From NCBI RefSeq assembly GCF_019599405.1, contig NZ_RKLQ01000002.1:944052-1008051 (forward strand): a stretch of 64,000 bases of DNA, written 5' to 3'. Source of the DNA: Haloarcula salinisoli. Lineage in GTDB: Archaea; Halobacteriota; Halobacteria; Halobacteriales; Haloarculaceae. A program made the translations under genes and the position numbers. The notes under the pieces were generated by a model that searched no databases, was not told the origin of the DNA, and worked only from the letters and a program-made list of their open reading frames with translations. Positions 1 to 64,000 of the stretch are shown here, piece by piece (position 1 is the first letter of the stretch; each line of letters starts with the position of its first letter).

Positions 1-66
1 AGCGAGCAGGACTACGAGACGGTCGGACTCGACAGACTCCCGTTGGAATCATATCAGACTGAGTGA
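1..66 (+). CDS. C-terminal end of an unidentified protein (partial)
   Basis: The window opens inside a reading frame that runs from base 1 and ends with TGA at 64-66. Only the last 21 residues are visible, ending in DRLPLESYQTE. The codon use is haloarchaeal and the frame is open to the edge, so this is probably the real end of an upstream gene. Too little is visible to name a family. It converges on cheF across a hairpin array. Confidence 0.5.
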   Translation, partial: SEQDYETVGLDRLPLESYQTE

Positions 67-453
67 GTGTCACCGCCCTACTGCTCGCGGCTCACTTCGT
101 CCTCGATTGTTCGGATACGCCGCTTTCTGTCGGCGTCTCCCGCTCCCCGGCTCGCTTCGGTCGCCGTTCCGTCAGGAGGCGACTCGTTTCACTCGTCGCC
201 TCCCTACTCGCGGGTCGCTGCGCTCACGGCTTGGGCCGTTCGCGTACGACCCCTCCCTGTAGTCGGGCTCGCTCTCCCCGCTGCGCTTAACCGAGGTCGT
301 CGCTACGCTCCGACCCCGCTACTCGCGGTTCCCTTCGGTCACCGCTGCGCGTTCGGTGGCGTCTCCCTCCGGTCGACCTCGCTGCTCGCGGCTCGTTACA
401 CTCGCCGCTGCGCATTTCGGCGGTTTTCGCTCGCTCCGCTCGCTCAAACCGCC
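67..453 (-). repeat. Family B hairpin array after cheF (array B1)
   Basis: This gene-free stretch is packed with short inverted repeats. Seen on the minus strand they lie directly downstream of the cheF TAG stop. The first stem (446-453 with 419-426) abuts the stop codon. Further hairpins have 11-base loops: 388-408, 325-345, 295-315, 175-203 (9-bp stem) and 148-166. Read on the minus strand the loops are GAGTGTAACGA, GACCGAAGGGA, GAGCGTAGCGA, GAGTGAAACGA and GACCGAAGCGA. Stem sequences differ while loop sequences are nearly constant. Open frames crossing this stretch are by-products of the GC-rich repeat. Confidence 0.8.
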
Positions 454-1320
454 CTACTCCCCACTCATCGCTTCACTCGCCATATTCCGCCCCTGCGCGT
501 TCAGACTGACCTCCGTTCGCTCGCGGACTTTATCGACCGCGCCGACGTCCAGCAGCTTCTGGTAAATCTCCTCGACGTCGTCGGGCGTCGTTCCGACGAA
601 GTCGGCCATCTCGAAGGGCGAAACCCCCGAATACAGCGCCATCAGCACCTGGCTCTCCATCTCGGAGAGTTCGTAGTCGTCCTCTCGCTCGTCGACGACG
701 GCACCGAACAGCGCCTCCAGCGCGTCGGTGTGGTGGGCCATTCCGGAGAAGTGGGTCTCGACGCTGCGGTCCTCCTCGTCGGTGTGTTCGACCTCGACGA
801 CCGTTCGCTGGTCGCCCAGCACGGTGCTCTCGCTGGTCTCGATGGTGCCAACGTCGTCGATATCGAAGACGGTCGACCCACCGCCCGGGAACTGCAGTCG
901 GACCTCGTCGTCGTCCAGTCGGAACCGGGCCTTGCTCCACTCGGCGTCGTCCTGGATGACGCCGCCCACGACGGCGGGATGCCGGGCGAGGATGACCTCG
1001 CCCTGCAGGGTCGCCCGTCGGTACTCGAACTCGAAATCGGAGACGTTGCTCGCGTCCACCAGCAGGACGTTGTCGCCGACCGAGAGCACGGTCGCACCCG
1101 GAGGCACCTCCTCGGGCACGACGCTCTCGGGCTCGTCGGGCACGGAGATGTTCGAGTGGGGAATCGGCGTCTTGCCCTCGTTGGTCGCGAGGACGATTCG
1201 CTTGTTGGTGACGATGAGTCGGCAGGACTGCCATCTGGGGTCGGCGACCGGGTCGCCGCCGCGGACGACGTACTGGAAGTCGCCGGACGTGTCGAGTATC
1301 TTGTGTTCGTCACCACTCAT
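454..1320 (-). CDS. cheF: CheF, archaellum chemotaxis adaptor
   Basis: The protein (288 residues from ATG 1320) matches archaeal CheF (DUF439). In the family, CheF links the Che phosphorelay (CheY) to the archaellum switch. The N-terminus has the typical pattern of DTSGDFQYVVRGG followed by WQSCRLIVTNKRIVLA, a PH-like fold. The C-terminal third, ending around VRERTEVSLNAQGRN, looks like a winged-helix segment. An in-frame GTG at 1335 is an alternative start. The minus-strand TATA-like box at 1354-1360 puts transcription start near 1330, which favours ATG 1320. No other che or arl gene is nearby, so cheF stands apart from its usual cluster in this window. Confidence 0.85.
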   Translation of the reverse strand: MSGDEHKILDTSGDFQYVVRGGDPVADPRWQSCRLIVTNKRIVLATNEGKTPIPHSNISVPDEPESVVPEEVPPGATVLSVGDNVLLVDASNVSDFEFEYRRATLQGEVILARHPAVVGGVIQDDAEWSKARFRLDDDEVRLQFPGGGSTVFDIDDVGTIETSESTVLGDQRTVVEVEHTDEEDRSVETHFSGMAHHTDALEALFGAVVDEREDDYELSEMESQVLMALYSGVSPFEMADFVGTTPDDVEEIYQKLLDVGAVDKVRERTEVSLNAQGRNMASEAMSGE

Positions 1321-1353
1321 AGCCGCTGTCGTCACAGAGTTGTCGCCGACTCG

Positions 1354-1360
1354 TATATAA
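1354..1360 (-). promoter_or_regulatory. TATA box of cheF
   Basis: TTATATA on the minus strand lies about 35 bases upstream of ATG 1320. This fits an archaeal TATA element with transcription start near 1330 and a short leader. Confidence 0.5.
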
Positions 1361-1370
1361 CTTCCACCGC

Positions 1371-2189
1371 TCAGAGCGCCACCAGCAACCCGCCGACGAC
1401 GCCCAGGCCACCGAAGACCACACAGACGGTCCAGAACGGGACCCGGCGGACCAGTCTGACCAGGGCGTCGACGGTGAGATAGCCGACGACCGCGCTGACG
1501 GCCAGCGCGACCACCGCACTCAGCGGGTCGATGGCCGGCACACCGTCGTCGAGTAGTACCAAGGCGTTAGCTCCCATCGCCGCCGGAATCGACAGCAGGA
1601 AGGAGAGCCGCAGCGACGACTCCCCCTCGTGACCGCGCAACAGGAGCGCACTGACGGTCGTTCCGGAGCGGGAGACGCCCGGGAGGATGGCCACGCCCTG
1701 GAGGGCGCCGACGAAGACGGCGTCGAGCCAGTTCGGACTGTGGCGCTCGCCCAGCGACAGCGCGACGGCGAACCGCTGGAGCAGCCCCGTCAAAACGAGC
1801 AGGCCACCGACCAGCGCGAGGAACAGTCCGCCCTCCAGCCCGGAGACGGCGGCGTCGAGCAGGAGATACGCCGGCAATCCGGTCAGTCCCGTTGCGACCG
1901 TCGCTATCGCCAGAAAGGAGAGGTCAGCGGTCTCGTCGGCGAACGGGCGCCGGGTGAGCTCGCGGACCGAACCGAGAATGTCGGCCACGTCTGCCCGGTA
2001 GTACGCGATGGCGGCGACGCCGGTCCCGGCGTGTAAAAAGAGCGCCAGCCGTGTCGCATCCTCGGGTGCGAACCCGGCCAGCGCCGTCGAGGCGAGCGCG
2101 ACCCCGCCCTCGCTGGAGACGGGAATCCACTCCAGTATCCCCTGGAGGATACCAAGCAGGATGGCGACGAGGACGGGATTCATATCCAT
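1371..2189 (-). CDS. uppP: UppP/BacA-family undecaprenyl-diphosphatase-like membrane protein
   Basis: This 272-residue polytopic membrane protein has the two BacA/UppP signature regions. They are QGILEWIPVSSEG near residues 15-28 (bacterial form QGxxEFLPISSSGH) and LPGVSRSGTT near residue 170. The family dephosphorylates polyprenyl diphosphates at the membrane. In archaea the likely substrate is a dolichyl diphosphate released by glycosylation, which is my inference. The first motif has E-G where bacteria usually have S-G-H, a variant I associate with archaeal homologues. ATG 2183 is a possible alternative start. Confidence 0.82.
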   Translation of the reverse strand: MDMNPVLVAILLGILQGILEWIPVSSEGGVALASTALAGFAPEDATRLALFLHAGTGVAAIAYYRADVADILGSVRELTRRPFADETADLSFLAIATVATGLTGLPAYLLLDAAVSGLEGGLFLALVGGLLVLTGLLQRFAVALSLGERHSPNWLDAVFVGALQGVAILPGVSRSGTTVSALLLRGHEGESSLRLSFLLSIPAAMGANALVLLDDGVPAIDPLSAVVALAVSAVVGYLTVDALVRLVRRVPFWTVCVVFGGLGVVGGLLVAL

Positions 2190-2247
2190 CCAGCGGATAG
2201 CCGAGGGTAAAATCGGTTCGGTCCGGAGTCGGGACGAGAGCTATCAG

Positions 2248-2257
2248 TATATATATA
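2248..2257 (+). promoter_or_regulatory. TATA box of the MscS gene (leaderless)
   Basis: The run TATATATATA is centred about 26 bases upstream of ATG 2278. This places the transcript start at or next to the start codon. Confidence 0.6.
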
Positions 2258-2277
2258 GGCCCTGTCTAACGGCTGGT

Positions 2278-3444
2278 ATGCAACTGGGTGGCATCGTCGC
2301 CTGGCTGGCCGGCCTCCCCGCCTGGCAGGGATTTGGGCTGCTCGTCGTGACCAGCCTCCTGCTTTCCGTCGCCGTGCGGGAACTGGGGGACAGATATCTC
2401 AAGCGGCTGACCGACCGCATCGACGGCGACGTCGACGAGATTGTCTTCGGCGGCGTCCACACCGCGCTGTATCTCACCGTCGGACTCGCCGGTGCCTACG
2501 TCGGGACACAGGTGTACGACATCTCGCCGGGCATCGCCGTCCCGCTGGAGGCGGGGACGCTGTCGCTCGTCATCGTCGTCTGGGCGCTGACGCTGCTGCG
2601 TGTCGGGCGGAAGGCCTCGACCGTGGTGACCGACAGCCGCTACATCGACCGCCAGATGGTCCCTATCCTCCAGAACGTCTGGAGCGCCGCCGTCGCCGCC
2701 GTCGCCATCTTCCTCCTGCTCGTGCTCTGGAACATCGACGTGACGCCGCTGCTTGCCTCCGCGGGTATCGCCGGTATCATCGTCGGGCTGGCGGCCCGGG
2801 ACACCCTGGCGAACTTCTTTGGCTCGCTGTCGCTGTATCTCGACGGGACCTACGCGGTCGGCGACTACGTCGTCCTCGAGACCGGAGAACGGGGCCGCGT
2901 CGAGGACATCTCGGTGCGTTCGACGGTCATCCGGACCCGCGACGACATCCTCGTCACCGTCCCCAACTCGAAGCTGTCGAACGCGGCCATCGTCAACGAG
3001 TCCACGCCGAAGACGAAACGGCGCATCCGGGTGCCCATCGGCGTCGCCTACGGCACCGATATCGACGACCTGGAGGAACTGCTGCTGGAGATCGCCGAAG
3101 GCGAGGGGCTGGTACTGGAGCGACCCAAACCGAGAGTGCGGTTCCGGGAGTTCGGTGGCTCCGCGCTGAACTTCGAGTTGCTGTGCTGGGTCAACAATCC
3201 CGCCCAGCGCGCCAGAGCCACCCACGAGCTCAACAGCGCCATCTACAAGCGATTCCAGGCCGACGGCATCGAGATTCCGTTCCCACAGCGGGACGTGTCG
3301 ATGTCCGTCACCGACGTACCCGGAGAGCTGTTCGGCCAGCCCAGCGAGCCGCCCAGTGAACCGTTCCCGACCGAGGGCGCGGCCGGTGAAGCGAGCCAGC
3401 CGGGGGCCGAACACCGCTCTGACGGCGGACAGGACGGCCGGTGA
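2278..3444 (+). CDS. mscS: MscS-family mechanosensitive channel
   Basis: The 388-residue protein has several N-terminal membrane helices. The MscS pore helix and beta domain follow: AGIAGIIVGLAARDTLANFF and then LDGTYAVGDYVVLE. Next come the middle beta region (RVEDISVRSTVIRTRDD, VPNSKLSNAAIVN) and an alpha/beta C-terminal domain. Such channels release solutes after hypo-osmotic shock. The start at 2278 is supported by the TATA box 26 bases upstream. The frame is open further upstream, but that part overlaps uppP antisense. The acidic tail after residue 355 is rich in P, E and G and probably disordered. Confidence 0.88.
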   Translation: MQLGGIVAWLAGLPAWQGFGLLVVTSLLLSVAVRELGDRYLKRLTDRIDGDVDEIVFGGVHTALYLTVGLAGAYVGTQVYDISPGIAVPLEAGTLSLVIVVWALTLLRVGRKASTVVTDSRYIDRQMVPILQNVWSAAVAAVAIFLLLVLWNIDVTPLLASAGIAGIIVGLAARDTLANFFGSLSLYLDGTYAVGDYVVLETGERGRVEDISVRSTVIRTRDDILVTVPNSKLSNAAIVNESTPKTKRRIRVPIGVAYGTDIDDLEELLLEIAEGEGLVLERPKPRVRFREFGGSALNFELLCWVNNPAQRARATHELNSAIYKRFQADGIEIPFPQRDVSMSVTDVPGELFGQPSEPPSEPFPTEGAAGEASQPGAEHRSDGGQDGR

Positions 3445-3486
3445 CAGAATCCAAGCTCCGTGGCTGATTCGACAAACACCCAGGGC

Positions 3487-3597
3487 GGGACTGAAAGGGG
3501 CGGCGGGGAGGACGAAGCACGGGGAAGCAAGCACGCGAGCGGAGCGAGCGCGCGCAGCGAGCCGCGCGAGTCGTCCCCGCCGGGGCTTTCTGGCTGT
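3487..3597 (-). ncRNA. Family A structured element, copy A1
   Basis: On the plus strand the element begins GGGACTGAAAGGGGC (3487-3501) and ends GGGGCTTTCTGGCTGT (3582-3597). The inner arms GGCGGGGAGGACGA and TCGTCCCCGCC pair with a 3-base bulge. The proposed RNA sense is the minus strand, starting ACAGCCAGAAAGCCCC. It lies just after the MscS stop. The upstream AT-rich box is weak for this copy. Its interior carries short GC-rich repeats of the type GAGCGGAGCGAGC. Confidence 0.6.
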
Positions 3598-3679
3598 CGA
3601 CACAGCAGGGAGTAGGAATCGTGTGCATTGTTGCAGCTAGGTCGAAACGCAGTTACCGGCCGCCCCCCTCGCATCGACA

Positions 3680-4960
3680 ATGACCGTTCTAGACGACGCG
3701 CAGGCCGCGCTGGCCACGGGGCCGCTCTGTGATTCCTGTCTCGGTCGGCTGTTCGCCGAGCGCAGCTTCGGGCTGGCCAACGCCGAGCGGGGCCACGCAC
3801 TCCGGGTCTCGCTGGCGCTCGAGGACGACGAACCCTTCGAGCCGACCGAGGACTGCTGGGTCTGCGAACTGGAGAGCGAACGAGTGGAGTGGTGGGCCGA
3901 ACAGGCCGCGACGGCTGTCCGTGGCTACGAGTTCAACACGTACCAGGTCGGGACGAAGGTCCCGCCCCTGCTCGAAGAGAACGACGCCTTGCTCCGGGAG
4001 GACGTGGGACTGGACGAGGACGCCGGCGAGGCGCTGAAGACCGAGCTCAATCGGGAAGTGGGCAAGCACGTTGGCGACCTGACCGGCGCCGAGGTGGAGT
4101 TCGGTCGACCGGACGTCCAGTTCACGCTGGACCTGGCGACCGACGAGGTCGACGTCAACGTCAACTCCGCGTTCGTCTACGGCCGCTACCGCAAGCTCGA
4201 ACGCGATATCCCACAGACGAAGTGGCCCTGCAACGACTGTAACGGCACCGGCCGCTGGCAGGGCGAGCCCTGTGACGGCTGTGACGGCTCGGGCTTTCGC
4301 TACGACGAGAGCGTCGAACAGCTCTCCGCGCCGGTCGTCGTCGAGGCGATGGACGGCGAGGCGGGCACGTTCCACGGCGCGGGCCGCGAGGACGTCGACG
4401 CGCTGATGCTCGAATCCGGCCGCCCGTTCGTCATCGAGGTCGACGAGCCCAGAGTGCGCGACATCGACGTCGAACAGCTGGAGAGAGATATCAACGACTT
4501 CGCCGACGGCAAGGTCGAGGTCGAGAGCCTCCGGCTGGCGACTCACGAGATGGTCGAACGGGTCAAGGAACTCGACGCCTCGAAGACCTACCGGATGGAC
4601 GTCGAGTTCGACGAGTCGGTCACCGACGAGGCCCTCCAGAGCGCCCTCGAGGAGCTCGAAGGGGCGACCATCCACCAGGACACACCCCAGCGGGTCTCGC
4701 ACCGACGAGCGGACCTCACCCGCACCCGGGACGTCTACGCCGCCAGCGGCGAACTGGTCGACGAGAGCCACGCCGACATTCGAATTCACGGCGCGGGCGG
4801 GCTCTACGTGAAGGAACTGATTTCGAGTGATGAAGGCCGCACCGAGCCGAGTCTGACGGGGCTGCTGGGCGTCGACAGCGTCGTGACCGCACTCGACGTG
4901 GTCGACGTGCAGGGCGAGGACGAGCCCTTCGCTGACGAGGAGTTCTTCCGGGACATCTGA
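3680..4960 (+). CDS. pus10: tRNA pseudouridine synthase Pus10
   Basis: This 426-residue protein is the archaeal Pus10, which makes pseudouridine 54/55 in the tRNA T-arm. The N-terminus has paired cysteines (CDSCLGRLF near 18, CWVC near 60). The THUMP-like region follows. Two CxxCxGxG-type knuckles lie near residues 185-205 (CNDCNGTG, CDGCDGSG) and probably bind zinc. The catalytic segment is GAGREDVDALMLESGRPF near 235-252, with the conserved Asp in REDVD. The start follows GACA at 3676-3679. Its neighbour rnhB starts 46 bases after the stop. Confidence 0.9.
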   Translation: MTVLDDAQAALATGPLCDSCLGRLFAERSFGLANAERGHALRVSLALEDDEPFEPTEDCWVCELESERVEWWAEQAATAVRGYEFNTYQVGTKVPPLLEENDALLREDVGLDEDAGEALKTELNREVGKHVGDLTGAEVEFGRPDVQFTLDLATDEVDVNVNSAFVYGRYRKLERDIPQTKWPCNDCNGTGRWQGEPCDGCDGSGFRYDESVEQLSAPVVVEAMDGEAGTFHGAGREDVDALMLESGRPFVIEVDEPRVRDIDVEQLERDINDFADGKVEVESLRLATHEMVERVKELDASKTYRMDVEFDESVTDEALQSALEELEGATIHQDTPQRVSHRRADLTRTRDVYAASGELVDESHADIRIHGAGGLYVKELISSDEGRTEPSLTGLLGVDSVVTALDVVDVQGEDEPFADEEFFRDI

Positions 4961-5006
4961 GAGAGCGACCACAACGGCTTTACTCGACGCCGCGAACCGA
5001 CCAGCC

Positions 5007-5642
5007 ATGCGACTGGGCGTCGACGAGGCCGGCAAAGGGCCCGTGCTGGGGTCGATGTTCGCCGCCGCGGTGCGAGCCGACCCCGACACACTGCCCGACG
5101 GCGTGGGCGACTCGAAGGGTATCGCGCCCGCGAAACGCGAGCGACTGGACAGCGAAATCCGAACGGTAGCGGACGCTGTCGCCGTCACGGAGATTCCCGT
5201 CGCCCGCATCGACGACCCCGAGACGGACATGAACACGCTGACCGTCGCCGCCCACGCCGAGGCGCTCGCGGGGGTCGCCGACGACGGGCTCGCGGGGCTG
5301 GTCGACGCCGGCGACACCGACGCCGACCGCTTCGGCCGCCGGGTCGCCGACCGCGTCGACGCGACGCTTTCCCTCACCGCAGAACACGGGGCCGACGAGA
5401 CCGACCCGCTGGTCGGCGCGGCCTCCATCCTCGCGAAGGTGGCCCGCGACAGCCACGTCGAGGCCCTCGCCGATATCTACGGCGACGTGGGCTCGGGCTA
5501 CCCGAGCGACCCCACGACGCGGGAGTTTCTGTCGGAGTACGTCGAGGAGCACGGGGAGCTACCGGAGTGTGCCCGGGCGTCGTGGTCCACCTGCGAGGAC
5601 GTGCTGGCCGCCGCTCAGCAGTCGTCGCTGGGGGAGTTTTGA
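5007..5642 (+). CDS. rnhB: Ribonuclease HII
   Basis: This 211-residue protein begins with the RNase HII active-site motif RLGVDEAGKGPVLG, which carries the first Asp-Glu pair. GAASILAKVARDSHVE near residue 135 matches the family's central motif. The enzyme cuts the RNA strand of RNA/DNA hybrids, including single ribonucleotides in DNA. A TTTACT box about 30 bases upstream suggests its own leaderless promoter inside the short gap after pus10. The length is normal for archaeal RNase HII. Confidence 0.93.
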   Translation: MRLGVDEAGKGPVLGSMFAAAVRADPDTLPDGVGDSKGIAPAKRERLDSEIRTVADAVAVTEIPVARIDDPETDMNTLTVAAHAEALAGVADDGLAGLVDAGDTDADRFGRRVADRVDATLSLTAEHGADETDPLVGAASILAKVARDSHVEALADIYGDVGSGYPSDPTTREFLSEYVEEHGELPECARASWSTCEDVLAAAQQSSLGEF

Positions 5643-5680
5643 ACCACCGCTCGTAGACGAAGACACGGACAACACCGGGT

Positions 5681-5864
5681 GGGACTGAAAGGGGCGACTG
5701 GCTACACGAACCCCGACGAAGTCCTCGAAAGAGCGCACCGCGCTCTTTCGGGATGATGAAAATCGCCAGCGGCGATTTTCAGATCATAAGGACCGCAGGG
5801 AGCGGGAGCGACTGAGGACCGCAACGAGTCGCGGGAGTGTAGCCAGTCGGGGCTTTCTGGCTGT
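5681..5864 (-). ncRNA. Family A structured element, copy A2
   Basis: The plus strand starts GGGACTGAAAGGGGC (5681-5695) and ends GGGGCTTTCTGGCTGT (5849-5864). The arms CGACTGGCTACAC (5695-5707) and GTGTAGCCAGTCG (5837-5849) are perfectly complementary. The interior has nested hairpins: GAAAGAGCGC/GCGCTCTTTC (5727-5749) and GAAAATCGCC/GGCGATTTTC (5758-5780). The minus strand is the proposed RNA sense. A GGTTATG box at 5883-5889 lies about 22 bases upstream of the RNA start. Confidence 0.65.
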
Positions 5865-5898
5865 TAGCGGTGCTGGAGTCGACATAACCGACAGCGAA

Positions 5899-5913
5899 AC
5901 CGAAATTTTCGGT
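5899..5913 (-). terminator. Hairpin after secD
   Basis: ACCGAAA-T-TTTCGGT forms a perfect 7-bp hairpin 2 bases after the secD TAG stop on the minus strand. It is AT-richer than its surroundings and is a likely 3'-end or terminator structure. Confidence 0.45.
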
Positions 5914-5915
5914 CC

Positions 5916-7475
5916 CTATTCGTCCAGCACGAGGTTCCGGAGGATGTCACCGTAGGCCGGGCGGGTGACCAGCACACCGATGAGGACGCCGACGATGGTG
6001 ATGATGGCGAAGCCGGAGAGGTCACCCAGCGGGAAGCCCACGAGGGGGACCATCGCGACGATGGTCGTCGCCGCGGCCGCGCCGATGACCCAGAACGCCT
6101 TCCGGAAGCGACTCTGGAACACGCGGGCCGTCCCGACCTCCCCTTGCTGGAGAATCTCGTCACCGATGATGATGAGGTCGTCCACCCCCGTCCCGATGAC
6201 GGCGATGAAGCCAGCGAGATGGGAGAGGTTGAGCGGGTACTGTGCCAGCGCGACGAAGCCAAGCAGGATGTACACCTCCGAGAGCGCGGTGACGATCATC
6301 GGCAGGGCGACCTCACGGCGCCGGTAGCGGACGTACACCACGAGACTGACCGCGAGCACCGCGAGCAGCCCAGTGATGAGAGAGTTCGTCCGGAACTGGT
6401 CAGCCAGCGCCGGCGACAGGGTGCTCCGACTCCCGTCCTCGAAGTTCAGGTCCGCCGGGAGCTGGCCGGCGTCGAGACTCAGCTGGAGTTCGCGCGCCTC
6501 GTCCATGGAGGTGGTGGTCATGACGAACTGCGGGTCGTTGGCGAAGGTCCCATCGGCGAAGGACTGCCCGAGGCCCGGGTCGACGCCGCCGACGAACACC
6601 GGCTCGCCGTTGAGTGTCGTTACCAGACACGTGCCGTTGATGGTGTCGACGCTCTCGTGCTCGCTCGCCTCGACAGCGCAGGAGGCCCCGCCGCCGAAGC
6701 CGGCGTCGGCCATGTCGTTCTGGAACTGCCGGGCCGCCTGCTGTTCGATGACGACCGGGACCTGGGGCTGGTTGTTCACCGTCTGGGCGGTGCCGATGTC
6801 GCTGAAGTCGTCCTGTCCGAGGACCTGCTGACGGGTCCAGTTACCGGAGGTGCCGTTCTGGTAGACGGCGTAGACCCGGACGACACCGCGCTCTTCGAGG
6901 ATATCGATGAGGTCCTCGGCGTCGCGGCCGGGGGCGGTGACGGCGATGAGATTCTGCCCTCCGGGGACGTTGACCTCACGGACGTTCCCGCCGCTGAGTG
7001 CCGACGTGGATACTTTCCGGTCGATGGCGTCGACCATCTCTTTGCGGGTCTCGGACGTCACGCCCGGGCGGACGGTCTCGGGCTGGTAGCCCTCCTCCTC
7101 CAACGCGGTCCGGAGCTCGGCCTCGGTGACGTTCCCGTCGAACACCTCGACGGTGCCGCTCTCGTTCGCCGATGGCCTGACCGTCAGGTCGATGGGGTCG
7201 ACCCCCAGTCGGTTCGACAGGGCCGTCTGCAGCTGGACCGCCTCGGTCTGGTTCCCGACTTCGACCCCCTCGGCAGTCGTGCCGACGACCGGTGCCTCGA
7301 TACGGGCACCACCGGAGAGGTCGATACCGTACTGGAGGTTGGTGAGCTGTTCGCCACCGGCCGACTCGTTAGCGGCGGTCCCCGGCGGCGCCCCGGGGAC
7401 AAAGAGTGCGACGGTGCTACCGAGCAGGAGGACGACGAGGACGACGATGCGCCAGTTATCACGGAGGGTACTCAT
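5916..7475 (-). CDS. secD: Protein-export membrane protein SecD
   Basis: This 519-residue SecD pairs with SecF in the membrane complex that assists Sec-dependent export. An N-terminal membrane helix (residues 8-27) precedes GIDLSGGARIE, the conserved D1 motif, and then a large extracytoplasmic P1 region. The C-terminal half has about five helices, including GFIAVIGTGVDDLIIIGDE. The start overlaps the secF stop by 4 bases (7472-7475), so the order is secF then secD in one transcript. Bacterial operons usually place secD first; the reverse order is common in haloarchaea. Confidence 0.92.
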   Translation of the reverse strand: MSTLRDNWRIVVLVVLLLGSTVALFVPGAPPGTAANESAGGEQLTNLQYGIDLSGGARIEAPVVGTTAEGVEVGNQTEAVQLQTALSNRLGVDPIDLTVRPSANESGTVEVFDGNVTEAELRTALEEEGYQPETVRPGVTSETRKEMVDAIDRKVSTSALSGGNVREVNVPGGQNLIAVTAPGRDAEDLIDILEERGVVRVYAVYQNGTSGNWTRQQVLGQDDFSDIGTAQTVNNQPQVPVVIEQQAARQFQNDMADAGFGGGASCAVEASEHESVDTINGTCLVTTLNGEPVFVGGVDPGLGQSFADGTFANDPQFVMTTTSMDEARELQLSLDAGQLPADLNFEDGSRSTLSPALADQFRTNSLITGLLAVLAVSLVVYVRYRRREVALPMIVTALSEVYILLGFVALAQYPLNLSHLAGFIAVIGTGVDDLIIIGDEILQQGEVGTARVFQSRFRKAFWVIGAAAATTIVAMVPLVGFPLGDLSGFAIITIVGVLIGVLVTRPAYGDILRNLVLDE

Positions 7476-8341
7476 CGAGACACCCCCTCGTACTTGTACC
7501 AGCGAAGCAGTGTGACGTTGAGCATGTAGGTGTTCATCAGGTCAGCCGTCAGCCCCAGCACCAGCACGATACCGATAGAGGCCATCAGGTCGATACCGAA
7601 CAGTGTCGCCGAGATGGCCATCACGGTCATCGCGGCGATGGAGGTAAGGGTCATCGTCACACCGGTCCGCATCGCGCGGTAGGTCGACTCGTAGAACCCG
7701 CCCGAGCGACGGAGGACGTGGTTGTTCAGCAGGATGTCCGAGTCCACCGAATACCCGATGAGCATGAGCAAGGCGGCGACGGTCCCCAGAGAGAGCTTGA
7801 TACCGACGAGATTCATGATGGCGACGGGAATGACGATGTCCGAGAAGGCCGAGATGACGATGGCGATACTTGGCACGAACGTCCGGAAGAGAGCGAAGGC
7901 CAGCAGGCTCATCCCGAGGAACGCGATGCCGACGCCCATGAGCGCGAACCGCTGACTCTGCTGGCCGAAGACCGCCGAGGTCGTCCCGCTCTGGAGCACG
8001 GTGATACCGTCGGCCTGTTCGGCCGTGTCGGTGAGCGTCGAGAGGTCCCCGGTGTTGTCGAACGTGATTATATACTGGTCCTGTCCGGAGACCTGCTGGA
8101 CCGAAACGACGGAGTCACCGAAGAGGTCGGTGGCTTGCTGTTCCGAAATCGGCTCGGACGACTGCACCTTGATTTCTGATCCCCCTGTGAAGTCGTTGCC
8201 CAGCGTGACCGGTGACCCGGTAAACGCGTAGGTGACCGCGAGCACCCCCAGGGCGACCGCCAGCACCACCAGCGGTACCGCGATGAGCTGACGGTTGGAG
8301 TACTGCGTGTAGTCGACTTCCGGGACCTCGAACGCGACCAT
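7472..8341 (-). CDS. secF: Protein-export membrane protein SecF
   Basis: This 289-residue protein has six predicted helices. It shows the SecF motifs GNDFTGGSEIKV near residue 50 and LLMLIGYSVDSDILLNNHVLR near 190. It forms the heterodimer SecDF with the downstream gene, and the ATGA overlap implies translational coupling. Family knowledge places it at the translocon exit side. It probably supports export of unfolded proteins. The Tat-exported surface protein elsewhere in this window would not need it. Confidence 0.92.
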   Translation of the reverse strand: MVAFEVPEVDYTQYSNRQLIAVPLVVLAVALGVLAVTYAFTGSPVTLGNDFTGGSEIKVQSSEPISEQQATDLFGDSVVSVQQVSGQDQYIITFDNTGDLSTLTDTAEQADGITVLQSGTTSAVFGQQSQRFALMGVGIAFLGMSLLAFALFRTFVPSIAIVISAFSDIVIPVAIMNLVGIKLSLGTVAALLMLIGYSVDSDILLNNHVLRRSGGFYESTYRAMRTGVTMTLTSIAAMTVMAISATLFGIDLMASIGIVLVLGLTADLMNTYMLNVTLLRWYKYEGVSR

Positions 8342-8413
8342 GGCCGCAGGTGTGGCACGCCCCCGAATAAGCCTTCTTAATCCGCGCTGCCCGACCGGGA
8401 ACGAACCGGGGCC

Positions 8414-8881
8414 TCAATCCGGCAGATACCGGACGCTGACGACGCCGTCGGCGGTCCGAATCTCCACGCGGTCGACACCCAGCCGCGCTGCTCGGGCGAC
8501 CGTCTCCTCGTCGGCCGCGACGTCGTCGGCCGTCGGTGCCGCCTCGCCGTCGGGCACGGTCAGGACGTGTAACTCGCCGGTGCCGGCCCGCTCCTGGGTG
8601 GTGAGTTCGCCGACGGGCTGGTCGGCGGCGAGGTCCTTTGCTTGCTGGGTCGGCTCCAGGTCAACGACTGCGACCGGAATCTCGTACTCGGCGGCGAGGT
8701 CTGCCACCGCGTAGGTGACCTCCATCGGCGGCTCCGCCTCCAGCGTAGCCTCGATGACGGCGCCGCCTTCGAGGCCGGGGTTCTCCGACAGCGTCAGTAC
8801 CTGCGCATCGACCACGTCCCGAACTGTGACCGACGACTCGTCGGCATGGGTGACGAGGAAGGTCCCCTCTTTCTGGGTCAT
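8414..8881 (-). CDS. Conserved haloarchaeal protein (DUF5812-like)
   Basis: This 155-residue acidic, cysteine-free protein is compact, with alternating strands and helices and no membrane segment. It begins MTQKEGTFLVTHADESSVTVRD and ends with VEIRTADGVVSVRYL. I recognise it as a haloarchaea-specific family, probably DUF5812, of unknown function. It is transcribed in the same direction as secF/secD, and 72 bases separate it from the secF start. No catalytic motif can be seen. Confidence 0.65.
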   Translation of the reverse strand: MTQKEGTFLVTHADESSVTVRDVVDAQVLTLSENPGLEGGAVIEATLEAEPPMEVTYAVADLAAEYEIPVAVVDLEPTQQAKDLAADQPVGELTTQERAGTGELHVLTVPDGEAAPTADDVAADEETVARAARLGVDRVEIRTADGVVSVRYLPD

Positions 8882-8955
8882 GCGACGGGGTAGGTCAGGC
8901 CCGTTTTTCGGGGTTTCGACTGGGGAGGATTTCGTACTGCTGAGTTTCCACAGCG

Positions 8956-9102
8956 TTACGCGTTCTCCCTCAGGTCAGGTACCGTCGCTGCCCACTCAGC
9001 GTCCGTTCCGTAAGCGTCGCTGCCGTATTCGATTTCGATTTGGCCGAGACTCACCACGTTCGCGATTCGCGACGCGGCAAACTCGTCCAGTGTAATCGAC
9101 AT
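8956..9102 (-). CDS. Small 48-residue protein, possible antitoxin-like or remnant
   Basis: An ATG at 9102 opens a 49-codon frame ending with TAA at 8956. The product begins MSITLDEFAASRIANVVSLG and ends ATVPDLRENA. Codon use and acidity match neighbouring genes. The N-terminal MSITLDEFA resembles the start of small haloarchaeal antitoxin-like proteins, including the VapB-like MSLTTDDFREF at 41.9 kb. No toxin gene is adjacent. It may be a solo antitoxin, a truncated gene, or chance. Confidence 0.35.
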   Translation of the reverse strand: MSITLDEFAASRIANVVSLGQIEIEYGSDAYGTDAEWAATVPDLRENA

Positions 9103-9149
9103 CGTGTCAGTCTATGTCAGTGTATGTCTGATCAGTCAAAAGCGTTAGC

Positions 9150-9674
9150 TCACCGCAGCAACCGATGCACGAGATACATCAGCCCGACAGCGAGTAGCGG
9201 CGGAACCAGTCCAGCGAGCTGTGGCAGTTCGTACAGTGCCATCACCACGCGACTAGTCGTCGACTCCTGGAGCGCGGGCGGCACCGAAATAATCAGTCCG
9301 ACGTACAGCGAAGCGACGAAGCCCAGCGCCGAGAGGGCCAGCCCGCGGTCGTAGGCGATAGAGGAGGCGGTACGGCGGTGGCGACGAGCGACCAGGAGGA
9401 CGGGCGCGAGCAGCGGCGCGACGACGAGCAGGCCGACAAAGAGGAAGAAGGTCCGTGAGAAGGTGAACGTCCCGCCGCGGGCCCCGGAACTCCCGGCGAG
9501 GACGCCGATGAGACCGAACGTGAAGATGAGCGCGATGGCGACCGTCAGCAAGGTAGCGACCACGACGTACCCCTTGAACAGCAGCGACTCGCTAGACCGG
9601 ATAGCGTAGGGGAACGCGCCGGGCAACCCGTTGTAGCTCCGTTCGCTCTCGGTCGGCTGCGCGTCTGTCATCAC
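9150..9674 (-). CDS. Hypothetical four-helix membrane protein
   Basis: This 174-residue protein has about four predicted membrane helices at roughly residues 33-60, 75-98, 110-132 and 148-172. A short hydrophilic N-terminus of about 30 residues comes first. I do not recognise a named family. The RRHRRTASS loop between helices 2 and 3 is basic and probably cytoplasmic. It is followed on the minus strand by the small 8956-9102 frame after a 47-base gap. Confidence 0.6.
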   Translation of the reverse strand: MMTDAQPTESERSYNGLPGAFPYAIRSSESLLFKGYVVVATLLTVAIALIFTFGLIGVLAGSSGARGGTFTFSRTFFLFVGLLVVAPLLAPVLLVARRHRRTASSIAYDRGLALSALGFVASLYVGLIISVPPALQESTTSRVVMALYELPQLAGLVPPLLAVGLMYLVHRLLR

Positions 9675-9854
9675 CCGATATAGAGCGACGAGCGGGTTAA
9701 GCGCCCCGTTGTCTGGCGAGCGATGGGCGGCTGTGCAGTCGTCTCGTGCATCTGCGAATATCTAATTAATTTTGGGTTTTAGGTCAAAATATGAAGTTTT
9801 TTCATAAATGATAAAATATAATAATAATCGTTTCAAAGCGAGCGGCTGTACTGC
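9675..9854. promoter_or_regulatory. AT-rich divergent intergenic region
   Basis: Bases 9762-9838 are unusually AT-rich for this genome, with runs such as TAATTAATTTTG and AAAATATAATAATAAT. They lie between two divergent genes and probably hold the promoter of the prenyltransferase at 9855. No clear operator palindrome is visible. Confidence 0.4.
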
Positions 9855-10772
9855 ATGAGCAACTCACGTGGTGGGGTTCAGACCGGATGGGGGACAGCGA
9901 GTTCAAGTGACGGTCTCTTCACGGTGCTCAGGCAACAGCTTTCGGACCTGGGCGTGTACCTCGAGATAACGCGACCCGGTAACGTCGCGTTCACGGGGGT
10001 ACTCACAGTTATCGGCGCGTTCGTCGCCGGCGGCATCCTCACGCGACCGCTCGCGGTCTGTGCGGCCGTCGTCGCCGCGACGACGGTCACTGCCGGCGGG
10101 AACACGATAAACGACTACTTCGACCGCCACATCGACGCCATCAACCGACCGGACCGACCGATTCCACGCGAGGCGATTTCGGCACGGACGGCGCTGCTGT
10201 ACAGTCTCGCCCTGTTTGCCACCGGGTTCGTCGCGTCGCTACTGCTCCCGCTGTGGGGGACCGTCATCGTCGTGGGGAACGCGCTCGGTCTCCTCGCGTA
10301 CACGCAAGTGTTCAAGCCGCTCCCGGGCGTCGGCAACGCCCTCATCGCGGTCGTGATGCCGAGTAACCTGCTCCTGGGGGGTGCGGCCGTTGGCGACGTC
10401 GCTGCCACAATGGTCCTGTTCGCACTCGCGGCCGTCGCGACGCTCAGCCGCGAGATAATCAAAGACGTCGAGGACATCGACGGGGACCGACAGGAGGGAC
10501 TGCGAACGCTCCCCATCGCCATCGGCGAGTCACCGTCGCTGTGGCTCGGGCTGGCGAGTATCGTCGTCGCGGTCGCTGCCAGCGTGCTCCCGTATCTCGA
10601 AGGCACCTTCGGAACCGGATACATCGTGGCCGTCCTGCCGGCCAACGTGACAATGCTCGCGGCGGCGAGCTACGCCTTCGTCGACCCCGGGAGCGGACAG
10701 CGGTGGCTCAAGGCCGGGATGGTCTTTGCCGCGCTGGCTTTCGTCGTCGGCCGGGGGACACTGCTGCTCTAG
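9855..10772 (+). CDS. UbiA-family geranylgeranylglycerol-phosphate geranylgeranyltransferase
   Basis: This 305-residue membrane prenyltransferase has both Asp-rich UbiA motifs. They are NTINDYFDRHIDAINRPDRP near residues 83-102 and KDVEDIDGDRQEGLRT near 203-218. In archaea the closest function is adding the second geranylgeranyl chain to GGGP to make DGGGP, the core of archaeal ether lipids. About eight helices are visible. Other UbiA paralogues act in menaquinone or haem A synthesis, so the exact substrate is inferred. The hydrophilic N-terminal 25 residues may not all belong to the protein. Confidence 0.8.
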   Translation: MSNSRGGVQTGWGTASSSDGLFTVLRQQLSDLGVYLEITRPGNVAFTGVLTVIGAFVAGGILTRPLAVCAAVVAATTVTAGGNTINDYFDRHIDAINRPDRPIPREAISARTALLYSLALFATGFVASLLLPLWGTVIVVGNALGLLAYTQVFKPLPGVGNALIAVVMPSNLLLGGAAVGDVAATMVLFALAAVATLSREIIKDVEDIDGDRQEGLRTLPIAIGESPSLWLGLASIVVAVAASVLPYLEGTFGTGYIVAVLPANVTMLAAASYAFVDPGSGQRWLKAGMVFAALAFVVGRGTLLL

Positions 10773-10779
10773 ACCGGGC

Positions 10780-10789
10780 ACATATGTAA
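10780..10789 (+). promoter_or_regulatory. TATA-like box of pgi
   Basis: CATATGTAAC lies 26-30 bases upstream of ATG 10811, as expected for a leaderless haloarchaeal transcript. Confidence 0.4.
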
Positions 10790-10810
10790 CAGGGCTTCGA
10801 GGGTTCGCGT

Positions 10811-12106
10811 ATGCATCTCGATATCGGTGCGGCGCTCGGGGACGAAGCGGACCCCGGCGTCGACGAGGACGACCTGGAGGAGCTGGACGAACAGGTGGCC
10901 GCGGCCCACGAGACCATCGCTGCGGGGCGGGAAAACGGCGAGTTCGGGTACGCAGCCCTGAACCTGCCCGAGGAGACGGACCCGACGAGAATCCGCGAGG
11001 CCGTCGAGCCGGTCGAAGACGCCGCGTACGTCCTGACCGTGGGTATCGGCGGCTCCGCGCTCGGCGCGAAGACGGTGACCGCGGCGCTGGCCGACGAGCC
11101 CGATCGGCACGTCATCTTGGACAACGTCGACCCGGAACACATCGAGCGCACGCTCGAGGGTCTCCCGCTCGAAGACACCGCCATCAACGTCGTCTCGAAG
11201 TCCGGCACGACGGCGGAGACACTGGCGAACTTCCTCGTGGTGCGGGCGGCCTACGAGGACGCGGGCGTCGACTGGACGGAGCTGACCGTCGTCACGACCG
11301 GCGAGTCCGGCCCGCTGGCCGAACTGGTCGAGGAACACGACCTGCCGCGCTTGCCGGTTCCCGACGGTGTCCCGGGCCGCTTCGCCGCGCTGTCGTCGGT
11401 GGGACTCGTCCCGCCGGCAATCCTCGGGGTCGACATCGAGGGGCTGCTCGAGGGGGCCAGCGCGGCCGCCGACGGGCTCGGGCCGTCGCTCTTTGACTCG
11501 CCTGGCTACGCCTACGGCGCCGTCTGCTACGCACTCGAAGAAGAGGGGGCCGCGGTCAACGCCGTCATGCCCTACGCCGAACGGCTGGAGTACTTCGCCG
11601 AGTGGTTCGCCCAGCTGTGGGCCGAGAGCCTCGGCAAGGAGGGGCGGGGCCAGACCCCCGCGAGAGCCCTGGGCGCGACCGACCAGCACTCCCAGCTCCA
11701 GCTCTACCGGGCCGGACCAGCAGACAAGATGGTCACCGTCGTCCGTCCACAGGAGCGGGCAGACGTCCAGATTCCCGAGTCCGAGCACGACTCGCTGTCC
11801 TACTTCGCCGGCGCGGACCTGGGCCAGCTACTGGACGCGGAGTACGACGCCACAGTCGCCAGCCTCGCCGAGGCCGGTCGACCGGCCGTCGAGATAGAGC
11901 TCGACGACCTCGACGCCGAGGGGGTCGGCGAACTGCTGTACGCGATGGAGGCCGCCACCGTGCTCGTCGGCGAACTGGCCGACATCGAGACGTTCACCCA
12001 GCCCGCCGTCGAGTGGGGCAAGCGCGCCGCGCGCGGCCTGCTGTCGGGCGAGGAGACCGAAGAGACCAGGACCGTCGCGGAGCGACCCAGCTACCGTATC
12101 GACTAG
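10811..12106 (+). CDS. pgi: Glucose-6-phosphate isomerase
   Basis: This 431-residue enzyme interconverts glucose-6-phosphate and fructose-6-phosphate. Family features are GIGGSALGAKTV near residue 78, SKSGTTAETLANF near 132, and the C-terminal region with GATDQHSQLQLY near 295, which carries the active-site Gln/His. It belongs to the classical PGI superfamily and not to the cupin-type archaeal PGI. It is probably monocistronic. Confidence 0.92.
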   Translation: MHLDIGAALGDEADPGVDEDDLEELDEQVAAAHETIAAGRENGEFGYAALNLPEETDPTRIREAVEPVEDAAYVLTVGIGGSALGAKTVTAALADEPDRHVILDNVDPEHIERTLEGLPLEDTAINVVSKSGTTAETLANFLVVRAAYEDAGVDWTELTVVTTGESGPLAELVEEHDLPRLPVPDGVPGRFAALSSVGLVPPAILGVDIEGLLEGASAAADGLGPSLFDSPGYAYGAVCYALEEEGAAVNAVMPYAERLEYFAEWFAQLWAESLGKEGRGQTPARALGATDQHSQLQLYRAGPADKMVTVVRPQERADVQIPESEHDSLSYFAGADLGQLLDAEYDATVASLAEAGRPAVEIELDDLDAEGVGELLYAMEAATVLVGELADIETFTQPAVEWGKRAARGLLSGEETEETRTVAERPSYRID

Positions 12107-12189
12107 CCCGGGTCAGACAGCGACCGGCACGGCCACAGCCGGCAATCGGTGGGGTCTTGAGCCTCGCTCGCGTACCGCCAGCAACTGCA

Positions 12190-12990
12190 ATGGCACTCTC
12201 CCCGCCGTACGTCTCGGTCGCCGACGGCCGCACGATAATGGAGAGCGTCGTCCGGGCGCTGGCCGTCGTCGCCGGAGCCTTTCTCTTTGCCGGCGTCTTC
12301 TCGGCTCTCGGCGCGGCGCTGCTGGGCATCAACGTCGAGAACGGCCTCGATGCGAGTTCGACGCCAGCGGCGCTGTACGCGGCGGTCAACGCGATCTCCT
12401 TCGTCGGATTTGTACTCGCGGGCGTCGCCTACCTGCAGGTCAGAGACGACCAGTCACTGGTCTATCTGCGCCGGCCCCGCCCCTCGGATCTGGGCTGGGC
12501 AGTGGTCGGGGTAGTCGGCATCCTGCTGGGTTCGCTGGTGATGGGCGTCGTCGTGCAGGTGCTCTCGAACCTCGCCGAGACGCTGTTTGGCGTCGCCGTC
12601 GAGACCGGCCAGAACAACATCATCACGGAGGGCCGGGAGAACCCCGTGCTCTTCCTGTACATGGTTCCCGTCGCGCTCTTTTTCGTCGGACCGGCCGAGG
12701 AACTCGTCTTCCGAGGCGTCGTCCAGGGACTGTTCCGGCGCGCGTTCGGCGTGGTTCCGGGGGTGGTGTTGGCGAGTTTGCTGTTCGGGATGGGGCACTA
12801 TCTCGCCATCAGCTCCGGCAGCGCCTGGACGTACATCCTCACCGCCAGCGCGCTCGGGCTGGTCCTCGGTGCGCTGTACGAGTACACCGAGAGCATCCTC
12901 GTTCCCGCCCTGGCACACGGGAGCTGGAACGCCGGGCTGTTCGTGCTGAACTACTACATCGCGACCACCTCGCTGACGATGCCGAGCTGA
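12190..12990 (+). CDS. CPBP-family intramembrane metalloprotease
   Basis: This 266-residue polytopic protein has the Abi/CPBP motifs EELVFRGVVQGLFRR near residues 173-187, FGMGHYLAI near 197, and HGSWNAGLF near 237. The Glu-Glu, His and His/Asn residues are the presumed metal ligands of this Rce1-like protease group. The start at ATG 12190 sits 84 bases after pgi. In bacteria such proteins process peptides or modify immunity factors. The haloarchaeal substrate is unknown. Confidence 0.8.
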   Translation: MALSPPYVSVADGRTIMESVVRALAVVAGAFLFAGVFSALGAALLGINVENGLDASSTPAALYAAVNAISFVGFVLAGVAYLQVRDDQSLVYLRRPRPSDLGWAVVGVVGILLGSLVMGVVVQVLSNLAETLFGVAVETGQNNIITEGRENPVLFLYMVPVALFFVGPAEELVFRGVVQGLFRRAFGVVPGVVLASLLFGMGHYLAISSGSAWTYILTASALGLVLGALYEYTESILVPALAHGSWNAGLFVLNYYIATTSLTMPS

Positions 12991-13050
12991 CAGCGCGGCT
13001 GCCACTACCCAGAGGCGCTGGGGAGCCGTGTGACGGTTGTCTGACGGGTG

Positions 13051-13057
13051 TTTAAGC
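13051..13057 (+). promoter_or_regulatory. TATA-like box of the small RHH gene
   Basis: TTTAAGC lies about 27 bases upstream of ATG 13081 and implies a leaderless message. Confidence 0.4.
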
Positions 13058-13080
13058 TGAACGCGGTTCATCATTATGCT

Positions 13081-13227
13081 ATGTCAACCCGGTACACGGT
13101 CGTGTGCGAGGACGACCAGGCCCGGGCTATCCAGGTGTTGGCCCGTCGCTACGGCATCACCGAAGAGGAAGTACTCAAGCAGCTCATCGAGCTCGGCCTC
13201 GAAGACGTCGAAGAACGGACAGTCTAG
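13081..13227 (+). CDS. Small ribbon-helix-helix (CopG-like) protein
   Basis: This 48-residue protein begins MSTRYTVVCEDDQARAIQV and ends LELGLEDVEERTV-like (IELGLEDVEERTV). The pattern is one beta strand, then helix RAIQVLARRYG, then a turn with TEEEVLKQLIELGLEDV. This matches a ribbon-helix-helix DNA-binding fold. A TATA box at the correct distance supports it as a real gene. Its stop overlaps the stop of the convergent nob1 gene in the tetranucleotide CTAG (13224-13227). It may autoregulate or control a neighbour. The target is unknown. Confidence 0.6.
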   Translation: MSTRYTVVCEDDQARAIQVLARRYGITEEEVLKQLIELGLEDVEERTV

Positions 13228-13682
13228 GCCGGGTTCTTACGGGACAGCGAACTGCCACACACTGGACAGCGGTCGTGGTTCTCGTCGAACTCGCGACCAC
13301 AGCCGGCACACTGGAATCGCCACTCCCGCTGCTCGGTGATGCCCTCCCGGGCGATGACCTCGACGCGGACGTCCAGTTTCTCCGCGACGTTCTGCATCGC
13401 GTAGTCGTCGGTGACCAGCGGGCTGTCGAGTTCGAAGGCGGCGGCGACGAGGCGGATGTCGGTCTCCGATAGCTCCTCGAGGTCGCCCGTCTCGCGGGCG
13501 GCCCGCTCGATGCGCTCGACGGTGTTGTCCTCCGGGATATGCAGGTGCATCCCCGAGCCCTCCAGCGCGTCGAATCGGTAGGCGGCCTCGCCCTCCAGTT
13601 CCTCCTGGACGAGCGGAATGGTCGCTATCCGCTCGTCGGTGTGGTACTCGTTGATGAACGCTGACGAGTCGAGAACGTACAT
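13224..13682 (-). CDS. nob1: Nob1-family endonuclease (PIN domain plus zinc ribbon)
   Basis: This 152-residue protein has an N-terminal PIN domain (MYVLDSSAFINEY with the first catalytic Asp; SETDIRLVAAAFEL and LVTDDYAMQNVA carry further acidic residues). A C-terminal zinc ribbon (CAGC near 125 and CPVC near 139) follows. Archaeal Nob1 trims the 3' end of 16S rRNA in late small-subunit maturation. It directly abuts the PRC-barrel gene upstream (13683), so the two are co-transcribed. Confidence 0.88.
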   Translation of the reverse strand: MYVLDSSAFINEYHTDERIATIPLVQEELEGEAAYRFDALEGSGMHLHIPEDNTVERIERAARETGDLEELSETDIRLVAAAFELDSPLVTDDYAMQNVAEKLDVRVEVIAREGITEQREWRFQCAGCGREFDENHDRCPVCGSSLSRKNPA

Positions 13683-13922
13683 TTAGCGCTGGACGATCAT
13701 GTGGTCCTTGACTGCCTTGACTCGCTCCACGGGGACGAGCAGGCGGCCCTGGTCGCTGTACTCGAAGTCGGTGTTCCGGAGCGATTCTGCGGGGTCGATG
13801 ACGAGGTGGTTGAGCGACCCCGACGAGAGGTCCATCGTGATGTTGTAGAGGCTACCCATCTCCGCGCCGTCGCTACCCATGACGTCTTTCCCCGAGAGGT
13901 TCTCGGCGAGTATTTCGGCCAT
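13683..13922 (-). CDS. PRC-barrel protein (CdpB-like)
   Basis: This 79-residue PRC-barrel protein starts MAEILAENLSGKDVMGSDG, with SLYNITMDLSSGSLNHLVIDP following. Small archaeal PRC-barrel proteins of this type include CdpB1/CdpB2, which join SepF and FtsZ in haloarchaeal division. Which paralogue this is cannot be decided here. The start at 13922 is supported by the TTACATAAA region at 13943-13951 on the opposite strand, which gives a leaderless start. The longer frame upstream is not supported. It forms a two-gene unit with nob1. Confidence 0.8.
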   Translation of the reverse strand: MAEILAENLSGKDVMGSDGAEMGSLYNITMDLSSGSLNHLVIDPAESLRNTDFEYSDQGRLLVPVERVKAVKDHMIVQR

Positions 13923-13942
13923 ACCCCCCTTTCTGAGCGAGA

Positions 13943-13951
13943 TTACATAAA
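13943..13951 (-). promoter_or_regulatory. TATA box of the PRC-barrel/nob1 operon
   Basis: TTTATGTAA on the minus strand is centred about 25 bases upstream of ATG 13922. Confidence 0.5.
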
Positions 13952-14091
13952 CGCCACGGGGCGTCTGACGCAGTGTTGTAGCGAGGTACCGGTATGCGCC
14001 GACCCCGGGTCGGCCCAATCCGGAACTAATCTACAACACTGGGTTACAGACGGACAGTACACCTATTACGCCAGGGTTCAGAGGGGACGTC

Positions 14092-14535
14092 ATGGAAGAA
14101 AGCCGACGGCGGTTCGTGGCGGCCCTCTCAGCGGGTATCACCGGCGCCATCGCCGGCTGTGGCGGGAGCGAGAGTTCGACCCCGACCGCAGAGTCGACCG
14201 GAACCCAGGCACAGACATCCACCGCGACATCGACAGCCACGCCCGAAGCGGCCCAGGTTGTCGCCGTCGCGACCGACGGGTTCAGCTTCTCGCCCGCAAG
14301 CTTCGAAATCGCGGCCGGCGAGACCGTCCGGTGGGAGTGGGCGGCCGGCGGCCACAACGTCAAACCCGACACCACCCCCGAGGGGAGCGACTGGAGTGGG
14401 ACGGCGGGCAGCGACCTGTACAGCTCCGGACACACCTACAGCTACACCTTCGAGGTAGCGGGCGAGTATAGCTACTACTGCCAGCCTCACCGGGGGTCCG
14501 GGATGACGGGTTCGTTCATCGTCACGGAACAGTAG
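14092..14535 (+). CDS. Halocyanin-like blue copper lipoprotein
   Basis: This 147-residue protein has a Tat-like start (SRRRFVAALSAG) and a lipobox IAGC at residues 20-23, so it is probably lipid-anchored outside the membrane. A Ser/Thr-rich linker follows to about residue 55. The plastocyanin-type domain keeps the copper ligands His (GGHNVKP), Cys (YSYYC), His (QPHRG) and Met (SGM). Halocyanins carry electrons at the cell surface. No partner oxidase gene is nearby. Confidence 0.88.
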   Translation: MEESRRRFVAALSAGITGAIAGCGGSESSTPTAESTGTQAQTSTATSTATPEAAQVVAVATDGFSFSPASFEIAAGETVRWEWAAGGHNVKPDTTPEGSDWSGTAGSDLYSSGHTYSYTFEVAGEYSYYCQPHRGSGMTGSFIVTEQ

Positions 14536-14626
14536 GGCGCTGGGCGGCCAGACACGCCGGGCGCGCCCCATGACGACGAACTTAACTACTGTGGCCGACA
14601 CCTTCCAGTAACTTCTGAGGCCATCT

Positions 14627-16432
14627 ATGTCTGACCAGGACGCCACCACAGAGACGGAGCACACCCTACGGACACCCATCGTCGCCGTACTTGGCCACGT
14701 CGACCACGGGAAGACCAGCCTGCTGGACCGAATCCGCGGCTCGGCGGTGACGGCCGGCGAATCCGGCGCCATCACCCAGCACATCGGGGCCACGGCGGTC
14801 CCGCTCGACGTCATCTCGGACATCGCCGGGGAACTGGTCGACCCCACGGACTTCGACCTGCCCGGCCTGTTGTTCATCGACACGCCCGGCCACCACTCAT
14901 TTTCGACGCTGCGCTCGCGGGGCGGGGCGCTGGCTGACATCGCCATCCTCGTCGTCGACGTCAACGACGGGTTCCAGCCCCAGACGCTGGAGGCCATCGA
15001 CATCCTCAAACGGACCCAGACCCCCTTCATCGTCGCCGCGAACAAGATAGACACCGTGCCGGGCTGGAACCCCAACGAGAACCAGCCCGTCCAGCAGACG
15101 ATGGACGCCCAGTCCGAGCGAGTCACCTCGGACTTAAACGAGAAGCTCTACGAACTCATCGGCGAGCTCTCCGACAACGGCTTCTCGGCGGATATGTACT
15201 GGCGGGTCCAGAACTTCCAGGCCAACATCGGCGTGGTCCCCGTCTCCGCCGAGACCGGCGAGGGCATCCCGGACCTGCTGACGGTGATGATGGGCCTCTC
15301 CCAGCGCTACATGAAAGAGGAGATGGAGATAGACGCCAGCGGCCCCGGCGTCGGCACCGTCCTCGAAGTGAAAGACACCCAGGGCTTCGGGACTACCTTA
15401 GACGCTATCATCTACGACGGGACGATTCACAAGGACGACACCATCGTCGTGGGCGGCCTGCAGGGCCCCATCGTCACCGACGTGCGCGCGCTCTTGCGCC
15501 CGCGGCCGCTCGAAGAGATACGCACCGAACAGCAGTTCGAGCAGGTCGACGCCGTGGCCGCCGCCGACGGGGTGAAAATCGCCGCCCCGGACTTAGACGA
15601 CGCCATCGCCGGCGCGCCGATTCGGGTCCTCCGGGACCGCGACCGCGCCGAGGTCATCGCCGAGGTGGAGGAGGAGTTATCCGAGATAGAGGTCACGACA
15701 CAGGAGGAGGGCGTCGTGGTCAAGGCCGACACGCTGGGCTCGCTCGAGGCGATTTCGAGCACGCTCGAAGAGGAGGAGATTCCCATCATGCGCGCCGAGG
15801 TCGGCGCCGTCGCTCCCCGCGACGTCCGCGTCGCCGAGACGGCCAACGAACCGACCCATCGCGCCATCCTCGCGTTCTCAGTCGACGTGCTCGAGGACGC
15901 CCGCCACCTGGCCGAGCAAGAGGACGTGACGCTGTTCGAGGACGACGTCATCTACCAGCTCGTAGAGGGGTACGACGACCACGTCACCGAGATCCAGGAG
16001 TCCCAGCAGGAACAGATTCTCGAGAACATCACCCGCCCGGCGAAGTTCCGTGTGCTACCGGACCACACCTTCCGGCAGAACGACCCCGCCGTCGTCGGCA
16101 TCGAGGTGCTCTCGGGCGAACTCCGCCGGAACGTAAACGTCGTCAAGTGGGACGGGTCGGAGCCGACGCGGGTCGGCCGCCTGAAATCGCTGCAGGACGC
16201 CGGCGAGGACGTCGATTCGGCCCGAACCGGCGAACAGCTCGCGGCCTCCATCGACGGGCCGACCGTCGGCCGCCAGATAGAGGAAGGCGACGATCTCTGG
16301 GTCGAAATCCCCGAGAAACACGCCAAGATACTCGAACAGGAGCTCAAAGAGGAGATATCGGTCGACGAGCGCGAGGCGCTGTCGATGTACCTGGAGAACC
16401 ACCGGAATCGGGACCCCTTCTGGGGGAAGTAG
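14627..16432 (+). CDS. infB: Translation initiation factor aIF5B
   Basis: This 601-residue GTPase is the archaeal orthologue of eIF5B/IF2. It has the P-loop GHVDHGKTSLLD (residues 22-33), DTPGHHSF (G3), NKID (G4) and the later domains II-IV. The C-terminal helix-rich end (EISVDEREALSMYLENHRNRDP) is typical. It promotes subunit joining and initiator tRNA placement. It lies near nob1, and both act in ribosome biogenesis or initiation. A family B hairpin array starts two bases after its TAG stop. Confidence 0.95.
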   Translation: MSDQDATTETEHTLRTPIVAVLGHVDHGKTSLLDRIRGSAVTAGESGAITQHIGATAVPLDVISDIAGELVDPTDFDLPGLLFIDTPGHHSFSTLRSRGGALADIAILVVDVNDGFQPQTLEAIDILKRTQTPFIVAANKIDTVPGWNPNENQPVQQTMDAQSERVTSDLNEKLYELIGELSDNGFSADMYWRVQNFQANIGVVPVSAETGEGIPDLLTVMMGLSQRYMKEEMEIDASGPGVGTVLEVKDTQGFGTTLDAIIYDGTIHKDDTIVVGGLQGPIVTDVRALLRPRPLEEIRTEQQFEQVDAVAAADGVKIAAPDLDDAIAGAPIRVLRDRDRAEVIAEVEEELSEIEVTTQEEGVVVKADTLGSLEAISSTLEEEEIPIMRAEVGAVAPRDVRVAETANEPTHRAILAFSVDVLEDARHLAEQEDVTLFEDDVIYQLVEGYDDHVTEIQESQQEQILENITRPAKFRVLPDHTFRQNDPAVVGIEVLSGELRRNVNVVKWDGSEPTRVGRLKSLQDAGEDVDSARTGEQLAASIDGPTVGRQIEEGDDLWVEIPEKHAKILEQELKEEISVDEREALSMYLENHRNRDPFWGK

Positions 16433-16433
16433 G

Positions 16434-16735
16434 GCGGTTTCGCCCGACGGGCGAAACCGCCAGGCGAACCGGCGAACGGAGTGAGCCGGAGAGCAATAGC
16501 GAGATATCGACCGGAGGGAGATGCCTCCGGAACGCACAGCGGGGAGCGGAGCGAGGGGCGTGCGTAGCACGGCCCTCGATGCGGAACGGGGAACGCAGTG
16601 ACCCGTGGAGCGAAGCGACCCGCGAGCAGCGAGGCCGACCGGAGGGAGGCCTCGAAAGCGACGCGGTGAGCGATAGCGAACCGCAGAGCAGTAGCGAGAT
16701 ATCGACCGCAGGGAGACTCCGTCAGAAGGCGGCGC
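16434..16735 (+). repeat. Family B hairpin array after infB (array B2)
   Basis: A perfect 13-bp hairpin (16434-16460) starts one to two bases after the infB TAG. Further hairpins with loops of about 11 bases follow: 16469-16489 (loop GAACGGAGTGA), 16586-16606 (GAACGCAGTGA), 16630-16654 (GACCGGAGGGA, 7-bp stem) and 16663-16684 (12-base loop). A short-loop stem CCGGAGG/CCTCCGG lies at 16511-16530. Orientation is sense with respect to infB. No gene is visible in this stretch. Confidence 0.8.
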
Positions 16736-16800
16736 GACTCGACAGCGAACCCCCGAGCACTTGCGGCATACTTTTTTTCGCCCCGATTGAACAGACGCGC

Positions 16801-17007
16801 ATGCTCTCCCGCGAGAACCAGATTTTGCTGGGCTGTGGCGCCCTCGCAGTACTACTGAGCTACACCGCCGCCTGGCTGGACCTCCCCGGACCGCTCGTGC
16901 TGGCGCTACTGCTGGGCGTCGGGGTCGTCCTGCCGTTTTTCGTCAACGAACGCCCCGACGTGGGGGCGTACCTCTCGGGCGACGAGACGGCCGCCGAGCG
17001 AGAGTAA
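16801..17007 (+). CDS. Small two-helix membrane protein
   Basis: This 68-residue protein begins MLSRENQILLGCGALAVLLS and has two predicted helices (about 8-24 and 30-48). A charged tail ends SGDETAAERE. No family is recognised. The start at 16801 is the first ATG after the repeat array and a T-rich stretch near 16770. It resembles many short haloarchaeal membrane proteins of unknown role. Confidence 0.55.
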   Translation: MLSRENQILLGCGALAVLLSYTAAWLDLPGPLVLALLLGVGVVLPFFVNERPDVGAYLSGDETAAERE

Positions 17008-17010
17008 TAA

Positions 17011-17020
17011 TATTTAATTA
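17011..17020 (+). promoter_or_regulatory. TATA box upstream of 17046 gene
   Basis: TATTTAATTA lies about 30 bases upstream of ATG 17046. It overlaps the end of the preceding gene's 3' flank. Confidence 0.5.
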
Positions 17021-17045
17021 GTAGGCGTGTCTTCGCACAGACACG

Positions 17046-17228
17046 ATGACCGACGGGCTCTCGACGGCCGACCTCGTCCTCGCGACCATCGCGATAGCAT
17101 TGGCGCTTTCGGCCTTTGGGGCCGTCGCGACCTCGGTAAGCGTCGCCGTCGCCATGGCCGCGGGCTCGATACCCGCGACCGGCTCTATCGGCTACGCGCT
17201 GTTCTACAACCCGCCGACCGACGGCTGA
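17046..17228 (+). CDS. Small single-helix membrane protein
   Basis: This 60-residue protein begins MTDGLSTADLVLATIAIALA and has one long Ala/Val-rich hydrophobic stretch (about 8-40). Its tail is ALFYNPPTDG. It has its own TATA box. No family is recognised. The hydrophobic span could hold one long or two short helices. Confidence 0.5.
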   Translation: MTDGLSTADLVLATIAIALALSAFGAVATSVSVAVAMAAGSIPATGSIGYALFYNPPTDG

Positions 17229-17231
17229 ACG

Positions 17232-17443
17232 TCCCGTCGAAAACATCGCGTGTCGCTTCGAGGTCACCGCGTTTCGCCGACCTCGCTATGCTCTGCGGTT
17301 CGCTTACGAGGCACGTAGCGCCTCGCTCTCCCCGCTGCGCTTTATCGAGGAACCTCGCTACGCTCCATTCCTCGCTTTTGCTCCGCGGCTCGCTTCGCTC
17401 ACCGCGTCGCTTTCGAGGTAGTTCGCGGAGCGAACTACCTCGC
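17232..17443 (-). repeat. Family B hairpin array (array B3)
   Basis: On the minus strand this stretch starts right after the TAG stop of the 17444-17797 gene. A perfect stem with a 3-base loop comes first (CGAGGTAGTTCGC at 17414-17426 with its complement at 17430-17442). Next is a GCGG/CCGC stem with loop core TCGCTTCGCTC (17385-17405) and a GAGGAA/TTCCTC stem enclosing TCGCTACGCTC (17347-17373). The structure is the same as in arrays B1, B2 and B4. Confidence 0.75.
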
Positions 17444-17797
17444 CTACTGAGCCGTCGGCGAACTGTCCTCGCCCATGACCTGCTTGACCTGCAGGGCCGC
17501 CGAGGCGGCGATACCCTGTGCGAGGTCGTCCCGCTCGTCGGCGGAGATGGTCGCCGACTCCGGGTCTTCGGGCCGGTAGTCGGCACTGACCACAGAGCCG
17601 ACTGGCGGCTGGACCGCGATCGTCGCTCGCGGCCCCGACTCGCTGTCACTGACTTCCGACCCCACCACGAACTCCCCGGGGAGCAGCTCACGCGTTCGAG
17701 CCGCGACGCTCGCGAGGTCCCGGCGCAGCGTCTGACGCTGCTCGCGCGTGAGCGTCACTTTCTCCGTCTCGCCACCGAGCGGCGAATTACCGTACAT
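17444..17797 (-). CDS. Conserved haloarchaeal protein (DUF5811-like)
   Basis: This 117-residue acidic soluble protein begins MYGNSPLGGETEKVTLTREQ. Its middle RRDLASVAARTRELLPGEFV suggests a helix, and RATIAVQPPVGSVVSADYRP suggests strands. The C-terminus (ERDDLAQGIAASAALQVKQVM) is helical. I recognise it as a haloarchaea-restricted small family, probably DUF5811, without known function. A family B array follows its TAG stop. Confidence 0.6.
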   Translation of the reverse strand: MYGNSPLGGETEKVTLTREQRQTLRRDLASVAARTRELLPGEFVVGSEVSDSESGPRATIAVQPPVGSVVSADYRPEDPESATISADERDDLAQGIAASAALQVKQVMGEDSSPTAQ

Positions 17798-17893
17798 GAA
17801 GGTTCTGCCGTGGGTAGGTAGCTGACTGATAAAAACCCAGTGGCTTTGCGAGAATGTTGCCGTCGAACCGCATCTGTCAGGTGAAAGCTCAGC

Positions 17894-18364
17894 TTATACG
17901 ACCGGATGACTCTCGCCGTAGGTGGCGATGACCACCGCACTCGCGTGGTGGGCCTCGGGCGCGACTGATTCGACGTGGACGTCTTCCTCTACGAACGTCC
18001 AGTCACGGAGCTCCCGCCCGGCCACCAGCCCCTCGCGAATCTCCGCCCGCACCGCGTCGGGGTCGGTCCCGTCGACCTCGTAGAAGATACCGGGACCGTC
18101 CTCGCTGCGCGCCCAGCCGATGCCCGCGGCGGCCCGCTCGCCCGGCGCGGCCGTCGCGGCCGACTGGACCACCTCAAGGGCCTCGCCCGGCGGGCCCAGG
18201 TCTGGGGCCGTCCCCGCGAGTTCGATGGCCGGACCGGCAGGGATGACCGACGAGAGCGTCACCAGGTTGTAGTTGTGGACGCCGGCCTCGGCCAGCGCCG
18301 CGTCGTAGGACGACAGCGCGGTCGGGCCGGTGGCGGTCCCCCACACGACCCGGATGGTGCTCAT
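17894..18364 (-). CDS. pdaD: Pyruvoyl-dependent arginine decarboxylase
   Basis: This 156-residue proenzyme has the self-cleavage region NLVTLSSVIPAG at residues 33-44. Family knowledge says cleavage at the Ser-Ser bond creates the pyruvoyl group. The enzyme makes agmatine from arginine, needed for polyamine synthesis and for agmatidine at tRNA-Ile2 in archaea. The C-terminal EEDVHVESVAPEAHHASAVV is also typical. No polyamine partner gene is adjacent. Confidence 0.9.
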   Translation of the reverse strand: MSTIRVVWGTATGPTALSSYDAALAEAGVHNYNLVTLSSVIPAGPAIELAGTAPDLGPPGEALEVVQSAATAAPGERAAAGIGWARSEDGPGIFYEVDGTDPDAVRAEIREGLVAGRELRDWTFVEEDVHVESVAPEAHHASAVVIATYGESHPVV

Positions 18365-18477
18365 GTCTGTGCGTGGCGGACCTGGCCGCTAAGTGGTTTC
18401 GTTTCGCCCGCGGTGAGGGGGCGCCGAGCGGTCGCCAGTCCGATTGACGGTGTTTAGTTACGCGAGTACGAGTATGA

Positions 18478-18795
18478 ACAGCCAGAAAGCCCCGGCTGTC
18501 ATCGGAAGCGAAGCTTCCGATTACCCGCGAGAGCTATGCTCTCGCCCTGGCTGAACTCGGGGGTGGTTCGAAAGACGGCGGAGCCGTCTTTCGTCATCAC
18601 GAGAGAGCTTCGCTCTCTCGAACGACCTCGCTGCGGTCCTTGTGATCTGAAAATCGCGAAGCGATTTTCATCATCCCGCGAGAGCTCCGCTCTCGCGAGG
18701 ACGTCGTCCGCCTTCGTTCAGCCAGCCGCCGGGAGATCAAAGGTCTCCCGAGCTCGCGGGCGGCTGTGCCGCCCGCGAACGCCCCTTTCAGTCCC
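18478..18795 (+). ncRNA. Family A structured element, copy A3 (long)
   Basis: It starts ACAGCCAGAAAGCCCC (18478-18493) and ends GCCCCTTTCAGTCCC (18781-18795). TGTTTAGTTA at 18451-18460 is centred about 23 bases upstream of the start. The terminal inner arms no longer match well. The interior is a chain of small hairpins, such as GACGGCGGAGCCGTC, GAGAGCTTCGCTCTC, AAAATCGCGAAGCGATTTT and GGGCGGCTGTGCCGCCC. Bases 18631-18677 repeat part of copy A2 in inverted orientation. Confidence 0.6.
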
Positions 18796-18826
18796 ACCCG
18801 TAGCAGGTTGGCCAGCCGGCATGGGT

Positions 18827-18840
18827 GGGGCTTTCTGGCT
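18827..18840 (-). repeat. Family A remnant end, copy A4
   Basis: GGGGCTTTCTGGCT is the conserved end of family A. The rest of the copy is missing, so GGGTGGG joins directly to GCTTTCTGG. The spacer ACCCGTAGCAGGTTGGCCA (18796-18814) matches the A6-A7 spacer at 53.5 kb. The right flank CTAAAGTAAACAC (18858-18870) also matches. This was probably a tail-to-tail pair with A3. Confidence 0.55.
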
Positions 18841-18923
18841 CTCAGTATCAGTCACTGCTAAAGTAAACACTGCCGCACGCCGGAAGTGGAACGCTTACCC
18901 CGCTGGCCCACAGACTGACCGAT

Positions 18924-19715
18924 ATGAAGCCGGTGCGGCTGATGTCGTTCAACGTTCGGTACGATACTGCCACGGACGGCGTACACAACTGGGCCCATCG
19001 GCGGCGTCTGGTGGCCGATACCATCCGGTACCACGACCCCGACGTGGTGGGCGTCCAGGAGGCGATGACCCACCAGCTCCGGGAGCTAGAGACGCTGCTG
19101 TCGGGCTACGAGTGGGTCGGCGACGTACGCGATACTGACGCACCGAGCGGCGAGCACACCGCCGTCGGCTACCGGCGCGAGCGCTTCAGCGGTCTGGCGA
19201 CGGACACCTTCTGGCTCTCGGAGACCCCCGAGACGGCCAACTCCGTCGGCTGGGACGCCAGGCATCCACGGGTCGCGACCTGGGTGCGCCTGCGCGAGCG
19301 GGGCGCGGACCGCCCGCTGGTCCTGTTGAACACCCATCTGGACCACGCTGGCGGGCGCGCCCGGCGGGAGGGTATCGAGCTGGCGCTGTCGCGACTCGCC
19401 GACCTCGTCGACGACGCGGCGGTCGTCCTCTGTGGGGACTTCAACTGCGTCGTCGGCGGGCCGGCCCACGCCGCTGCCAGCGAGTACTCGCTCCCCGGTG
19501 GCCGACAGCTGCGCGACAGTCGGCGGCTGGCGCCGACCTGCCACGGTCCGACGACGACCCGGACCGACTTCGAGGACCTGTTGCCGGAGATGGGTATCGA
19601 CCACGTCTTCGTCAGCGACGACGCGTCGGTCACCGGCTGGGCGGCCGTCACCGACCGCGACGACGCCCACTACGCCTCGGACCACCTGCCGGTCGTCGTC
19701 GATTGTGTGTTCTGA
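18924..19715 (+). CDS. Endonuclease/exonuclease/phosphatase (EEP) family protein
   Basis: This 263-residue protein has the EEP fold signatures. They are MSFNVRYD near the start, VGVQEAMTHQ (catalytic Glu), NTHLDHAG (His), LCGDFNC (Asp-x-Asn), IDHVFVS and ASDHLPVVVD at the end (Asp-His). Members cut phosphodiester or phosphomonoester bonds in nucleic acids, lipids or sugars. There is no signal peptide, so it acts in the cytoplasm. The substrate cannot be told from sequence. Confidence 0.85.
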   Translation: MKPVRLMSFNVRYDTATDGVHNWAHRRRLVADTIRYHDPDVVGVQEAMTHQLRELETLLSGYEWVGDVRDTDAPSGEHTAVGYRRERFSGLATDTFWLSETPETANSVGWDARHPRVATWVRLRERGADRPLVLLNTHLDHAGGRARREGIELALSRLADLVDDAAVVLCGDFNCVVGGPAHAAASEYSLPGGRQLRDSRRLAPTCHGPTTTRTDFEDLLPEMGIDHVFVSDDASVTGWAAVTDRDDAHYASDHLPVVVDCVF

Positions 19716-19760
19716 GCGGACGCAGGGACGCTTTTGCCCGCTGGGTGCCTAGCGTGAGGT

Positions 19761-20096
19761 ATGATACTCGTTTCCGGCGCTGCGGGGGAGGCCGGGCTGA
19801 CCGGCACGCTGTACGAACCCGGCGAATCGCGCCCGTCGTTTCGCGGGGCACCCGAGGAGGGGTCACCCTACGTCTGGGTGTGTGACGCCTTCTACGAGGT
19901 CGAGAGCGGCGGACAGCCCCAGACCGTCGGGGACCGCGAGCTCCGGGTCGCCTTCGAGTCGCCGGCGCCCCGTGGGTTCCCGGACCAGGCGGCGGCCCTG
20001 CGGGCTGGGAAAGAGCACATCCGAACCCAGTTCGCCCGGCTGGGCGTCCCCAAGAGCGAGGTCGATATCACGGTCCGCCGGCGGGTCGACGCATAG
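19761..20096 (+). CDS. Conserved haloarchaeal protein (DUF7113-like)
   Basis: This 111-residue protein begins MILVSGAAGEAGLTGTLYEP and contains YVWVCDAFYEVESGG near residue 37. Its C-terminal helix (AALRAGKEHIRTQFARLGV) is followed by EVDITVRRRV. I recognise it as a small conserved haloarchaeal family, probably DUF7113. Function is unknown. It follows the EEP gene by 45 bases and could share a transcript. Confidence 0.6.
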   Translation: MILVSGAAGEAGLTGTLYEPGESRPSFRGAPEEGSPYVWVCDAFYEVESGGQPQTVGDRELRVAFESPAPRGFPDQAAALRAGKEHIRTQFARLGVPKSEVDITVRRRVDA

Positions 20097-20172
20097 ACAT
20101 CCCCGGTCTCACGGCGTTACCAGTCGGTTAGCTGGATGTTTTACCTCCGCCTACCCTACTCGGCGCCAACCG

Positions 20173-20817
20173 ATGCGATATATGGAGGTCACGATGTACC
20201 CGGACTGGGAGACCTTCCCGTCGCTGAAAAAGCGGCTCTTTCGGGACCCCGATATCCGGCGGCGGAAGCTCCACGCGCTCAAGCTCCTCGACGACGGCAC
20301 TGTCGCAGTGCTCGCGGAGGTCGACGGCGACCTCGACCGGTACCGGGAGATTCTACGCGAGGCCCCGGAGGTCCGGCGGTTCGCCGTTTCGGGTGACGAA
20401 TCGGGCTACTGTTACTCCCAGATAGAGCCGACACCGACCAGCAAAGCGTTGCTCCAGCGCCGGGACGAGGAGGAGTTCATCGTCGAGATGCCGATGACGT
20501 TCACCGAGGACGGCGGGCTACAGATGACCATCGTCGGGTCGGAGAGCGACCTCGCGGCCGTCCCGGACCTGTTCGACGAAATCGACGTCGAACTCGACTC
20601 GACCGGGCCGTACTACCCCGGCGCCGGTGACGCCTTCTCTGGGCTCACCGACCGCCAGAAGGAGGCACTGACCACTGCGGTGCGACGCGGCTACTACGAG
20701 ACGCCCCGCGAGGCGACACTCGACGACCTGGGGGAAGCGCTCGGTGTCGACCCCGGAACGGTCGGCAGACACCTCCGGGCCGTGGAGTCGACGGTGTTTG
20801 CCGAGTTCGTGCCGTAG
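20173..20817 (+). CDS. Bat-type helix-turn-helix transcription regulator (HTH_10)
   Basis: This 214-residue protein ends with the HTH_10 domain typical of haloarchaeal Bat-like regulators: LTDRQKEALTTAVRRGYYE and then REATLDDLGEALGVDPGTVG with RHLRAVE. The N-terminal 150 residues form a sensor-like region without a recognisable PAS or GAF motif. The first ATG of three close candidates (20173, 20182) is chosen. The target is unknown. The DoxX gene 77 bases downstream is a possible one. Confidence 0.8.
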   Translation: MRYMEVTMYPDWETFPSLKKRLFRDPDIRRRKLHALKLLDDGTVAVLAEVDGDLDRYREILREAPEVRRFAVSGDESGYCYSQIEPTPTSKALLQRRDEEEFIVEMPMTFTEDGGLQMTIVGSESDLAAVPDLFDEIDVELDSTGPYYPGAGDAFSGLTDRQKEALTTAVRRGYYETPREATLDDLGEALGVDPGTVGRHLRAVESTVFAEFVP

Positions 20818-20894
20818 CCCTGCAACGGCGGCGGTATAAACCCTGCCCAGATGTGGCACAGAATCCCGATTACGTGTCGGGCTGATGGTCACGT

Positions 20895-21302
20895 ATGGTT
20901 CAAAACGCGCTCCAGTTCGATACAGACCTCGCGGATGGCCGGCTGCCTGTCGTGTTGCGTGGCCTCGTGGTCCTGATTCTGACGGGTCCGGCGATCGGGA
21001 AGTTCGTTCTCTACGCCGACCGGGTAGGCCGCTTTACCCAGTACGGGATTCCAGCGCCCGAAATCATGGTGGTGGTGGTGGGTGTTCTCCAGCTTTTCAC
21101 CGTCGGTACTGTTGCCACCGGTGTTCTGGCGCGAGTTGGCGCGCTGGTGACGGTCCCGGTGATGGTGACGGCCATGGTGGTTGCGAGTGCTAACGTCGCC
21201 AACGCGCTCGTCCTGGTCAGCTGTATCGGTATCGTCCTCATCGGGACGGGGGATGAGTACATCTGGGACCCGCTCGGAGTCGGCGAGGCCGTTACGAGGT
21301 AG
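20895..21302 (+). CDS. DoxX-family membrane protein
   Basis: This 135-residue protein has four predicted helices and DoxX/DoxD-like features: LRGLVVLILTGPAIGKFVLY near residue 20, and PEIMVVVVGVLQLFTVGTV. The family is linked to quinone-related redox or sulfur metabolism in other archaea. The function here is not fixed by sequence. Its DNA has somewhat less skewed codon use than its neighbours. Confidence 0.7.
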   Translation: MVQNALQFDTDLADGRLPVVLRGLVVLILTGPAIGKFVLYADRVGRFTQYGIPAPEIMVVVVGVLQLFTVGTVATGVLARVGALVTVPVMVTAMVVASANVANALVLVSCIGIVLIGTGDEYIWDPLGVGEAVTR

Positions 21303-21326
21303 GGCGAACCCCTTCGACAGACCGTC

Positions 21327-22580
21327 TCAGAACTTCTCCTCGATGGCGCCCCACCGGAGGTCGTTGTAGGAGGCGTCGCGGTCCATCTCGAACTCCCGCT
21401 CGATGCGCCGGGTGAGTTCCTCGCTGCCCTGTCGGTCGATACTGGCGAGTTCGTCCGCCTTCGCGACGGCCAGTGGCGGCCCCTGTTCGGCGGCCACGTC
21501 GTGCAGGAGCTGGCGGGTGAGCCGCTCCCGTCGCTCCGGGTCCTTCGTGAACGCGTAGGGTGCTTCCACTCGAAAGACGAGGTCCGTTCGCGGGTCGTAG
21601 ACGACGAAGAAGGTCACCTCGTAGGCCTCGGGCTCGAGTTCGCGGTCGATATCCAGGGCGTCGCCGTCGGCGGCCATCATCCCGTCGGTGCCGGCCCGCG
21701 AGCGGAACCAGTTGGTACAGGTCAGCGTGTCCGTCTGCCGGTCGCCGTCGTCGTCGCGGCGTTCGAGGATGTGCCGGAAGAAGGCGCTGTCGCTGGTCCA
21801 GGGCGCCGCGGTCTTCTTTCGGATGGTCCGGGTCAGGGGCTTGCGCGAGGAGCTCTTGACGAACCCCACGAGGGGGACGTCCTTCGTGACGAACCGCTCG
21901 ACGAGTTCGACGTAGTTGCCGACCACGCTCTTTGGGCGGTCATCCTCGGCCAGCAACTCGGCGAGTTCGGTGTCCCGGTCGGCCCACCGGAGCAGGCCGG
22001 TGGGATAGATAGGACCGTCGAGCACCAGGAGGTCATCGACAGCGTCGGCGTTCATGAGTGCGTGGTCGCTCTCGGCGAGATACAGCGCCAGCGCGTGGAC
22101 GACCCGCTGTTCGAAGCGGTCGACCTGGGGGGCATCGAGCACCCGTCGGCGGGCGTAGCCGCGGTCGTCGGCCCGCCACTCGTCGTCGAAGGCGAGCGTC
22201 GCGTCGTTCGAGTGGACCGCCATGATGATAGTCCGACCCCGGTGGAGGTCCACGTCGGACGGCGTCGCGCTCATCGCGGCCTGTGCCACGTCCAGCACCA
22301 GCCCGTTCTTGAACGTCGTGGGGTTGATAGTGCCCGAGTCCAGCCCGTGCTGGGTCGGGAACGGTGGGTCCTCCAGAGCGATGTCCGCGACCGGGACCTT
22401 CCGACGGCGCTGCTCGCCCAGCGGGACGAGTATCTCGCGGCCGTCGGTGTCGTACAGCGGGTCCAGAAACGACTCCCACACGTCCTCGGCGGCGGCCCCC
22501 TGGTCACTCGTCTCGACGGTCGCCCCGACCTGGCCGGCCAGCTGGGCGATGCCGTCGACGTGTACCGGGTCCAGCGTCAT
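21327..22580 (-). CDS. nurA: DNA repair nuclease NurA
   Basis: This 417-residue protein matches haloarchaeal NurA, a 5'-3' nuclease that works with HerA, Mre11 and Rad50 in double-strand-break end resection. Motifs include HGLDSGTINPTTFKNG near residue 78, LLVLDGPIYPTGLL near 188, and a C-terminal AYAFTKDPERRERLTRQLLHD. The acidic residue in VLDGPIYP fits the Mn-binding site. herA is not adjacent in this window, unlike many archaea. Confidence 0.8.
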   Translation of the reverse strand: MTLDPVHVDGIAQLAGQVGATVETSDQGAAAEDVWESFLDPLYDTDGREILVPLGEQRRRKVPVADIALEDPPFPTQHGLDSGTINPTTFKNGLVLDVAQAAMSATPSDVDLHRGRTIIMAVHSNDATLAFDDEWRADDRGYARRRVLDAPQVDRFEQRVVHALALYLAESDHALMNADAVDDLLVLDGPIYPTGLLRWADRDTELAELLAEDDRPKSVVGNYVELVERFVTKDVPLVGFVKSSSRKPLTRTIRKKTAAPWTSDSAFFRHILERRDDDGDRQTDTLTCTNWFRSRAGTDGMMAADGDALDIDRELEPEAYEVTFFVVYDPRTDLVFRVEAPYAFTKDPERRERLTRQLLHDVAAEQGPPLAVAKADELASIDRQGSEELTRRIEREFEMDRDASYNDLRWGAIEEKF

Positions 22581-22709
22581 GTGCGTGGGTTCGCCGGTGA
22601 CGGCATAACTCTGGTGGGCTGTAGGGGCAACAATTAGGGGCGTCCTGTCGCTACGCTAGCCCTGTGTTATGCCACCCAAGCCCGCGTCGCGCCGCCGGAG
22701 GGGACTGAC

Positions 22710-23624
22710 GTGGTCCTCTTCGACGTGCTGTACGTCGTCGTCGCCGTCGTCGCGCTGTGGTTCGGCGCCGACCAGTTCGTCACCGGTGCTTCGCGGGTCG
22801 CCCGCCGGCTCGGCGTGCCGGGGCTCGTCATCGGCCTCACCGTCGTCGCCTTCGGCACCTCAGCCCCCGAGTTCGCGGTGACGATAGACGCCGCGCTGGC
22901 CGGCCAGTCGGACATCTCCGTGGCCAACGTCGTCGGCTCGAACATCCTGAACCTCGGGTTCATCCTCGGCGGCGTCGCGCTGGTTCGAGCCATGGCGGTC
23001 TCCCGAACCCTCGTGCGCCGCGACGGCCTCCTGTTGGTCGCGTCGACTGTGCTCTTGCTTGTCGTCGCCCTCGACGGTCGCCTTTCCGCGGTCGAGGGGG
23101 GACTGCTTTTCGCGTCGCTACTCGCGTATCTGGTCGCGCTCGCACGGGCGGGAAGTGACGGCGCGGCGACCGCCACCGACCAGTTCCACGCGCCCGACGT
23201 CGGTCGGCTGCTCGTCGGCCTCGCGCTCGTGGTCGGCGGGGGCCACCTGCTGGTCGTCTCGGCCGTCGACATCGCCCGGGTCGCCGGGGTCTCCGAGTGG
23301 GTCATCGGGCTCACTATCGTCGCTGCGGGCACATCGCTGCCGGAGTTCGTCACCTCTCTCGCCGCCGCCAGAGCCGGCCGGACGGGTATCTCCGCGGGGA
23401 ATCTGGTCGGCAGCTGCATCTTCAACGCGCTCGGCGTGCTCGGGCTGGCCGCGCTCGTGAACCCGCTGACCGTCTCGCCGGTCGGCGTCGAGGGGACCGC
23501 GTGGCTGCTTGGAACCACCGTGCTGGTCGTGGTGCTGTTCTACACCGAAGAAACGCTGTCCAGAATCGAGGGTGGATTGCTCGTCGCGCTCAACGCCGCG
23601 AACTGGCTCCTGAACCTGCTCTGA
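22710..23624 (+). CDS. CaCA-family sodium/calcium exchanger-like protein
   Basis: This 304-residue protein has ten predicted helices and two inverted alpha repeats: VVAFGTSAPEFAVTIDAAL near residue 47 and IVAAGTSLPEFVTSLAAARA near 205. GSNILNLGF and GSCIFNALG pair with them. These are the ion-binding signatures of the YrbG/NCX group. The start is GTG 22710. GGAGGGG at 22696-22702 serves as a Shine-Dalgarno site, one of few visible here. An ATG at 22669 is out of frame. Confidence 0.87.
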   Translation: MVLFDVLYVVVAVVALWFGADQFVTGASRVARRLGVPGLVIGLTVVAFGTSAPEFAVTIDAALAGQSDISVANVVGSNILNLGFILGGVALVRAMAVSRTLVRRDGLLLVASTVLLLVVALDGRLSAVEGGLLFASLLAYLVALARAGSDGAATATDQFHAPDVGRLLVGLALVVGGGHLLVVSAVDIARVAGVSEWVIGLTIVAAGTSLPEFVTSLAAARAGRTGISAGNLVGSCIFNALGVLGLAALVNPLTVSPVGVEGTAWLLGTTVLVVVLFYTEETLSRIEGGLLVALNAANWLLNLL

Positions 23625-24017
23625 TTATTCCTTGCCCGACTCCTCGCGCAGCAGCCGTTCGATGGCCTCTGCAATCTCCTCGTAGGAGCCCATCGAGAGC
23701 CCGTCGGTGGTGATGAGCACGCCCTGCCGTTCCGTGGTCGCCCGGAGCAGATAGCCGTTCTCGAAGGCCCGCACGGTAAATCGGTACTCGCCCAGCTCGG
23801 ACTCCTGGTAGGCGTTCTTGGTCTGTTTGTACCCCTGCCACTCGTGGCCGACGAAGTCGTTGAGGTCCGCGTCCTGTTCGAGGTCGTCCCGCAGATAGAG
23901 CTGCTCGAAGTTCGCCCGTGTGAAGTACGTCACCGACCGCAGTGAGTCGCCTGTCGCTGTCCGCGCCGTCGTGACGATAGCGTCGGCCAGGTCCTCCGAG
24001 AGGATGTTTCGCGTCAT
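23625..24017 (-). CDS. Conserved haloarchaeal protein (DUF7522-like)
   Basis: This 130-residue protein starts MTRNILSEDLADAIVTTART and includes LRSVTYFTRANFEQLYLRDD. ENGYLLRATTERQGVLITTD and a final helix EIAEAIERLLREE follow. I recognise a widespread haloarchaeal family, probably DUF7522, of unknown function. The start at 24017 avoids a basic upstream extension. The gene ends one base after the exchanger stop, so the two converge tightly. Confidence 0.65.
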   Translation of the reverse strand: MTRNILSEDLADAIVTTARTATGDSLRSVTYFTRANFEQLYLRDDLEQDADLNDFVGHEWQGYKQTKNAYQESELGEYRFTVRAFENGYLLRATTERQGVLITTDGLSMGSYEEIAEAIERLLREESGKE

Positions 24018-24101
24018 GCCAGTAGGGTGACGGTCCACCCTCTTAACCTCCGGGTTCCCGGCTATCGAACGTGATAGTCTGTGAGACGCCACTCCGTGGA
24101 G

Positions 24102-24338
24102 CTACACGCCGGCGGGTGTCGACAGTGATCGCACACGCCCATTCAGGGCGGTCAGCCCGAGGCCGAGCAGTGCGAGGCCACAGCCAAGCGCCGCGAGTAC
24201 GGCGACCAGTTCGGGGTCACCCAGGGCCGTCGCCGTCATCGTTAGCGAGCCGAGGAGGACGGTGACAGTCAGTAGCAGTGCGATGGTTTCGTGGGACCAG
24301 TTCAGCAGGCGGTCGTCGGCGGGTCGTAGTGCAGTCAT
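24102..24338 (-). CDS. Small two-helix membrane protein under a double-palindrome operator
   Basis: This 78-residue protein begins MTALRPADDRLLNWSHETIA and has two helices (about 18-38 and 43-62). A basic end VRSLSTPAGV follows. No family is recognised. Two palindromes upstream (24354-24388) sit between a TATA-like box near 24398 and the start, so it is probably a repressed gene. The part upstream of 24338 in the longer frame covers the operator and is not coding. Confidence 0.55.
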   Translation of the reverse strand: MTALRPADDRLLNWSHETIALLLTVTVLLGSLTMTATALGDPELVAVLAALGCGLALLGLGLTALNGRVRSLSTPAGV

Positions 24339-24353
24339 GGTCTGTGCGGCGTG

Positions 24354-24388
24354 CTGTAAAGCACGCTTTACAGTAAAGTAAACTTTAC
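24354..24388. promoter_or_regulatory. Tandem palindromic operator pair
   Basis: CTGTAAAGC-AC-GCTTTACAG (24354-24373) and GTAAAGT-AA-ACTTTAC (24373-24388) share the half-site GTAAAG. Their centres are 17 bases apart. They lie between the minus-strand TATA-like box (near 24396-24402) and ATG 24338, overlapping the expected transcription start. This is a classic repressor position. Confidence 0.6.
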
Positions 24389-24464
24389 ACACCTACATAA
24401 ATCTTGTCCACAGTCCCAGGACACGGTACCGTTGCCCGGACTCCCACCACGGAACGCGACCCTC

Positions 24465-25832
24465 TCAGTCGCTGAGAGACATCGTTCTCAGCACCTTCCG
24501 CTCGAACTCCTCGCGCGAGAGCGTGCCGTCCTCGAACTGGTCCAGCCACTCCCTGCAGATATGCCACGTGGCAACCGGCTGGCTTCCGTCGGTGACCGTC
24601 GCTTCCAGCCGCTGGGTCCCGATATCTTCGGCATCGGCCGACGCGTACCGTCGTGCGATTTCCCGTATCTCGTCGCCGATGGCTTTGTTGCTCGTCCTCG
24701 TGGTCGCGTAGGTGAGTGTGGCCTCGCTCTCGCCATGCTGGGCGTCGATTACGTCGATATCCGGCCCGCCGGGCTCATCGTTCGAGGCCGACAGCCCACT
24801 GTCGGTGGGCCGCGCGGTCGTCTCGGGTTCCGCCTCTGTCCGCTCAGTCCCGCTGTCGGTACTGACACGCCGCCGAGCCGTCACCACCCCGACGCCGACA
24901 CCGAGCACCAATAGCGCCCCGATCCCCACCCCGATGGCGGTGTTCCCACCGTTCGACACCGCCCCATCGGTCTCCGTCTCGGATTCGGGCTCCCCGCCCA
25001 CCGCTGACCCGCCGGCCGTCTCGGTCACGGGTTCGCGTTCCGTAGTCGGTTCTTCCGTGGCGGTCGCCTCGCCTCCCGCGCTGGCGGTGTCGTCGTCCGA
25101 CCCGCCGGTGGAGCTGTCGTCGTCCGACCCGCCGGTGGAGCTGTCGTCGTCCGACCCGCCGGTGGAACTGCCGTCGTCCGACCCGCCGGTGGAGCTGTCG
25201 TCGGCCGACCCGCCGGTGGAACTGCCGTCGTCCGACCCGCCGGTGGAACTGCCGTCGTCCGACCCGCCGGTGGAACTGTCGTCGTCCGACCCGCCGGTGG
25301 AACTGCCGTCGTCCGACCCGCCGGTGGAACTGTCGTCGTCCGACCCGCCGGTGGAACTGTCGTCGTCCGACCCGCCGGTGGAGCTGTCGTCGTCCGACCC
25401 GCCACCTTCGGAGCTATCCTGCTCTACGGTCACGTTTTTGACCGTGACAACTTCCTTGCCGCCGCGATCGATAGTTCTCGACACGAACGAGACATTCCCA
25501 GCGTCCGTGTCGGCCGGCACCGAGAAGGTCAGCGACGGCTCTTTCGTGGCCCCCGGCTCGACCGACCTGTAGACCCATCTGCTCTCGGACTGCCGCCAGC
25601 TCCCGTCATCGGTCCGGTCGACGATCTCCCACGTTTCGGGTACCGAGGCGTTTAGCACGTAGCTCGTCTCGTTCTCTCTGGTGTTGGTCAGACTGAACGT
25701 GTACGTCACCGTGTCGCCGGGTGCAACCTGGTCCGGGCCGGTTATCGAGGTGTTCGCGGGTTCCGCTAGCGCCGGCGTCGCGAGTACCGCGACGGCTACC
25801 ACGACAGCGACACCGAGCAAGGTGCGGTTCAT
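24465..25832 (-). CDS. Membrane-anchored surface protein with 9-residue repeat stalk (paralogue 1)
   Basis: The 455-residue product has a signal peptide (MNRTLLGVAVVVAVAVLATP). An Ig-like, DUF11/NEW3-type domain follows (about 28-135, with APGDTVTYTFSLTN). The stalk has about eleven copies of SDD(D/G)SSTGG (146-253), then a Pro/Glu linker. One membrane helix lies at 298-317 with RRR after it. The cytoplasmic domain (about 355-455) ends FEDGTLSREEFERKVL. Several N-x-S/T sequons lie in the Ig-like domain. It overlaps the 79-codon gene by 4 bases. The same architecture recurs at 26946-28535. Confidence 0.75.
   Translation of the reverse strand: MNRTLLGVAVVVAVAVLATPALAEPANTSITGPDQVAPGDTVTYTFSLTNTRENETSYVLNASVPETWEIVDRTDDGSWRQSESRWVYRSVEPGATKEPSLTFSVPADTDAGNVSFVSRTIDRGGKEVVTVKNVTVEQDSSEGGGSDDDSSTGGSDDDSSTGGSDDDSSTGGSDDGSSTGGSDDDSSTGGSDDGSSTGGSDDGSSTGGSADDSSTGGSDDGSSTGGSDDDSSTGGSDDDSSTGGSDDDTASAGGEATATEEPTTEREPVTETAGGSAVGGEPESETETDGAVSNGGNTAIGVGIGALLVLGVGVGVVTARRRVSTDSGTERTEAEPETTARPTDSGLSASNDEPGGPDIDVIDAQHGESEATLTYATTRTSNKAIGDEIREIARRYASADAEDIGTQRLEATVTDGSQPVATWHICREWLDQFEDGTLSREEFERKVLRTMSLSD
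25090..25400. repeat. 27-bp tandem repeat encoding SDDDSSTGG units
   Basis: About eleven imperfect 27-base units (GTCGTCGTCCGACCCGCCGG type on the plus strand) encode the stalk of the surface protein. Differences among units are mostly at one or two positions, which suggests recent expansion or gene conversion. Unit number could vary between strains. Confidence 0.85.
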
Positions 25833-26068
25833 TCGCTCCCCCCGTCCTGCCAGCTCCCGACGGGGTCCAGTTGCGTCTGGTCGTCGATAGTCTCGCCGTC
25901 GGTTCCCGGCACTGTCTCGCCGTCCTGCCAGTAGTCCAGCGCGGACAGAATCGCCGTGTCGTCCATCTCGCCCGACGCCAGCAGTGCTCGGCGTGAGTGG
26001 CTGTGTTTGGCGGCATCGTCGTCGGTACTCCCAACTCCGTCCTGATTTGGCGTGGTATTGTCTTCCAT
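25829..26068 (-). pseudogene. 79-codon remnant of the large G8/dockerin-like protein
   Basis: The frame starts with MEDNTTPNQDGVGSTDDDAA and a Tat-like SHSRRALLAS. It then jumps straight to GEMDDTAILSALDYWQDGET, the dockerin-like tail of the 1251-residue protein at 28532-32287. About 1170 residues are missing at roughly base 25972. The hydrophobic part of the signal and the first calcium loop are lost, so export and binding are doubtful. Its position before the anchor gene, with a 4-base overlap, equals that of the large gene in the second operon. It may be a relic or a short product with a new role. Confidence 0.65.
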
Positions 26069-26479
26069 AGTTTTGCATCGCCACTGGCTTTTAGCGAACG
26101 GTGTTGTGGCAACTCCCTGCGACGTTCACTGTACGACGCTTGCTACTGACTCTCCAGCGGGTACGCTGGTACAAGCGGGGGACACGTCTTTAATTCACAC
26201 CTTGATTAACTAATTTTTCATTCAGAAGTAGAACTATACTCCGTTCCGGTGGCGTCAAGACAGCCTTGCGACGGCACGCTGTGGGCTGTACCGCAAACCC
26301 CTCGAACCGACAGCGCGCTCCGTCTCCAGGCACAAATTGAACGCCGCTGCTCTGGTGACTGTACCAAACTGGACTGAGTTGCTCCCAGGGGTGGCGAATA
26401 TTTCGACGAACGTGTCCTGCTACGTCTCTGAGCTCTCTCGTGTCGGTAACTCGCACAGACCGTTCCTCTGGGGAGACAC
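26069..26479. other. Degenerate intergenic stretch
   Basis: No convincing gene is visible. It contains an AT-rich patch (26192-26220, TTAATTCACACC and TTAACTAATTTTTC) that could be a minus-strand promoter for the 25829-26068 frame, though it is about 130 bases away. The rest looks like decayed sequence equivalent to the region before intact gpmI. Confidence 0.4.
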
Positions 26480-26790
26480 CGTCCGCCGCGGCCGAGACAC
26501 CGAACTTCGACCGGTTTCGCGAAGCCGGTGCGGATTCGACGCTTTCGACACACGGCCGCCGGGTCGGGTTGCCCGAGGGCCAGATGGGCTACAGCGAAGT
26601 CGGCCACCTCAACATCGGTTCCGGGCGCGTCGTCAAGCAGGACTCCGCCGATGTATCCGACGCTGTGGCCCGGTCACGTGGCAACAACCTGCCGGACGAG
26701 GACGACCAGGACCCGCCCATCTTCCAGAACGAACACATCCTGTCGGCGTTCGACTACGCCGAGACGAACGACGGCAAAGTCCACTTCACG
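26480..26790 (+). pseudogene. gpmI: Truncated gpmI fragment
   Basis: About 100 codons match residues ~18-125 of the intact gpmI at 32641, for example DFDRFREAGADSTL versus NFDRFREAGADSTL and GRRVGLPEGQMG. Start codon and first strand are missing, and the match stops inside KVHF, where operator-like DNA begins. The catalytic region reads MGYSEVGH instead of MGNSEVGH. Nucleotide identity is roughly 80 percent by eye. The frame is still open. It cannot encode an active enzyme. Confidence 0.8.
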
Positions 26791-26795
26791 GGCCG

Positions 26796-26890
26796 CGGCG
26801 TGCTGTAACGCACGCCTTAGGGTAAAGCACACCTCACATACCCACTTGATTCTTGCCGACAGTCTCGCAGGCTACCGAGCTCGCTTTGGC
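26796..26890. promoter_or_regulatory. Decayed copy of the 24.35-kb operator region
   Basis: GCGGCGTGCTGTAACGCACGCCTTAGGGTAA-type sequence (26799-26840) aligns with GCGGCGTGCTGTAAAGCACG at 24346-24365 and onward. Both palindromes have been broken by substitutions. It lies downstream of the second anchor gene, in the same relative place as the first operator. Confidence 0.55.
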
Positions 26891-26945
26891 AATTTACGGG
26901 TCTGTCCGACGACCACGGCCAGAGAAACACGCGACGCCGTGGGGC

Positions 26946-28535
26946 TCAGCTACTGAAGCTGAGTGTCGCCACGGCCCGCCGTTCGAACGCCTCAGCGGAC
27001 AGCTCCCCGTCTTTGAACTGCTCCATCCACTCGCTACGAATCTCCCACGTCGCCACCGTCAGGTCCCCGTCGACGATTGTCGCCTCCAGGCGCTGCGTTC
27101 GGACATCGTCGTTGTCGGCCGAGGCGTAGCCGCGTGCGACCTCCCTGACTTCGTCACCGAGCTCTTTGTTGCCTATCTTCTCCGTCGAATAGGTGAGAGT
27201 GCACTTGTCGGGGGCCGCGTGGAAGCTGTGTACTTCGATGTCTGCCTCGCCGTAGCCGTCGCCGGTGTCGGGACTCCCGGTCGTTCCGGACTCAGTCTGT
27301 GAACCACCGCTGACGATCTCGGCAATCGACCCCTCGATAATCGGCTCTTCGGTCACGTTCCGTCGGACGGTTATCATCCCGACGCCGACGGCGAGTAGTA
27401 ACAGTGCGCTGAGACCGACCCCGACGGCGGTGTTCGAATCGTTCTCGGTGTCCGACGCTCCCGATCCGTCGTCGGTCTCGGTGTCCGCGTCGTCTGTTGC
27501 GGGCTCGTCGGGTTCGGACGCCGGTCCGCCAGCCGTCTCGGTCGGTTCACTCGCGGTCGTTTCGTCCGACTCCTCCGCTGTCGTGTTCGACTCGGCGTCA
27601 GTAGTGTTCGACTCGGCGTCGGTGCTACTGTTTTCCGGCGCACTGCTCGTATTGCCGTCCTCGCCGGAGGGGGTATCAGTCTCGCCGCTGTCGCTGGTGT
27701 CGTCGTCGCCGGTGTCGTCGCTACTGCTGTCGCCACTATCGCCACCGCCGCTGTAGTCGTCGCCACCGTCGCTACCATCGCCACCGTCGCTACCATCGCC
27801 ACCGTCGTCACCATCGCTGCCGTCGCCACCGTCACTACCGTCGTCACCATCGCCACCGTCACTACCGTCGTCACCATCGCCACCGTCACTACCGTCGTCA
27901 CCATCGCCACCGTCGTCACCATCGCTGCCGTCGCCACCGTCACTACCGTCGTCACCATCGCTGCCGTCGCCACCGTCACTACCGTCGTCACCATCGCCAC
28001 CGTCACTACCGTCGTCACCATCGCCACCGTCACTACCGTCGTCACCATCGCCACCGTCACTACCGTCGTCACCATCGCTGCCGTCGTCGCTCCCGCTGTC
28101 ACCGCTATCGCCACCGTCGGTCTCGACGGTCACCGTCTCGGTTGCGCTGTCCCGTACGCCCTTTTTATCCGAGGCAGTGGACGTTATTTCGACAGTCCCG
28201 TTCGCCGCGTTCTCCGGCACTGAGACCGTGAGTGTGGGTTCTCGGGTTTCCCCAGGCTCGGTCGACAGGAAGAGCCACTCGGTGTCCGAGTCCTGCCAGT
28301 ACCCACCGTTGTCGGTCCGGTCGACTATCTCCCAGCCGTCGGGCAGGGTCGCGTTCAGCGTGTAGGCGCTATCGTTTTCGCCGGTGTTGGTCAGCGTGAA
28401 CGTGTACGTGACGTTCTCACCGGGCTGGGCCTGTGAGGGTCCGTCTACCGACGTCGTCGCCGGGTCGGCTATCGCCGGTGCCGCAAGCACCGCGAGGAGA
28501 GCGACGACGGCGACACCGAGCAGGGTGCGGTTCAC
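26946..28535 (-). CDS. Membrane-anchored surface protein with Asp/Gly/Ser stalk (paralogue 2)
   Basis: The 529-residue product has a signal peptide (MNRTLLGVAVVALLAVLAAP). An Ig-like domain (about 28-138, QPGENVTYTFTLTNTGEN) and a stalk of GDGSDGDDG-type repeats (about 140-265) follow. Next is a Ser/Thr/Glu linker with several N-x-T sequons. One helix lies at 368-391 with RR after it. The cytoplasmic domain (about 430-529) resembles paralogue 1 (ASADNDDVRTQRLEATIVDG, FKDGELSAEAFERR). It overlaps the large upstream gene by 4 bases. The N- and C-terminal domains are conserved while the stalk is replaced, so the stalk acts as a spacer. Confidence 0.75.
   Translation of the reverse strand: MNRTLLGVAVVALLAVLAAPAIADPATTSVDGPSQAQPGENVTYTFTLTNTGENDSAYTLNATLPDGWEIVDRTDNGGYWQDSDTEWLFLSTEPGETREPTLTVSVPENAANGTVEITSTASDKKGVRDSATETVTVETDGGDSGDSGSDDGSDGDDGSDGGDGDDGSDGGDGDDGSDGGDGDDGSDGGDGSDGDDGSDGGDGSDGDDGGDGDDGSDGGDGDDGSDGGDGDDGSDGGDGSDGDDGGDGSDGGDGSDGGDDYSGGGDSGDSSSDDTGDDDTSDSGETDTPSGEDGNTSSAPENSSTDAESNTTDAESNTTAEESDETTASEPTETAGGPASEPDEPATDDADTETDDGSGASDTENDSNTAVGVGLSALLLLAVGVGMITVRRNVTEEPIIEGSIAEIVSGGSQTESGTTGSPDTGDGYGEADIEVHSFHAAPDKCTLTYSTEKIGNKELGDEVREVARGYASADNDDVRTQRLEATIVDGDLTVATWEIRSEWMEQFKDGELSAEAFERRAVATLSFSS
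27750..28095. repeat. Tandem repeat encoding the Asp/Gly/Ser stalk
   Basis: Short units (CACCGTCACTACCGTCGTCA and CCATCGCCACCGTC types) of 9-18 bases repeat about twenty times. They encode GDGSDGDDGSDGG-like sequence. The pattern is different from the 27-bp repeat in paralogue 1, so the two stalks expanded independently. Confidence 0.8.
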
Positions 28536-31500
28536 TTGTCTCCCCCGCCCTGCCAGCTCTCGACGAGATCCAGTATCTTCTGGTCATCGATTATCTCGCC
28601 GCCGATGCCGGGGACCGGCTCCTCGTCCTGCCAGTACTCGACTGCGTCGAGTATCTCGTCGTCGTCCATCTCCCCGTCGTCGTCCTCGTCGAAGGCCTCG
28701 GAGATCGATTCGGGTTCGTCCGATTCACCGAGCGTCGACGGGTCGACTTCCTCGCCGTCGATCGTGATTTTGACCGGGATGTCTTTGTCCAGCGACCAGC
28801 TGGTAACTTCACCCCCGTAATGATAGTTGTCCTGAGCGCCGCCGATCTCTGCCGACACAGTGCTCTCATCGATGGTATCCACTACGCTAGCGTCCTCGCC
28901 TTTTTTGAGTGTGCCACTGACGGAGAGCTCGTAATCGGATTCCTGGTCGTCGAGCCCATCGATAACTATCTCGTGGATCTCGCCGACCTCGACCTCTTTG
29001 GTGATGTCGCCGGTCTGATCGGCGTCGTCGGTCACTGTCAACGCCACATCGTAGAACCCACCGGTGTCGTAGGTGTGCTCGACGGTCTCGCCGCTGGCAG
29101 TCGAGCCGTCGCCGAAGTCCCACTCGTAGCTGCTGATCGAGCCCTCCGGGGAATTCGACCCGCTCGCGTCGAACGACACCGTCCGCCCGCCCTCGTCCGT
29201 GGTGGAGAACGTGGCCCGCGGCATATCAGTTATGACCTCGCCGTCCTCGTCTTCGTGGTAGAGCGCGTCAGCGGGGATTTCGCCGGACATCCCCCCGCCG
29301 TCCATACGCACTTCGAGGGCGTGACTGGCGCCGAACTCGCTGTACTCGACACGGATCTCGTGCAGGCCTGCTTCCAGTCCGATATGTCCGGTTGAGGTGT
29401 TGGTGGTGTCGTACTCCTCCTGTGCGCCTGTAACTTCCGTTCCGTCGATGTATACTGTCCCCTTCTCGTTCACGATGAAAGTAAACCTGTAGGCCCCACT
29501 CTCGGGAACCTGCAGGTAGCCCTCGTACGTAATATCCTTTTCGTTGGGACTGCCGACCACTCCGAGGTTAATTTGATCATGGACACCGGATCCCCCGGAA
29601 CCGGGGTCGATATTGTCCGAGACGTCGTACTTGACACCGGGCGAGACTGGTCCCGGGTTCGTCGACGGCTCCAACTCGTCGACGACACCGACGGTCTCGG
29701 AGACGAGTTCGCTGGCACCGTCGTCGTCGATGATGTGAGCCGTGATCTCGTGTTCACCGGCCTCCTCGAAACTGGTGGTCATCGACTCACCATTCGAACG
29801 CTGGCCGTCCCCGTACGTCCAAAAGACACGGTCGATGGAGCCGTCGGCGTCACTGAGTCCGGTGACCTCGGCGGTGACGGATTCACCGGTCATTGCCGCC
29901 GGATCGACCGTAACGTCGCCGCTGGGCGATTCGTTCGACCCACCGACCACGCCGCCACTGACATTGGGGTGTGACTCAGCTTCTGGCGGCGTCAGCTCGT
30001 TGAAGATGCTGGTACCGTATTCTGCCTGTAGCTCTGCGTTCGTCTTGCCCGGAATTTCCGATTTCACCTCGTCCAAGCTGCTCAGGCCGAAAATTCCCGG
30101 TACGTCACCCTTGGATTTCAGCCGGTCGACATCTCCGGGATTCTCGAACGGGACGAAATCCGGGTCCTGCTGGTCGAGGTAGACCCGCTCGCCGTCGAGG
30201 TCGATGGTGAGGTCCTGGCCGAACATCTTGTAGGGATGGGTCGAGCCCCACGAGAAATTGAGATCCAGGCCCCTCCCTGACTCCGCACCGAAGTCGATGT
30301 TCTTCATGTGGACGTCCTTCCACTCGTCACCGATCCGGGTGACATGGATGTCGTCACCATTGTCGTAGAAGGTGATGTCCTCGATGGAGTGATTCCACAT
30401 AAAGAGCGACTGGACGCCAACGTCGAACCCTTCGATAATACCGCCCTCGATTTCACTGAAGCGTGGGTAGAAGTTCGGTCGGAACCCGTGGCCGCCGCCG
30501 ACGTCGTTGTTACAGAGCTGTGGGTTCTTCACGTGGAGATAGTCGGCATAGCGCTGTGTGATTGCACACTTGCCGCCCTCGCCCATGCGATTGCCGCCGT
30601 AGCGTCCGTACTTGCCGTACGCATAGATGTTGTAGACGGTGAACGTGTCGACGACCGATTTCTTCACCTCGCTTTTCCCGTCGAATTCCACGTAGTCGAG
30701 GCCGCCACCGGAGGCGAAGGCCGTGTTTCGGGTGAACGACTTGAACGGGAGGTACTTGCTCTTGCTCGTTCCGTCGGGGTCGGCGTCCTCCGGGAGTAGG
30801 CCGTCTTCGATCGCCAGCTCGTTCGGATAGTTCCCCCCGCCCGAGCTGTGTCCGGGGTCCAGCATTTCGCCATACATGGCGTATGCGTATTTATCGTGGC
30901 CGGCCGCGACGCAGTCCTCCATGGCGACGCCCGGGCCCTGGAACCAGAACCCGTGACCCTCGTGGCCGAAGTCCTCGTGCCCCAGGCGGGTTTGTAAGTA
31001 ACCTTTGAAATCGCTCCCGCGCGAACGCAGCGCGAAACATCGCTTGAACGAACCGCGTTCCGGGCCGGACTCGGTCACGAAGCCGGAGCCATACACCTGG
31101 TACGTGATCGAGTCGCGCACGTTCGCGTGCGAGTGGTGATTGACGATGCCCCAGCCCGGGCTGTTCTGGGCGACGACGCCGCTGACCTCGTGTGGCTCGG
31201 CACCCAGCCCGGTCCTGTGGAAGTGCACGGAGTACCGGGACTTGGGGTTCGGTTCGTCGCCGTTGAGCGACTCTTCATCGATTGGTTGCTTGTCGAATTT
31301 GAAGTCCTTGTTGGTGCGGCCCAGATGGATCGTCCGGAAGTTGTGCAGCGACTGGGCGGGCTGCATCACCATCATGTGGCCCTGCCGGTTGATTCGCGCC
31401 TCCTTGTCTGGGTCCCGTTCCTGGACCTCGGACTCCATGACGACGTTGCGGGTGAGGTTCAGGGCGTAGGCGGTCAGCTCGACGTCGAGCTTGTTCTCCG

Positions 31501-32287
31501 GCGGCACGTGGTCGTGTTCGAGCGGTTCGTCGAGTTCCACGGCCGCTCCGGACACGCTCGCGATGGTCCGCTCCTCGTCCTCGTTCTCTTTAGGGTCGAG
31601 TCCAGGGACGACGATCTCGTCGCCCTCGTTCCAGTTGGTCGGTGCCTCCGGTAGCTCCAGTTTCGTATCGCCCGACTTCGGCGCACTCGCGAGCTCGGTC
31701 CAGCTCGTCTTCTCGGCACCGTGAATCTCGAGTTCGCCCATCGTGATGAGCCCCTTGCTGATGCGCTCGGGATCGTTGTCCTTCTCGCTGATGTCCTCGT
31801 GGTGGACGATGGTGATACGAGCCTCGCTGTCCGGTGAAATCGGGTCCGATTCGGTCCCGATATGCATGGTGCTGTCGGGCCGGGTGACGATCGTTTCGAC
31901 GCGAAGGTTGCTGTCGGTGTCCGTGGCGAACTCCAGGGTACCAGCCACGTCCAGTGTCTTGATCTTCTCGGTGACGCTGTCGACGGTAATCGTCACGTCG
32001 GGGTCGATACGGACGGCCTGGCCAGCCGTCGGGACGCCGTTGTCCCAGGTGGCGCCGTCCGACCAGCTCCCGTCCGACGTGGCCGTCGTCGCCGGTGAAC
32101 TGCTGTCGGCGTACTCCGCAGCAGGCTCCTCGGTCGCCTCGGCCGAACCCGTGACCCCGCCCAGTGCTAGCCCAGCGACGCCGACCCCCATCGACGCGAG
32201 CAGTGACCGTCGAGACTGCCGTAGACTGCCCGATTCGGTATCTTCAGTGCTATCCACGCCTCGTTCGTCAGGTGTCTGTTCAGTCAT
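28532..32287 (-). CDS. Large Tat-exported G8/PKD/PA14 surface protein with dockerin-like C-terminus
   Basis: The 1251-residue protein has a Tat signal (SRRSLLASMGVGVAGLALGG, 25-44) and a G8 domain (about 72-200, DGSWSDGATWDNGVPTAGQ). A right-handed beta-helix region (270-690, YSVHFHRTG, GHGFWFQGPG) resembles the G8-helix core of CEMIP/TMEM2-like proteins. Then come PKD 1 (785-868), PA14 (880-1010), PKD 2 (1022-1100, YEWDFGDGS), a small beta domain and a dockerin-like end (1198-1251). The end has EDDDGEMDDDEIL and DDQKILDLVESW as two EF-like half repeats. It probably binds or cuts an extracellular polysaccharide. The anchor gene follows with a 4-base overlap. Confidence 0.8.
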   Translation of the reverse strand: MTEQTPDERGVDSTEDTESGSLRQSRRSLLASMGVGVAGLALGGVTGSAEATEEPAAEYADSSSPATTATSDGSWSDGATWDNGVPTAGQAVRIDPDVTITVDSVTEKIKTLDVAGTLEFATDTDSNLRVETIVTRPDSTMHIGTESDPISPDSEARITIVHHEDISEKDNDPERISKGLITMGELEIHGAEKTSWTELASAPKSGDTKLELPEAPTNWNEGDEIVVPGLDPKENEDEERTIASVSGAAVELDEPLEHDHVPPENKLDVELTAYALNLTRNVVMESEVQERDPDKEARINRQGHMMVMQPAQSLHNFRTIHLGRTNKDFKFDKQPIDEESLNGDEPNPKSRYSVHFHRTGLGAEPHEVSGVVAQNSPGWGIVNHHSHANVRDSITYQVYGSGFVTESGPERGSFKRCFALRSRGSDFKGYLQTRLGHEDFGHEGHGFWFQGPGVAMEDCVAAGHDKYAYAMYGEMLDPGHSSGGGNYPNELAIEDGLLPEDADPDGTSKSKYLPFKSFTRNTAFASGGGLDYVEFDGKSEVKKSVVDTFTVYNIYAYGKYGRYGGNRMGEGGKCAITQRYADYLHVKNPQLCNNDVGGGHGFRPNFYPRFSEIEGGIIEGFDVGVQSLFMWNHSIEDITFYDNGDDIHVTRIGDEWKDVHMKNIDFGAESGRGLDLNFSWGSTHPYKMFGQDLTIDLDGERVYLDQQDPDFVPFENPGDVDRLKSKGDVPGIFGLSSLDEVKSEIPGKTNAELQAEYGTSIFNELTPPEAESHPNVSGGVVGGSNESPSGDVTVDPAAMTGESVTAEVTGLSDADGSIDRVFWTYGDGQRSNGESMTTSFEEAGEHEITAHIIDDDGASELVSETVGVVDELEPSTNPGPVSPGVKYDVSDNIDPGSGGSGVHDQINLGVVGSPNEKDITYEGYLQVPESGAYRFTFIVNEKGTVYIDGTEVTGAQEEYDTTNTSTGHIGLEAGLHEIRVEYSEFGASHALEVRMDGGGMSGEIPADALYHEDEDGEVITDMPRATFSTTDEGGRTVSFDASGSNSPEGSISSYEWDFGDGSTASGETVEHTYDTGGFYDVALTVTDDADQTGDITKEVEVGEIHEIVIDGLDDQESDYELSVSGTLKKGEDASVVDTIDESTVSAEIGGAQDNYHYGGEVTSWSLDKDIPVKITIDGEEVDPSTLGESDEPESISEAFDEDDDGEMDDDEILDAVEYWQDEEPVPGIGGEIIDDQKILDLVESWQGGGDK

Positions 32288-32342
32288 AGGTGTGTCTCCA
32301 CCGCCAGCCCAGCTGGCCCGGAGTAAAATACTGTATCAGAGC

Positions 32343-32353
32343 CATATATTTAA
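32343..32353 (-). promoter_or_regulatory. Probable promoter of the large surface operon
   Basis: The AT-rich tract 32340-32380 includes TTAAATATATG on the minus strand about 60 bases upstream of ATG 32287. It would give a leader of about 30 bases. A second AT-rich box (TATTTATTTTA near 32370) could be a further element. Confidence 0.45.
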
Positions 32354-32389
32354 TAACCTTCTATAGTAAAATAAATACTATCGAACTCG

Positions 32390-32640
32390 AACTTTGGGGC
32401 GGCAGGCAAGGATAGCTTGAACATCCCTCGTACCCGGAACTACCAGTCGAGCCACTGGTTGCCGCCTGTGGGCTGGGACGGCACTTTTCGGGCCTTCAAC
32501 TCGGGCTTGAAGGGTCTCCGAGGGCGATTCAGACGGCTGGTGAAGCCGCCCGCTACTCGGGACGACCCCGGCCACTCCTCGCACCGCCCCAGACTCCCCG
32601 GACCGAAGGGCTATTACCCCGTTCGTGTGACCATTCGCGT
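32390..32640. other. Intergenic region before gpmI
   Basis: No gene is firmly supported. Inverted repeats such as GCCTTCAA (32492-32499) with TTGAAGGG suggest a structured leader or small RNA. A basic 80-codon plus-strand frame is present but is unlike the acidic proteome, so I do not call it. Confidence 0.35.
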
Positions 32641-34200
32641 ATGCAAGTCGGGCTCGTAATCCTCGACGGCTGGGGACTGAATCCGGATACAGATGTACGG
32701 GACGCCGTCGCAGCGGCCGAGACACCGGACTTCGACCGGTTTCGCGAGGCCGGTGCGGACTCGACGCTGCAGACACACGGCCGCCGGGTCGGGTTGCCCG
32801 AGGGCCAGATGGGCAACAGCGAAGTGGGCCATCTCAACATCGGCGCCGGGCGCGTCGTCAAGCAGGACTCGGCCCGCGTCACCGACAGCGTCGCTCGCTC
32901 GCGCGGCGAGAAGGAACCTGACCCCGACGACCAGGACCCGGCCTTCTTCGAGAACGAACATCTCCTCTCTGCCTTCGAGTACGCCGAGGAAAACGACGGC
33001 AAGGTCCACTTCATGGGACTTGTCTCGGACGGTGGCGTCCACTCGTATCAGGACCACCTCCACGCGCTCATCGAACTCGCCGACGAGCGTGGCACTGAAA
33101 CTGTGACCCACGCCTTCACCGACGGCCGCGACACCTCGCCGAAGGGCGGCGAAGGGTACCTCTCACAGCTCGCGTCCCACGCCGAGAAACACGGCACCGG
33201 CCACGTCGCGACGGTGACGGGCCGCTACTACGCCATGGACCGCGACCAGAACTGGGAGCGGACCAGGCGAGCGTACGACGCCGTCGTCGACGCCGACGGT
33301 GACCACGATGTCAGCGCCGCCGTCACCGCCGCCACCGAATCCTACGCCCGTGACACCACCGACGAGTTCATCGAGCCGACCGTCGTGGGCGACTACGCGG
33401 GGATGGCTGAGGGCGACGCGGCCGTCTTCTTCAACTTCCGTTCGGACCGCGCCCGCCAGCTCTCCCGGCTGCTCGCGGATATCCGCCCCGACGCCTGGGG
33501 GGGAGACACCGAGCCGCCGACCATCCGGCTGGTGACGATGACCCAGTACGACAGCACGTTCGACCTGCCCGTCGCTTTCCCGCCGAACCAGCCCGCAGAC
33601 ACCTACGGCGAGGTGCTCTCCGAGGCCGGACTCACGCAGCTCCGGCTGGCCGAATCCGAGAAGTACCCACACGTCACCTACTTCCTCAACGGCGGCCGCG
33701 AGGTCGAGTTCGAGGGCGAGCGCCGGGAGATCGTCGAGTCCCCGGACGTGCCGACCTACGACCTCCAGCCGGAGATGAGCGCGCCCGGCGTCACCGACAC
33801 CGCTATCGACGTGATAGAATCCGAGGACCCTGACGCCCTCGTCCTGAACTACGCCAACCCGGACATGGTCGGCCACACCGGTGACTTCGACGCGGCACAG
33901 ACCGCCGTCGAAGCGGTCGACGAGCAACTCGGCCGGCTTGTCGAGACCATCCACGACGCCGGCGGCCACGTCCTCATCTGTGCCGACCACGGCAACGCCG
34001 ACGACATGGGCACCGAAGAGGACCCACACACCGCCCACACGACCAACCCGGTGCCGTTCATCTACGTCGCGCCGGACGGGACCGCCGACGGGTTGGAGGC
34101 ACGGGACGGCGGCACCCTCGCCGACCTCGCGCCGACCATGCTCTCGCTCATCGACGTCGACCAGCCCGACGCGATGACCGGCGAGCCGCTGGTCGAGTAG
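32641..34200 (+). CDS. gpmI: 2,3-bisphosphoglycerate-independent phosphoglycerate mutase
   Basis: This 519-residue enzyme interconverts 3- and 2-phosphoglycerate in glycolysis and gluconeogenesis. The metal site and phosphoserine region are LVILDGWGLN (residues 4-13) and MGNSEVGHLNIGAGR (57-71). VTGRYYAMDRD, NFRSDRARQLSRL and CADHGNADDM (metal ligands Asp-His) follow. Length is normal. A truncated copy of its 5' part lies at 26480-26790 in the same orientation. Confidence 0.95.
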   Translation: MQVGLVILDGWGLNPDTDVRDAVAAAETPDFDRFREAGADSTLQTHGRRVGLPEGQMGNSEVGHLNIGAGRVVKQDSARVTDSVARSRGEKEPDPDDQDPAFFENEHLLSAFEYAEENDGKVHFMGLVSDGGVHSYQDHLHALIELADERGTETVTHAFTDGRDTSPKGGEGYLSQLASHAEKHGTGHVATVTGRYYAMDRDQNWERTRRAYDAVVDADGDHDVSAAVTAATESYARDTTDEFIEPTVVGDYAGMAEGDAAVFFNFRSDRARQLSRLLADIRPDAWGGDTEPPTIRLVTMTQYDSTFDLPVAFPPNQPADTYGEVLSEAGLTQLRLAESEKYPHVTYFLNGGREVEFEGERREIVESPDVPTYDLQPEMSAPGVTDTAIDVIESEDPDALVLNYANPDMVGHTGDFDAAQTAVEAVDEQLGRLVETIHDAGGHVLICADHGNADDMGTEEDPHTAHTTNPVPFIYVAPDGTADGLEARDGGTLADLAPTMLSLIDVDQPDAMTGEPLVE

Positions 34201-34272
34201 GGTCGCGCCACGGACTACTTCTGCCCCATTGGTTCCTCCCCACCCAGCCCGAACACCAGCTTGGCCTGCCGC

Positions 34273-35478
34273 TCAACGCTCCTCTAGCCCGAACTCCGAC
34301 ACCAGTTGCGAGCACCGCTCACGTATCGCGTCGGCGTCGCCCGGCGGGTACGCAGTGGCCAGCTCCAGCGCACGGTCGAGGTCGGCCCGCGCTGACTCGG
34401 CCATTTTCCGGGCCACCGCCTCGTTGTCGACTGTCTGCTCCCAGTCGGCCGCCTGCCGGGCTTCGCGGGCGGACGCCAGCCGTGCCTCGACGAGCGCCTC
34501 GATGGCGTTTCCAGCCTCTTCACGCGCCCGCTCTCTGGCCTGTTCCGACGCCACATCGCTGCCGGTGACAAGCGTTCCGACCGTCTCGTAGATGTCCAGC
34601 GCCGCCTCGAGGTCGTCGATACGCGCCTCGCTACTCCCGTCCGTCGCCCTGGCGAACCGATGACGACCGGTCGCGAAGAGCCGCCCGAGACTCGTATCGG
34701 CGATGTCGTCGGCCTTCGTCAGCCCAACGATAGCGTTCGCCGTCGCGAGGGCTTCCTGGGTTGCCTGCTCACGGGCGCGCTCGAAGCGTTCGTACGCCGT
34801 CCGCGCGTCCCGGTAGCTCTGTTCCAGCTCCCCGGCTTCGAGTCGGCGGCGTGCCGACACGACCTTCTCGCGGCCCGCCAGAACGTATCTGTCGCGGACG
34901 AGACAGTGGAGGTCCGTCGCCACTGCACCGGCGTCTGCGAGCTGTGGGCCCGCACTGTCGCCCCGGCGCGACTCGACGGCCTCCATCGCCGCTGGCACTC
35001 TGTTGTCGAAGGCCTCCCACTCGCCGTTCGCGAGGTACGCGGACAGCGCCTCGCAGTGTTCCTCGAGCTCGTCGTGGTCGGTTGACGGCCCACCCGACCC
35101 CTCACAGGACACCGAGAGGAACGTCGCCACCGCTTCGACATCTGATTCGCGGGTCGTAAACGAGTACGTCTCCCCGTAGACCGTCTCGAACTCGACACGC
35201 GTCGTCAGGGTCTCGCTTTCCACTGTTACGTCAGCGACGTTCGTATACCGGTGTGACGTCACGAAGTCGGCGTTGCGGTCGACCGGGTCGACGACCAGAA
35301 CGACGATGCGTTGGTCGGTCAGGCCCAGATAGGCGCCGCTGCTATCTCCGGGACGGACTGCGCGGGCACCGTCGTCACCGCGCTCGACACCGACCCGAGA
35401 GTTCGTCAGCAGGTGACGCAGCCGCTCGTCGTCGTGTAGATACGGCTCCAGGGGTCCTGCGGTCGGTGTATCGGTCAT
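34273..35478 (-). CDS. Hypothetical protein with PH-like N-terminal domain
   Basis: The 401-residue protein has an N-terminal domain (about 10-125) of the bacterial PH-like type: YLHDDERLRHLLTNSRVGV, YLGLTDQRIVVLVVD and VETVYGETYSFTTRE-like strands. The rest is helical and charged and probably a coiled coil. Segments such as AYERFERAREQATQEALATA and ARERAREEAGNAIEALVEAR look like this. I recognise no named family. It may sense or bind membrane lipids, which is only inferred from the PH-like fold. Confidence 0.6.
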   Translation of the reverse strand: MTDTPTAGPLEPYLHDDERLRHLLTNSRVGVERGDDGARAVRPGDSSGAYLGLTDQRIVVLVVDPVDRNADFVTSHRYTNVADVTVESETLTTRVEFETVYGETYSFTTRESDVEAVATFLSVSCEGSGGPSTDHDELEEHCEALSAYLANGEWEAFDNRVPAAMEAVESRRGDSAGPQLADAGAVATDLHCLVRDRYVLAGREKVVSARRRLEAGELEQSYRDARTAYERFERAREQATQEALATANAIVGLTKADDIADTSLGRLFATGRHRFARATDGSSEARIDDLEAALDIYETVGTLVTGSDVASEQARERAREEAGNAIEALVEARLASAREARQAADWEQTVDNEAVARKMAESARADLDRALELATAYPPGDADAIRERCSQLVSEFGLEER

Positions 35479-35558
35479 CGGTCGCTCCCCAGCAAATACA
35501 CCGAGTACGGGGCCCCCGGGGGAATAAATCTACCTGAGACCGTCGCAAAATAGCCGGG

Positions 35559-36218
35559 CTACCCTTTACTGTTCAACCTCGAGAGATACGCCGGCGGCAC
35601 GCGGCCGGTCGTGTAGGTGGCGTCACCGCGCTTGTCGATGTCGTGGCCGTCCGCTTCCATCGCCGCCGCGTCGACCTCGAAGACGACGGGGTCGCTGGCG
35701 TGGCGATTGCCCACCGCTCGTGCCGTCTCGACGCTCGCCGAGAGGTGGACCTGCTGGCGGTTCATCGGTCGCAGTCCTTCCTCGGTAATCCCATCCACGT
35801 TCCGTGGCGCGGTGCCGTGATAGAGCCTGTCCGGGACTGGGCCGCCCTCGGACTCGATGGTCACGTCGACCGAGTGGCCGTAGGCCGCCCGGAGTCGGTC
35901 GGGGTCGCCGTCGGTTCCGGGGTCGCGCTCGAACCGGCCTTTGGGGTCCGTCGCCACGACGGCGTCGACCGTCTGTCGGTCGGCCCAGCCGTACTTCGAC
36001 TCGACGGCGGCGACGAGGTCGGGAAACGGTGTCCAGCCGGCGTCGTCGAGTACCAGCCCGGCGTCGTCCGGGAAGTGTCTGAGCGCACCCGACATGAACT
36101 TCGAGAGCTGTCGGCGGTGGCCGCCATCGACGACGTGCTCATCGTCTGCCTCGCAGTGTGGGCAGCTATCGCCCTCGAAGAAACCGTGGTGGTCGCATCG
36201 TCGCACGTCCGCTGACAT
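35559..36218 (-). CDS. kptA: RNA 2'-phosphotransferase Tpt1/KptA
   Basis: This 219-residue protein has the Tpt1 core: LSKFMSGALRHFPDDAGLVL near residue 37, RFERDPGTD, LRAAYGHSV and LYHGTAPRNVDGITEEGLRP near 152. HLSASVETARAVGNRH follows. The enzyme removes a 2'-phosphate from a spliced RNA using NAD. The N-terminal 25 residues have CDHH and CPHC, a likely zinc knuckle added to the core. The NAD synthesis operon lies right upstream on the same strand. Confidence 0.88.
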   Translation of the reverse strand: MSADVRRCDHHGFFEGDSCPHCEADDEHVVDGGHRRQLSKFMSGALRHFPDDAGLVLDDAGWTPFPDLVAAVESKYGWADRQTVDAVVATDPKGRFERDPGTDGDPDRLRAAYGHSVDVTIESEGGPVPDRLYHGTAPRNVDGITEEGLRPMNRQQVHLSASVETARAVGNRHASDPVVFEVDAAAMEADGHDIDKRGDATYTTGRVPPAYLSRLNSKG

Positions 36219-36256
36219 GGTCTCTGGATCCGTGGGCGTCGTGAAAAGCTCCCTGT

Positions 36257-37072
36257 TTAGCCAGTCCGAAACGAGAGGTCCAGCGTCGGCGCGGAGTGGG
36301 TCAGCGACCCCATGGAGATGATGTCCACGCCCGTGGCGGCGTAGTCGGGGACGGTCTCGACGGTGATGCCGCCGCTGGCCTCGGTGAGCGTCTCACCGTC
36401 GGTCTCGGCCACCAGTTCGACAGCCCGCTCGGTCTCTTCGGGCGTCATGTTGTCAAGCAGGACGATGTCGGCCCCGAACTCCGCGGCTCGCGGGGCGTCC
36501 TCGACGGTCTCGACCTCGACGTCGAGTTTCGTGGCGAAGGAGGCCCGCTCGCGGAAGTGGTCGATAGCACCCGCAAGGCCCATCTCGGCGACGTGGTTGT
36601 CCTTGACCATCACCATATGTGAGAGGTCGAGCCGGTGGGTGTCGCCGCCGCCGGCCGCGACGGCGCGCTTCTCGACTCCGCGCAGACCGGGCGTGGTCTT
36701 GCGTGTGCCGGCGATAGCGGTGCCGTCCGAGACACTGCGTGCCCCAGCTACTGCCTCGGCCGTCTTCGTCGCGATACCCGAGGCGTGGCCGACGACGTTG
36801 ACCGCGACGCGCTCGCCCCGCAGTATCTCACGGGCCGGTCCCTCGACGGTGAGGACCACGTCGCCGGGGTCGATGCGGTCGCCGGCTCCGACTTCGACTG
36901 TCGGCTCGCAGTGCAGATAGTCGAAGACCGCTCGCGCGGCGTCCAGTCCCGCGACTGTCCCGGCCTCTTTCGCGACGAGGCGGCCCTCGGTGTCGCCGGG
37001 AACCTGGTTCGTCACGTCGTGGTGGCCCACGTCCTCGCGGAGCCACCGTTCGACGTCGGCGTCGGTAATCAT
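36257..37072 (-). CDS. nadC: Nicotinate-nucleotide pyrophosphorylase (carboxylating)
   Basis: This 271-residue enzyme turns quinolinate and PRPP into nicotinate mononucleotide. It shows GTRKTTPGLRGVEKRAVAAG near residues 120-139, HRLDLSHMVMVKDNH, and DIVLLDNMTPEE near 197. The gene starts at the last base of nadB (37072), so it is co-translated as the last of the nadA-nadB-nadC operon. Confidence 0.94.
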   Translation of the reverse strand: MITDADVERWLREDVGHHDVTNQVPGDTEGRLVAKEAGTVAGLDAARAVFDYLHCEPTVEVGAGDRIDPGDVVLTVEGPAREILRGERVAVNVVGHASGIATKTAEAVAGARSVSDGTAIAGTRKTTPGLRGVEKRAVAAGGGDTHRLDLSHMVMVKDNHVAEMGLAGAIDHFRERASFATKLDVEVETVEDAPRAAEFGADIVLLDNMTPEETERAVELVAETDGETLTEASGGITVETVPDYAATGVDIISMGSLTHSAPTLDLSFRTG

Positions 37073-38592
37073 CAGTCAGCGGACGGTTCCGCCGGCGCTT
37101 TCTCGACGAGGTTGTGGGTGCCGACGCTCTCGGTGTTCTCGCTGGCGTGGCGGGCCACGAGCAGCGCCGTGACGCTCGCGTGGCGTAGCTCGTACAGTGA
37201 CCGGCTCGTGCGGGTGCGGACGTAGGCGTCGACCTCGCCCTTGAGCCGGCGGACCGTTGCCATGGCTTTGCCGAGTTCGTCGGGGTCGCGCTCGACGCCC
37301 AGTTGCTCGTCCATCACGCGGCGCAGGCGGTGCATCTTGTCGCCGGCGAAGCGGGCGGGGAGGTCCGGGTCCCGCTCCAGGAGGTCCGGGGCCTCGATGG
37401 GCTCGACGCCCTTGCCCGCGGCGTCCTCGCCGGCGCGCAGTCCCCAGACCAGCCCTTCCAGCAGGGAGGTCGAGGCCAGGCGGTTCGCGCCGTGGACACC
37501 AGTACGCGAGCACTCCCCGACGGCGTAGAGCCGGTCGAGCGTGGTCCGGCCGCGGTCGTCGACCGCGACCCCGCCACAGAGGAAGTGCTCGGCGGGGGCG
37601 ACCGGGATACCGTCCTCGTAGTCGATACCGTGGTCCGTACAGCGCCGGGCCAGCCCGGGGAACTCGGCGGCGAAGGAAAGCGGCGAGACGTCCAGCAGGA
37701 CCTCGCCCGTCCCCTCCCGCTCGGCTTTGACGGCGCGGGCGACCACGTCGCGGGGCGCGAGTTCTGCGTCGGCGTGGTACTCTTTCATGAACCGCTCGCC
37801 GTCGCCGTTTCTGAGGAGCGCGCCCTCGCCGCGGACGGCCTCGCTGACGAGGAAGACGTCGTCGTCATCGCCGTCTTCGCCTGGAATCGCCACCGTTGGA
37901 TGGAACTGGACGTACTCCATGTCCTCGACGTCGGCGCCCGCGAGAGCGGCCATCGCGATGCCGTCGCCGGTGGCCATGTCGGGGTTGGTCGTCCGCGGGT
38001 AGAGCTCGCCGATGCCGCCGGTCGCGAGCACGACGCTCCCGGCGTAGTGTGGGGTCACCTCGCCGTCCGATTCGAGCATCGCGCCGTGGACGCGACCCTC
38101 GTGGCGAATCAGTTCCAGTGCGGCGGTGTCGTCCAGAATCTCGACGCCGTCGTGGGCGTCCAGATAGTTCAGGAACGGGACGTGGATGTGCTTGCCCGTC
38201 GCGGCGTCCACGTGGAGGATACGGTCTTCGCTGTGGGCGGCCTCGCGGGTGAAATCCAGGTCGCCGCCGTTCTCGTCAAACTTCACTTCCAGGGTGTCGA
38301 GCAGCACGTCCTCGACGGCGTCGTTGGCGTTCTCGACCAGCACGTCGACGGCGTCGGGGTCGGCGGTGTCGTCGCTGGCGGCGATGATGTCCTGCTTGAA
38401 CTGCTCGGGGTGGTCACGGGAGACGGCGATGCCGCCCTGTGCCCACCAGGAGGACGCGCCTTCCGGCCGGGTCGCTTTGGTCGCGACGGTCACGTCGCTG
38501 CCCTCGCGAACTGCCCCCAGTGCCGCGGCCAGCCCGGCGATGCCAGAGCCGACGACGAGTACGTCGGACGTCTCGTAGTTCTGGTCCGTCAT
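37072..38592 (-). CDS. nadB: L-aspartate oxidase
   Basis: This 506-residue flavoprotein oxidises L-aspartate to iminoaspartate. The FAD motif VVGSGIAGLAAALGAVREGS begins at residue 12. EGASSWWAQGGIAV near 44, HVDAATGKHI and GVHGANRLASTSLLEGLVWG near 365 are NadB-specific. It is the middle gene of the NAD operon, three bases after nadA. It shares a base with nadC. Confidence 0.94.
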   Translation of the reverse strand: MTDQNYETSDVLVVGSGIAGLAAALGAVREGSDVTVATKATRPEGASSWWAQGGIAVSRDHPEQFKQDIIAASDDTADPDAVDVLVENANDAVEDVLLDTLEVKFDENGGDLDFTREAAHSEDRILHVDAATGKHIHVPFLNYLDAHDGVEILDDTAALELIRHEGRVHGAMLESDGEVTPHYAGSVVLATGGIGELYPRTTNPDMATGDGIAMAALAGADVEDMEYVQFHPTVAIPGEDGDDDDVFLVSEAVRGEGALLRNGDGERFMKEYHADAELAPRDVVARAVKAEREGTGEVLLDVSPLSFAAEFPGLARRCTDHGIDYEDGIPVAPAEHFLCGGVAVDDRGRTTLDRLYAVGECSRTGVHGANRLASTSLLEGLVWGLRAGEDAAGKGVEPIEAPDLLERDPDLPARFAGDKMHRLRRVMDEQLGVERDPDELGKAMATVRRLKGEVDAYVRTRTSRSLYELRHASVTALLVARHASENTESVGTHNLVEKAPAEPSAD

Positions 38593-38595
38593 GGG

Positions 38596-39726
38596 TCAGA
38601 TTTCCAGCATCCGGTCGAGTGCGACCTGGGCCAGATCCTTCTCCTCGGGCGCGACCTCGATGACGTTTCGTTCACGCCCCTCCACGAGCTCTTCGAGGAC
38701 CCAGGTGAGGTAGTTCGGGTCTATCTGGCGCATCGCGTTACAGTCCATACAGGCGTCGCCACAGAGCGGGACGACGTTGACCTCGGGGTGCCACCGCTGG
38801 AGGTGGTGAGTGAGGTGAATCTCGGTGCCGATGGCCCACGTGTCGCCGGGGTCGGCCTCGGCCACCTTCTCGCAGATGGTCGCCGTGGAGCCGCTCACGT
38901 CGGCGGCTTCGACGACCTCGCGGCGACACTCCGGATGGACGATGACGTTCGCGTCCGGGTGCTCGTCGCGGATGGCGTCGATGTGGTGCTCGCGGAAGCG
39001 CTCGTGGACCTGGCAGTACCCTTCCCAGAGGATGATGTCGTTCTCGACGGCCTCGGCGGCGGTGGTCCCCTCGGGGTCCCACGGGTCCCAGTCGACGATT
39101 TCGTCTTCCATCCCCAGGCGGTAGGCGGTGTTTTCGCCCAGATGCTTGTCGGGCAGGAACAGGACTTTATCGCCCTGTTCGAAGGCGTACTCGAAGGCCT
39201 TGTGAGCGTTCGAGGACGTACAGACCAGCCCGCCCTGCTCGGCACAGAAGGCCTTCAGGTCGGCGTAGCTGTTCATGTACGTGATGGGGACGATGTTCTC
39301 GTCGGTCTCGGCGGTGAGTTCGGCCCACGCGGCGTCGACCTGCAGGGCCTCGGCCATCCCGGCCATGGGACAGGACGCCTCCATCGAGGGGAGGATGACG
39401 CTCTGGGCGTCGTCGGTGATGATGTCGGCGGACTCGGCCATGAACGTCACCCCGCCGAAGATAACGTAGTCGGCGTCGGAGTCGGCGGCCTCCTTGGACA
39501 GCTGGTAGGAATCGCCGATGAAGTCGGCGTGCTCGACTATCTCCCGGCGCTGGTAGTTGTGACCCAGGATGACGACGTCGTCACCTAGCTCGTCGAGCGC
39601 TGCCTCGATGCGCTCGGTCCGTTCGTCCTCCTCGAGCTCCCGATAGGCCGGTGGGAGCTGTTCGAGGTTGTCGTATTTGAAGAGGCTGAGGTCGGTCTCG
39701 AACTCAGCCGTTTCCATTTCGGGCAA
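38596..39726 (-). CDS. nadA: Quinolinate synthase A
   Basis: This 376-residue enzyme condenses iminoaspartate with DHAP to quinolinate using a 4Fe-4S cluster. Cluster cysteines are likely in GLVCTSSNA, HPECRRE and GDACMDCNAMRQ. LGHNYQRREIVEHADFIGDS is typical. The start is uncertain. TTG 39726 has a good GGAGGG site 6-7 bases upstream. ATG 39717 is three codons on. Confidence 0.93.
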   Translation of the reverse strand: MPEMETAEFETDLSLFKYDNLEQLPPAYRELEEDERTERIEAALDELGDDVVILGHNYQRREIVEHADFIGDSYQLSKEAADSDADYVIFGGVTFMAESADIITDDAQSVILPSMEASCPMAGMAEALQVDAAWAELTAETDENIVPITYMNSYADLKAFCAEQGGLVCTSSNAHKAFEYAFEQGDKVLFLPDKHLGENTAYRLGMEDEIVDWDPWDPEGTTAAEAVENDIILWEGYCQVHERFREHHIDAIRDEHPDANVIVHPECRREVVEAADVSGSTATICEKVAEADPGDTWAIGTEIHLTHHLQRWHPEVNVVPLCGDACMDCNAMRQIDPNYLTWVLEELVEGRERNVIEVAPEEKDLAQVALDRMLEI

Positions 39727-40093
39727 AGTTGACCCTCCTATAGGTGACTAGTCGTTCGGACGCCTCTATTGAAAAAATTTTGCCTTCAATACGGGCCGAT
39801 GGGGAGAATAGTAGGTCGGTAACGAACTTTGTTAGAATTCGGTATATGATAACGATGGTCATACACTTGGCGGCCGACAGTCCCGTCGCAGTCCCGCGAT
39901 AGATGGAGCTTACACCGCCTGTCACACATCCGCTTTCGGTGTTTTTCCCTCCCTAACTCGGCGGCTATACCAGACTGCGGGTGTGCGCGACGCGACCCGG
40001 ACTCCCTCGCCGTTCCGGTGGCCTGTCGCCTGGCCGGCCGCGGGGACCGCCGACAAGAGCAACTGTTAGGGGGCCGGCCCGCAACCGACCTGT

Positions 40094-41305
40094 ATGACCG
40101 ACGCCGAGACCCTCGCCCGGAAAGTACAGGACGGCGAGTTGCGCCTCTACGAGCTCGAGGACCACGCCGACGCCGAGACGGCCGCCGCCGCCCGCCGACA
40201 GCTCCTTCGCGAGGAGACGGGCGCCGACCTCGACACGGTCGGCGAGTACGCCTTCGACGCCGCCGACGCCGACAGCAACATCGAGAACATGGTCGGCGCG
40301 GCCCAGATACCGATGGGTGTCGTCGGGCCCCTGCCCATCGATGGCGGCGCAGCCGAGGGCGAGCACTACCTCCCGCTGGCGACGACCGAGGGCGCCCTGC
40401 TCGCGAGCGTCAACCGCGGCGTCTCCACGATCCGCCACGCCGGCGGCGCGACGGCGAGAGTGCTCAAGTCCGGGATGACGCGTGCGCCCGTGTTCAGGGT
40501 CGAGGACGTGGCCGAGGCCGGCGAGGTGTCGGCCTGGGTCCGCGAACACGTCGACGAACTGGCCGACGCGGCCGAGTCGACGACGAGCCACGGGGAGCTC
40601 CAGGAGGTGACCCCCTACGTCGTCGGCGACAGCGTCTTCCTCCGATTCAGTTACGACACCAAGGACGCGATGGGGATGAATATGGCCACCATCGCCACCG
40701 AGGCGGCCTGTGACGTCATCGAGGCCGAGACGCCCGCAGACCTCGTTGCGCTGTCGGGCAACCTCTGTTCGGACAAGAAACCCGCGGCCATCAACGCCGT
40801 CGAGGGCCGCGGCCGCACGGTCTCGGCCGACGTGCTCATCCCCCACGAGCAGGTCGAGGAACGGCTGGACACGACGACGGCGGCCATCGCCGAAGCGAAT
40901 ACCAGAAAGAACCTCGTGGGCTCGGCGAAGGCCGGCGCGCTGGGATTCAACGCCCACGCCGCCAACGTCGTCGCCGCCGCCTTCCTCGCGCTGGGCCAGG
41001 ACGCCGCCCAGGTTGTCGAGGGGAGCAACACGATTACCACTGTGGACGCACGCGAGGAGGGACTGTACGCCTCTGTGACGCTGGCGTCGCTGGAGGTGGG
41101 CACCGTCGGCGGCGGGACCTCCTTACCCACGCAGTCCGAAGCCCTCGACGTGCTGGGGTACGCCGGGGGCGGCGACCCCGCCGGGAGCAACGCCGACGCG
41201 CTGGCGGAGGTCATCGCCGCCGGGGTGCTCGCAGGCGAGCTCTCCTTGCTCGCGGCGCTCTCGTCCCGACATCTCTCCTCGGCACACGCCGAACTCGGTC
41301 GGTAA
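40094..41305 (+). CDS. hmgA: HMG-CoA reductase
   Basis: This 403-residue class I reductase makes mevalonate for isoprenoid lipids. Catalytic parts are visible: TTEGALLASVNRG (Glu) near residue 100, GNLCSDKKPAAIN (Lys) near 222, GQDAAQVVEGSN (Asp) near 302 and SRHLSSAH (His) at the end. The last 68 identical bases are repeated at 42010-42077 downstream. The coding sequence is intact in the first copy. Confidence 0.96.
   Translation: MTDAETLARKVQDGELRLYELEDHADAETAAAARRQLLREETGADLDTVGEYAFDAADADSNIENMVGAAQIPMGVVGPLPIDGGAAEGEHYLPLATTEGALLASVNRGVSTIRHAGGATARVLKSGMTRAPVFRVEDVAEAGEVSAWVREHVDELADAAESTTSHGELQEVTPYVVGDSVFLRFSYDTKDAMGMNMATIATEAACDVIEAETPADLVALSGNLCSDKKPAAINAVEGRGRTVSADVLIPHEQVEERLDTTTAAIAEANTRKNLVGSAKAGALGFNAHAANVVAAAFLALGQDAAQVVEGSNTITTVDAREEGLYASVTLASLEVGTVGGGTSLPTQSEALDVLGYAGGGDPAGSNADALAEVIAAGVLAGELSLLAALSSRHLSSAHAELGR
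41208..41305 (+). repeat. hmgA 3'-end direct repeat, left copy
   Basis: This copy completes hmgA. Bases 41234-41301 are identical to 42010-42077. The preceding ~27 bases differ at several third-codon positions. It has the look of an attachment-site duplication. Confidence 0.75.
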
Positions 41306-41347
41306 TTCACTGTTTCCCGTGTCGGTACTGGCCGGTCAGCGTCACTC

Positions 41348-41745
41348 TCAGTCGGGTAGCTGAACGTCAGCCGGCCGTACGGCACCGTGGTCGACCAGTT
41401 CACTGTCGAAGGAGACGAGGGTCGCATCGACCGCTTTTGCGGCTGTCAGAACGAGTGCGTCCATCGGATACAGCAGTTTCTCTGATTGTAGCCGGTTCGC
41501 TGCGACCATATCCGATGCGTCGGGGACCGTCACTGTCGCTCGGCTCGTAATCCGGGACTCGATCTGGTCGATACGGTCGCGCTCGAACCGTTTTTTCTTG
41601 CTGAGGACGCTTCTGAGTTCCATCAGGTTCAGTACTGATACGTAGGGTTCTTCGACGTCGTTAAGAAGTGCAACTGCTTCCGCTGACCGCTCCTGTCCCG
41701 CGTGACCGCAGCGACGATGACGTTCGTATCCAGAAAGAGTTTCAT
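41348..41745 (-). pseudogene. vapC: VapC-like PIN toxin, frameshifted
   Basis: ATG 41745 starts MKLFLDTNVIVAAVT, with the first PIN Asp. About 15-20 codons on the frame breaks. The rest of the toxin is in another frame: ERSAEAVALLNDVEEPYVSV, ELRSVLSKKKRFERD, DALVLTAAKAVDATLVSFDS. A single-base loss near 41695-41700 would explain it. The ATG overlaps the antitoxin stop by the usual four bases. PIN toxins cleave RNA. This copy is inactive unless the sequence has an error here. Confidence 0.75.
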
Positions 41746-41894
41746 AGCCGCTCGCGCACGTCACGCACTGCATCGACGGAATCGACCTCGACGTCGAGAG
41801 CGACGGCGGAGAGCGCATCCCCCAGTGGCACGGAGTCGTCGTCTTCCGGGTCAGAGTCGATGAACTCTCGGAAGTCGTCCGTCGTCAGGCTCAT
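41742..41894 (-). CDS. vapB: VapB-like antitoxin
   Basis: This 50-residue acidic protein starts MSLTTDDFREFIDSDPEDDD and ends AVRDVRERL. Its stop overlaps the vapC start (ATGA). The order antitoxin-toxin and the overlap are typical of VapBC. No clear DNA-binding motif is visible. The start at 41894 is chosen because the upstream part overlaps the direct repeat region. Confidence 0.6.
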   Translation of the reverse strand: MSLTTDDFREFIDSDPEDDDSVPLGDALSAVALDVEVDSVDAVRDVRERL

Positions 41895-41983
41895 ACGCGT
41901 TTCTTGCAGGGCTGGCTCAAAAAGGCTGCTGGTCAATCGAACGGTGGTGGATTTCGGATCTGTGTTACCGGTGAGCGCTTCTG

Positions 41984-42081
41984 AAGTCATCGCTGCCGGA
42001 GTTCTGGCGGGCGAGCTCTCCTTGCTCGCGGCGCTCTCGTCCCGACATCTCTCCTCGGCACACGCCGAACTCGGTCGATAA
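41984..42081 (+). repeat. hmgA 3'-end direct repeat, right copy
   Basis: A second copy of the last ~32 codons of hmgA, ending SRHLSSAHAELGR and TAA. It is in the same orientation and 775 bases from the first. There is no start codon, so it is a displaced gene end. Confidence 0.8.
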
Positions 42082-42164
42082 CGCGGGTCGTGGGTGTGGA
42101 CGGGGACGACCGACTCCGGGCCGAATCAGGAACTTTTGTGCCACCGCCTCGCAAACGAGTCGGC

Positions 42165-42653
42165 ATGGCCGACTCGGAGTACCCGATAGACGACCTCGAC
42201 CGACAGATAATCCACGCATTGCAGGGCGACGCCCGACACACGTCAGCAAGCGAGATAGCCGAGTCGCTGGACGTCTCGGCCCGGACCGTCCGCAATCGCA
42301 TCGGCAAACTGGAGGACGCCGAGGTCATCCGGGGCTACGACGTCGACGTGGACTACGAGGCCGCGGGCTATCAGCTCCACACGCTCATCGTCTGTACGGC
42401 ACCGATTCACGAGCGCGAGGAGATAGCCCGCCGGGCTCTCGACGTCGACGGCGTCGTCGCCATCCGGGAGGTGATGACCGGTGCCGACAACGTCCACGTC
42501 GAGGTCGTCGGCGTCGACGGCAACGACCTCAGCCGTATCGGCCGCGACCTGAACGATATCGGCCTCGAGGTTGTCGACGAGGACCTCATCCGCAACGAGT
42601 ACACACGGCCGTTCCACCAGTTCGGGCCGGAGACGGTTGGAGATGATAAATGA
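42165..42653 (+). CDS. Lrp/AsnC-family transcription regulator
   Basis: This 162-residue protein has an N-terminal winged HTH (LDRQIIHALQGDARHTSASE, IAESLDVSARTVRNRIGKLE) and a C-terminal ligand domain (about 65-150). Such regulators respond to amino acids. It sits directly upstream of an amino-acid permease on the same strand with a palindrome in between, so the permease is a likely target. ATG 42165 is used, since the upstream frame overlaps the repeat. Confidence 0.85.
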   Translation: MADSEYPIDDLDRQIIHALQGDARHTSASEIAESLDVSARTVRNRIGKLEDAEVIRGYDVDVDYEAAGYQLHTLIVCTAPIHEREEIARRALDVDGVVAIREVMTGADNVHVEVVGVDGNDLSRIGRDLNDIGLEVVDEDLIRNEYTRPFHQFGPETVGDDK

Positions 42654-42671
42654 GTATAATCTTCCGAGTGC

Positions 42672-42683
42672 GGCTATATAGCC
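42672..42683. promoter_or_regulatory. Palindrome between lrp and permease
   Basis: GGCTATATAGCC is a perfect 12-base palindrome that includes a TATATA core. It could be a regulator site overlapping a TATA box. It is about 140 bases upstream of the permease ATG. Confidence 0.35.
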
Positions 42684-42823
42684 ATCTTGATTTCTGATAC
42701 GGAATTCAAACCCGGCACTTTATCCACTTCCGGAATTAAGAGTGTGCCAGCACCCGGGCCGTCGAGGGCCACTCGACCGCCCTGACAACGCCTGTCCATA
42801 ATGACACATCCGGACCCCCACTC

Positions 42824-44998
42824 ATGACGAAAGACCTCGAACGCGACCTCGGACTCCCCTCTGTGCTGGCTATCAGTATCGGCGCGATGATCGGCAGCGG
42901 CATCTTCATCCTCCCGGCGCTGGCGCTGAAAATCGCCGGCCCCGCCGTCATCGTGGCGTACGCGCTGGCCGGCCTGCTCGTGGTTCCGGCCGCCCTCTCG
43001 AAGTCGGAGATGGCGACCGCGATGCCCGAGGCCGGCGGGACCTACATCTACATCGAACGCGGGATGGGACCGCTGCTTGGCACCGTCGCCGGCGTGGGGA
43101 CGTGGTTCTCGCTGTCGTTCAAGGGCGCGCTCGCACTGGTCGGCGGCGTCCCGTACCTTCTCCTTCTCTTCGACCTGCCGCTGAAACCGGTCGCACTGGC
43201 GCTGGCCGGCGTGCTCATCCTCATCAACATCGTCGGCGCCAAACAGACGGGGCGACTCCAGGTCGCCATCGTCGTCGTAATGTTGGCGGCGCTTGGCTGG
43301 TTCGCCGCCGGTAGCGCCCCCAGCGTGCAGTCGGCCAACTACGCGAACTTCTTCGCCGACGGCATCGGCGGGCTGCTGGCGGCGACCGGGCTGGTGTTCG
43401 TCTCCTACGCTGGCGTCACCAAGGTCGCGAGCGTCGCCGAGGAGGTCGAAGACCCCGGCAAGAACATTCCGCTGGGCATTCTGGGCTCGCTCCTGTTCAC
43501 GACGCTGCTGTACGTCGGTATCGTAGCCGTGCTGGTCGGTGTGACGGACCCCGGCAGCGTCGCCGGCTCGCTCACCCCGGTCGCGGTCGCCGCCGAGGCG
43601 ACGATGGGGCAGGCCGGTGTCATCGCGGTCATTCTCGCGGCTATCCTGGCACTGATATCGACGGCCAACGCGGGTATCCTCTCTTCGTCGCGGTACCCGC
43701 TCGCGATGAGCCGGGACCAGCTCGCGCCGCCGTCGCTGTCTGAAGTCAGCGAGCGGTTCGGGACGCCGCTGAACGCCATTACCCTCACCGGCGCGGTGTT
43801 GTTGCTACTCATCGCGTTCGTCCCGATACTGGAGATCGCGAAACTCGCCAGCGCGTTCCAGATTATGGTGTTTGCACTCATCAACGTCGCCGTCATCGCC
43901 TTCCGCGAGGGGTCGGCGGAGTACGAACCGGTGTTCACCTCGCCGCTGTACCCCTGGATGCAGGGCTTCGGCGCGATTACCGGCCTCCTGCTGTTGACCC
44001 AGATGGGGCCCATTGCGCTGCTCGGGGCGGTCGTCATCGTCGTCGCCAGCGTCCTCTGGTACTTCGCGTACGTCCGCCAGCGCGTCGACCGCGAGGGGGC
44101 GGCGACCGACGCCATCCGGCGACAGGTCGGCCGCGAGGCGCTCACCGACGTCGAGTCCGAAATCCAGCGGAACGCAAACGAGGTACTCGTCGCGCTGACG
44201 AAACGCGACGGCGGCGCCCGCGAACGTGCACTGGTCAGTCTCGCCGCTGACCTCGTCCGGTCTGACGACGGCCGCGTCGTTGCCGTTCGGTTCGAAGAGG
44301 TCCCCGACCAGATGCCGTTGACAGACGACATGACGACCCAGTCGGAGGCGGACATCTCCTTCGAGACGCGGACCGAGGCCCTTTCGGACGAACTGGGCGT
44401 CGAGGTCGAGGCCGACGAAATCGTCAGCCACGACACGAAACACGCCATCGTCAACTTCGCCGAAGGCCGTGGCGTCGACGCCATCGTGGCCGAACACGAA
44501 CCGCTCCGGCTCCGCTCGCGGCTCGGCGGCGACCCCATCGACTGGGTGGTCAGACACGCACACTGTGACGTGTTGCTCGTGGACAACCTGGGGTACAACG
44601 AACCGGAGCAGGTCGCTCTCTCCGGAGACGGCGGCCCGTACCCGCCCCTGGCCGTGACAGCCGCCGGGGCTATCGCAGAGGCCAACGGCGGTAGCATCTC
44701 GATGTGGCATCCCGGAAACGGCTCCGACGAGCAACAGCGGACCGTCGACGACTACCAGTCGGAACTGTCGTCGATGCTTTCGGTCCCGGTGCAGTCCGAA
44801 CCGTTCCGGACCGACGGCGGCGCGCCACCCCGACCGGACCTGCTGGTGCGCCGGGGGGCCGACGACCGTATTCGCAACGCGGTGCTGGACGACGGCCCGA
44901 CCGTGCCCAACCCCGGCTGTACGACGATAACGGCCTACCCGCACCAGTCACGCCGCCCGGCGCTCTGGCGTCGGCTGCTCGAACGGCTCACGTTCTAG
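42824..44998 (+). CDS. APC-family amino-acid permease fused to USP domains
   Basis: This 724-residue protein has about twelve helices in its first 420 residues, with the APC signature SIGAMIGSGIFILPALALKI near residue 17 and EMATAMPEAGGTYIYIERGM near 62. After a cytoplasmic linker come one or two universal-stress-protein-like domains (about 450-700; VEADEIVSHDTKHAIVNFAE, DWVVRHAHCDVLLVDN). It probably imports an amino acid. The USP part may sense nucleotides or stress. A possible 8-codon reading frame (42801-42827, MTHPDPHS) overlaps its start. Confidence 0.85.
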   Translation: MTKDLERDLGLPSVLAISIGAMIGSGIFILPALALKIAGPAVIVAYALAGLLVVPAALSKSEMATAMPEAGGTYIYIERGMGPLLGTVAGVGTWFSLSFKGALALVGGVPYLLLLFDLPLKPVALALAGVLILINIVGAKQTGRLQVAIVVVMLAALGWFAAGSAPSVQSANYANFFADGIGGLLAATGLVFVSYAGVTKVASVAEEVEDPGKNIPLGILGSLLFTTLLYVGIVAVLVGVTDPGSVAGSLTPVAVAAEATMGQAGVIAVILAAILALISTANAGILSSSRYPLAMSRDQLAPPSLSEVSERFGTPLNAITLTGAVLLLLIAFVPILEIAKLASAFQIMVFALINVAVIAFREGSAEYEPVFTSPLYPWMQGFGAITGLLLLTQMGPIALLGAVVIVVASVLWYFAYVRQRVDREGAATDAIRRQVGREALTDVESEIQRNANEVLVALTKRDGGARERALVSLAADLVRSDDGRVVAVRFEEVPDQMPLTDDMTTQSEADISFETRTEALSDELGVEVEADEIVSHDTKHAIVNFAEGRGVDAIVAEHEPLRLRSRLGGDPIDWVVRHAHCDVLLVDNLGYNEPEQVALSGDGGPYPPLAVTAAGAIAEANGGSISMWHPGNGSDEQQRTVDDYQSELSSMLSVPVQSEPFRTDGGAPPRPDLLVRRGADDRIRNAVLDDGPTVPNPGCTTITAYPHQSRRPALWRRLLERLTF

Positions 44999-45039
44999 GG
45001 GACCGGTATCTTTTCGGATGGCCCACTCCCGATATCCGT

Positions 45040-45552
45040 ATGGACAGTCGCGAGTACGCTTTCGAGGGAGCCGAGCCCGATATCCACGGATACGCCCACG
45101 TCAGCCGCGAGGCGACAGTCGTCGGTGACGTGTCCGTTGGGCCGAACGCGAACGTCTGGCCCGGCGCGGTGCTCCGGGGCGACGTGGGCCCGGTCGAGGT
45201 CGGCCGGGAGACCGCAATCGGCGACGGGGCCATCCTCCACGCCTCGACCGTCGGCGAGAAGGTGATGGTCGGCCACGGCGCCGTGCTCAACGACGCCGAC
45301 GTGAGAGACGGCGCACTCGTGGGGTTCAACTCTACGGTTAGCGACGCCGTCATCGGCGAGGGCTCTATCGTCGCCATGGGAACCGTCGTCCCGCCGGGCT
45401 ACGAGGTGCCCGCCAAGTCCTTCGTCCGTGGCAGCCCTGCGCAGGTGACACCGCTCTCGGAGACGACTATCGACCCCGACGAAGTGTTCGAGGCGTTCTC
45501 CTCGGGCGACTACGCGAATCTCGCGGCTCGGCACGAGGATTTGTTCGAGTAG
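45040..45552 (+). CDS. Gamma-carbonic-anhydrase-like left-handed beta-helix protein
   Basis: This 170-residue protein has hexapeptide repeats (VVGDVSVGPNANVWPGAVLR, GEGSIVAMGTVVPPGYEVPA) of the YrdA/gamma-CA group. Zinc-ligand positions show His in GAILHAS and in MVGHGAVLN. The third usual His (family pattern GHxxxLH) is Asn here. Carbonic anhydrase activity is therefore doubtful. A family B array follows its TAG stop. Confidence 0.82.
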   Translation: MDSREYAFEGAEPDIHGYAHVSREATVVGDVSVGPNANVWPGAVLRGDVGPVEVGRETAIGDGAILHASTVGEKVMVGHGAVLNDADVRDGALVGFNSTVSDAVIGEGSIVAMGTVVPPGYEVPAKSFVRGSPAQVTPLSETTIDPDEVFEAFSSGDYANLAARHEDLFE

Positions 45553-45554
45553 GG

Positions 45555-45905
45555 CGTGGTTTGAGTGAGCGAAAACCACGAAACGGAACGGCGACTGCAA
45601 GGAGCCGTGGAGTAGGACGAGGGTCCGACCGCAGGGAGGACCCTCGAAACGAAGCGGGGAACGAAGTGACCCGCGGAGTAAGGCGAGGCGTCGAGCAGCG
45701 CGAGGTTTGAGCGAACACCGAGGGACCGGAGGTCCCTCGAGCAGTCGGGCGGCACTGCCGCCCGACGACGAAGTGAGCGAAAACCTCGTGGCCAAGCGGT
45801 GACCGAAGGGAACCGCAGAGCAGTGGCGAGGCGTCGAGCACAGCGAGACGCCTCGAACCGGAACGGCGAACGGAGTGAGCCGTGGAGCAACGCGAGTCAC
45901 TGCCG
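45555..45905 (+). repeat. Family B hairpin array (array B4)
   Basis: It starts two bases after the TAG stop with CGTGGTTT/AAACCACG (45555-45580). Hairpins with 11-base loops: 45618-45646 (9-bp stem, loop GACCGCAGGGA), 45654-45674 (GAACGAAGTGA), 45797-45817 (GACCGAAGGGA), 45828-45856 (9-bp stem, GAGCACAGCGA) and 45864-45884 (GAACGGAGTGA). Short-loop stems lie at 45719-45739 and about 45744-45766. CGAGGTTT/AAACCTCG (45701 to 45788) encloses some of them. No gene is visible. Confidence 0.82.
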
Positions 45906-45991
45906 TTCTGGCTCTCGGCGTTCGGACTGCCATCGCAAACTCCCACTACCGGACGGACCACTTATAATGAAAGAGCCGCCACAGTTGGGTC

Positions 45992-47962
45992 ATGGACGAT
46001 ATCGTCGACCTGGTGCGCCGCTCGCTGGCCGATGAGACCTACGGGGAGTTCACCGACCGGGTCGACGCACAGGCCGCGGAGCTTCGCCGGGCCATCGCGG
46101 CCGGCGAGTTCGACAACGAGGCCTTCTCGGTCGGGCTGGAGGTAGAGCTGTACGCCATCAACAGCGTCCCGGAGCCACCCGAACCCGAGGAGGACGACGA
46201 GGACACCGAGGACGACGGGGCGGATGCGGCTCTCGACGACGACCCAGGCGGCGACGGCGGGTCGGCGTGGGACGGCTCGCTGGAGCCCCAGAGCGAATCC
46301 GGCGGAAGCGGGGCGTCACTGGAGCCCCAGGGCGAGTCCGGCGGGAGCGGGGCGTCACTGGAGCCCGAAGACGAGACGCCGCCGCCCGACACGGGAGACG
46401 GCGAGGCCGAAGCCGAGAGCGCGGACGACGACTCGGGCGAGGACTTCGGCCCCGGCGAGGGCCCCTCGCTCGACGTCGACCCCGACAGTCCGCTCGCGCC
46501 CGACGACCCCGAGGACGTCGAGCCCGACGAGCCCGAACCGGCCGTCGAGGCCGACGCCGAGGAGGAGGACGACGAGCCGTACATGGAGCCCGAGGAGTGG
46601 GAGGGACGGCTCACCAGACTCCCCGACGTGGTGTTCGATGGGGAGGCCAACAAGGAACTGGGCCTGCACAACGCCGAGATCAACACCGAACCAAACACCT
46701 TCGACGGGGCGGGCATGGAGGTCCAGACCACGGCCGTCGAGATGCACACCAAGCAGGCCCGAGCGCAGGCCGAGAAACAAAACTGCGAGCTGATTCTGGA
46801 CGCGATGTGGACCATCCCGCCCGAGGAGGGCGGCGAGGCGTATCTCTCGGCCCACGAGGAGCGCGACGGCGTGATTCTGGCCGACAATATGCGCCAGGCG
46901 CCCCGCTACGTCGCGCTCGACAACGAGGCCGTCCAGCACGCCGGCGGGGCCATCGACTTCTCGGTGCCGGGCTACGAGGGGTCGTTCCCCACCATCCTGT
47001 TCGAGTCGCTGGCGACCTCTATCCAGCCCCACCTCCAGATTCCCGACACCGATGCCTTCCCCGAGTACTACAACGCCGCCATCCGCACCCTGGGGCCGCT
47101 GCTGGCGCTGTCGGTGAATTCGCCGTTCCTGCCCGCGGATTTCTACCCCGAGGACACGGACGGGGAGTGGCTCTGTGCGAACACCGACCACGAACTGCGG
47201 ATCTCGGCGTTCGAGCAGTCGGTCAACACGAGCGAGAATCCGAAGGTGCGGGTCCCCCGCGACATCGACACCGTCGAGGACGTGGTCGACCGCGTCGTCG
47301 CGGACGACCTCTTTGGCCCGTTCCTGCGGGAGTGGCTCGACGAGAGCGAGCGGGATACCCTCGAAGACGATATCTGGGAGTTCGACCACAAGCGGGGGAC
47401 CTACTGGCGCTGGCTCCGCTGTGTCATCGGCGGCACACCTGTCGACGGCGCCAGCGACGAGCGCTCGCTGCGCATCGAGTACCGTCCGCTGCCCACCCAG
47501 CCCCACGTCAAGGACATGATCGGCCTGCAGGCCCTGACCGTCGGGCTCATTCGCGGCCTCGTGGTCGCCGACCATCCCGTCACCGAGCTCCCGTGGGTGG
47601 AGGCCGAGCGGAGTTTCTACGCCGCCGCATCGGACGGGCTCGAGGCCGACCTCTCGTGGGTCACCATCCACGGCGAGCGCACCACCGACCACGAGGTCAT
47701 CTTCGACGAAATCTTCCGCTTTGCCCGACTGGGACTGGAAGAACAGGACCTGCCAGAAGCCCGTATCGACGAGTATCTCGACCCCATCGAGGACCGCTAC
47801 GACGCCGGCGAGACGCCGAGTTCGTGGAAGATAGACCGGGTTCGGAGCCACCTCGACGACGGGCTCGCACTCGAGGACGCGATGACCGAGATGCAACGGG
47901 AGTACTTCGAGCACTGCCGCGAGCACCACGCCTTCGCGGAGTGGGTGCGCGACGACGCCTAG
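45992..47962 (+). CDS. GCS2-like ATP-dependent carboxylate-amine ligase family protein with acidic insertion
   Basis: The 656-residue protein has an opening GLEVELYAIN near residue 49, like the glutamate-cysteine-ligase type 2 strand. A disordered acidic insertion follows (about 60-200), with three LEPQxESGGSGAS-like repeats. The fold then resumes with ELGLHNAEINTEPNTFDGAG near 229, and later RIEYRPLPTQPHVKDMIGLQ. Related proteins join an amino acid to glutamate, but the substrate here is not known. It is separate from known haloarchaeal GshA, which lacks the insertion. Confidence 0.65.
   Translation: MDDIVDLVRRSLADETYGEFTDRVDAQAAELRRAIAAGEFDNEAFSVGLEVELYAINSVPEPPEPEEDDEDTEDDGADAALDDDPGGDGGSAWDGSLEPQSESGGSGASLEPQGESGGSGASLEPEDETPPPDTGDGEAEAESADDDSGEDFGPGEGPSLDVDPDSPLAPDDPEDVEPDEPEPAVEADAEEEDDEPYMEPEEWEGRLTRLPDVVFDGEANKELGLHNAEINTEPNTFDGAGMEVQTTAVEMHTKQARAQAEKQNCELILDAMWTIPPEEGGEAYLSAHEERDGVILADNMRQAPRYVALDNEAVQHAGGAIDFSVPGYEGSFPTILFESLATSIQPHLQIPDTDAFPEYYNAAIRTLGPLLALSVNSPFLPADFYPEDTDGEWLCANTDHELRISAFEQSVNTSENPKVRVPRDIDTVEDVVDRVVADDLFGPFLREWLDESERDTLEDDIWEFDHKRGTYWRWLRCVIGGTPVDGASDERSLRIEYRPLPTQPHVKDMIGLQALTVGLIRGLVVADHPVTELPWVEAERSFYAAASDGLEADLSWVTIHGERTTDHEVIFDEIFRFARLGLEEQDLPEARIDEYLDPIEDRYDAGETPSSWKIDRVRSHLDDGLALEDAMTEMQREYFEHCREHHAFAEWVRDDA
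46275..46375. repeat. 48-bp imperfect tandem repeat in the GCS2-like gene
   Basis: Three units of TGGAGCCCCAGAGCGAATCC type encode SLEPQSESGGSGA. They lie in the acidic insertion and look like a recent expansion. Confidence 0.7.
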
Positions 47963-48024
47963 CGTCCTGGCAACGCGTGTCGATTGACGACCATTTATCC
48001 GGGTGCCGAACCTACGAAAAGTCG

Positions 48025-48498
48025 ATGGTATCCACAGGCGATTCCGCACCCGACATCTCCGCGACGCTCGCGAACGGAGAGGTAGAGGCGTTCGAACTGT
48101 CCGACCACCTGGGCGACGGGCCGGTCGTACTCGCGTTCTTCCCGGGCGCGTTCACCCCGCCGTGTTCCAACGAGATGGTGGCGCTGCAGGAGCACCTGGG
48201 CGACTTCGAGGCCGCCGGCGCGACGATTCTGGGTGTCAGCGCCGACTCGGCGTTCTCCCAGAACGCTTTCCGCGAGGAACACGGCCTGGACTTTGCGCTG
48301 GTCAGCGACATGGACCGTAACGCCATCGAGGACTACGGCGTCCGCATCGACATCGGCGACCTCGGCCTCATGGGCGTGGCCAACCGCTCGGTGTTCGTCA
48401 TCGACGACGACGGCGAGATAACCTACAGCTGGGTCGCCGACGACCCGACCAACGAGCCCGACTACGAGGAGCTGCTCGAGGCCGCCGAGAGCGCCTAG
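48025..48498 (+). CDS. Peroxiredoxin (redoxin family)
   Basis: This 157-residue protein has the thioredoxin-fold peroxiredoxin motif FFPGAFTPPCSNEM near residues 38-51, with the peroxidatic Cys. It is the only cysteine, so it is a 1-Cys type. GVSADSAFSQNAFREEHGL follows. It reduces peroxides. The start ATG 48025 is in a normal context 62 bases after the GCS2-like gene. A thiol partner made by that gene is possible but speculative. Confidence 0.87.
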   Translation: MVSTGDSAPDISATLANGEVEAFELSDHLGDGPVVLAFFPGAFTPPCSNEMVALQEHLGDFEAAGATILGVSADSAFSQNAFREEHGLDFALVSDMDRNAIEDYGVRIDIGDLGLMGVANRSVFVIDDDGEITYSWVADDPTNEPDYEELLEAAESA

Positions 48499-48534
48499 TT
48501 ACGACCGATTTCGTTTTTGTCGATTCGGATTCGA

Positions 48535-48590
48535 ACAGCCAGAAAGCCCCGACTGGCTCTCGTTACTAGTCCCTTCGGTCACTGATACTG
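48535..48590 (+). repeat. Family A partial element, copy A5
   Basis: ACAGCCAGAAAGCCCC (48535-48550) is followed by GACTGGCTCTCG and a degenerate hairpin near 48570. The GCCCCTTTCAG end is missing. A T-rich box (48508-48519) is centred about 22 bases upstream. It lies between convergent genes. Confidence 0.55.
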
Positions 48591-48620
48591 AAAACCCGAA
48601 AACAGCTTTTCTATCGGTCG

Positions 48621-49271
48621 CTACAGGTCGACGTCGACCGTGTCCTCGCCGTCCAGCCCGTCGACGGTGAGCGTCGCCTGTCCGGGGCCGGTCTTCTCGA
48701 CCTCGATGTGGGCCGCGAAGGAGGTCTGCAGACCGCTGATGGTACTCGACATGTCGGCGCCGATGTCGGCGCTGGTGTCGAGCGCACAGACGCCGATACC
48801 GTCGCCCCGGCGCAGTTCGGTCAGGAAATTGGAGTTGAGGAATCGGTACAGCGACCGGGTGTCCTCGATTTCGCTGGCGATGGTCGAACAGAGCATGATG
48901 CCCGAGCGGAACCGGCCCGACCCCTGCTGGGCCGACGCGACCAGCGTCGAGAAGTCCATCCCGAGTCTGGTGAGGTCGCTGATGTCGTCGACGGACTGGA
49001 TGTCGTCGCCGCTGGCGGGGCCCTCACAGGTCAGCACAGAGGCCCGGTTGCCGGCGCCGGTCCGGGCGCTGTTGAGGTCCCGCTGGACGGCCCGGCCGCC
49101 GCTCCCGGTCGAGAGGACGATAGAGCGCTCGTCGTCGGCGGCCGCGACGAGCTGACTGAACACCGCTTGCAGCGTGTCGGCGTCCTCGCCGGTCAGCAGG
49201 ATACTCGTCCCGCTGTCGATGGGGCCCAGTGAGAGCGAGTCCACCGCGAACCCGTCGGTGGCGAGACTCAT
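48621..49271 (-). CDS. DUF7504-like RecA-fold protein without P-loop
   Basis: This 216-residue protein starts MSLATDGFAVDSLSLGPIDS and resembles the haloarchaeal DUF7504 family, a KaiC/RecA-like fold. The usual nucleotide-binding GxxGxGKS is absent: DSGTSILLTGEDADTLQAVF occupies that place. It overlaps the start of the same-strand signalling gene at 49268 by four bases. It probably acts in that protein's signalling output. The longer frame upstream overlaps that gene. Confidence 0.7.
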   Translation of the reverse strand: MSLATDGFAVDSLSLGPIDSGTSILLTGEDADTLQAVFSQLVAAADDERSIVLSTGSGGRAVQRDLNSARTGAGNRASVLTCEGPASGDDIQSVDDISDLTRLGMDFSTLVASAQQGSGRFRSGIMLCSTIASEIEDTRSLYRFLNSNFLTELRRGDGIGVCALDTSADIGADMSSTISGLQTSFAAHIEVEKTGPGQATLTVDGLDGEDTVDVDL

Positions 49272-50194
49272 CGGGCCACCTCCTCGCCGCGGGCACTGCG
49301 AAGTGACTGGCGGAGGTCCAGAATCTCCATGGCCGTCTCGGCGAAATCCTGGAGTTCGGCCCGCTCCTCGGCGTCGTAGCTCCGCTTCTCGAAGTCGATG
49401 AGACACACCTGGCCGATGACCTGCCCGTTCGGGGCGGTCATGTTCGCACCGGCGTAGGAGACGATACCGAGGTTCTCGAGCTGTTCGTTCTTGTTGAAGC
49501 GGTTGTCGTCGGCGATGTCTTCGATGACCATAACGTCCTCCTGGAGCATACTGTGGGTGCAGATGGTGTCCTCACGCGTGAGGCTATCCAGGTCGGCCCC
49601 GTGGCACGCGAGGAAGTTCTCTTCGTCTTTCTCGATGAGGCCGATGAAGGCGACGCCGGCGTCGAAGTGGCTCGCGATGAGGTCGGTGAGCCGCTCGAAG
49701 CTCTCGTCGATGGGAAGCTCGTCGATGTCGTACTCGGCCAGCGTCGCCAGTCGCTCCTCTTCGTCGTCAGGCCGGAGGAACCCGACCTGTGCGCTGTGTT
49801 CGATGACGTCGTTCGTGACGAACCCGAGCCGGTCGTGGGCGTCGGGAAGGTCCCGGTTCAGATACTCGACGATGGTCTCCTCGAAGGAGTCGGTGTCGAT
49901 ATCCTGCGGTGGCCGGTCCGTAAAGAGGACGCTCGGCACCTGGGGCGCGTGTTCGCGGACGGCCTCGATGACGTCCATCCCGGTCCCGTCGGGCAGGTCG
50001 TAGCTCGTGACCACACAGACGACCGACGCCTCCTGGAGCAGTTCGGTCGCACCCTCGACGGTGGTCGCTTCGACGGCTGTGAGCGTCCCTTCCCCGTCGA
50101 TAGCCGTCGACACGTCGTCGATTCGCTGCTCGTCGTCCACGCACAGCACGGTTCGTGAGAGGTCGGCCGCCTCCTCTGTTGTCGCTTTGGACAT
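49268..50194 (-). CDS. Pseudo-receiver plus GAF domain signalling protein
   Basis: This 308-residue protein has a response-regulator-like domain (about 12-125; TVLCVDDEQRIDDVSTAI) and a GAF domain (about 165-295; ASHFDAGVAFIGLIEKDEEN, GQVCLIDFEKRSYDAEER). In the receiver the phospho-acceptor Asp position (four residues before the Pro of YDLPDG) is Ser. Phosphorylation there is unlikely. GAF domains bind small ligands. It is the first gene of a pair with the DUF7504-like gene. Confidence 0.8.
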   Translation of the reverse strand: MSKATTEEAADLSRTVLCVDDEQRIDDVSTAIDGEGTLTAVEATTVEGATELLQEASVVCVVTSYDLPDGTGMDVIEAVREHAPQVPSVLFTDRPPQDIDTDSFEETIVEYLNRDLPDAHDRLGFVTNDVIEHSAQVGFLRPDDEEERLATLAEYDIDELPIDESFERLTDLIASHFDAGVAFIGLIEKDEENFLACHGADLDSLTREDTICTHSMLQEDVMVIEDIADDNRFNKNEQLENLGIVSYAGANMTAPNGQVIGQVCLIDFEKRSYDAEERAELQDFAETAMEILDLRQSLRSARGEEVAR

Positions 50195-50339
50195 ACACTC
50201 TCCTTCGGAAACTGACGTATAACTGTGGGTGACCGATTATCGACCATGATTTTCCAAGCAATCATATAAATAAGGGTGGTACCAACAACGCCACTGCCAG
50301 CTGACAGCACTGGCCCGAAAGCGTCCCGTTTTGTCCCGC

Positions 50340-51368
50340 TCAGCGCCGGCGCGCGCCGGTCCCCGCGTCCACTGCGTGGAGGTCGAACCGGTCGCCCTCG
50401 ATGGGGACGCCGTCGAAGGGGTCCGAATCGAGCAGGAGTGCGCCGTCGAGGTCGGCGTAGTCGACCAGCGGCGCGAGGTGGACCGCAGCAGCGAGCGAGG
50501 CGCTGGACTCGACCATACAACCAAGCATCGTCGCGAGCCGGTGGGCGTCGGCAGTGTGAACCAGCCGCCGGGCGGCCCGCGGGCCGCCGCACTTGGCGAG
50601 CTTGACGTTGACGACGTTACAGGCGTCTGCCAGCCGCGGGACGTCCGTCGCAGTCTGGCAGGCCTCGTCGGCACACACCGCCATCGTCGTCACGTCCGTG
50701 ACCCGGGCGAGCCCGGCCACGTCGTCGGCAGCCACCGGCTGTTCGAGCATCGTCACGCCGCCCGATTCCAGCCAGGCGGCCTTCTCGACGGCCTCGTCGG
50801 CGTCCCAGGCCGCGTTGGCGTCGACCCGAAGCTCGGCGTCGGGGACGGCCTTCCGTACCGCGTCGAAGCGGGCTCGGTCGTCGTCGGTCCCGAGCTTCAG
50901 CTTCACGATGTCGAAGCCCGCGTTGACGGCCCTGTGGGCTTTCGAAGCCATCTCCTCGGGCGGGGCGATGCCGACGGTGTAGCTCGTCGCCGGCACGCGC
51001 GCCGGGTCGAGTCCCCACTGGCGGTACAGCGGGACGCCAAGCGCCCGGGCGGCCCAGTCGGCGACAGCGATACCGACGGCGCTGCGGGCCGCCGGCTGGT
51101 CGGGCGCCACCTCGTGGCACAGGCGCTCGATGCGCTGGCCGGCGTGGGGGTCGCCGACATCGTCGACTGCGGCGAGCAGGTCGGGGAGCGTCTCGGCGAC
51201 CGTCTCGGCCGTCTCGCCGAAGTAGGCCGACGGGGTAACCGCGCCGTACCCCGTTGTGCCCTCGTGGGTCAGCTCGACGACGACACACTCACAAACCTCG
51301 CTGGTCCCACGGCTGATACCGAACGGCGTCGACAGTGGCAGGTCGTGGCGGGAGACGGTCCAGTTCAT
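50340..51368 (-). CDS. Dipeptide epimerase/N-acyl amino-acid racemase of the enolase superfamily (DgcA-like)
   Basis: This 342-residue protein has an N-terminal capping domain and a TIM barrel. DIVKLKLGTDDDRARFDAVR has the KxK base, LRVDANAAW and LEQPVAADD the metal Asp/Glu, and ADEACQTATD, VNVKLAKCGG the second base. It resembles L-Ala-D/L-Glu epimerase. With the DUF1611 protein just upstream (4-base overlap), it fits DgcA, the N-acetyl-D-glutamate racemase of D-glutamate use. Confidence 0.83.
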   Translation of the reverse strand: MNWTVSRHDLPLSTPFGISRGTSEVCECVVVELTHEGTTGYGAVTPSAYFGETAETVAETLPDLLAAVDDVGDPHAGQRIERLCHEVAPDQPAARSAVGIAVADWAARALGVPLYRQWGLDPARVPATSYTVGIAPPEEMASKAHRAVNAGFDIVKLKLGTDDDRARFDAVRKAVPDAELRVDANAAWDADEAVEKAAWLESGGVTMLEQPVAADDVAGLARVTDVTTMAVCADEACQTATDVPRLADACNVVNVKLAKCGGPRAARRLVHTADAHRLATMLGCMVESSASLAAAVHLAPLVDYADLDGALLLDSDPFDGVPIEGDRFDLHAVDAGTGARRR

Positions 51369-52375
51369 ACTATCGCCTCCAACAGCTCCTCTGGAATCTC
51401 GCCCCTGACCGGGTCGGTCGCGGGCGCGTCGATGGCCTCGCCGTAGGCGGCGACGGCGTCGGCGGCCGCGTCGTCACCGAGTCCTCGGGTGTTCAGGGCG
51501 CCGGCGACGACCGAGGCATCCGATACCGGGGCGGCCACCCGCTCGTAGAGGTCGGCGTACTCGGCCGGCGAGGGCAGTTCGAACGACTCGTAGCCGTGGA
51601 CCCGCTCGCGGCCGACCTCGTGGCACATGACCAGGGCGTCCGGCGCCGACCCGTGGAGGATACTCGTCGTCACACCGGAGTACGCTGGGTGGCCGAGCGC
51701 GCCCTGGCCCTCCACCACGACGAGGTCCATCCCCACCGGTGTCTCGACGAGCCGTTCGACCGCGCCGGCGGCGTAGTCCGAGACGACGCGGTCGACGACG
51801 ATGCCCCACCCCTCGATGACGACGCCGGTCTGTCCCGTCGGCACGACGACGGCGTCGAGGCCCCGCTCGCGGGCCGCGTCCCGGAGTTCGTAGGCCGTGG
51901 TCATCTTCCCCGTCGAGCAGTCGGTGCCGACGGTGGTGACGACGGTCGCCTCGACCTCGCCCGCACTGGCGTCGGCCACCGTGAGGTTCTCGGGTGGTTT
52001 CCGCACGTCGACGAGCTTCCCGCCGTATTCGGCGGCCAGTTCGGCGAACTCCTCGTCGTCGGTGAGAAAGTAGTGCAGTCCCGAGAGGACGTTACAGCCC
52101 CGCTCTAGGGCCGCTCGAACGTCGGGCCGCCATGACTCCTCGAAGCTACCGCCGATGGGCGCGACGCCGATTACGAGGGCGTCTATCTCGGGAACCTCGT
52201 CCATCGACCCGACGATTGGGGCGTCCTGGACGTCCGGCAGATGGTCGGCGACCCGTCCACCGGCTCGCTCGCGGTCCAGCACGGCCCGCACCTCGTGGTC
52301 ACCGTAGCGCAACAGCCCCACCGCTGTCTTGGCGCGGTCGGGAAACGAATCGTGGGCGAGGACGGCGACCTGCAT
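51365..52375 (-). CDS. DUF1611 protein, DgcN-like N-acyltransferase
   Basis: This 336-residue protein has a Rossmann-like N-terminus (MQVAVLAHDSFPDRAKTAVG) and a P-loop-type part, VVTTVGTDCSTGKMTTAYEL, near residue 140. QTGVVIEGWG and VVVEGQGALGHPAYSGVTT follow. DUF1611 includes DgcN, an N-acetyltransferase acting on D-glutamate. The start at 52375 is chosen over an upstream Cys-rich extension. It is the first gene of a two-gene operon with the epimerase. Confidence 0.8.
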   Translation of the reverse strand: MQVAVLAHDSFPDRAKTAVGLLRYGDHEVRAVLDRERAGGRVADHLPDVQDAPIVGSMDEVPEIDALVIGVAPIGGSFEESWRPDVRAALERGCNVLSGLHYFLTDDEEFAELAAEYGGKLVDVRKPPENLTVADASAGEVEATVVTTVGTDCSTGKMTTAYELRDAARERGLDAVVVPTGQTGVVIEGWGIVVDRVVSDYAAGAVERLVETPVGMDLVVVEGQGALGHPAYSGVTTSILHGSAPDALVMCHEVGRERVHGYESFELPSPAEYADLYERVAAPVSDASVVAGALNTRGLGDDAAADAVAAYGEAIDAPATDPVRGEIPEELLEAIV

Positions 52376-52412
52376 ACGTGGAGGGTCGCCGGGACAGTGC
52401 CTAAAGCTAGGG

Positions 52413-53309
52413 TTACGGGACGACCAGCCGCACGGTCCACAGCGACCGCACCGCATCGGCAAGCGCGTCTTCGGGGTCGCCGGTGGCGTCGACCGCCCTC
52501 GTCACCGCGGCCCGCTCGTCGAACTCGTGGATGACCGACCCCTCGCCGACGACGTAGAGGGTCTCGGGGTCGACCTCGTCGATGGCCGCGCGACAGCGCT
52601 CGACGTGGTTCTCTATCTGCTGGTCGCGCAGGCGCTCGAATCGGGACTGGGAGAACCCGCCCTTGGAGTGTTGGCTCTTCAGCTCGGAGTCGAAGCCGTG
52701 GAACGCCGTCCGCTCCCGACCGTCGTACTCGCCGAGTGCGAACAGGTCAGAACGAACGAGCGCGACGGTGTGGGCACCGACCGGTTCGAACCACGAGCGC
52801 TCGAACTGGACGCCGTCGTCCCACCCGGCGAACGGTTCGGGTGGAACGGGGACCGAGAGACACGCGGACAGCAGGCCCGCGTCGTCGGTGACCGCGAGAC
52901 ACGGCGCGGTGCCGGCCACGGTCTCGCTGCGGTCGCCAAAGGCATCCCTGACTGCGTCGGGCACGTCGTGCTCACCGGCGACGTAGGCGGTAAAGACGCC
53001 TTCCGGCTCTGTCTCGAAGGCGGCCAGCCGGTCGAGTATCTCACCGACGCGGTGGCCGTGGAGACGTTCGGCAGTACTGTCACCGCTGGCGCTGCCGTCG
53101 CCCGACTGCAGGCGCTCGACGCGGTCCTCGAGTTCGGCGACGCGGTCCTCCAGTCGGTTCTCCCGCTCTTCGGCCCGCTGGCGAGCCGTCGTCGCCTCGG
53201 CGCGCCGGTCCTCCTCCGCGTCGAGTTGCCGTTCGAGGTGGCGCTTTTCCTCTTCGAGCTCGGCGACGCGCTCTTTCAGGGACGCCCGTCCCAGCAACCG
53301 GTCCAGCAT
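52413..53309 (-). CDS. Vms1/eRF1-like peptidyl-tRNA hydrolase domain protein
   Basis: This 298-residue protein starts with a coiled coil (about 10-70), then an eRF1-like VLRF domain. SELKSQHSKGGFSQSRFERL carries the Gln expected in the Vms1 active loop (GGxSQ). Vms1/ANKZF1 releases chains from stalled ribosome complexes in eukaryotes. Archaeal relatives are proposed to do the same. The length and end (LWTVRLVVP) look complete. Confidence 0.75.
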   Translation of the reverse strand: MLDRLLGRASLKERVAELEEEKRHLERQLDAEEDRRAEATTARQRAEERENRLEDRVAELEDRVERLQSGDGSASGDSTAERLHGHRVGEILDRLAAFETEPEGVFTAYVAGEHDVPDAVRDAFGDRSETVAGTAPCLAVTDDAGLLSACLSVPVPPEPFAGWDDGVQFERSWFEPVGAHTVALVRSDLFALGEYDGRERTAFHGFDSELKSQHSKGGFSQSRFERLRDQQIENHVERCRAAIDEVDPETLYVVGEGSVIHEFDERAAVTRAVDATGDPEDALADAVRSLWTVRLVVP

Positions 53310-53392
53310 TGGCTGTACTGCATCCGGCGACCGGCTTAAAAGTGCCTGCCCGTGCCGACCAGTCGTATTAACTTAGGCGAGTTGGACTGCAA

Positions 53393-53493
53393 ACAGCCAG
53401 AAAGCCCCCGCGTTCTCGACTCGCGCGGCTCGCTGCGCTCCGGTAGGTGCTTGCTTCGCCGGGCTTCGTCGAGAACGCGGCCCCTTTCAGTCC
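53393..53493 (+). ncRNA. Family A structured element, copy A6
   Basis: It starts ACAGCCAGAAAGCCCC (53393-53408) and ends CCCCTTTCAGTCCC (53480-53493). The arms CCGCGTTCTCGAC (53408-53420) and GTCGAGAACGCGG (53468-53480) are perfectly complementary. TATTAACTTA (53366-53375) is centred about 23 bases upstream of the start. Confidence 0.7.
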
Positions 53494-53525
53494 CACCCGT
53501 AGCCGGTTGGCCAATCAGCGTGGGT

Positions 53526-53637
53526 GGGACTGAAAGGGGCGGCTGGCTCCGGGAAGGCGGGCGACGTAAGCACCGCAGGCCGAAGGCCGAGGAGCGCAAC
53601 GAGCCCCCCGACCGGAGCCAGCCGGGGCTTTCTGGCT
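53526..53637 (-). ncRNA. Family A structured element, copy A7
   Basis: On the plus strand it runs from GGGACTGAAAGGGGC (53526-53540) to GGGGCTTTCTGGCT (53624-53637). The arms GGCTGGCTCCGG (53541-53552) and CCGGAGCCAGCC (53612-53623) are perfect. TAAACTAAAC (53656-53665) is centred about 24 bases from the RNA start on the minus strand. Tail-to-tail with A6 across a 32-base spacer that itself begins ACCC and ends GGGT. Confidence 0.7.
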
Positions 53638-53686
53638 CTCTGAGAGGGTAGCTGCTAAACTAAACACCGCTTCTCGACCCGACGGG

Positions 53687-54046
53687 CTACACTGCGCTGT
53701 CGGGCACGACGTCGCTCGTGTCCGCGACGGACAGCAGCTGGGCCGCGTGGTCGGCCTTCGCGAGGAACACCTCGCTCAGACTCGGCGGGTTCCGGATGTC
53801 CGCGTCCGCGAGTACTTCCTCCGGGACCGCGAGCGTGTCCGCCGGGACCTCCTCGTCGCCCCGGACGGGGAAGTGACGCCGGCCGAGTTTCATCACCAGC
53901 GGCAGGTCTGTCCGTGTTACGCCCTCGTCGCCGTACAGCTGTCGATTCACTCGCTCGTGCTGGTCACGACACATCGCGGCCCCGCCCTCGCGTGGTTCGA
54001 CGTAGAGCCGGCCGAGGTAGTAGCCGCGTGAAAACTGTTCGAACAT
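53687..54046 (-). CDS. Conserved haloarchaeal protein (DUF5802-like)
   Basis: This 119-residue protein starts MFEQFSRGYYLGRLYVEPRE, a start typical of a small haloarchaeal family that I take as DUF5802. It has a PVRGDEEVPADTLAVPEEVL middle and a final helix. No known function. The TATA box at 54073-54080 on the other strand supports ATG 54046 as a leaderless start. The nine extra codons upstream are not used. Confidence 0.65.
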   Translation of the reverse strand: MFEQFSRGYYLGRLYVEPREGGAAMCRDQHERVNRQLYGDEGVTRTDLPLVMKLGRRHFPVRGDEEVPADTLAVPEEVLADADIRNPPSLSEVFLAKADHAAQLLSVADTSDVVPDSAV

Positions 54047-54072
54047 CGGTACGCGTGAACGATGCACACACA

Positions 54073-54080
54073 TATATAAA
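54073..54080 (-). promoter_or_regulatory. TATA box of the 53687-54046 gene
   Basis: TTTATATA on the minus strand lies about 30 bases upstream of ATG 54046 and predicts a leaderless message. Confidence 0.55.
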
Positions 54081-54260
54081 AGCCTTCGCCGAAATCCTCT
54101 TGTCGTCGGGCTATTCTACCACACGCAGTTGTTCGATACGCTGTCACCAGTGCGGTTGCCTGGCGTGGCGCCGGCTGTTCTCGAATACCGGTGAGACGAT
54201 CACACCACGAGGTGGGACTCGTACCGACAGGGTTTCACACCGCCGTCCTGCATCCTCTGT

Positions 54261-54896
54261 ATGGAGAGTCGGGGGCCGCTCCCACGGCGGTACGCGCGGT
54301 ACTACCTGGAGAACGCGCCGAGTCTGGTGTGGCTGGTCGTCGTCAACAGCGTGGCTATCCTCGTGGGCGTTCGGTACTACGTCGAGACGATGCCGGGCGT
54401 CTCGACCTTTCTCTGGCCGCTGTACGCCGATTCGCCGACGGCTCTGTTCCTGATGACGCTGTCGCTGGTGACGCTGTGGCCGTTCCTGGGTGACTCGCTG
54501 GAGGACGTGCCGGTAAACCGGCCGCTGGCCTACCTCCACACTATCGCGCTGGTGTGGCTGCTGAAGATGGGTATCTGGACGGTCGTCGCGCTGAACCTCG
54601 GTTTTACCGTCTACTTCCCCGCGCTGTGGGCGTACTTCGGTATCATCGTCACCCACGTGGGCTTCATCGCAGAGGGGGCGCTGGTCCCCCATTACGCACG
54701 GACGACCCGCGGAGCGCTGGCGACGGCGCTGGTCCTGGCGCTGGCGAACGACCTCTTAGACTACGGCTTTGGTTACTATCCGCCGCTGCGATACGAGCCC
54801 GGGCCGGCCCTCGTCGTCGCCACCGTGGCCCTGTCGGTGGGGTCGGTGGCAGTGGCGGCCCGATGGCTGCCGAGGCTAGAGGAGAGCGGTGAATAA
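54261..54896 (+). CDS. DUF1405 membrane protein
   Basis: This 211-residue protein has six predicted helices and matches DUF1405: YYLENAPSLVWLVVVNSVAI near the start, FLWPLYADSPTALFLMTLSL and IVTHVGFIAEGALVPHYA. The family occurs in Bacillus and haloarchaea with no known role. ATG 54261 starts MESRGPLPRRYARYY. No partner gene is visible. Open frames on the other strand here are shadows. Confidence 0.8.
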   Translation: MESRGPLPRRYARYYLENAPSLVWLVVVNSVAILVGVRYYVETMPGVSTFLWPLYADSPTALFLMTLSLVTLWPFLGDSLEDVPVNRPLAYLHTIALVWLLKMGIWTVVALNLGFTVYFPALWAYFGIIVTHVGFIAEGALVPHYARTTRGALATALVLALANDLLDYGFGYYPPLRYEPGPALVVATVALSVGSVAVAARWLPRLEESGE

Positions 54897-54991
54897 ACGC
54901 TCTTGGACTAGCTCGGTGCGTCTCGCGGGCACGTGAACGACACGAACGAACGACCCGGTTTTTAATTGGGGGTTGTGATAGACGCTGATAG

Positions 54992-55840
54992 ATGACTCAC
55001 CGGCACACGCTGCTGGTCGTGTCGGTCGCCCTCGCCATGCTGGTCTCACCGACCATCCTGGCCCAGGAGACCGCGACGGCGACCCGCAACACGACCAACG
55101 AGAGCGGGGAAACCGCTGGGATGGGGGCGCAGTTGACTGCCTTTACCCAGTCTAGCTCCACCGCGCTGAACGATTCCGTCGAGAACGGGATGTGGAAAGC
55201 TGGCTTCAACCAGTCCAACGCCAGTGAACGGGGACAGCTCGTCCGAAACCGGGCCGGGAAACTGGAACAGCGCCTGGAGCGGCTCCAGCGACAGAACGCG
55301 AGCCTGCAGGAGCGCTACGAGAGCGGCAATGTCACCGAACCAGCCTACATCGCCCAGCAGAGCCGACTTAGCGCCCGTATCGACGGGCTACAGGCGGCGA
55401 TAAACGACACCGACGAGGCCGCGGCCCAGGCCGGTGTGAACGATAGTCAGCTCGAACGCCTCCGACAGAACGCCTCGGAACTACGAGGGCCGGAAGTCGC
55501 AGCCATCGCCCGCGGGCTGGGCGGCGGCCCGCCGGCGAACCGCGGCCCGCCCGAAGACCGCGGCCCGCCCGAAGACCGCGGCGAGCGGGGCCAGTCGACC
55601 GGTGAGGGCGACCGCGGGGCGTCTGCGAACAAGACGACCGGGCCCAGCGGACAGGCTGACGCCGGTGGGAACACCACCAACGAAACGGGCGCGTCGGATA
55701 GTTCTCCGGGCGCCAGCGACGACGATTCCGCGGGCGACACCGGTGGTGATTCTGGTAGTCGGGGCGGTGGCTCTGCGGGCAGCGACAACCGTGGTGGCGG
55801 ACAGGGCGGCGCCGACGCGCCGGGCCGGTCGAAGAACTGA
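54992..55840 (+). CDS. Secreted coiled-coil protein with Gly/Asp-rich tail
   Basis: This 282-residue protein has a signal peptide (HTLLVVSVALAMLVSPTILA) and N-x-T sequons. A coiled coil (about 75-130; LEQRLERLQRQNASLQERYE) and a low-complexity tail with RGPPEDRGPPEDRG and Gly/Ser/Asp-rich sequence follow. It lies 50 bases before an ArsR-type regulator, a pairing I have a sense of in haloarchaea. Function unknown. Confidence 0.65.
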   Translation: MTHRHTLLVVSVALAMLVSPTILAQETATATRNTTNESGETAGMGAQLTAFTQSSSTALNDSVENGMWKAGFNQSNASERGQLVRNRAGKLEQRLERLQRQNASLQERYESGNVTEPAYIAQQSRLSARIDGLQAAINDTDEAAAQAGVNDSQLERLRQNASELRGPEVAAIARGLGGGPPANRGPPEDRGPPEDRGERGQSTGEGDRGASANKTTGPSGQADAGGNTTNETGASDSSPGASDDDSAGDTGGDSGSRGGGSAGSDNRGGGQGGADAPGRSKN

Positions 55841-55890
55841 CGGCCTGGCGAGGGTCAACCTTTTTAACCACGACCCATTACCCCAGGTGA

Positions 55891-56538
55891 ATGGACTCCG
55901 CCGAGTTGCTCGACCTGCTTGGAAACGCCAACCGCCGGCGGATTCTGCGGCTGCTCGCGCACAAGCCCTGTTACGTGACCGAGATAAGCGAGTATCTCGG
56001 CGTCAGCCCGAAAGCTGTCATCGACCACCTCAAGAAGTTAGAGGGGGCGGGGCTGGTCGAGTCCCGGACCGACGACCAGCGCCGGAAGTACTTCTCCATC
56101 TCGCGGAACCTCCGGCTCGAAGTCCGGGTCTCGCCGTACGAGTTCGGGACCAAGAGCGCCTATCCAACGAGTGCCGGACTGGATATCTCGACCTGCCGGC
56201 ACCTCTCTATCGAGGTCGAGGACGAGGACGGCGGTGACCTCCGGGACCTCGCGCGACAGCTCAGCCGGCTCGAACAGCTGGAAAACGAGCTCTCACTGGC
56301 CCAGCGGTGGGTCCAGGGCCGGGTGACCGACGTTCGGGACCGCTTCGACGAGGCCATCGAGAACGGCGAGGGGCGGCTGTACGCCGAGCTGGTGAGCGCG
56401 CTCACCCAGGGGCCGCTGTCGGTCCAATCACTGTCTCGTGAGGTCGAGGCCCCGCCGGAACTCGTCGAGAAGGCGCTGGGTCGTCTCGCGGAGGAGGACG
56501 TCGTCGAGCGGACCGACGAGGGCTGGCAGCTCCGCTAG
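55891..56538 (+). CDS. ArsR-type winged-helix transcription regulator
   Basis: This 215-residue protein has an N-terminal winged HTH: LLDLLGNANRRRILRLLAHK, CYVTEISEYLGVSPKAVIDH and LKKLEGAGLVESRTDDQRRK. A central part with a helix-rich LARQLSRLEQLENELSLAQR and a second winged HTH-like segment (GPLSVQSLSREVEAPPELVE) complete it. It probably forms a dimer and may regulate the secreted protein before it. The stop overlaps the end of the convergent membrane gene. Confidence 0.8.
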   Translation: MDSAELLDLLGNANRRRILRLLAHKPCYVTEISEYLGVSPKAVIDHLKKLEGAGLVESRTDDQRRKYFSISRNLRLEVRVSPYEFGTKSAYPTSAGLDISTCRHLSIEVEDEDGGDLRDLARQLSRLEQLENELSLAQRWVQGRVTDVRDRFDEAIENGEGRLYAELVSALTQGPLSVQSLSREVEAPPELVEKALGRLAEEDVVERTDEGWQLR

Positions 56539-57020
56539 AGCTCCCGGGTCAGCCCGTCGCGCAAGTCGCGCCCGAAGTAGTGACCCACGACAGCCAGCAC
56601 GAGGCCGACAGCGGCGGCGATAGCGAACAGGCGCGTCCCGTCCAGGCCGGCAAGCACCTGTGGAAGCAGCGAGGTGACGACCGCCAGCCCGGCGAGCACA
56701 CCGCCGGCGACGGCCGTCTCGACGTATCGACGCTCGCGGTCCAGCAGCCCGTGGAGGAACGAGCCGATGGGGATGCCGGCGAAGGCCGTGAACGGAATCA
56801 TCGGGATGAGGCTCCCGAGCGTCATCCCGGCCCCGACGGCGACGAACGCGACTATCAGCGCCCGGACCGAAACGTAGCTGCCGCTGGATTCCTCGGCCGT
56901 CTCAGTGGCGTCTTCGGACAGTGAACCGAGTGTGGTGTCCGTCGTGTCGGTGGCAGTCGTCGCCACCGACTGGGCGTCCGCGTCCGATTCGCGGGTTCGA
57001 TCCGCCGTCTGTTCGGACAT
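56535..57020 (-). CDS. Hypothetical membrane protein with acidic N-terminus
   Basis: This 161-residue protein has a Thr/Asp/Glu-rich N-terminus of about 48 residues. Four helices follow (about 50-72, 75-90, 100-118 and 130-148). The IPFTAFAGIPIGSFLHGLLD segment hints at a DUF456- or DUF5518-like fold, without certainty. It converges with the ArsR-type gene (4-base overlap). Confidence 0.55.
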   Translation of the reverse strand: MSEQTADRTRESDADAQSVATTATDTTDTTLGSLSEDATETAEESSGSYVSVRALIVAFVAVGAGMTLGSLIPMIPFTAFAGIPIGSFLHGLLDRERRYVETAVAGGVLAGLAVVTSLLPQVLAGLDGTRLFAIAAAVGLVLAVVGHYFGRDLRDGLTREL

Positions 57021-57087
57021 ACGTATACTCCGCTAGCGTGACGTATGTCCTTTATGGGCGCTGTCTGACGCCCGTCAGCCGCCGGGT

Positions 57088-57154
57088 GACCCCGGCAGCG
57101 GTCCGGCCGGGGTCGACTCCTGGTGGCACCGGCAGCGGTCGGGCCGGGGTCGAA
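57088..57154. repeat. Tandem hairpin repeat upstream of gatD
   Basis: GACCCCGGC (57088-57096) pairs with GCCGGGGTC (57106-57114). A second near-identical unit (CCGGCAGCGGTCGGGCCGGG) follows 37 bases downstream. The two lie between the divergent membrane gene and gatD. They could be terminator-like or regulatory. Confidence 0.5.
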
Positions 57155-57192
57155 CGAGTGGGTTCAAGTCACGGCAGCCAGAACTGGCGGAT

Positions 57193-58440
57193 ATGAACGC
57201 AGGCGACCGGGTCCGTGTCGACCGCGCGGACCAGCGCTACGAGGGCGTCTTGCTCCCGTCCAGCACCGACGACCATCTGGTGGTCAAGCTCGACGGGGGG
57301 TACAACGTGGGTATCGACCGTGACGAAGCGAGCGTCGACGTACTCGAATCCGACGTCTACGACGTCGAGAGCGCCCAGGACGAGGAGAGCAGCTCCGAAA
57401 TCGAGTTCGACGACGACCTCCCGACGGTGTCGCTCATCTCGACCGGCGGGACCATCGCCTCGACCGTCGACTACCGCACCGGCGCGGTGACGGCGCAGTT
57501 CGACGCCGAGGACGTCCTCCGGGCGGTGCCCGACCTCGCGGGAATGGCCAACTACCGCGGGCGCGTCGTCGCCAACATCCTCTCTGAGAACATGACGCCG
57601 GCGGTGTGGCAGGACCTCGCCCGCGCCGTCTACGACGAGATCGAGGCCGGGGCCGACGGCGTCGTCGTCATGCATGGCACCGACACGATGCAGTTCACCG
57701 CCTCGGCACTTTCTTTCATGCTCGATACGCCGGTGCCCATCGTCTTCACGGGCAGCCAGCGCTCGGCGGACCGTCCTTCCTCGGACAACGTGATGAACGC
57801 CGTCTCCGCGGTCGAGGCGGCCACGAGCGACTGCGCCGAGGTGCTCGTCTGTATGCACGCCGGGGAGTCAGACGACCGCTGTGCCCTCCACCGGGGCACT
57901 CGCGTGCGCAAGAACCACACCTCCCGCCGGGACGCCTTCGAGACGGTAGGTGCGAAGCCGCTGGGCACCGTGGATTACGACACCGACGGGGACAACTCGG
58001 TGTCGTTCCACCGGGAGTACCAGTCCCGGGGCGAGCAGGAGCTGGCCCTGCACGACGATCTGGCGACCGACGTCGAACTCGTCAAGTTCACGCCGGGCAT
58101 GGACACCGCCGTCCTCGAAGCGGCCGCCCAGAGCAGCGACGGCCTCGTCATCGAGGGCACCGGGCTGGGCCACGTCAACACGGACTGGATATCCGTCGTC
58201 GACGACCTGGATATCCCCGTCGTGATGACCAGTCAGTGTCTGGAAGGCCGGGTCTGTGACCGCGTCTACGACACCGGCCGGGACCTGCTCGATGCGGGCG
58301 TTATCGAGGGCGAGGATATGCTGCCCGGCACTGCGAAGGTCAAGCTGATGTGGGCGCTGGCAAACAGCGACGACGTCGCGGACACGATGGGCGAGCCCCT
58401 GGCGGGCGAGATTCAGCAGCGGTCGACGCCGTGGCTGTGA
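57193..58440 (+). CDS. gatD: Glu-tRNA(Gln) amidotransferase subunit D
   Basis: This 415-residue protein has an N-terminal small beta domain (about 1-70) and an asparaginase-type domain. VSLISTGGTIASTVDYRTGA (catalytic Thr), VVMHGTDTMQFTASALSFML (second Thr-Asp pair) and VVMTSQCLEGRVCDRVYDTG follow. With GatE it turns Glu-tRNA(Gln) into Gln-tRNA(Gln) in archaea. gatE is not in this window. The start at 57193 is the first ATG after the hairpin repeat. Confidence 0.93.
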   Translation: MNAGDRVRVDRADQRYEGVLLPSSTDDHLVVKLDGGYNVGIDRDEASVDVLESDVYDVESAQDEESSSEIEFDDDLPTVSLISTGGTIASTVDYRTGAVTAQFDAEDVLRAVPDLAGMANYRGRVVANILSENMTPAVWQDLARAVYDEIEAGADGVVVMHGTDTMQFTASALSFMLDTPVPIVFTGSQRSADRPSSDNVMNAVSAVEAATSDCAEVLVCMHAGESDDRCALHRGTRVRKNHTSRRDAFETVGAKPLGTVDYDTDGDNSVSFHREYQSRGEQELALHDDLATDVELVKFTPGMDTAVLEAAAQSSDGLVIEGTGLGHVNTDWISVVDDLDIPVVMTSQCLEGRVCDRVYDTGRDLLDAGVIEGEDMLPGTAKVKLMWALANSDDVADTMGEPLAGEIQQRSTPWL

Positions 58441-58513
58441 ACCGCCCGGGATAATTTCACGCCGCAGTGCGCGAAACCGATTGACTTTTATCCATGTCCT
58501 ATCAGGACGTATT

Positions 58514-59650
58514 ATGCGAAAGACAGCGCTGTCGGTACTCCTGGTTGCCATGGTGGTTCTCTCGGGCTGTTCGGCTCTGGAGAACACGGGTGGCAGTCAG
58601 ACGCCGTCGGCGACCGGAACACCGGTCGAGACGGCGACGCCGACACAGACGGACATGGGGATGGCAAACGGGTCGGAGACAGAGACACCGGCGCAGTTCG
58701 ACGCGTCGGTCCGGTACCCGAACGGCGGCGTCGCCGGCAACGAGTCGATAGTCCGGATAGACGTCGAGAACACCGGCGGCCAGCAGGGGCAGTACAACGC
58801 CACCCTGACCGCCGACGGCGAGCAGGTCGCGACCGAGTCGGTCACGCTCGACGGCGGGGCGTCCACGACTGTCTCGCTCACGCACACGTTCGAGACCACC
58901 GGCCAGCACGACCTCTCGACGGGCACCAGTAGCAGGACGATACAGGTGTACGATTCGGCCCGCAACTTCACCGACGCGGCGATGGAGCGAGTCGAGACCG
59001 CCCGTATCGAGGAGTCCAACACGGTCGACGCGGCCGTGTCGGCCAACGAGACGACGTTCAATATCACTGCCGAGGGCTCGGCGACTATCCGGAAGAACTA
59101 CGCCGCCGAGACCCAGTACAGGAACGTAACGACGCGGACCACGCTCTTCGGTCAGACCTCTGTCGAGCGGACAGAGGAGTGGACGGTCGACGGGACGGTC
59201 TTCAGCCGGACCATCGGTGACGACGGGGAGCGCGACTACACCCGCGAGCCGTCCGACGAGTTCGAGGACGACAACCCACTGGAGAACGACACGGTTCTCG
59301 ACTACCTCAGCACCGAACACACCGACGACGAGTACGTGTTCATCGTCGAGACCGAGAACTCCGCCGAGTCGACAGAACTGCTGCGCTCCTTCCGTGAGAG
59401 CGACGATGAGAGCGACAACAGTGGACCGTCCGCCGAGTCCATCGACGAGCTCTACTTCGAACTCCGGTACGACCGCCAGACCGGGCGCAGTACCACAGAG
59501 TTGATACGATTCAATGCCAGGAGCGGGGAAGATTACGATTCGTTCGAGTTCACCAGCCGACGGGAGTACGTCGCGTTCAACGAGACGGTGTCGGTCGAGG
59601 TCCCCGGCGAGGTACGGGACCGTGCGACGCCGGTGAACGACAGCGGCTGA
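58514..59650 (+). CDS. Lipoprotein with CARDB-like domain
   Basis: This 378-residue protein has a lipobox (VVLSGCSAL) near residue 15-23 and a Thr-rich linker. A CARDB/DUF11-like domain (about 60-145; VRIDVENTGGQQGQYNATLT) and a C-terminal domain of unknown type (about 160-378) follow. The start at 58514 is preferred because the lipobox then sits at a normal distance. A degenerate copy of the CARDB region follows it. Confidence 0.75.
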   Translation: MRKTALSVLLVAMVVLSGCSALENTGGSQTPSATGTPVETATPTQTDMGMANGSETETPAQFDASVRYPNGGVAGNESIVRIDVENTGGQQGQYNATLTADGEQVATESVTLDGGASTTVSLTHTFETTGQHDLSTGTSSRTIQVYDSARNFTDAAMERVETARIEESNTVDAAVSANETTFNITAEGSATIRKNYAAETQYRNVTTRTTLFGQTSVERTEEWTVDGTVFSRTIGDDGERDYTREPSDEFEDDNPLENDTVLDYLSTEHTDDEYVFIVETENSAESTELLRSFRESDDESDNSGPSAESIDELYFELRYDRQTGRSTTELIRFNARSGEDYDSFEFTSRREYVAFNETVSVEVPGEVRDRATPVNDSG

Positions 59651-59912
59651 CCGAGGGGACGTTCTCCGAGACGGTGACGCTGCCCCAGGGCGGCGTCGCG
59701 GGCGAGCAGTCGGACGCCCGCATCCGTCGAACAACACGGCGAGTTCGGAACGGGAGTACGAGGCGACGCTGACCGCCGACGGGACACAGATCGCGAGCGA
59801 GTCGGTCACGGTCACCCCGGAGGAGTCGACGACGCTCGCGCTTACCCACACGTTCGAGGAGACGGGTGAACACACCATCTCGGTCGGCAACCGGACCCGG
59901 ACGGAGTCGTAG
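59651..59912 (+). pseudogene. Frameshifted CARDB-domain remnant
   Basis: Bases after the lipoprotein stop encode TLPQGGVAGEQSDARI in one frame. They continue as SSEREYEATLTADGTQIASE and TTLALTHTFEETGEHTISVG in another frame, ending with TAG at 59912. Both parts resemble the CARDB domain of the gene just upstream (YNATLTADGEQVATESVTLD, TVSLTHTFETTGQHDLS). It is a frameshifted piece of a tandem duplicate with no start of its own. Confidence 0.7.
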
Positions 59913-60008
59913 GGTCGACCCGTCGGGGTCCCGACCCCTGCTGGCCCGGCCGGGAGACTGTTGCTTCGACGCTGTGGCTTTTTGCGCTCCGGGAACCGAC
60001 GATACCGC

Positions 60009-60902
60009 ATGGACTCGACCGTCCGACAGGCCCGCCTCGACGACGCCGACGACGTCGTATCGTTCGCCGAGCAGGTGTGGAACGAGCGCCCCGACACGGT
60101 CGATTATATCCCCGACGTGTTCGCCGACTGGGTCGAGAGCGACGGTCCCGACCAGCACACCGTCGTCGCCGAGGTCGACGGCACCGCCGCCGGGCTCTGT
60201 CAGGTGGTCCTGCTGACCGACCACGAGGCGTGGTTCCAGGGGATGCGCGTCGACCCCGACCACCGCGGCGAAGGACTGGGCCTTTCGATGGTCGAGCACT
60301 GTTTCGACTGGGCCCGCCAGCGGGGCGCGACGGTCGGGCGCAACATGGTCTTTTCCTGGAACGACGCCGGTCTCGGCCAGTCGGTCGCAGCAGGGTTCGA
60401 GCCCGACACCGCCTTTCGCTTCGCCCACCCCGAACCCGACACGGATGCCGATCCCGACGTTCCCGTGCGGAACGACCCCGACGCCGCGTGGAGCTACTGG
60501 ACCGCAAGCGACGCCCGGACACACCTCTCTGGGCTGGCGCTCGACCCGGACCGGGCGTGGGCGCTCTCGGAACTGACCCGCGACCGACTCCACCGGCTGG
60601 CCGACGAGGAGGCCGTCCTCGCGGTCACGGCCGACGGCACGACCGGGATGGCCTGCCGAACCGGGACGAGGTCGGAGCCGTCGGGCGATGGTGCGCTCGC
60701 CGAGTACGCCGTCGGCGCGTGGGACGACCGCGGGGCGGCCGCGTCGCTGTTCGACGCGATTCGCGCCGATGCGGCCGCCCTGGAGGTGGAGGAGACGCGT
60801 GTCCTCATCCCCGAGACCCCGCGCCACGTCGCCGAAGCTGCGGCTGTCCGGGCCGAACTGGCCGACTGGCCCGACTTCGTTCTCTCGGCGGACCTGACCT
60901 GA
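60009..60902 (+). CDS. GNAT-family N-acetyltransferase
   Basis: This 297-residue protein has a GNAT domain in its first half: VRQARLDDADDVVSFAEQVW, VVLLTDHEAWFQGMRVDPDH and RGEGLGLSMVEHCFDWARQR, the acetyl-CoA loop. The second half (about 160-297) is another GNAT-like or related domain without the clear loop. The substrate is unknown. ATG 60009 excludes a basic upstream extension. Confidence 0.8.
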   Translation: MDSTVRQARLDDADDVVSFAEQVWNERPDTVDYIPDVFADWVESDGPDQHTVVAEVDGTAAGLCQVVLLTDHEAWFQGMRVDPDHRGEGLGLSMVEHCFDWARQRGATVGRNMVFSWNDAGLGQSVAAGFEPDTAFRFAHPEPDTDADPDVPVRNDPDAAWSYWTASDARTHLSGLALDPDRAWALSELTRDRLHRLADEEAVLAVTADGTTGMACRTGTRSEPSGDGALAEYAVGAWDDRGAAASLFDAIRADAAALEVEETRVLIPETPRHVAEAAAVRAELADWPDFVLSADLT

Positions 60903-60937
60903 GACGCTGTTTCCCCCAAAACGCTGCTGGGTATCTC

Positions 60938-61213
60938 TTAGCCCCCACTCACCGGCGGAAACAGTGCGAGCTCCATCTCCGCTGTTACGACGGTGTCTAG
61001 CCCCTCCCGGGCGGCGAAGGCGTCCTCACCGTCGACCAGCAGCCGGATGTGCTCGGCCAGCTCGCCGTCCTCGAACAGCTCCGCGCGCAGTGGCGGCTCG
61101 GCCTCGACCAGCGCTGTGAGTGCGTCCTCGACGGTCGCGCCTGGCTCGACGTCGACGCTGACCGTCTCGTCACCAGCGGTGTCGCGGAGGTGTGCGAACA
61201 GCTTCCACTCCAT
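60938..61213 (-). CDS. samp1: Ubiquitin-like small archaeal modifier protein (SAMP1/MoaD type)
   Basis: This 91-residue beta-grasp protein starts MEWKLFAHLRDTAGDETVSV and ends LALFPPVSGG. The Gly-Gly end is adenylated by UbaA and joined to lysines or used as sulfur carrier for molybdopterin. The start MEWKLFA and end match Haloferax SAMP1 as I know it. The start 61213 is chosen over the upstream in-frame ATG at 61219. Confidence 0.88.
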   Translation of the reverse strand: MEWKLFAHLRDTAGDETVSVDVEPGATVEDALTALVEAEPPLRAELFEDGELAEHIRLLVDGEDAFAAREGLDTVVTAEMELALFPPVSGG

Positions 61214-61263
61214 ACACAATACCCGAGAGCGCCACCCTTGAGGGTTGTGACACCGCTCAACGC

Positions 61264-62712
61264 TCAGTTCCGCGGCCCCTCGTCTGTGGCGCCGGTGTTC
61301 TCGCCGTCGGTACCACTGGCGGATCCGTCGCCGGTGGGCTCGTCGTCGGTACCACTGGCGGATTCGTCGCCGGTGGGCTCGTCGTCGCCCTCCCCGAGGA
61401 GGTCCCCGTCGGCCGGTTCATCGGCCGCCGGCTCGTCGGCGGTCTCGCTGGCGTCGTCGGCCCCGTCGTCTTCGACACCGTCGCCACCGTCCGCGTCGTC
61501 TTCGATACCGTCTCCCTCGTCCGTGTCCTCGGGCACCGCCGCTGGCCGCTGTCGGTTCGCGGCGGTCTCGACGCGCCGGAGCGCCTCCGGCGTGGCGATG
61601 GCGTATATGACGTCGCCGTCGTCGAGCACGCGCTCGCGGGAGGGAATCGGCTCCGGCGGGCTGTCGGGCTGTGTGATGGCCGCGACGGTGACGCCCAGCT
61701 CGCCGATGGGCGTCCCTGCGAGCTCGCTGCCTGCCGGGACCGTGATGGTCCCCATCGTCTCGTCGGCGGCCCGGAGCAGGGAGGCGAACTCACGGTCCGG
61801 GCGGTCCTGGACGGGGAGCGTGACCAGCTTGTACTCCCTGGTCGGGTCGAGCTTGGGCGTGTCGGCCGCGTCGATGGCGATGGTCACTACGTCGCCCGCG
61901 ACGCCGCGTAGCTCGCCGGTCAGGACGCGTTCGTGAGGGTCGGTGTCCCACACTTGCACGAGGTCGCCGGAGCTGGCGGCGTTGGCCGGGTCGGCCCGCA
62001 CCGCGACGGCGTTGGTCGCCGGCGGGAGCGTCGGGCCGATGCCGGCGGCCCGCGAGCCCACGGCGATGTAGTCGACGGTGCCGTCGTCGTCGAGTTCGAG
62101 GTCGACGTGACCGACGCCGTAGTCGGTCTTGAGCCGGCTGACGAGCCGGTCGCGGAGTTCGGCCTTCGTCAGCCGGCGCGGGAAGAGAAACCGCTTGCCG
62201 GCCAGCGACTGTTTCGTCTCCTCGGGCATCGGGTCGTAGCCGACGATGTCGTCGATGTCGTCGGGCAGCTTCACCGAGGTGACCCGACCCACCGTCTGGA
62301 CGATTTCGCTCACGTCCGCGTCGACGGTGCGCCCGCCGGTCGCGGCAAAGAGGTCCGTCCCGACGGCGTCGCCGACCCGGATACCGACCGAGGAGCCCGC
62401 GGCCCCGAGCGCGAAGGCGCCGAGATTCGGGAGCACGTCGCTCGTCTGGAGGATGGCCTCCTCGGCCTGCGGGTCCGAGATGACGGCGCCGAGCGCGCCG
62501 GTCGCCCCGACGTACACCGAGACGACCGTCAGCCCGAAGAGCACGCCCAGTCCGGTCGGGACGCGCTCGCGGACGTACCAGCGGTACACCACGGCGACGA
62601 GGCCCGCCGCGACCGCGGCGGCGAACCCGACGCCCAGGAGCCACGCCGCGAGCAGGACCGGGTCCTCGGTGGTCGGGTTGCTCTGGAGGGGGACGAGCGT
62701 GTCGGCGCTCAT
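61264..62712 (-). CDS. Membrane protein with TrkA-C domains (second of pair)
   Basis: This 482-residue protein has several helices in the first 110 residues and a soluble part with RCK-C/TrkA-C-type domains (about 230-370). ADETMGTITVPAGSELAGTP with IGELGVTVAAITQPDSPPEP is the clearest. A Glu/Asp-rich tail of about 100 residues follows, with repeated DDEPTGD-like units. There is no Rossmann NAD motif. It overlaps the upstream gene by four bases (62709-62712). It likely takes part in cation transport or its sensing. Confidence 0.72.
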   Translation of the reverse strand: MSADTLVPLQSNPTTEDPVLLAAWLLGVGFAAAVAAGLVAVVYRWYVRERVPTGLGVLFGLTVVSVYVGATGALGAVISDPQAEEAILQTSDVLPNLGAFALGAAGSSVGIRVGDAVGTDLFAATGGRTVDADVSEIVQTVGRVTSVKLPDDIDDIVGYDPMPEETKQSLAGKRFLFPRRLTKAELRDRLVSRLKTDYGVGHVDLELDDDGTVDYIAVGSRAAGIGPTLPPATNAVAVRADPANAASSGDLVQVWDTDPHERVLTGELRGVAGDVVTIAIDAADTPKLDPTREYKLVTLPVQDRPDREFASLLRAADETMGTITVPAGSELAGTPIGELGVTVAAITQPDSPPEPIPSRERVLDDGDVIYAIATPEALRRVETAANRQRPAAVPEDTDEGDGIEDDADGGDGVEDDGADDASETADEPAADEPADGDLLGEGDDEPTGDESASGTDDEPTGDGSASGTDGENTGATDEGPRN

Positions 62713-63935
62713 GCGACCGCCTCCTCGAACGCGTCGAGCGCGTCCGTGGTCCCGACGACGTACAGCTCCTCGCCGGCGACGAGCTCGGTGTCGCCACGCG
62801 GCGCGAGGCGCCAGCCACCGGGTTTCCGCACCGCAAGCACCGCGACGCCGTAGTGGTCCCGGACCCGCGCCTCGCGGAGCGACTGGCCGTCGAGTTCGCT
62901 CTCCGCGTCGAGTGTCACCCGCCGGAAACGGTTGCCGGCCCGTCGCAGCAGCGAGATGAGTTCGTACTCGCGACGGGTTCCACGCGGTTCGACCACGACT
63001 TTCGCGCTGTCGGCCCGCAGGAGCGGGCCCGCGTCGGTTCGGGTCACCGCGACGGTGAGCCGACCCTCCCCGCCGGCGGTCGTCGGCGCCCGCACGCCTG
63101 CCGGCGGCGCGTCGGCGTCGGCCACATCCGGCGTCTCGGGTGTCTCGACGGGTTTCGCTTCGTCTGTGTCCGTGGTTCGCGCGCTGACCACGGTTCCCCT
63201 GACCTCGGCGTCGGGGGTCAGCACCGTCACCTCGTCCTTGCGCCCGAGGCCGGTCGGGAGCAGGGCGTCGACCGACACCGCGTGTCGCCCGTCGCTGATT
63301 CGCTTCGACAGCCCCGAGAAGGGCGGCGCGGCGGTGATACTCGCACGGCCCTGCTCGTCGATGCTGACGGCGACGTCGCCGAGGTCGAACTCCGTCTTCA
63401 GGCGCTCTTCCATGCGGGTCTCGAGTTCACCGATACGGAGGTCGACGGGGAACGTCCACTCGCCGCCCCGTATCTCGGCCCGCAGCGACTCGGGCAGGGG
63501 CGGATACCCCTCCATGTCGGACACGTCACCGACCACGCGGATGCGAACCTCGTCGCGCCCACCGACCAGTTCCACCACGTCCGCCGACAGGCGCTTGTCC
63601 CGCAGTCCCTGCAGCGAGAGTCGTTTCGGGAACGTCGCGCCCATCTTGTCCCCTTTGCTGTGGGCGTACAGCGACACCATCCCGACCAGCAGGATGGCGG
63701 TGACGACGCGCTCGGCGTTGGGCGCCGACGTAATCGACTGGTCGGCGAGTGCCAGTAACCCGCCGCTGACGCCGGCCAGCGCGATAGCCAGCACGACGAC
63801 ACCCAGGCCGGGGATGGTCACCCCGGTGAAGTACTTGAACGCAAAGCCCATGGCCCACGAGACCAGCGCCGGGATGACGCCGACGAGTAGCCCCAGATAG
63901 ATGCCGAGCAGAATCTCGACGGGGAGGGAAGCCAT
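62709..63935 (-). CDS. Membrane protein with TrkA-C domain (first of pair)
   Basis: This 408-residue protein has about three N-terminal helices (EILLGIYLGLLVGVIPALVS, VVLAIALAGVSGGLLALADQ). It has cytoplasmic domains resembling its partner and a TrkA-C-like end: FRRVTLDAESELDGQSLREA and RVRDHYGVAVLAVRKPGGWR. It lacks a NAD-binding motif. A TATA-like AGTAAAT (63958-63964) on the other strand predicts a leaderless start at 63935. Confidence 0.72.
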   Translation of the reverse strand: MASLPVEILLGIYLGLLVGVIPALVSWAMGFAFKYFTGVTIPGLGVVVLAIALAGVSGGLLALADQSITSAPNAERVVTAILLVGMVSLYAHSKGDKMGATFPKRLSLQGLRDKRLSADVVELVGGRDEVRIRVVGDVSDMEGYPPLPESLRAEIRGGEWTFPVDLRIGELETRMEERLKTEFDLGDVAVSIDEQGRASITAAPPFSGLSKRISDGRHAVSVDALLPTGLGRKDEVTVLTPDAEVRGTVVSARTTDTDEAKPVETPETPDVADADAPPAGVRAPTTAGGEGRLTVAVTRTDAGPLLRADSAKVVVEPRGTRREYELISLLRRAGNRFRRVTLDAESELDGQSLREARVRDHYGVAVLAVRKPGGWRLAPRGDTELVAGEELYVVGTTDALDAFEEAVA

Positions 63936-64000
63936 GTGCCCACGGAACCGTTCCGGTAGTAAATCGTTTCCGGCGCGGTCTCTGCGGTGTGCGCTTTTTC
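63936..64000. promoter_or_regulatory. Promoter region at window edge
   Basis: The short end of the window holds ATTTACT on the minus strand at 63958-63964, a likely TATA box of the gene at 63935. No other feature can be seen. Confidence 0.35.

Follow-up and report, generated by a model that had tools for sequence, protein, structure and literature searches.

Paired hairpin elements dispersed between the genes of haloarchaea, with a conserved fold and hypervariable tails, are gained or lost as whole units

The paired element and its relatives in the window

The sequence analyzed (hereafter the window) is a 64,000 nt stretch of the genome of Haloarcula salinisoli (RefSeq assembly GCF_019599405.1, contig NZ_RKLQ01000002.1, positions 944,052 to 1,008,051), which belongs to a 4.03-Mb genome of 10 contigs designated here G000. 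It contains an inverted pair of half-elements, A6 (53494 to 53394, minus strand) and A7 (53526–53638, plus strand), that are recognized by covariance model R1 with 115 bits (E 2.6e-25) and 119 bits (E 4.1e-26), respectively. On the plus strand the order is T′-[half]-H′-spacer-H-[half]-T, where T′ is CAGCCAGAAAGCCCC, H′ is GCCCCTTTCAGTCCC, H is GGGACTGAAAGGGGC and T is GGGGCTTTCTGGCTG. The inverted H motifs flank the near-palindromic spacer ACCCGTAGCCGGTTGGCCAATCAGCGTGGGT and form a central hairpin (53480–53540), whereas the T motifs are situated at the outer ends, with an exact match to GGGGCTTTCTGGCTG on the left (53394–53408, minus strand) and, on the right, the sequence GGGGCTTTCTGGCTC, with one mismatch (53624–53638, plus strand). 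Beyond each T motif there is a tail, from 53366 to 53393 on the left (minus strand), with the terminal box GTATTAACTTAGG, and from 53639 to 53670 on the right (plus strand), with the terminal box CTGCTAAACTAAACACC; in both cases a CTAA is found at T+31.

The window contains other members of the family. A1 (3487–3596, plus strand; 95 bits with R1) and A2 (5681–5863, plus strand; 88 bits) are solo half-elements, the former lying in a stretch that does not align to the genome of Haloarcula rara SHR3 (designated G002), and A5 (48536–48550, minus strand) is a remnant consisting of an exact T motif without H. The A3 half (minus strand), enlarged by inserted hairpins, is joined to the A4 remnant in the region 18479–18841 by the spacer ACCCGTAGCAGGTTGGCCA..., which differs from that of A6/A7 by one change in the first 19 bases and is 88 % identical over 52. 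Half-elements enlarged by further perfect hairpins that recur in other copies (e.g., GAGAGAGCGAAGCTCTCTC and GAAAATCGCTTCGCGATTTTC) were seen in A3 (18479–18795) and in the comparison with G002 of L050 and L051 (loci outside the window are designated L and a number), as if small hairpins nest inside the family. The window also contains tandem repeats with 27-bp and 9-bp periods (24998–25483 and 27659–28100), which are probably repetitive protein-coding sequence, and a 70-bp direct repeat, 79 % identical (24346–24415 and 26795–26864; GCGGCGTGCTGTAA...), possibly a shared promoter region.

The first-pass annotation described A6 and A7 as a tail-to-tail pair with its own flanks, sharing its spacer with A3/A4 and its outer boxes with other copies, and this observation was confirmed, since the spacers and the outer boxes CTGCTAAACTAAACACC, CTGCTAAAGTAAACAC and GGTGTTTAGTTA are all present. 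The repetition is not due to chance: the 15-mer GGGACTGAAAGGGGC occurs 5 times in the window against 0.16 expected, and GGGGCTTTCTGGCTG 7 times against 0.08, while in the whole genome the H motif has 100 hits with at most one mismatch against 2 for the reversed-pattern control. Nevertheless, three corrections are needed. First, the A4 remnant keeps only the T motif. Second, the outer box is not general because, by our reading of the flanks, only about 10 of about 105 carry it, at T+31, most flanks having a CTAG instead; a search of the whole genome for the box gave 14 hits against 6 in the control, about nine of them beside an element. Third, judged by the strand that shows G.U wobble (see below), the halves are head-to-head and not tail-to-tail.

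Pairing is also the rule elsewhere in this genome: of about 63 sites with an H motif, 42 (counted by hand) have two inverted H motifs within about 110 bp, usually 46 bp apart start to start, and pairs recur in other genera. Variants of this arrangement were also seen. At L035 (1809–2335), as well as at L011, L013, L014, L015, L026, L030, L049 and L059, the T motif is repeated at exactly 45-bp spacing, with unlike interior sequence at most loci and near-identical copies in L035. A short variant half made of two small hairpins (GGGACTGAG-hairpin-CGAGGGTCA-hairpin-GGGACTTTCTGG) occurs in L014 and between the H motifs of the pair in L015, and L024 and L058 show the same enlarged H-H spacing.

Conserved fold of the half-element and of the pair

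Ninety-five half cores were extracted from the genome. Behind H there is a 12-base arm that, in most copies, is perfectly complementary to the 12 bases preceding T (stem P1), although the arm sequences differ widely: among halves with at least 8 of 12 matches there are 69 distinct arms in 90 halves of G000, 39 in 41 of G002 and 115 in 133 of other genera, so that the stem stays paired across about 220 different sequences. Inside P1 lie a second covarying helix, a conserved asymmetric internal loop (GACGYAAGCAC facing GCRCAGCGAG) and a hairpin of variable length. In an alignment of 57 halves with 30 pairs, 97.2 % of the pair cells are standard pairs and 390 cells show a change on both sides, against a mean of 124 in shuffles, whereas sliding one side by one column drops pairing to 38–46 %. 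Over all genera, G.U pairs in P1 on the H-to-T strand outnumber A.C mismatches 75 to 16 (9:5, 7:0, 59:11). Since A.C on this strand is what G.U on the other strand would look like, the strand whose fold matters runs from H to T, and the two halves of a pair therefore point away from each other.

Taken as one strand, the whole pair folds as a cloverleaf, with T′ pairing with T, H′ with H, and the two halves as side arms (−176.3 kcal/mol, z −9.65 as RNA; z −9.18 as DNA). The T′/T and H′/H pairing follows automatically from the inverted arrangement and is not separate evidence, as opposed to the compensated P1 stems.

Empty sites and genomic context

We searched 24 genomes of the same genus with positions 52300–54700 of the window. 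In G002 the matching blocks end at about 53360 and resume at about 53675, with 4 bp between them, and similar breaks were found in five other relatives (G008, G001, G022, G014 and G010). These results indicate that the block 53361–53674, that is, the pair with about 30–37 bp on each side, is gained or lost as one unit. The adjacent TATA-like sequence CTTAAAAG (near 53335–53345) and the neighboring gene end lie outside the insertion and are kept in the empty sites. The sequence CGACC occurs near both ends of the insertion, but no clean target-site duplication or exact ends could be read, because the gap between the genes in relatives is only about 10–25 bp and diverged. A further absent copy was found at L042, and whole-element differences were found at sites shared with G002.

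All 60 sites tested are intergenic, as judged with a simple gene finder of our own, and are nearer to stop codons (about 40–50 bp) than to start codons (about 80–120 bp). Convergent gene pairs were not preferred, with 10 convergent, 16 divergent and 34 tandem sites, close to the window baseline.

REARRANGEMENT

The A3/A4 copy coincides with a breakpoint of synteny with H. rara: between 18420 and 18875 of the window, synteny with G002 switches from contig position about 2,017,075 to about 2,123,882, and the copy in L045 (contig C2 of G000, about 833,080) shows the reciprocal switch. The two flanks meet within about 22 and 9 bases in G002, which thus has no element at either junction. This fits an inversion with copies at both ends in the G000 lineage.

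Hypervariable tails with a three-base register

Outside T the sequence is not conserved beyond a few bases, except that CTAG, a word that is rare in the rest of the sequence (28 in the window), is common. Its distance from the start of T is 1 mod 3 in 129 of 144 first occurrences pooled over G000, G002 and other genera, with peaks at 40, 58–61, 79 and 97. In this stretch every third base on the outward strand is mostly C or T, while the other two positions are much more even. About ten flanks, including those of the window pairs, have instead the box with CTAA at T+31. The peaks recur roughly every 19 bases, for which a RecA-like filament (about 18.6 nt per turn, 3 nt per subunit) would fit better than B-DNA, although this is speculation.

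At the sites compared with G002, the DNA outside the CTAG is mostly 93–99 % identical, but most tails are only a little more alike than shuffled sequence and the P1 stems differ at most sites. In the plainly different tails bounded by an in-register CTAG the length differences were multiples of three, whereas a few sides without such a CTAG gave differences of 1 or 2. Tails were conserved, as an exception, on both sides of L048 and on one side of L050. In a partial comparison limited to roughly 1.5 Mb of sequence, tails did not match each other or other sequence beyond the T motif, and no source for them was found.

Protein coding is poorly supported as an explanation for this register, because there are in-frame stops in 17 of 102 tails, no G+C bias at third positions and no start codon pattern, and because in the T motif the third codon positions are the conserved ones. 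Likewise, the halves do not appear to be open reading frames, since core lengths are not a fixed value mod 3.

Distribution of the family

A search with a covariance model identified the family, at E 1e-5 or better, in 117 of 145 genomes of the class, with from 0 to at least 25 matches per genome, the higher counts being lower bounds. Within the genus, counts of the exact H motif ranged from 0 to 74. A partial exact scan for the paired H motif returned only haloarchaeal records, among them Haloarcula, Haloterrigena, Natronococcus, Halonotius, Halohasta, Halorarius and Halovenus. The T motif varies by lineage after GGGGCTTTC. No match was found in phages or, for one exact pattern, in viral contigs, nor in Rfam 15 at gathering score, the best weak matches being miRNA hairpins far below cut-off. 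The motif strings were in no paper and searches on repeats and RNAs gave no description of this family in the open-access literature examined; one REP survey names no haloarchaeon in its main text (PMC12306157).

On haloarchaeal megaplasmids, single half-elements occur about 0.45–0.6 kb from the start of a gene for an OB-fold protein resembling replication factor A or SSB, facing away from it. In the non-Haloarcula-type plasmids, between the gene and the element there is a strongly conserved, G+C-rich non-coding stretch of 450 nt (L296, 3995–4663, and upstream of the OB-fold gene in L297–L301, L304, L305, L308 and L309), divergent from the gene, which looks like a large structured RNA but has no Rfam match. 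Two of these ten loci (L304 and L305) keep the stretch without a recognizable element. A Halobacterium relative of the OB-fold gene lies on pNRC200, and two bacterial-type SSB genes, rfa5 and rfa6, possibly including this gene, are described on the Halobacterium minichromosomes (PMC5924565). In G000, three diverged solo elements are situated within 6 kb of contig C5 (L060, positions 2001, 5099 and 8041), each near a divergently oriented gene, coding for an OB-fold, a coiled-coil and an HVO_A0114-type protein. Nevertheless, the OB-fold gene is present in 87 of 145 genomes and does not track the chromosomal family, because some genomes with 20 or more copies lack it; we therefore treat it as a lead, and not as an obligate partner.

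Search for a mobilizing enzyme

No transposase or recombinase that could mobilize the element was found, with Y1 transposases and reverse transcriptases examined as candidate partners. The single PF01797 (Y1 transposase) gene of the genome is a tnpA next to tnpB, forming an ordinary IS200/IS605 pair with no copy of the element in its 3.4-kb locus, and several element-rich genomes have no PF01797 match. Additionally, there was no RVT_1 reverse transcriptase match in this 99.97 % complete genome, although three control genomes did give matches. No transposon-sized pair that could represent an autonomous partner was recognized among the exact matches to the T motif and the matches to the box.

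Interpretation

We favor, with a probability of roughly 55 %, the reading that the pair is one copy of a non-autonomous, dispersed mobile element of haloarchaea, whose unit is an inverted, head-to-head pair of half-elements of about 100–120 nt plus a tail on each side. The analysis itself demonstrates the family, its predominant pairing, the conserved fold and its strand, the empty sites and hence gain or loss of the unit as a whole, the wide differences in copy number between related genomes, the intergenic placement, the tail rule and the turnover at shared sites. It is by inference only that we propose that a trans-acting enzyme recognizes the folded half on the H-to-T strand, as single-stranded DNA or as an RNA copy, together with the T motif, that it inserts the unit at a CTAG/CTAA-like site between genes and can replace an existing copy at such a site, and that copies also serve as homology for chromosomal inversions. 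Besides the lack of an identified enzyme and of a clean target-site duplication, this reading has to face that tails are not copied from site to site, which simple copy-and-paste would predict, and that single copies hold a conserved place near an OB-fold gene on megaplasmids, which looks like a resident function and not like a random insertion.

The interpretation in the first-pass annotation was only partly supported. Its proposal of a mobile paired unit is supported by the empty sites and by the prevalence of pairs. The claim that the duplicated unit includes promoters was not supported, because the flanks are hypervariable tails and the TATA-like sequence is outside the insertion. Its alternative of two convergent RNAs forming a duplex at their 3′ ends is very unlikely because, although transcripts from both sides of an inverted repeat would be complementary, this complementarity follows automatically from the repeat and the strand whose fold is conserved runs outward. 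Finally, it had anticipated that unrelated flanks among further copies would argue against it, and this turned out to be half true: flank sequences are unrelated, but flank lengths and ends obey a shared rule.

A tentative alternative is that of a family of structured non-coding RNAs, in which each half would be a transcript, or the 3′ domain of one, running from H to T, with the variable tail as its 3′ end, and acting with a protein, dispersal being a by-product. The asymmetry of wobble pairs, the conserved internal loop between covarying helices and the position of single halves at the far end of the conserved 450-nt stretch on megaplasmids agree with this view, which rests on sequence alone. 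However, no promoter was recognized, copy number differs widely between close relatives, and pairs put a sense and an antisense half on one strand. It is less likely that the elements are DNA structures kept for the host, such as a cruciform, a nucleoid or topology site, or a transcription terminator, like roles proposed for REP/BIME sequences: they are always intergenic in the sites tested, about 40–50 bp from stop codons and 80–120 bp from start codons, and a strong cloverleaf is predicted in either strand, but convergent gene pairs are not preferred and a symmetric DNA cruciform needs neither the wobble asymmetry nor a strand-specific loop. Lastly, that the tails are variable regions of a process like that of diversity-generating retroelements (AAY to NNY randomization) is very doubtful, in spite of their (NNY)n pattern, their turnover in multiples of three and the adjoining hairpin, in the absence of an RVT_1 match and because tails are not part of a gene.

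A more speculative possibility, which we consider unlikely although compatible with the data, is that the family is a new kind of mobile or RNA-guided system in which a folded half-element carries a hypervariable tail that is renewed at fixed genomic sites, written in three-base steps between the T motif and CTAG, and possibly laid down or measured by a protein that contacts nucleic acid in triplets. In this view, the tail would be a deliberately varied guide or spacer and not ordinary inherited DNA.

This repeat family, found in about four fifths of the sampled haloarchaeal genomes and with a very strong covariation signal inside a single genome, appears to be absent from Rfam and from the open literature searched. 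It provides a testable archaeal counterpart to REPINs without their transposase, marks apparent chromosomal inversion points, and has tails with a three-base length rule that ordinary coding does not explain. Identifying what renews the tails, or what reads the fold, would reveal a new recombination or RNA-based activity in genetically tractable organisms.

Comparison with known systems

Diversity-generating retroelements share with this family an NNY-type variability next to a hairpin, but here there is no RVT_1 match in the genome and the variability is not within a gene. Integron attC sites (PMC2727003) are also imperfect palindromes of variable sequence recognized as folded single strands, for which strand choice matters; no gene cassettes were seen associated with the elements described here. 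As occurs with MITEs, non-autonomous transposons with terminal inverted repeats, the unit of about 314 bp has inverted ends and empty sites in relatives, and about 10 flanks share the box GTGTTTASTTWRG. The T motifs are inverted and conserved but the outermost ends mostly are not conserved in sequence, no target duplication was shown, and no matching autonomous transposon was recognized among the exact T matches and the matches to the box.

In architecture the family resembles REPINs and BIMEs, the REP doublets of bacteria (PMC3116915), in which the inverted doublet is also the prevalent unit, intergenic and of high copy number, forming hairpins or a clover configuration, with compensatory changes in the stem and remnants as singlets. 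We do not classify the family as a REPIN, because the defining association with a Y1 (RAYT) transposase was not found. Additionally, the family is haloarchaeal, its halves are of 100–120 nt with internal loops instead of the 20–40 bp of REPs, and it shows variable tails ending at CTAG in a three-base register and turnover of content at fixed sites.
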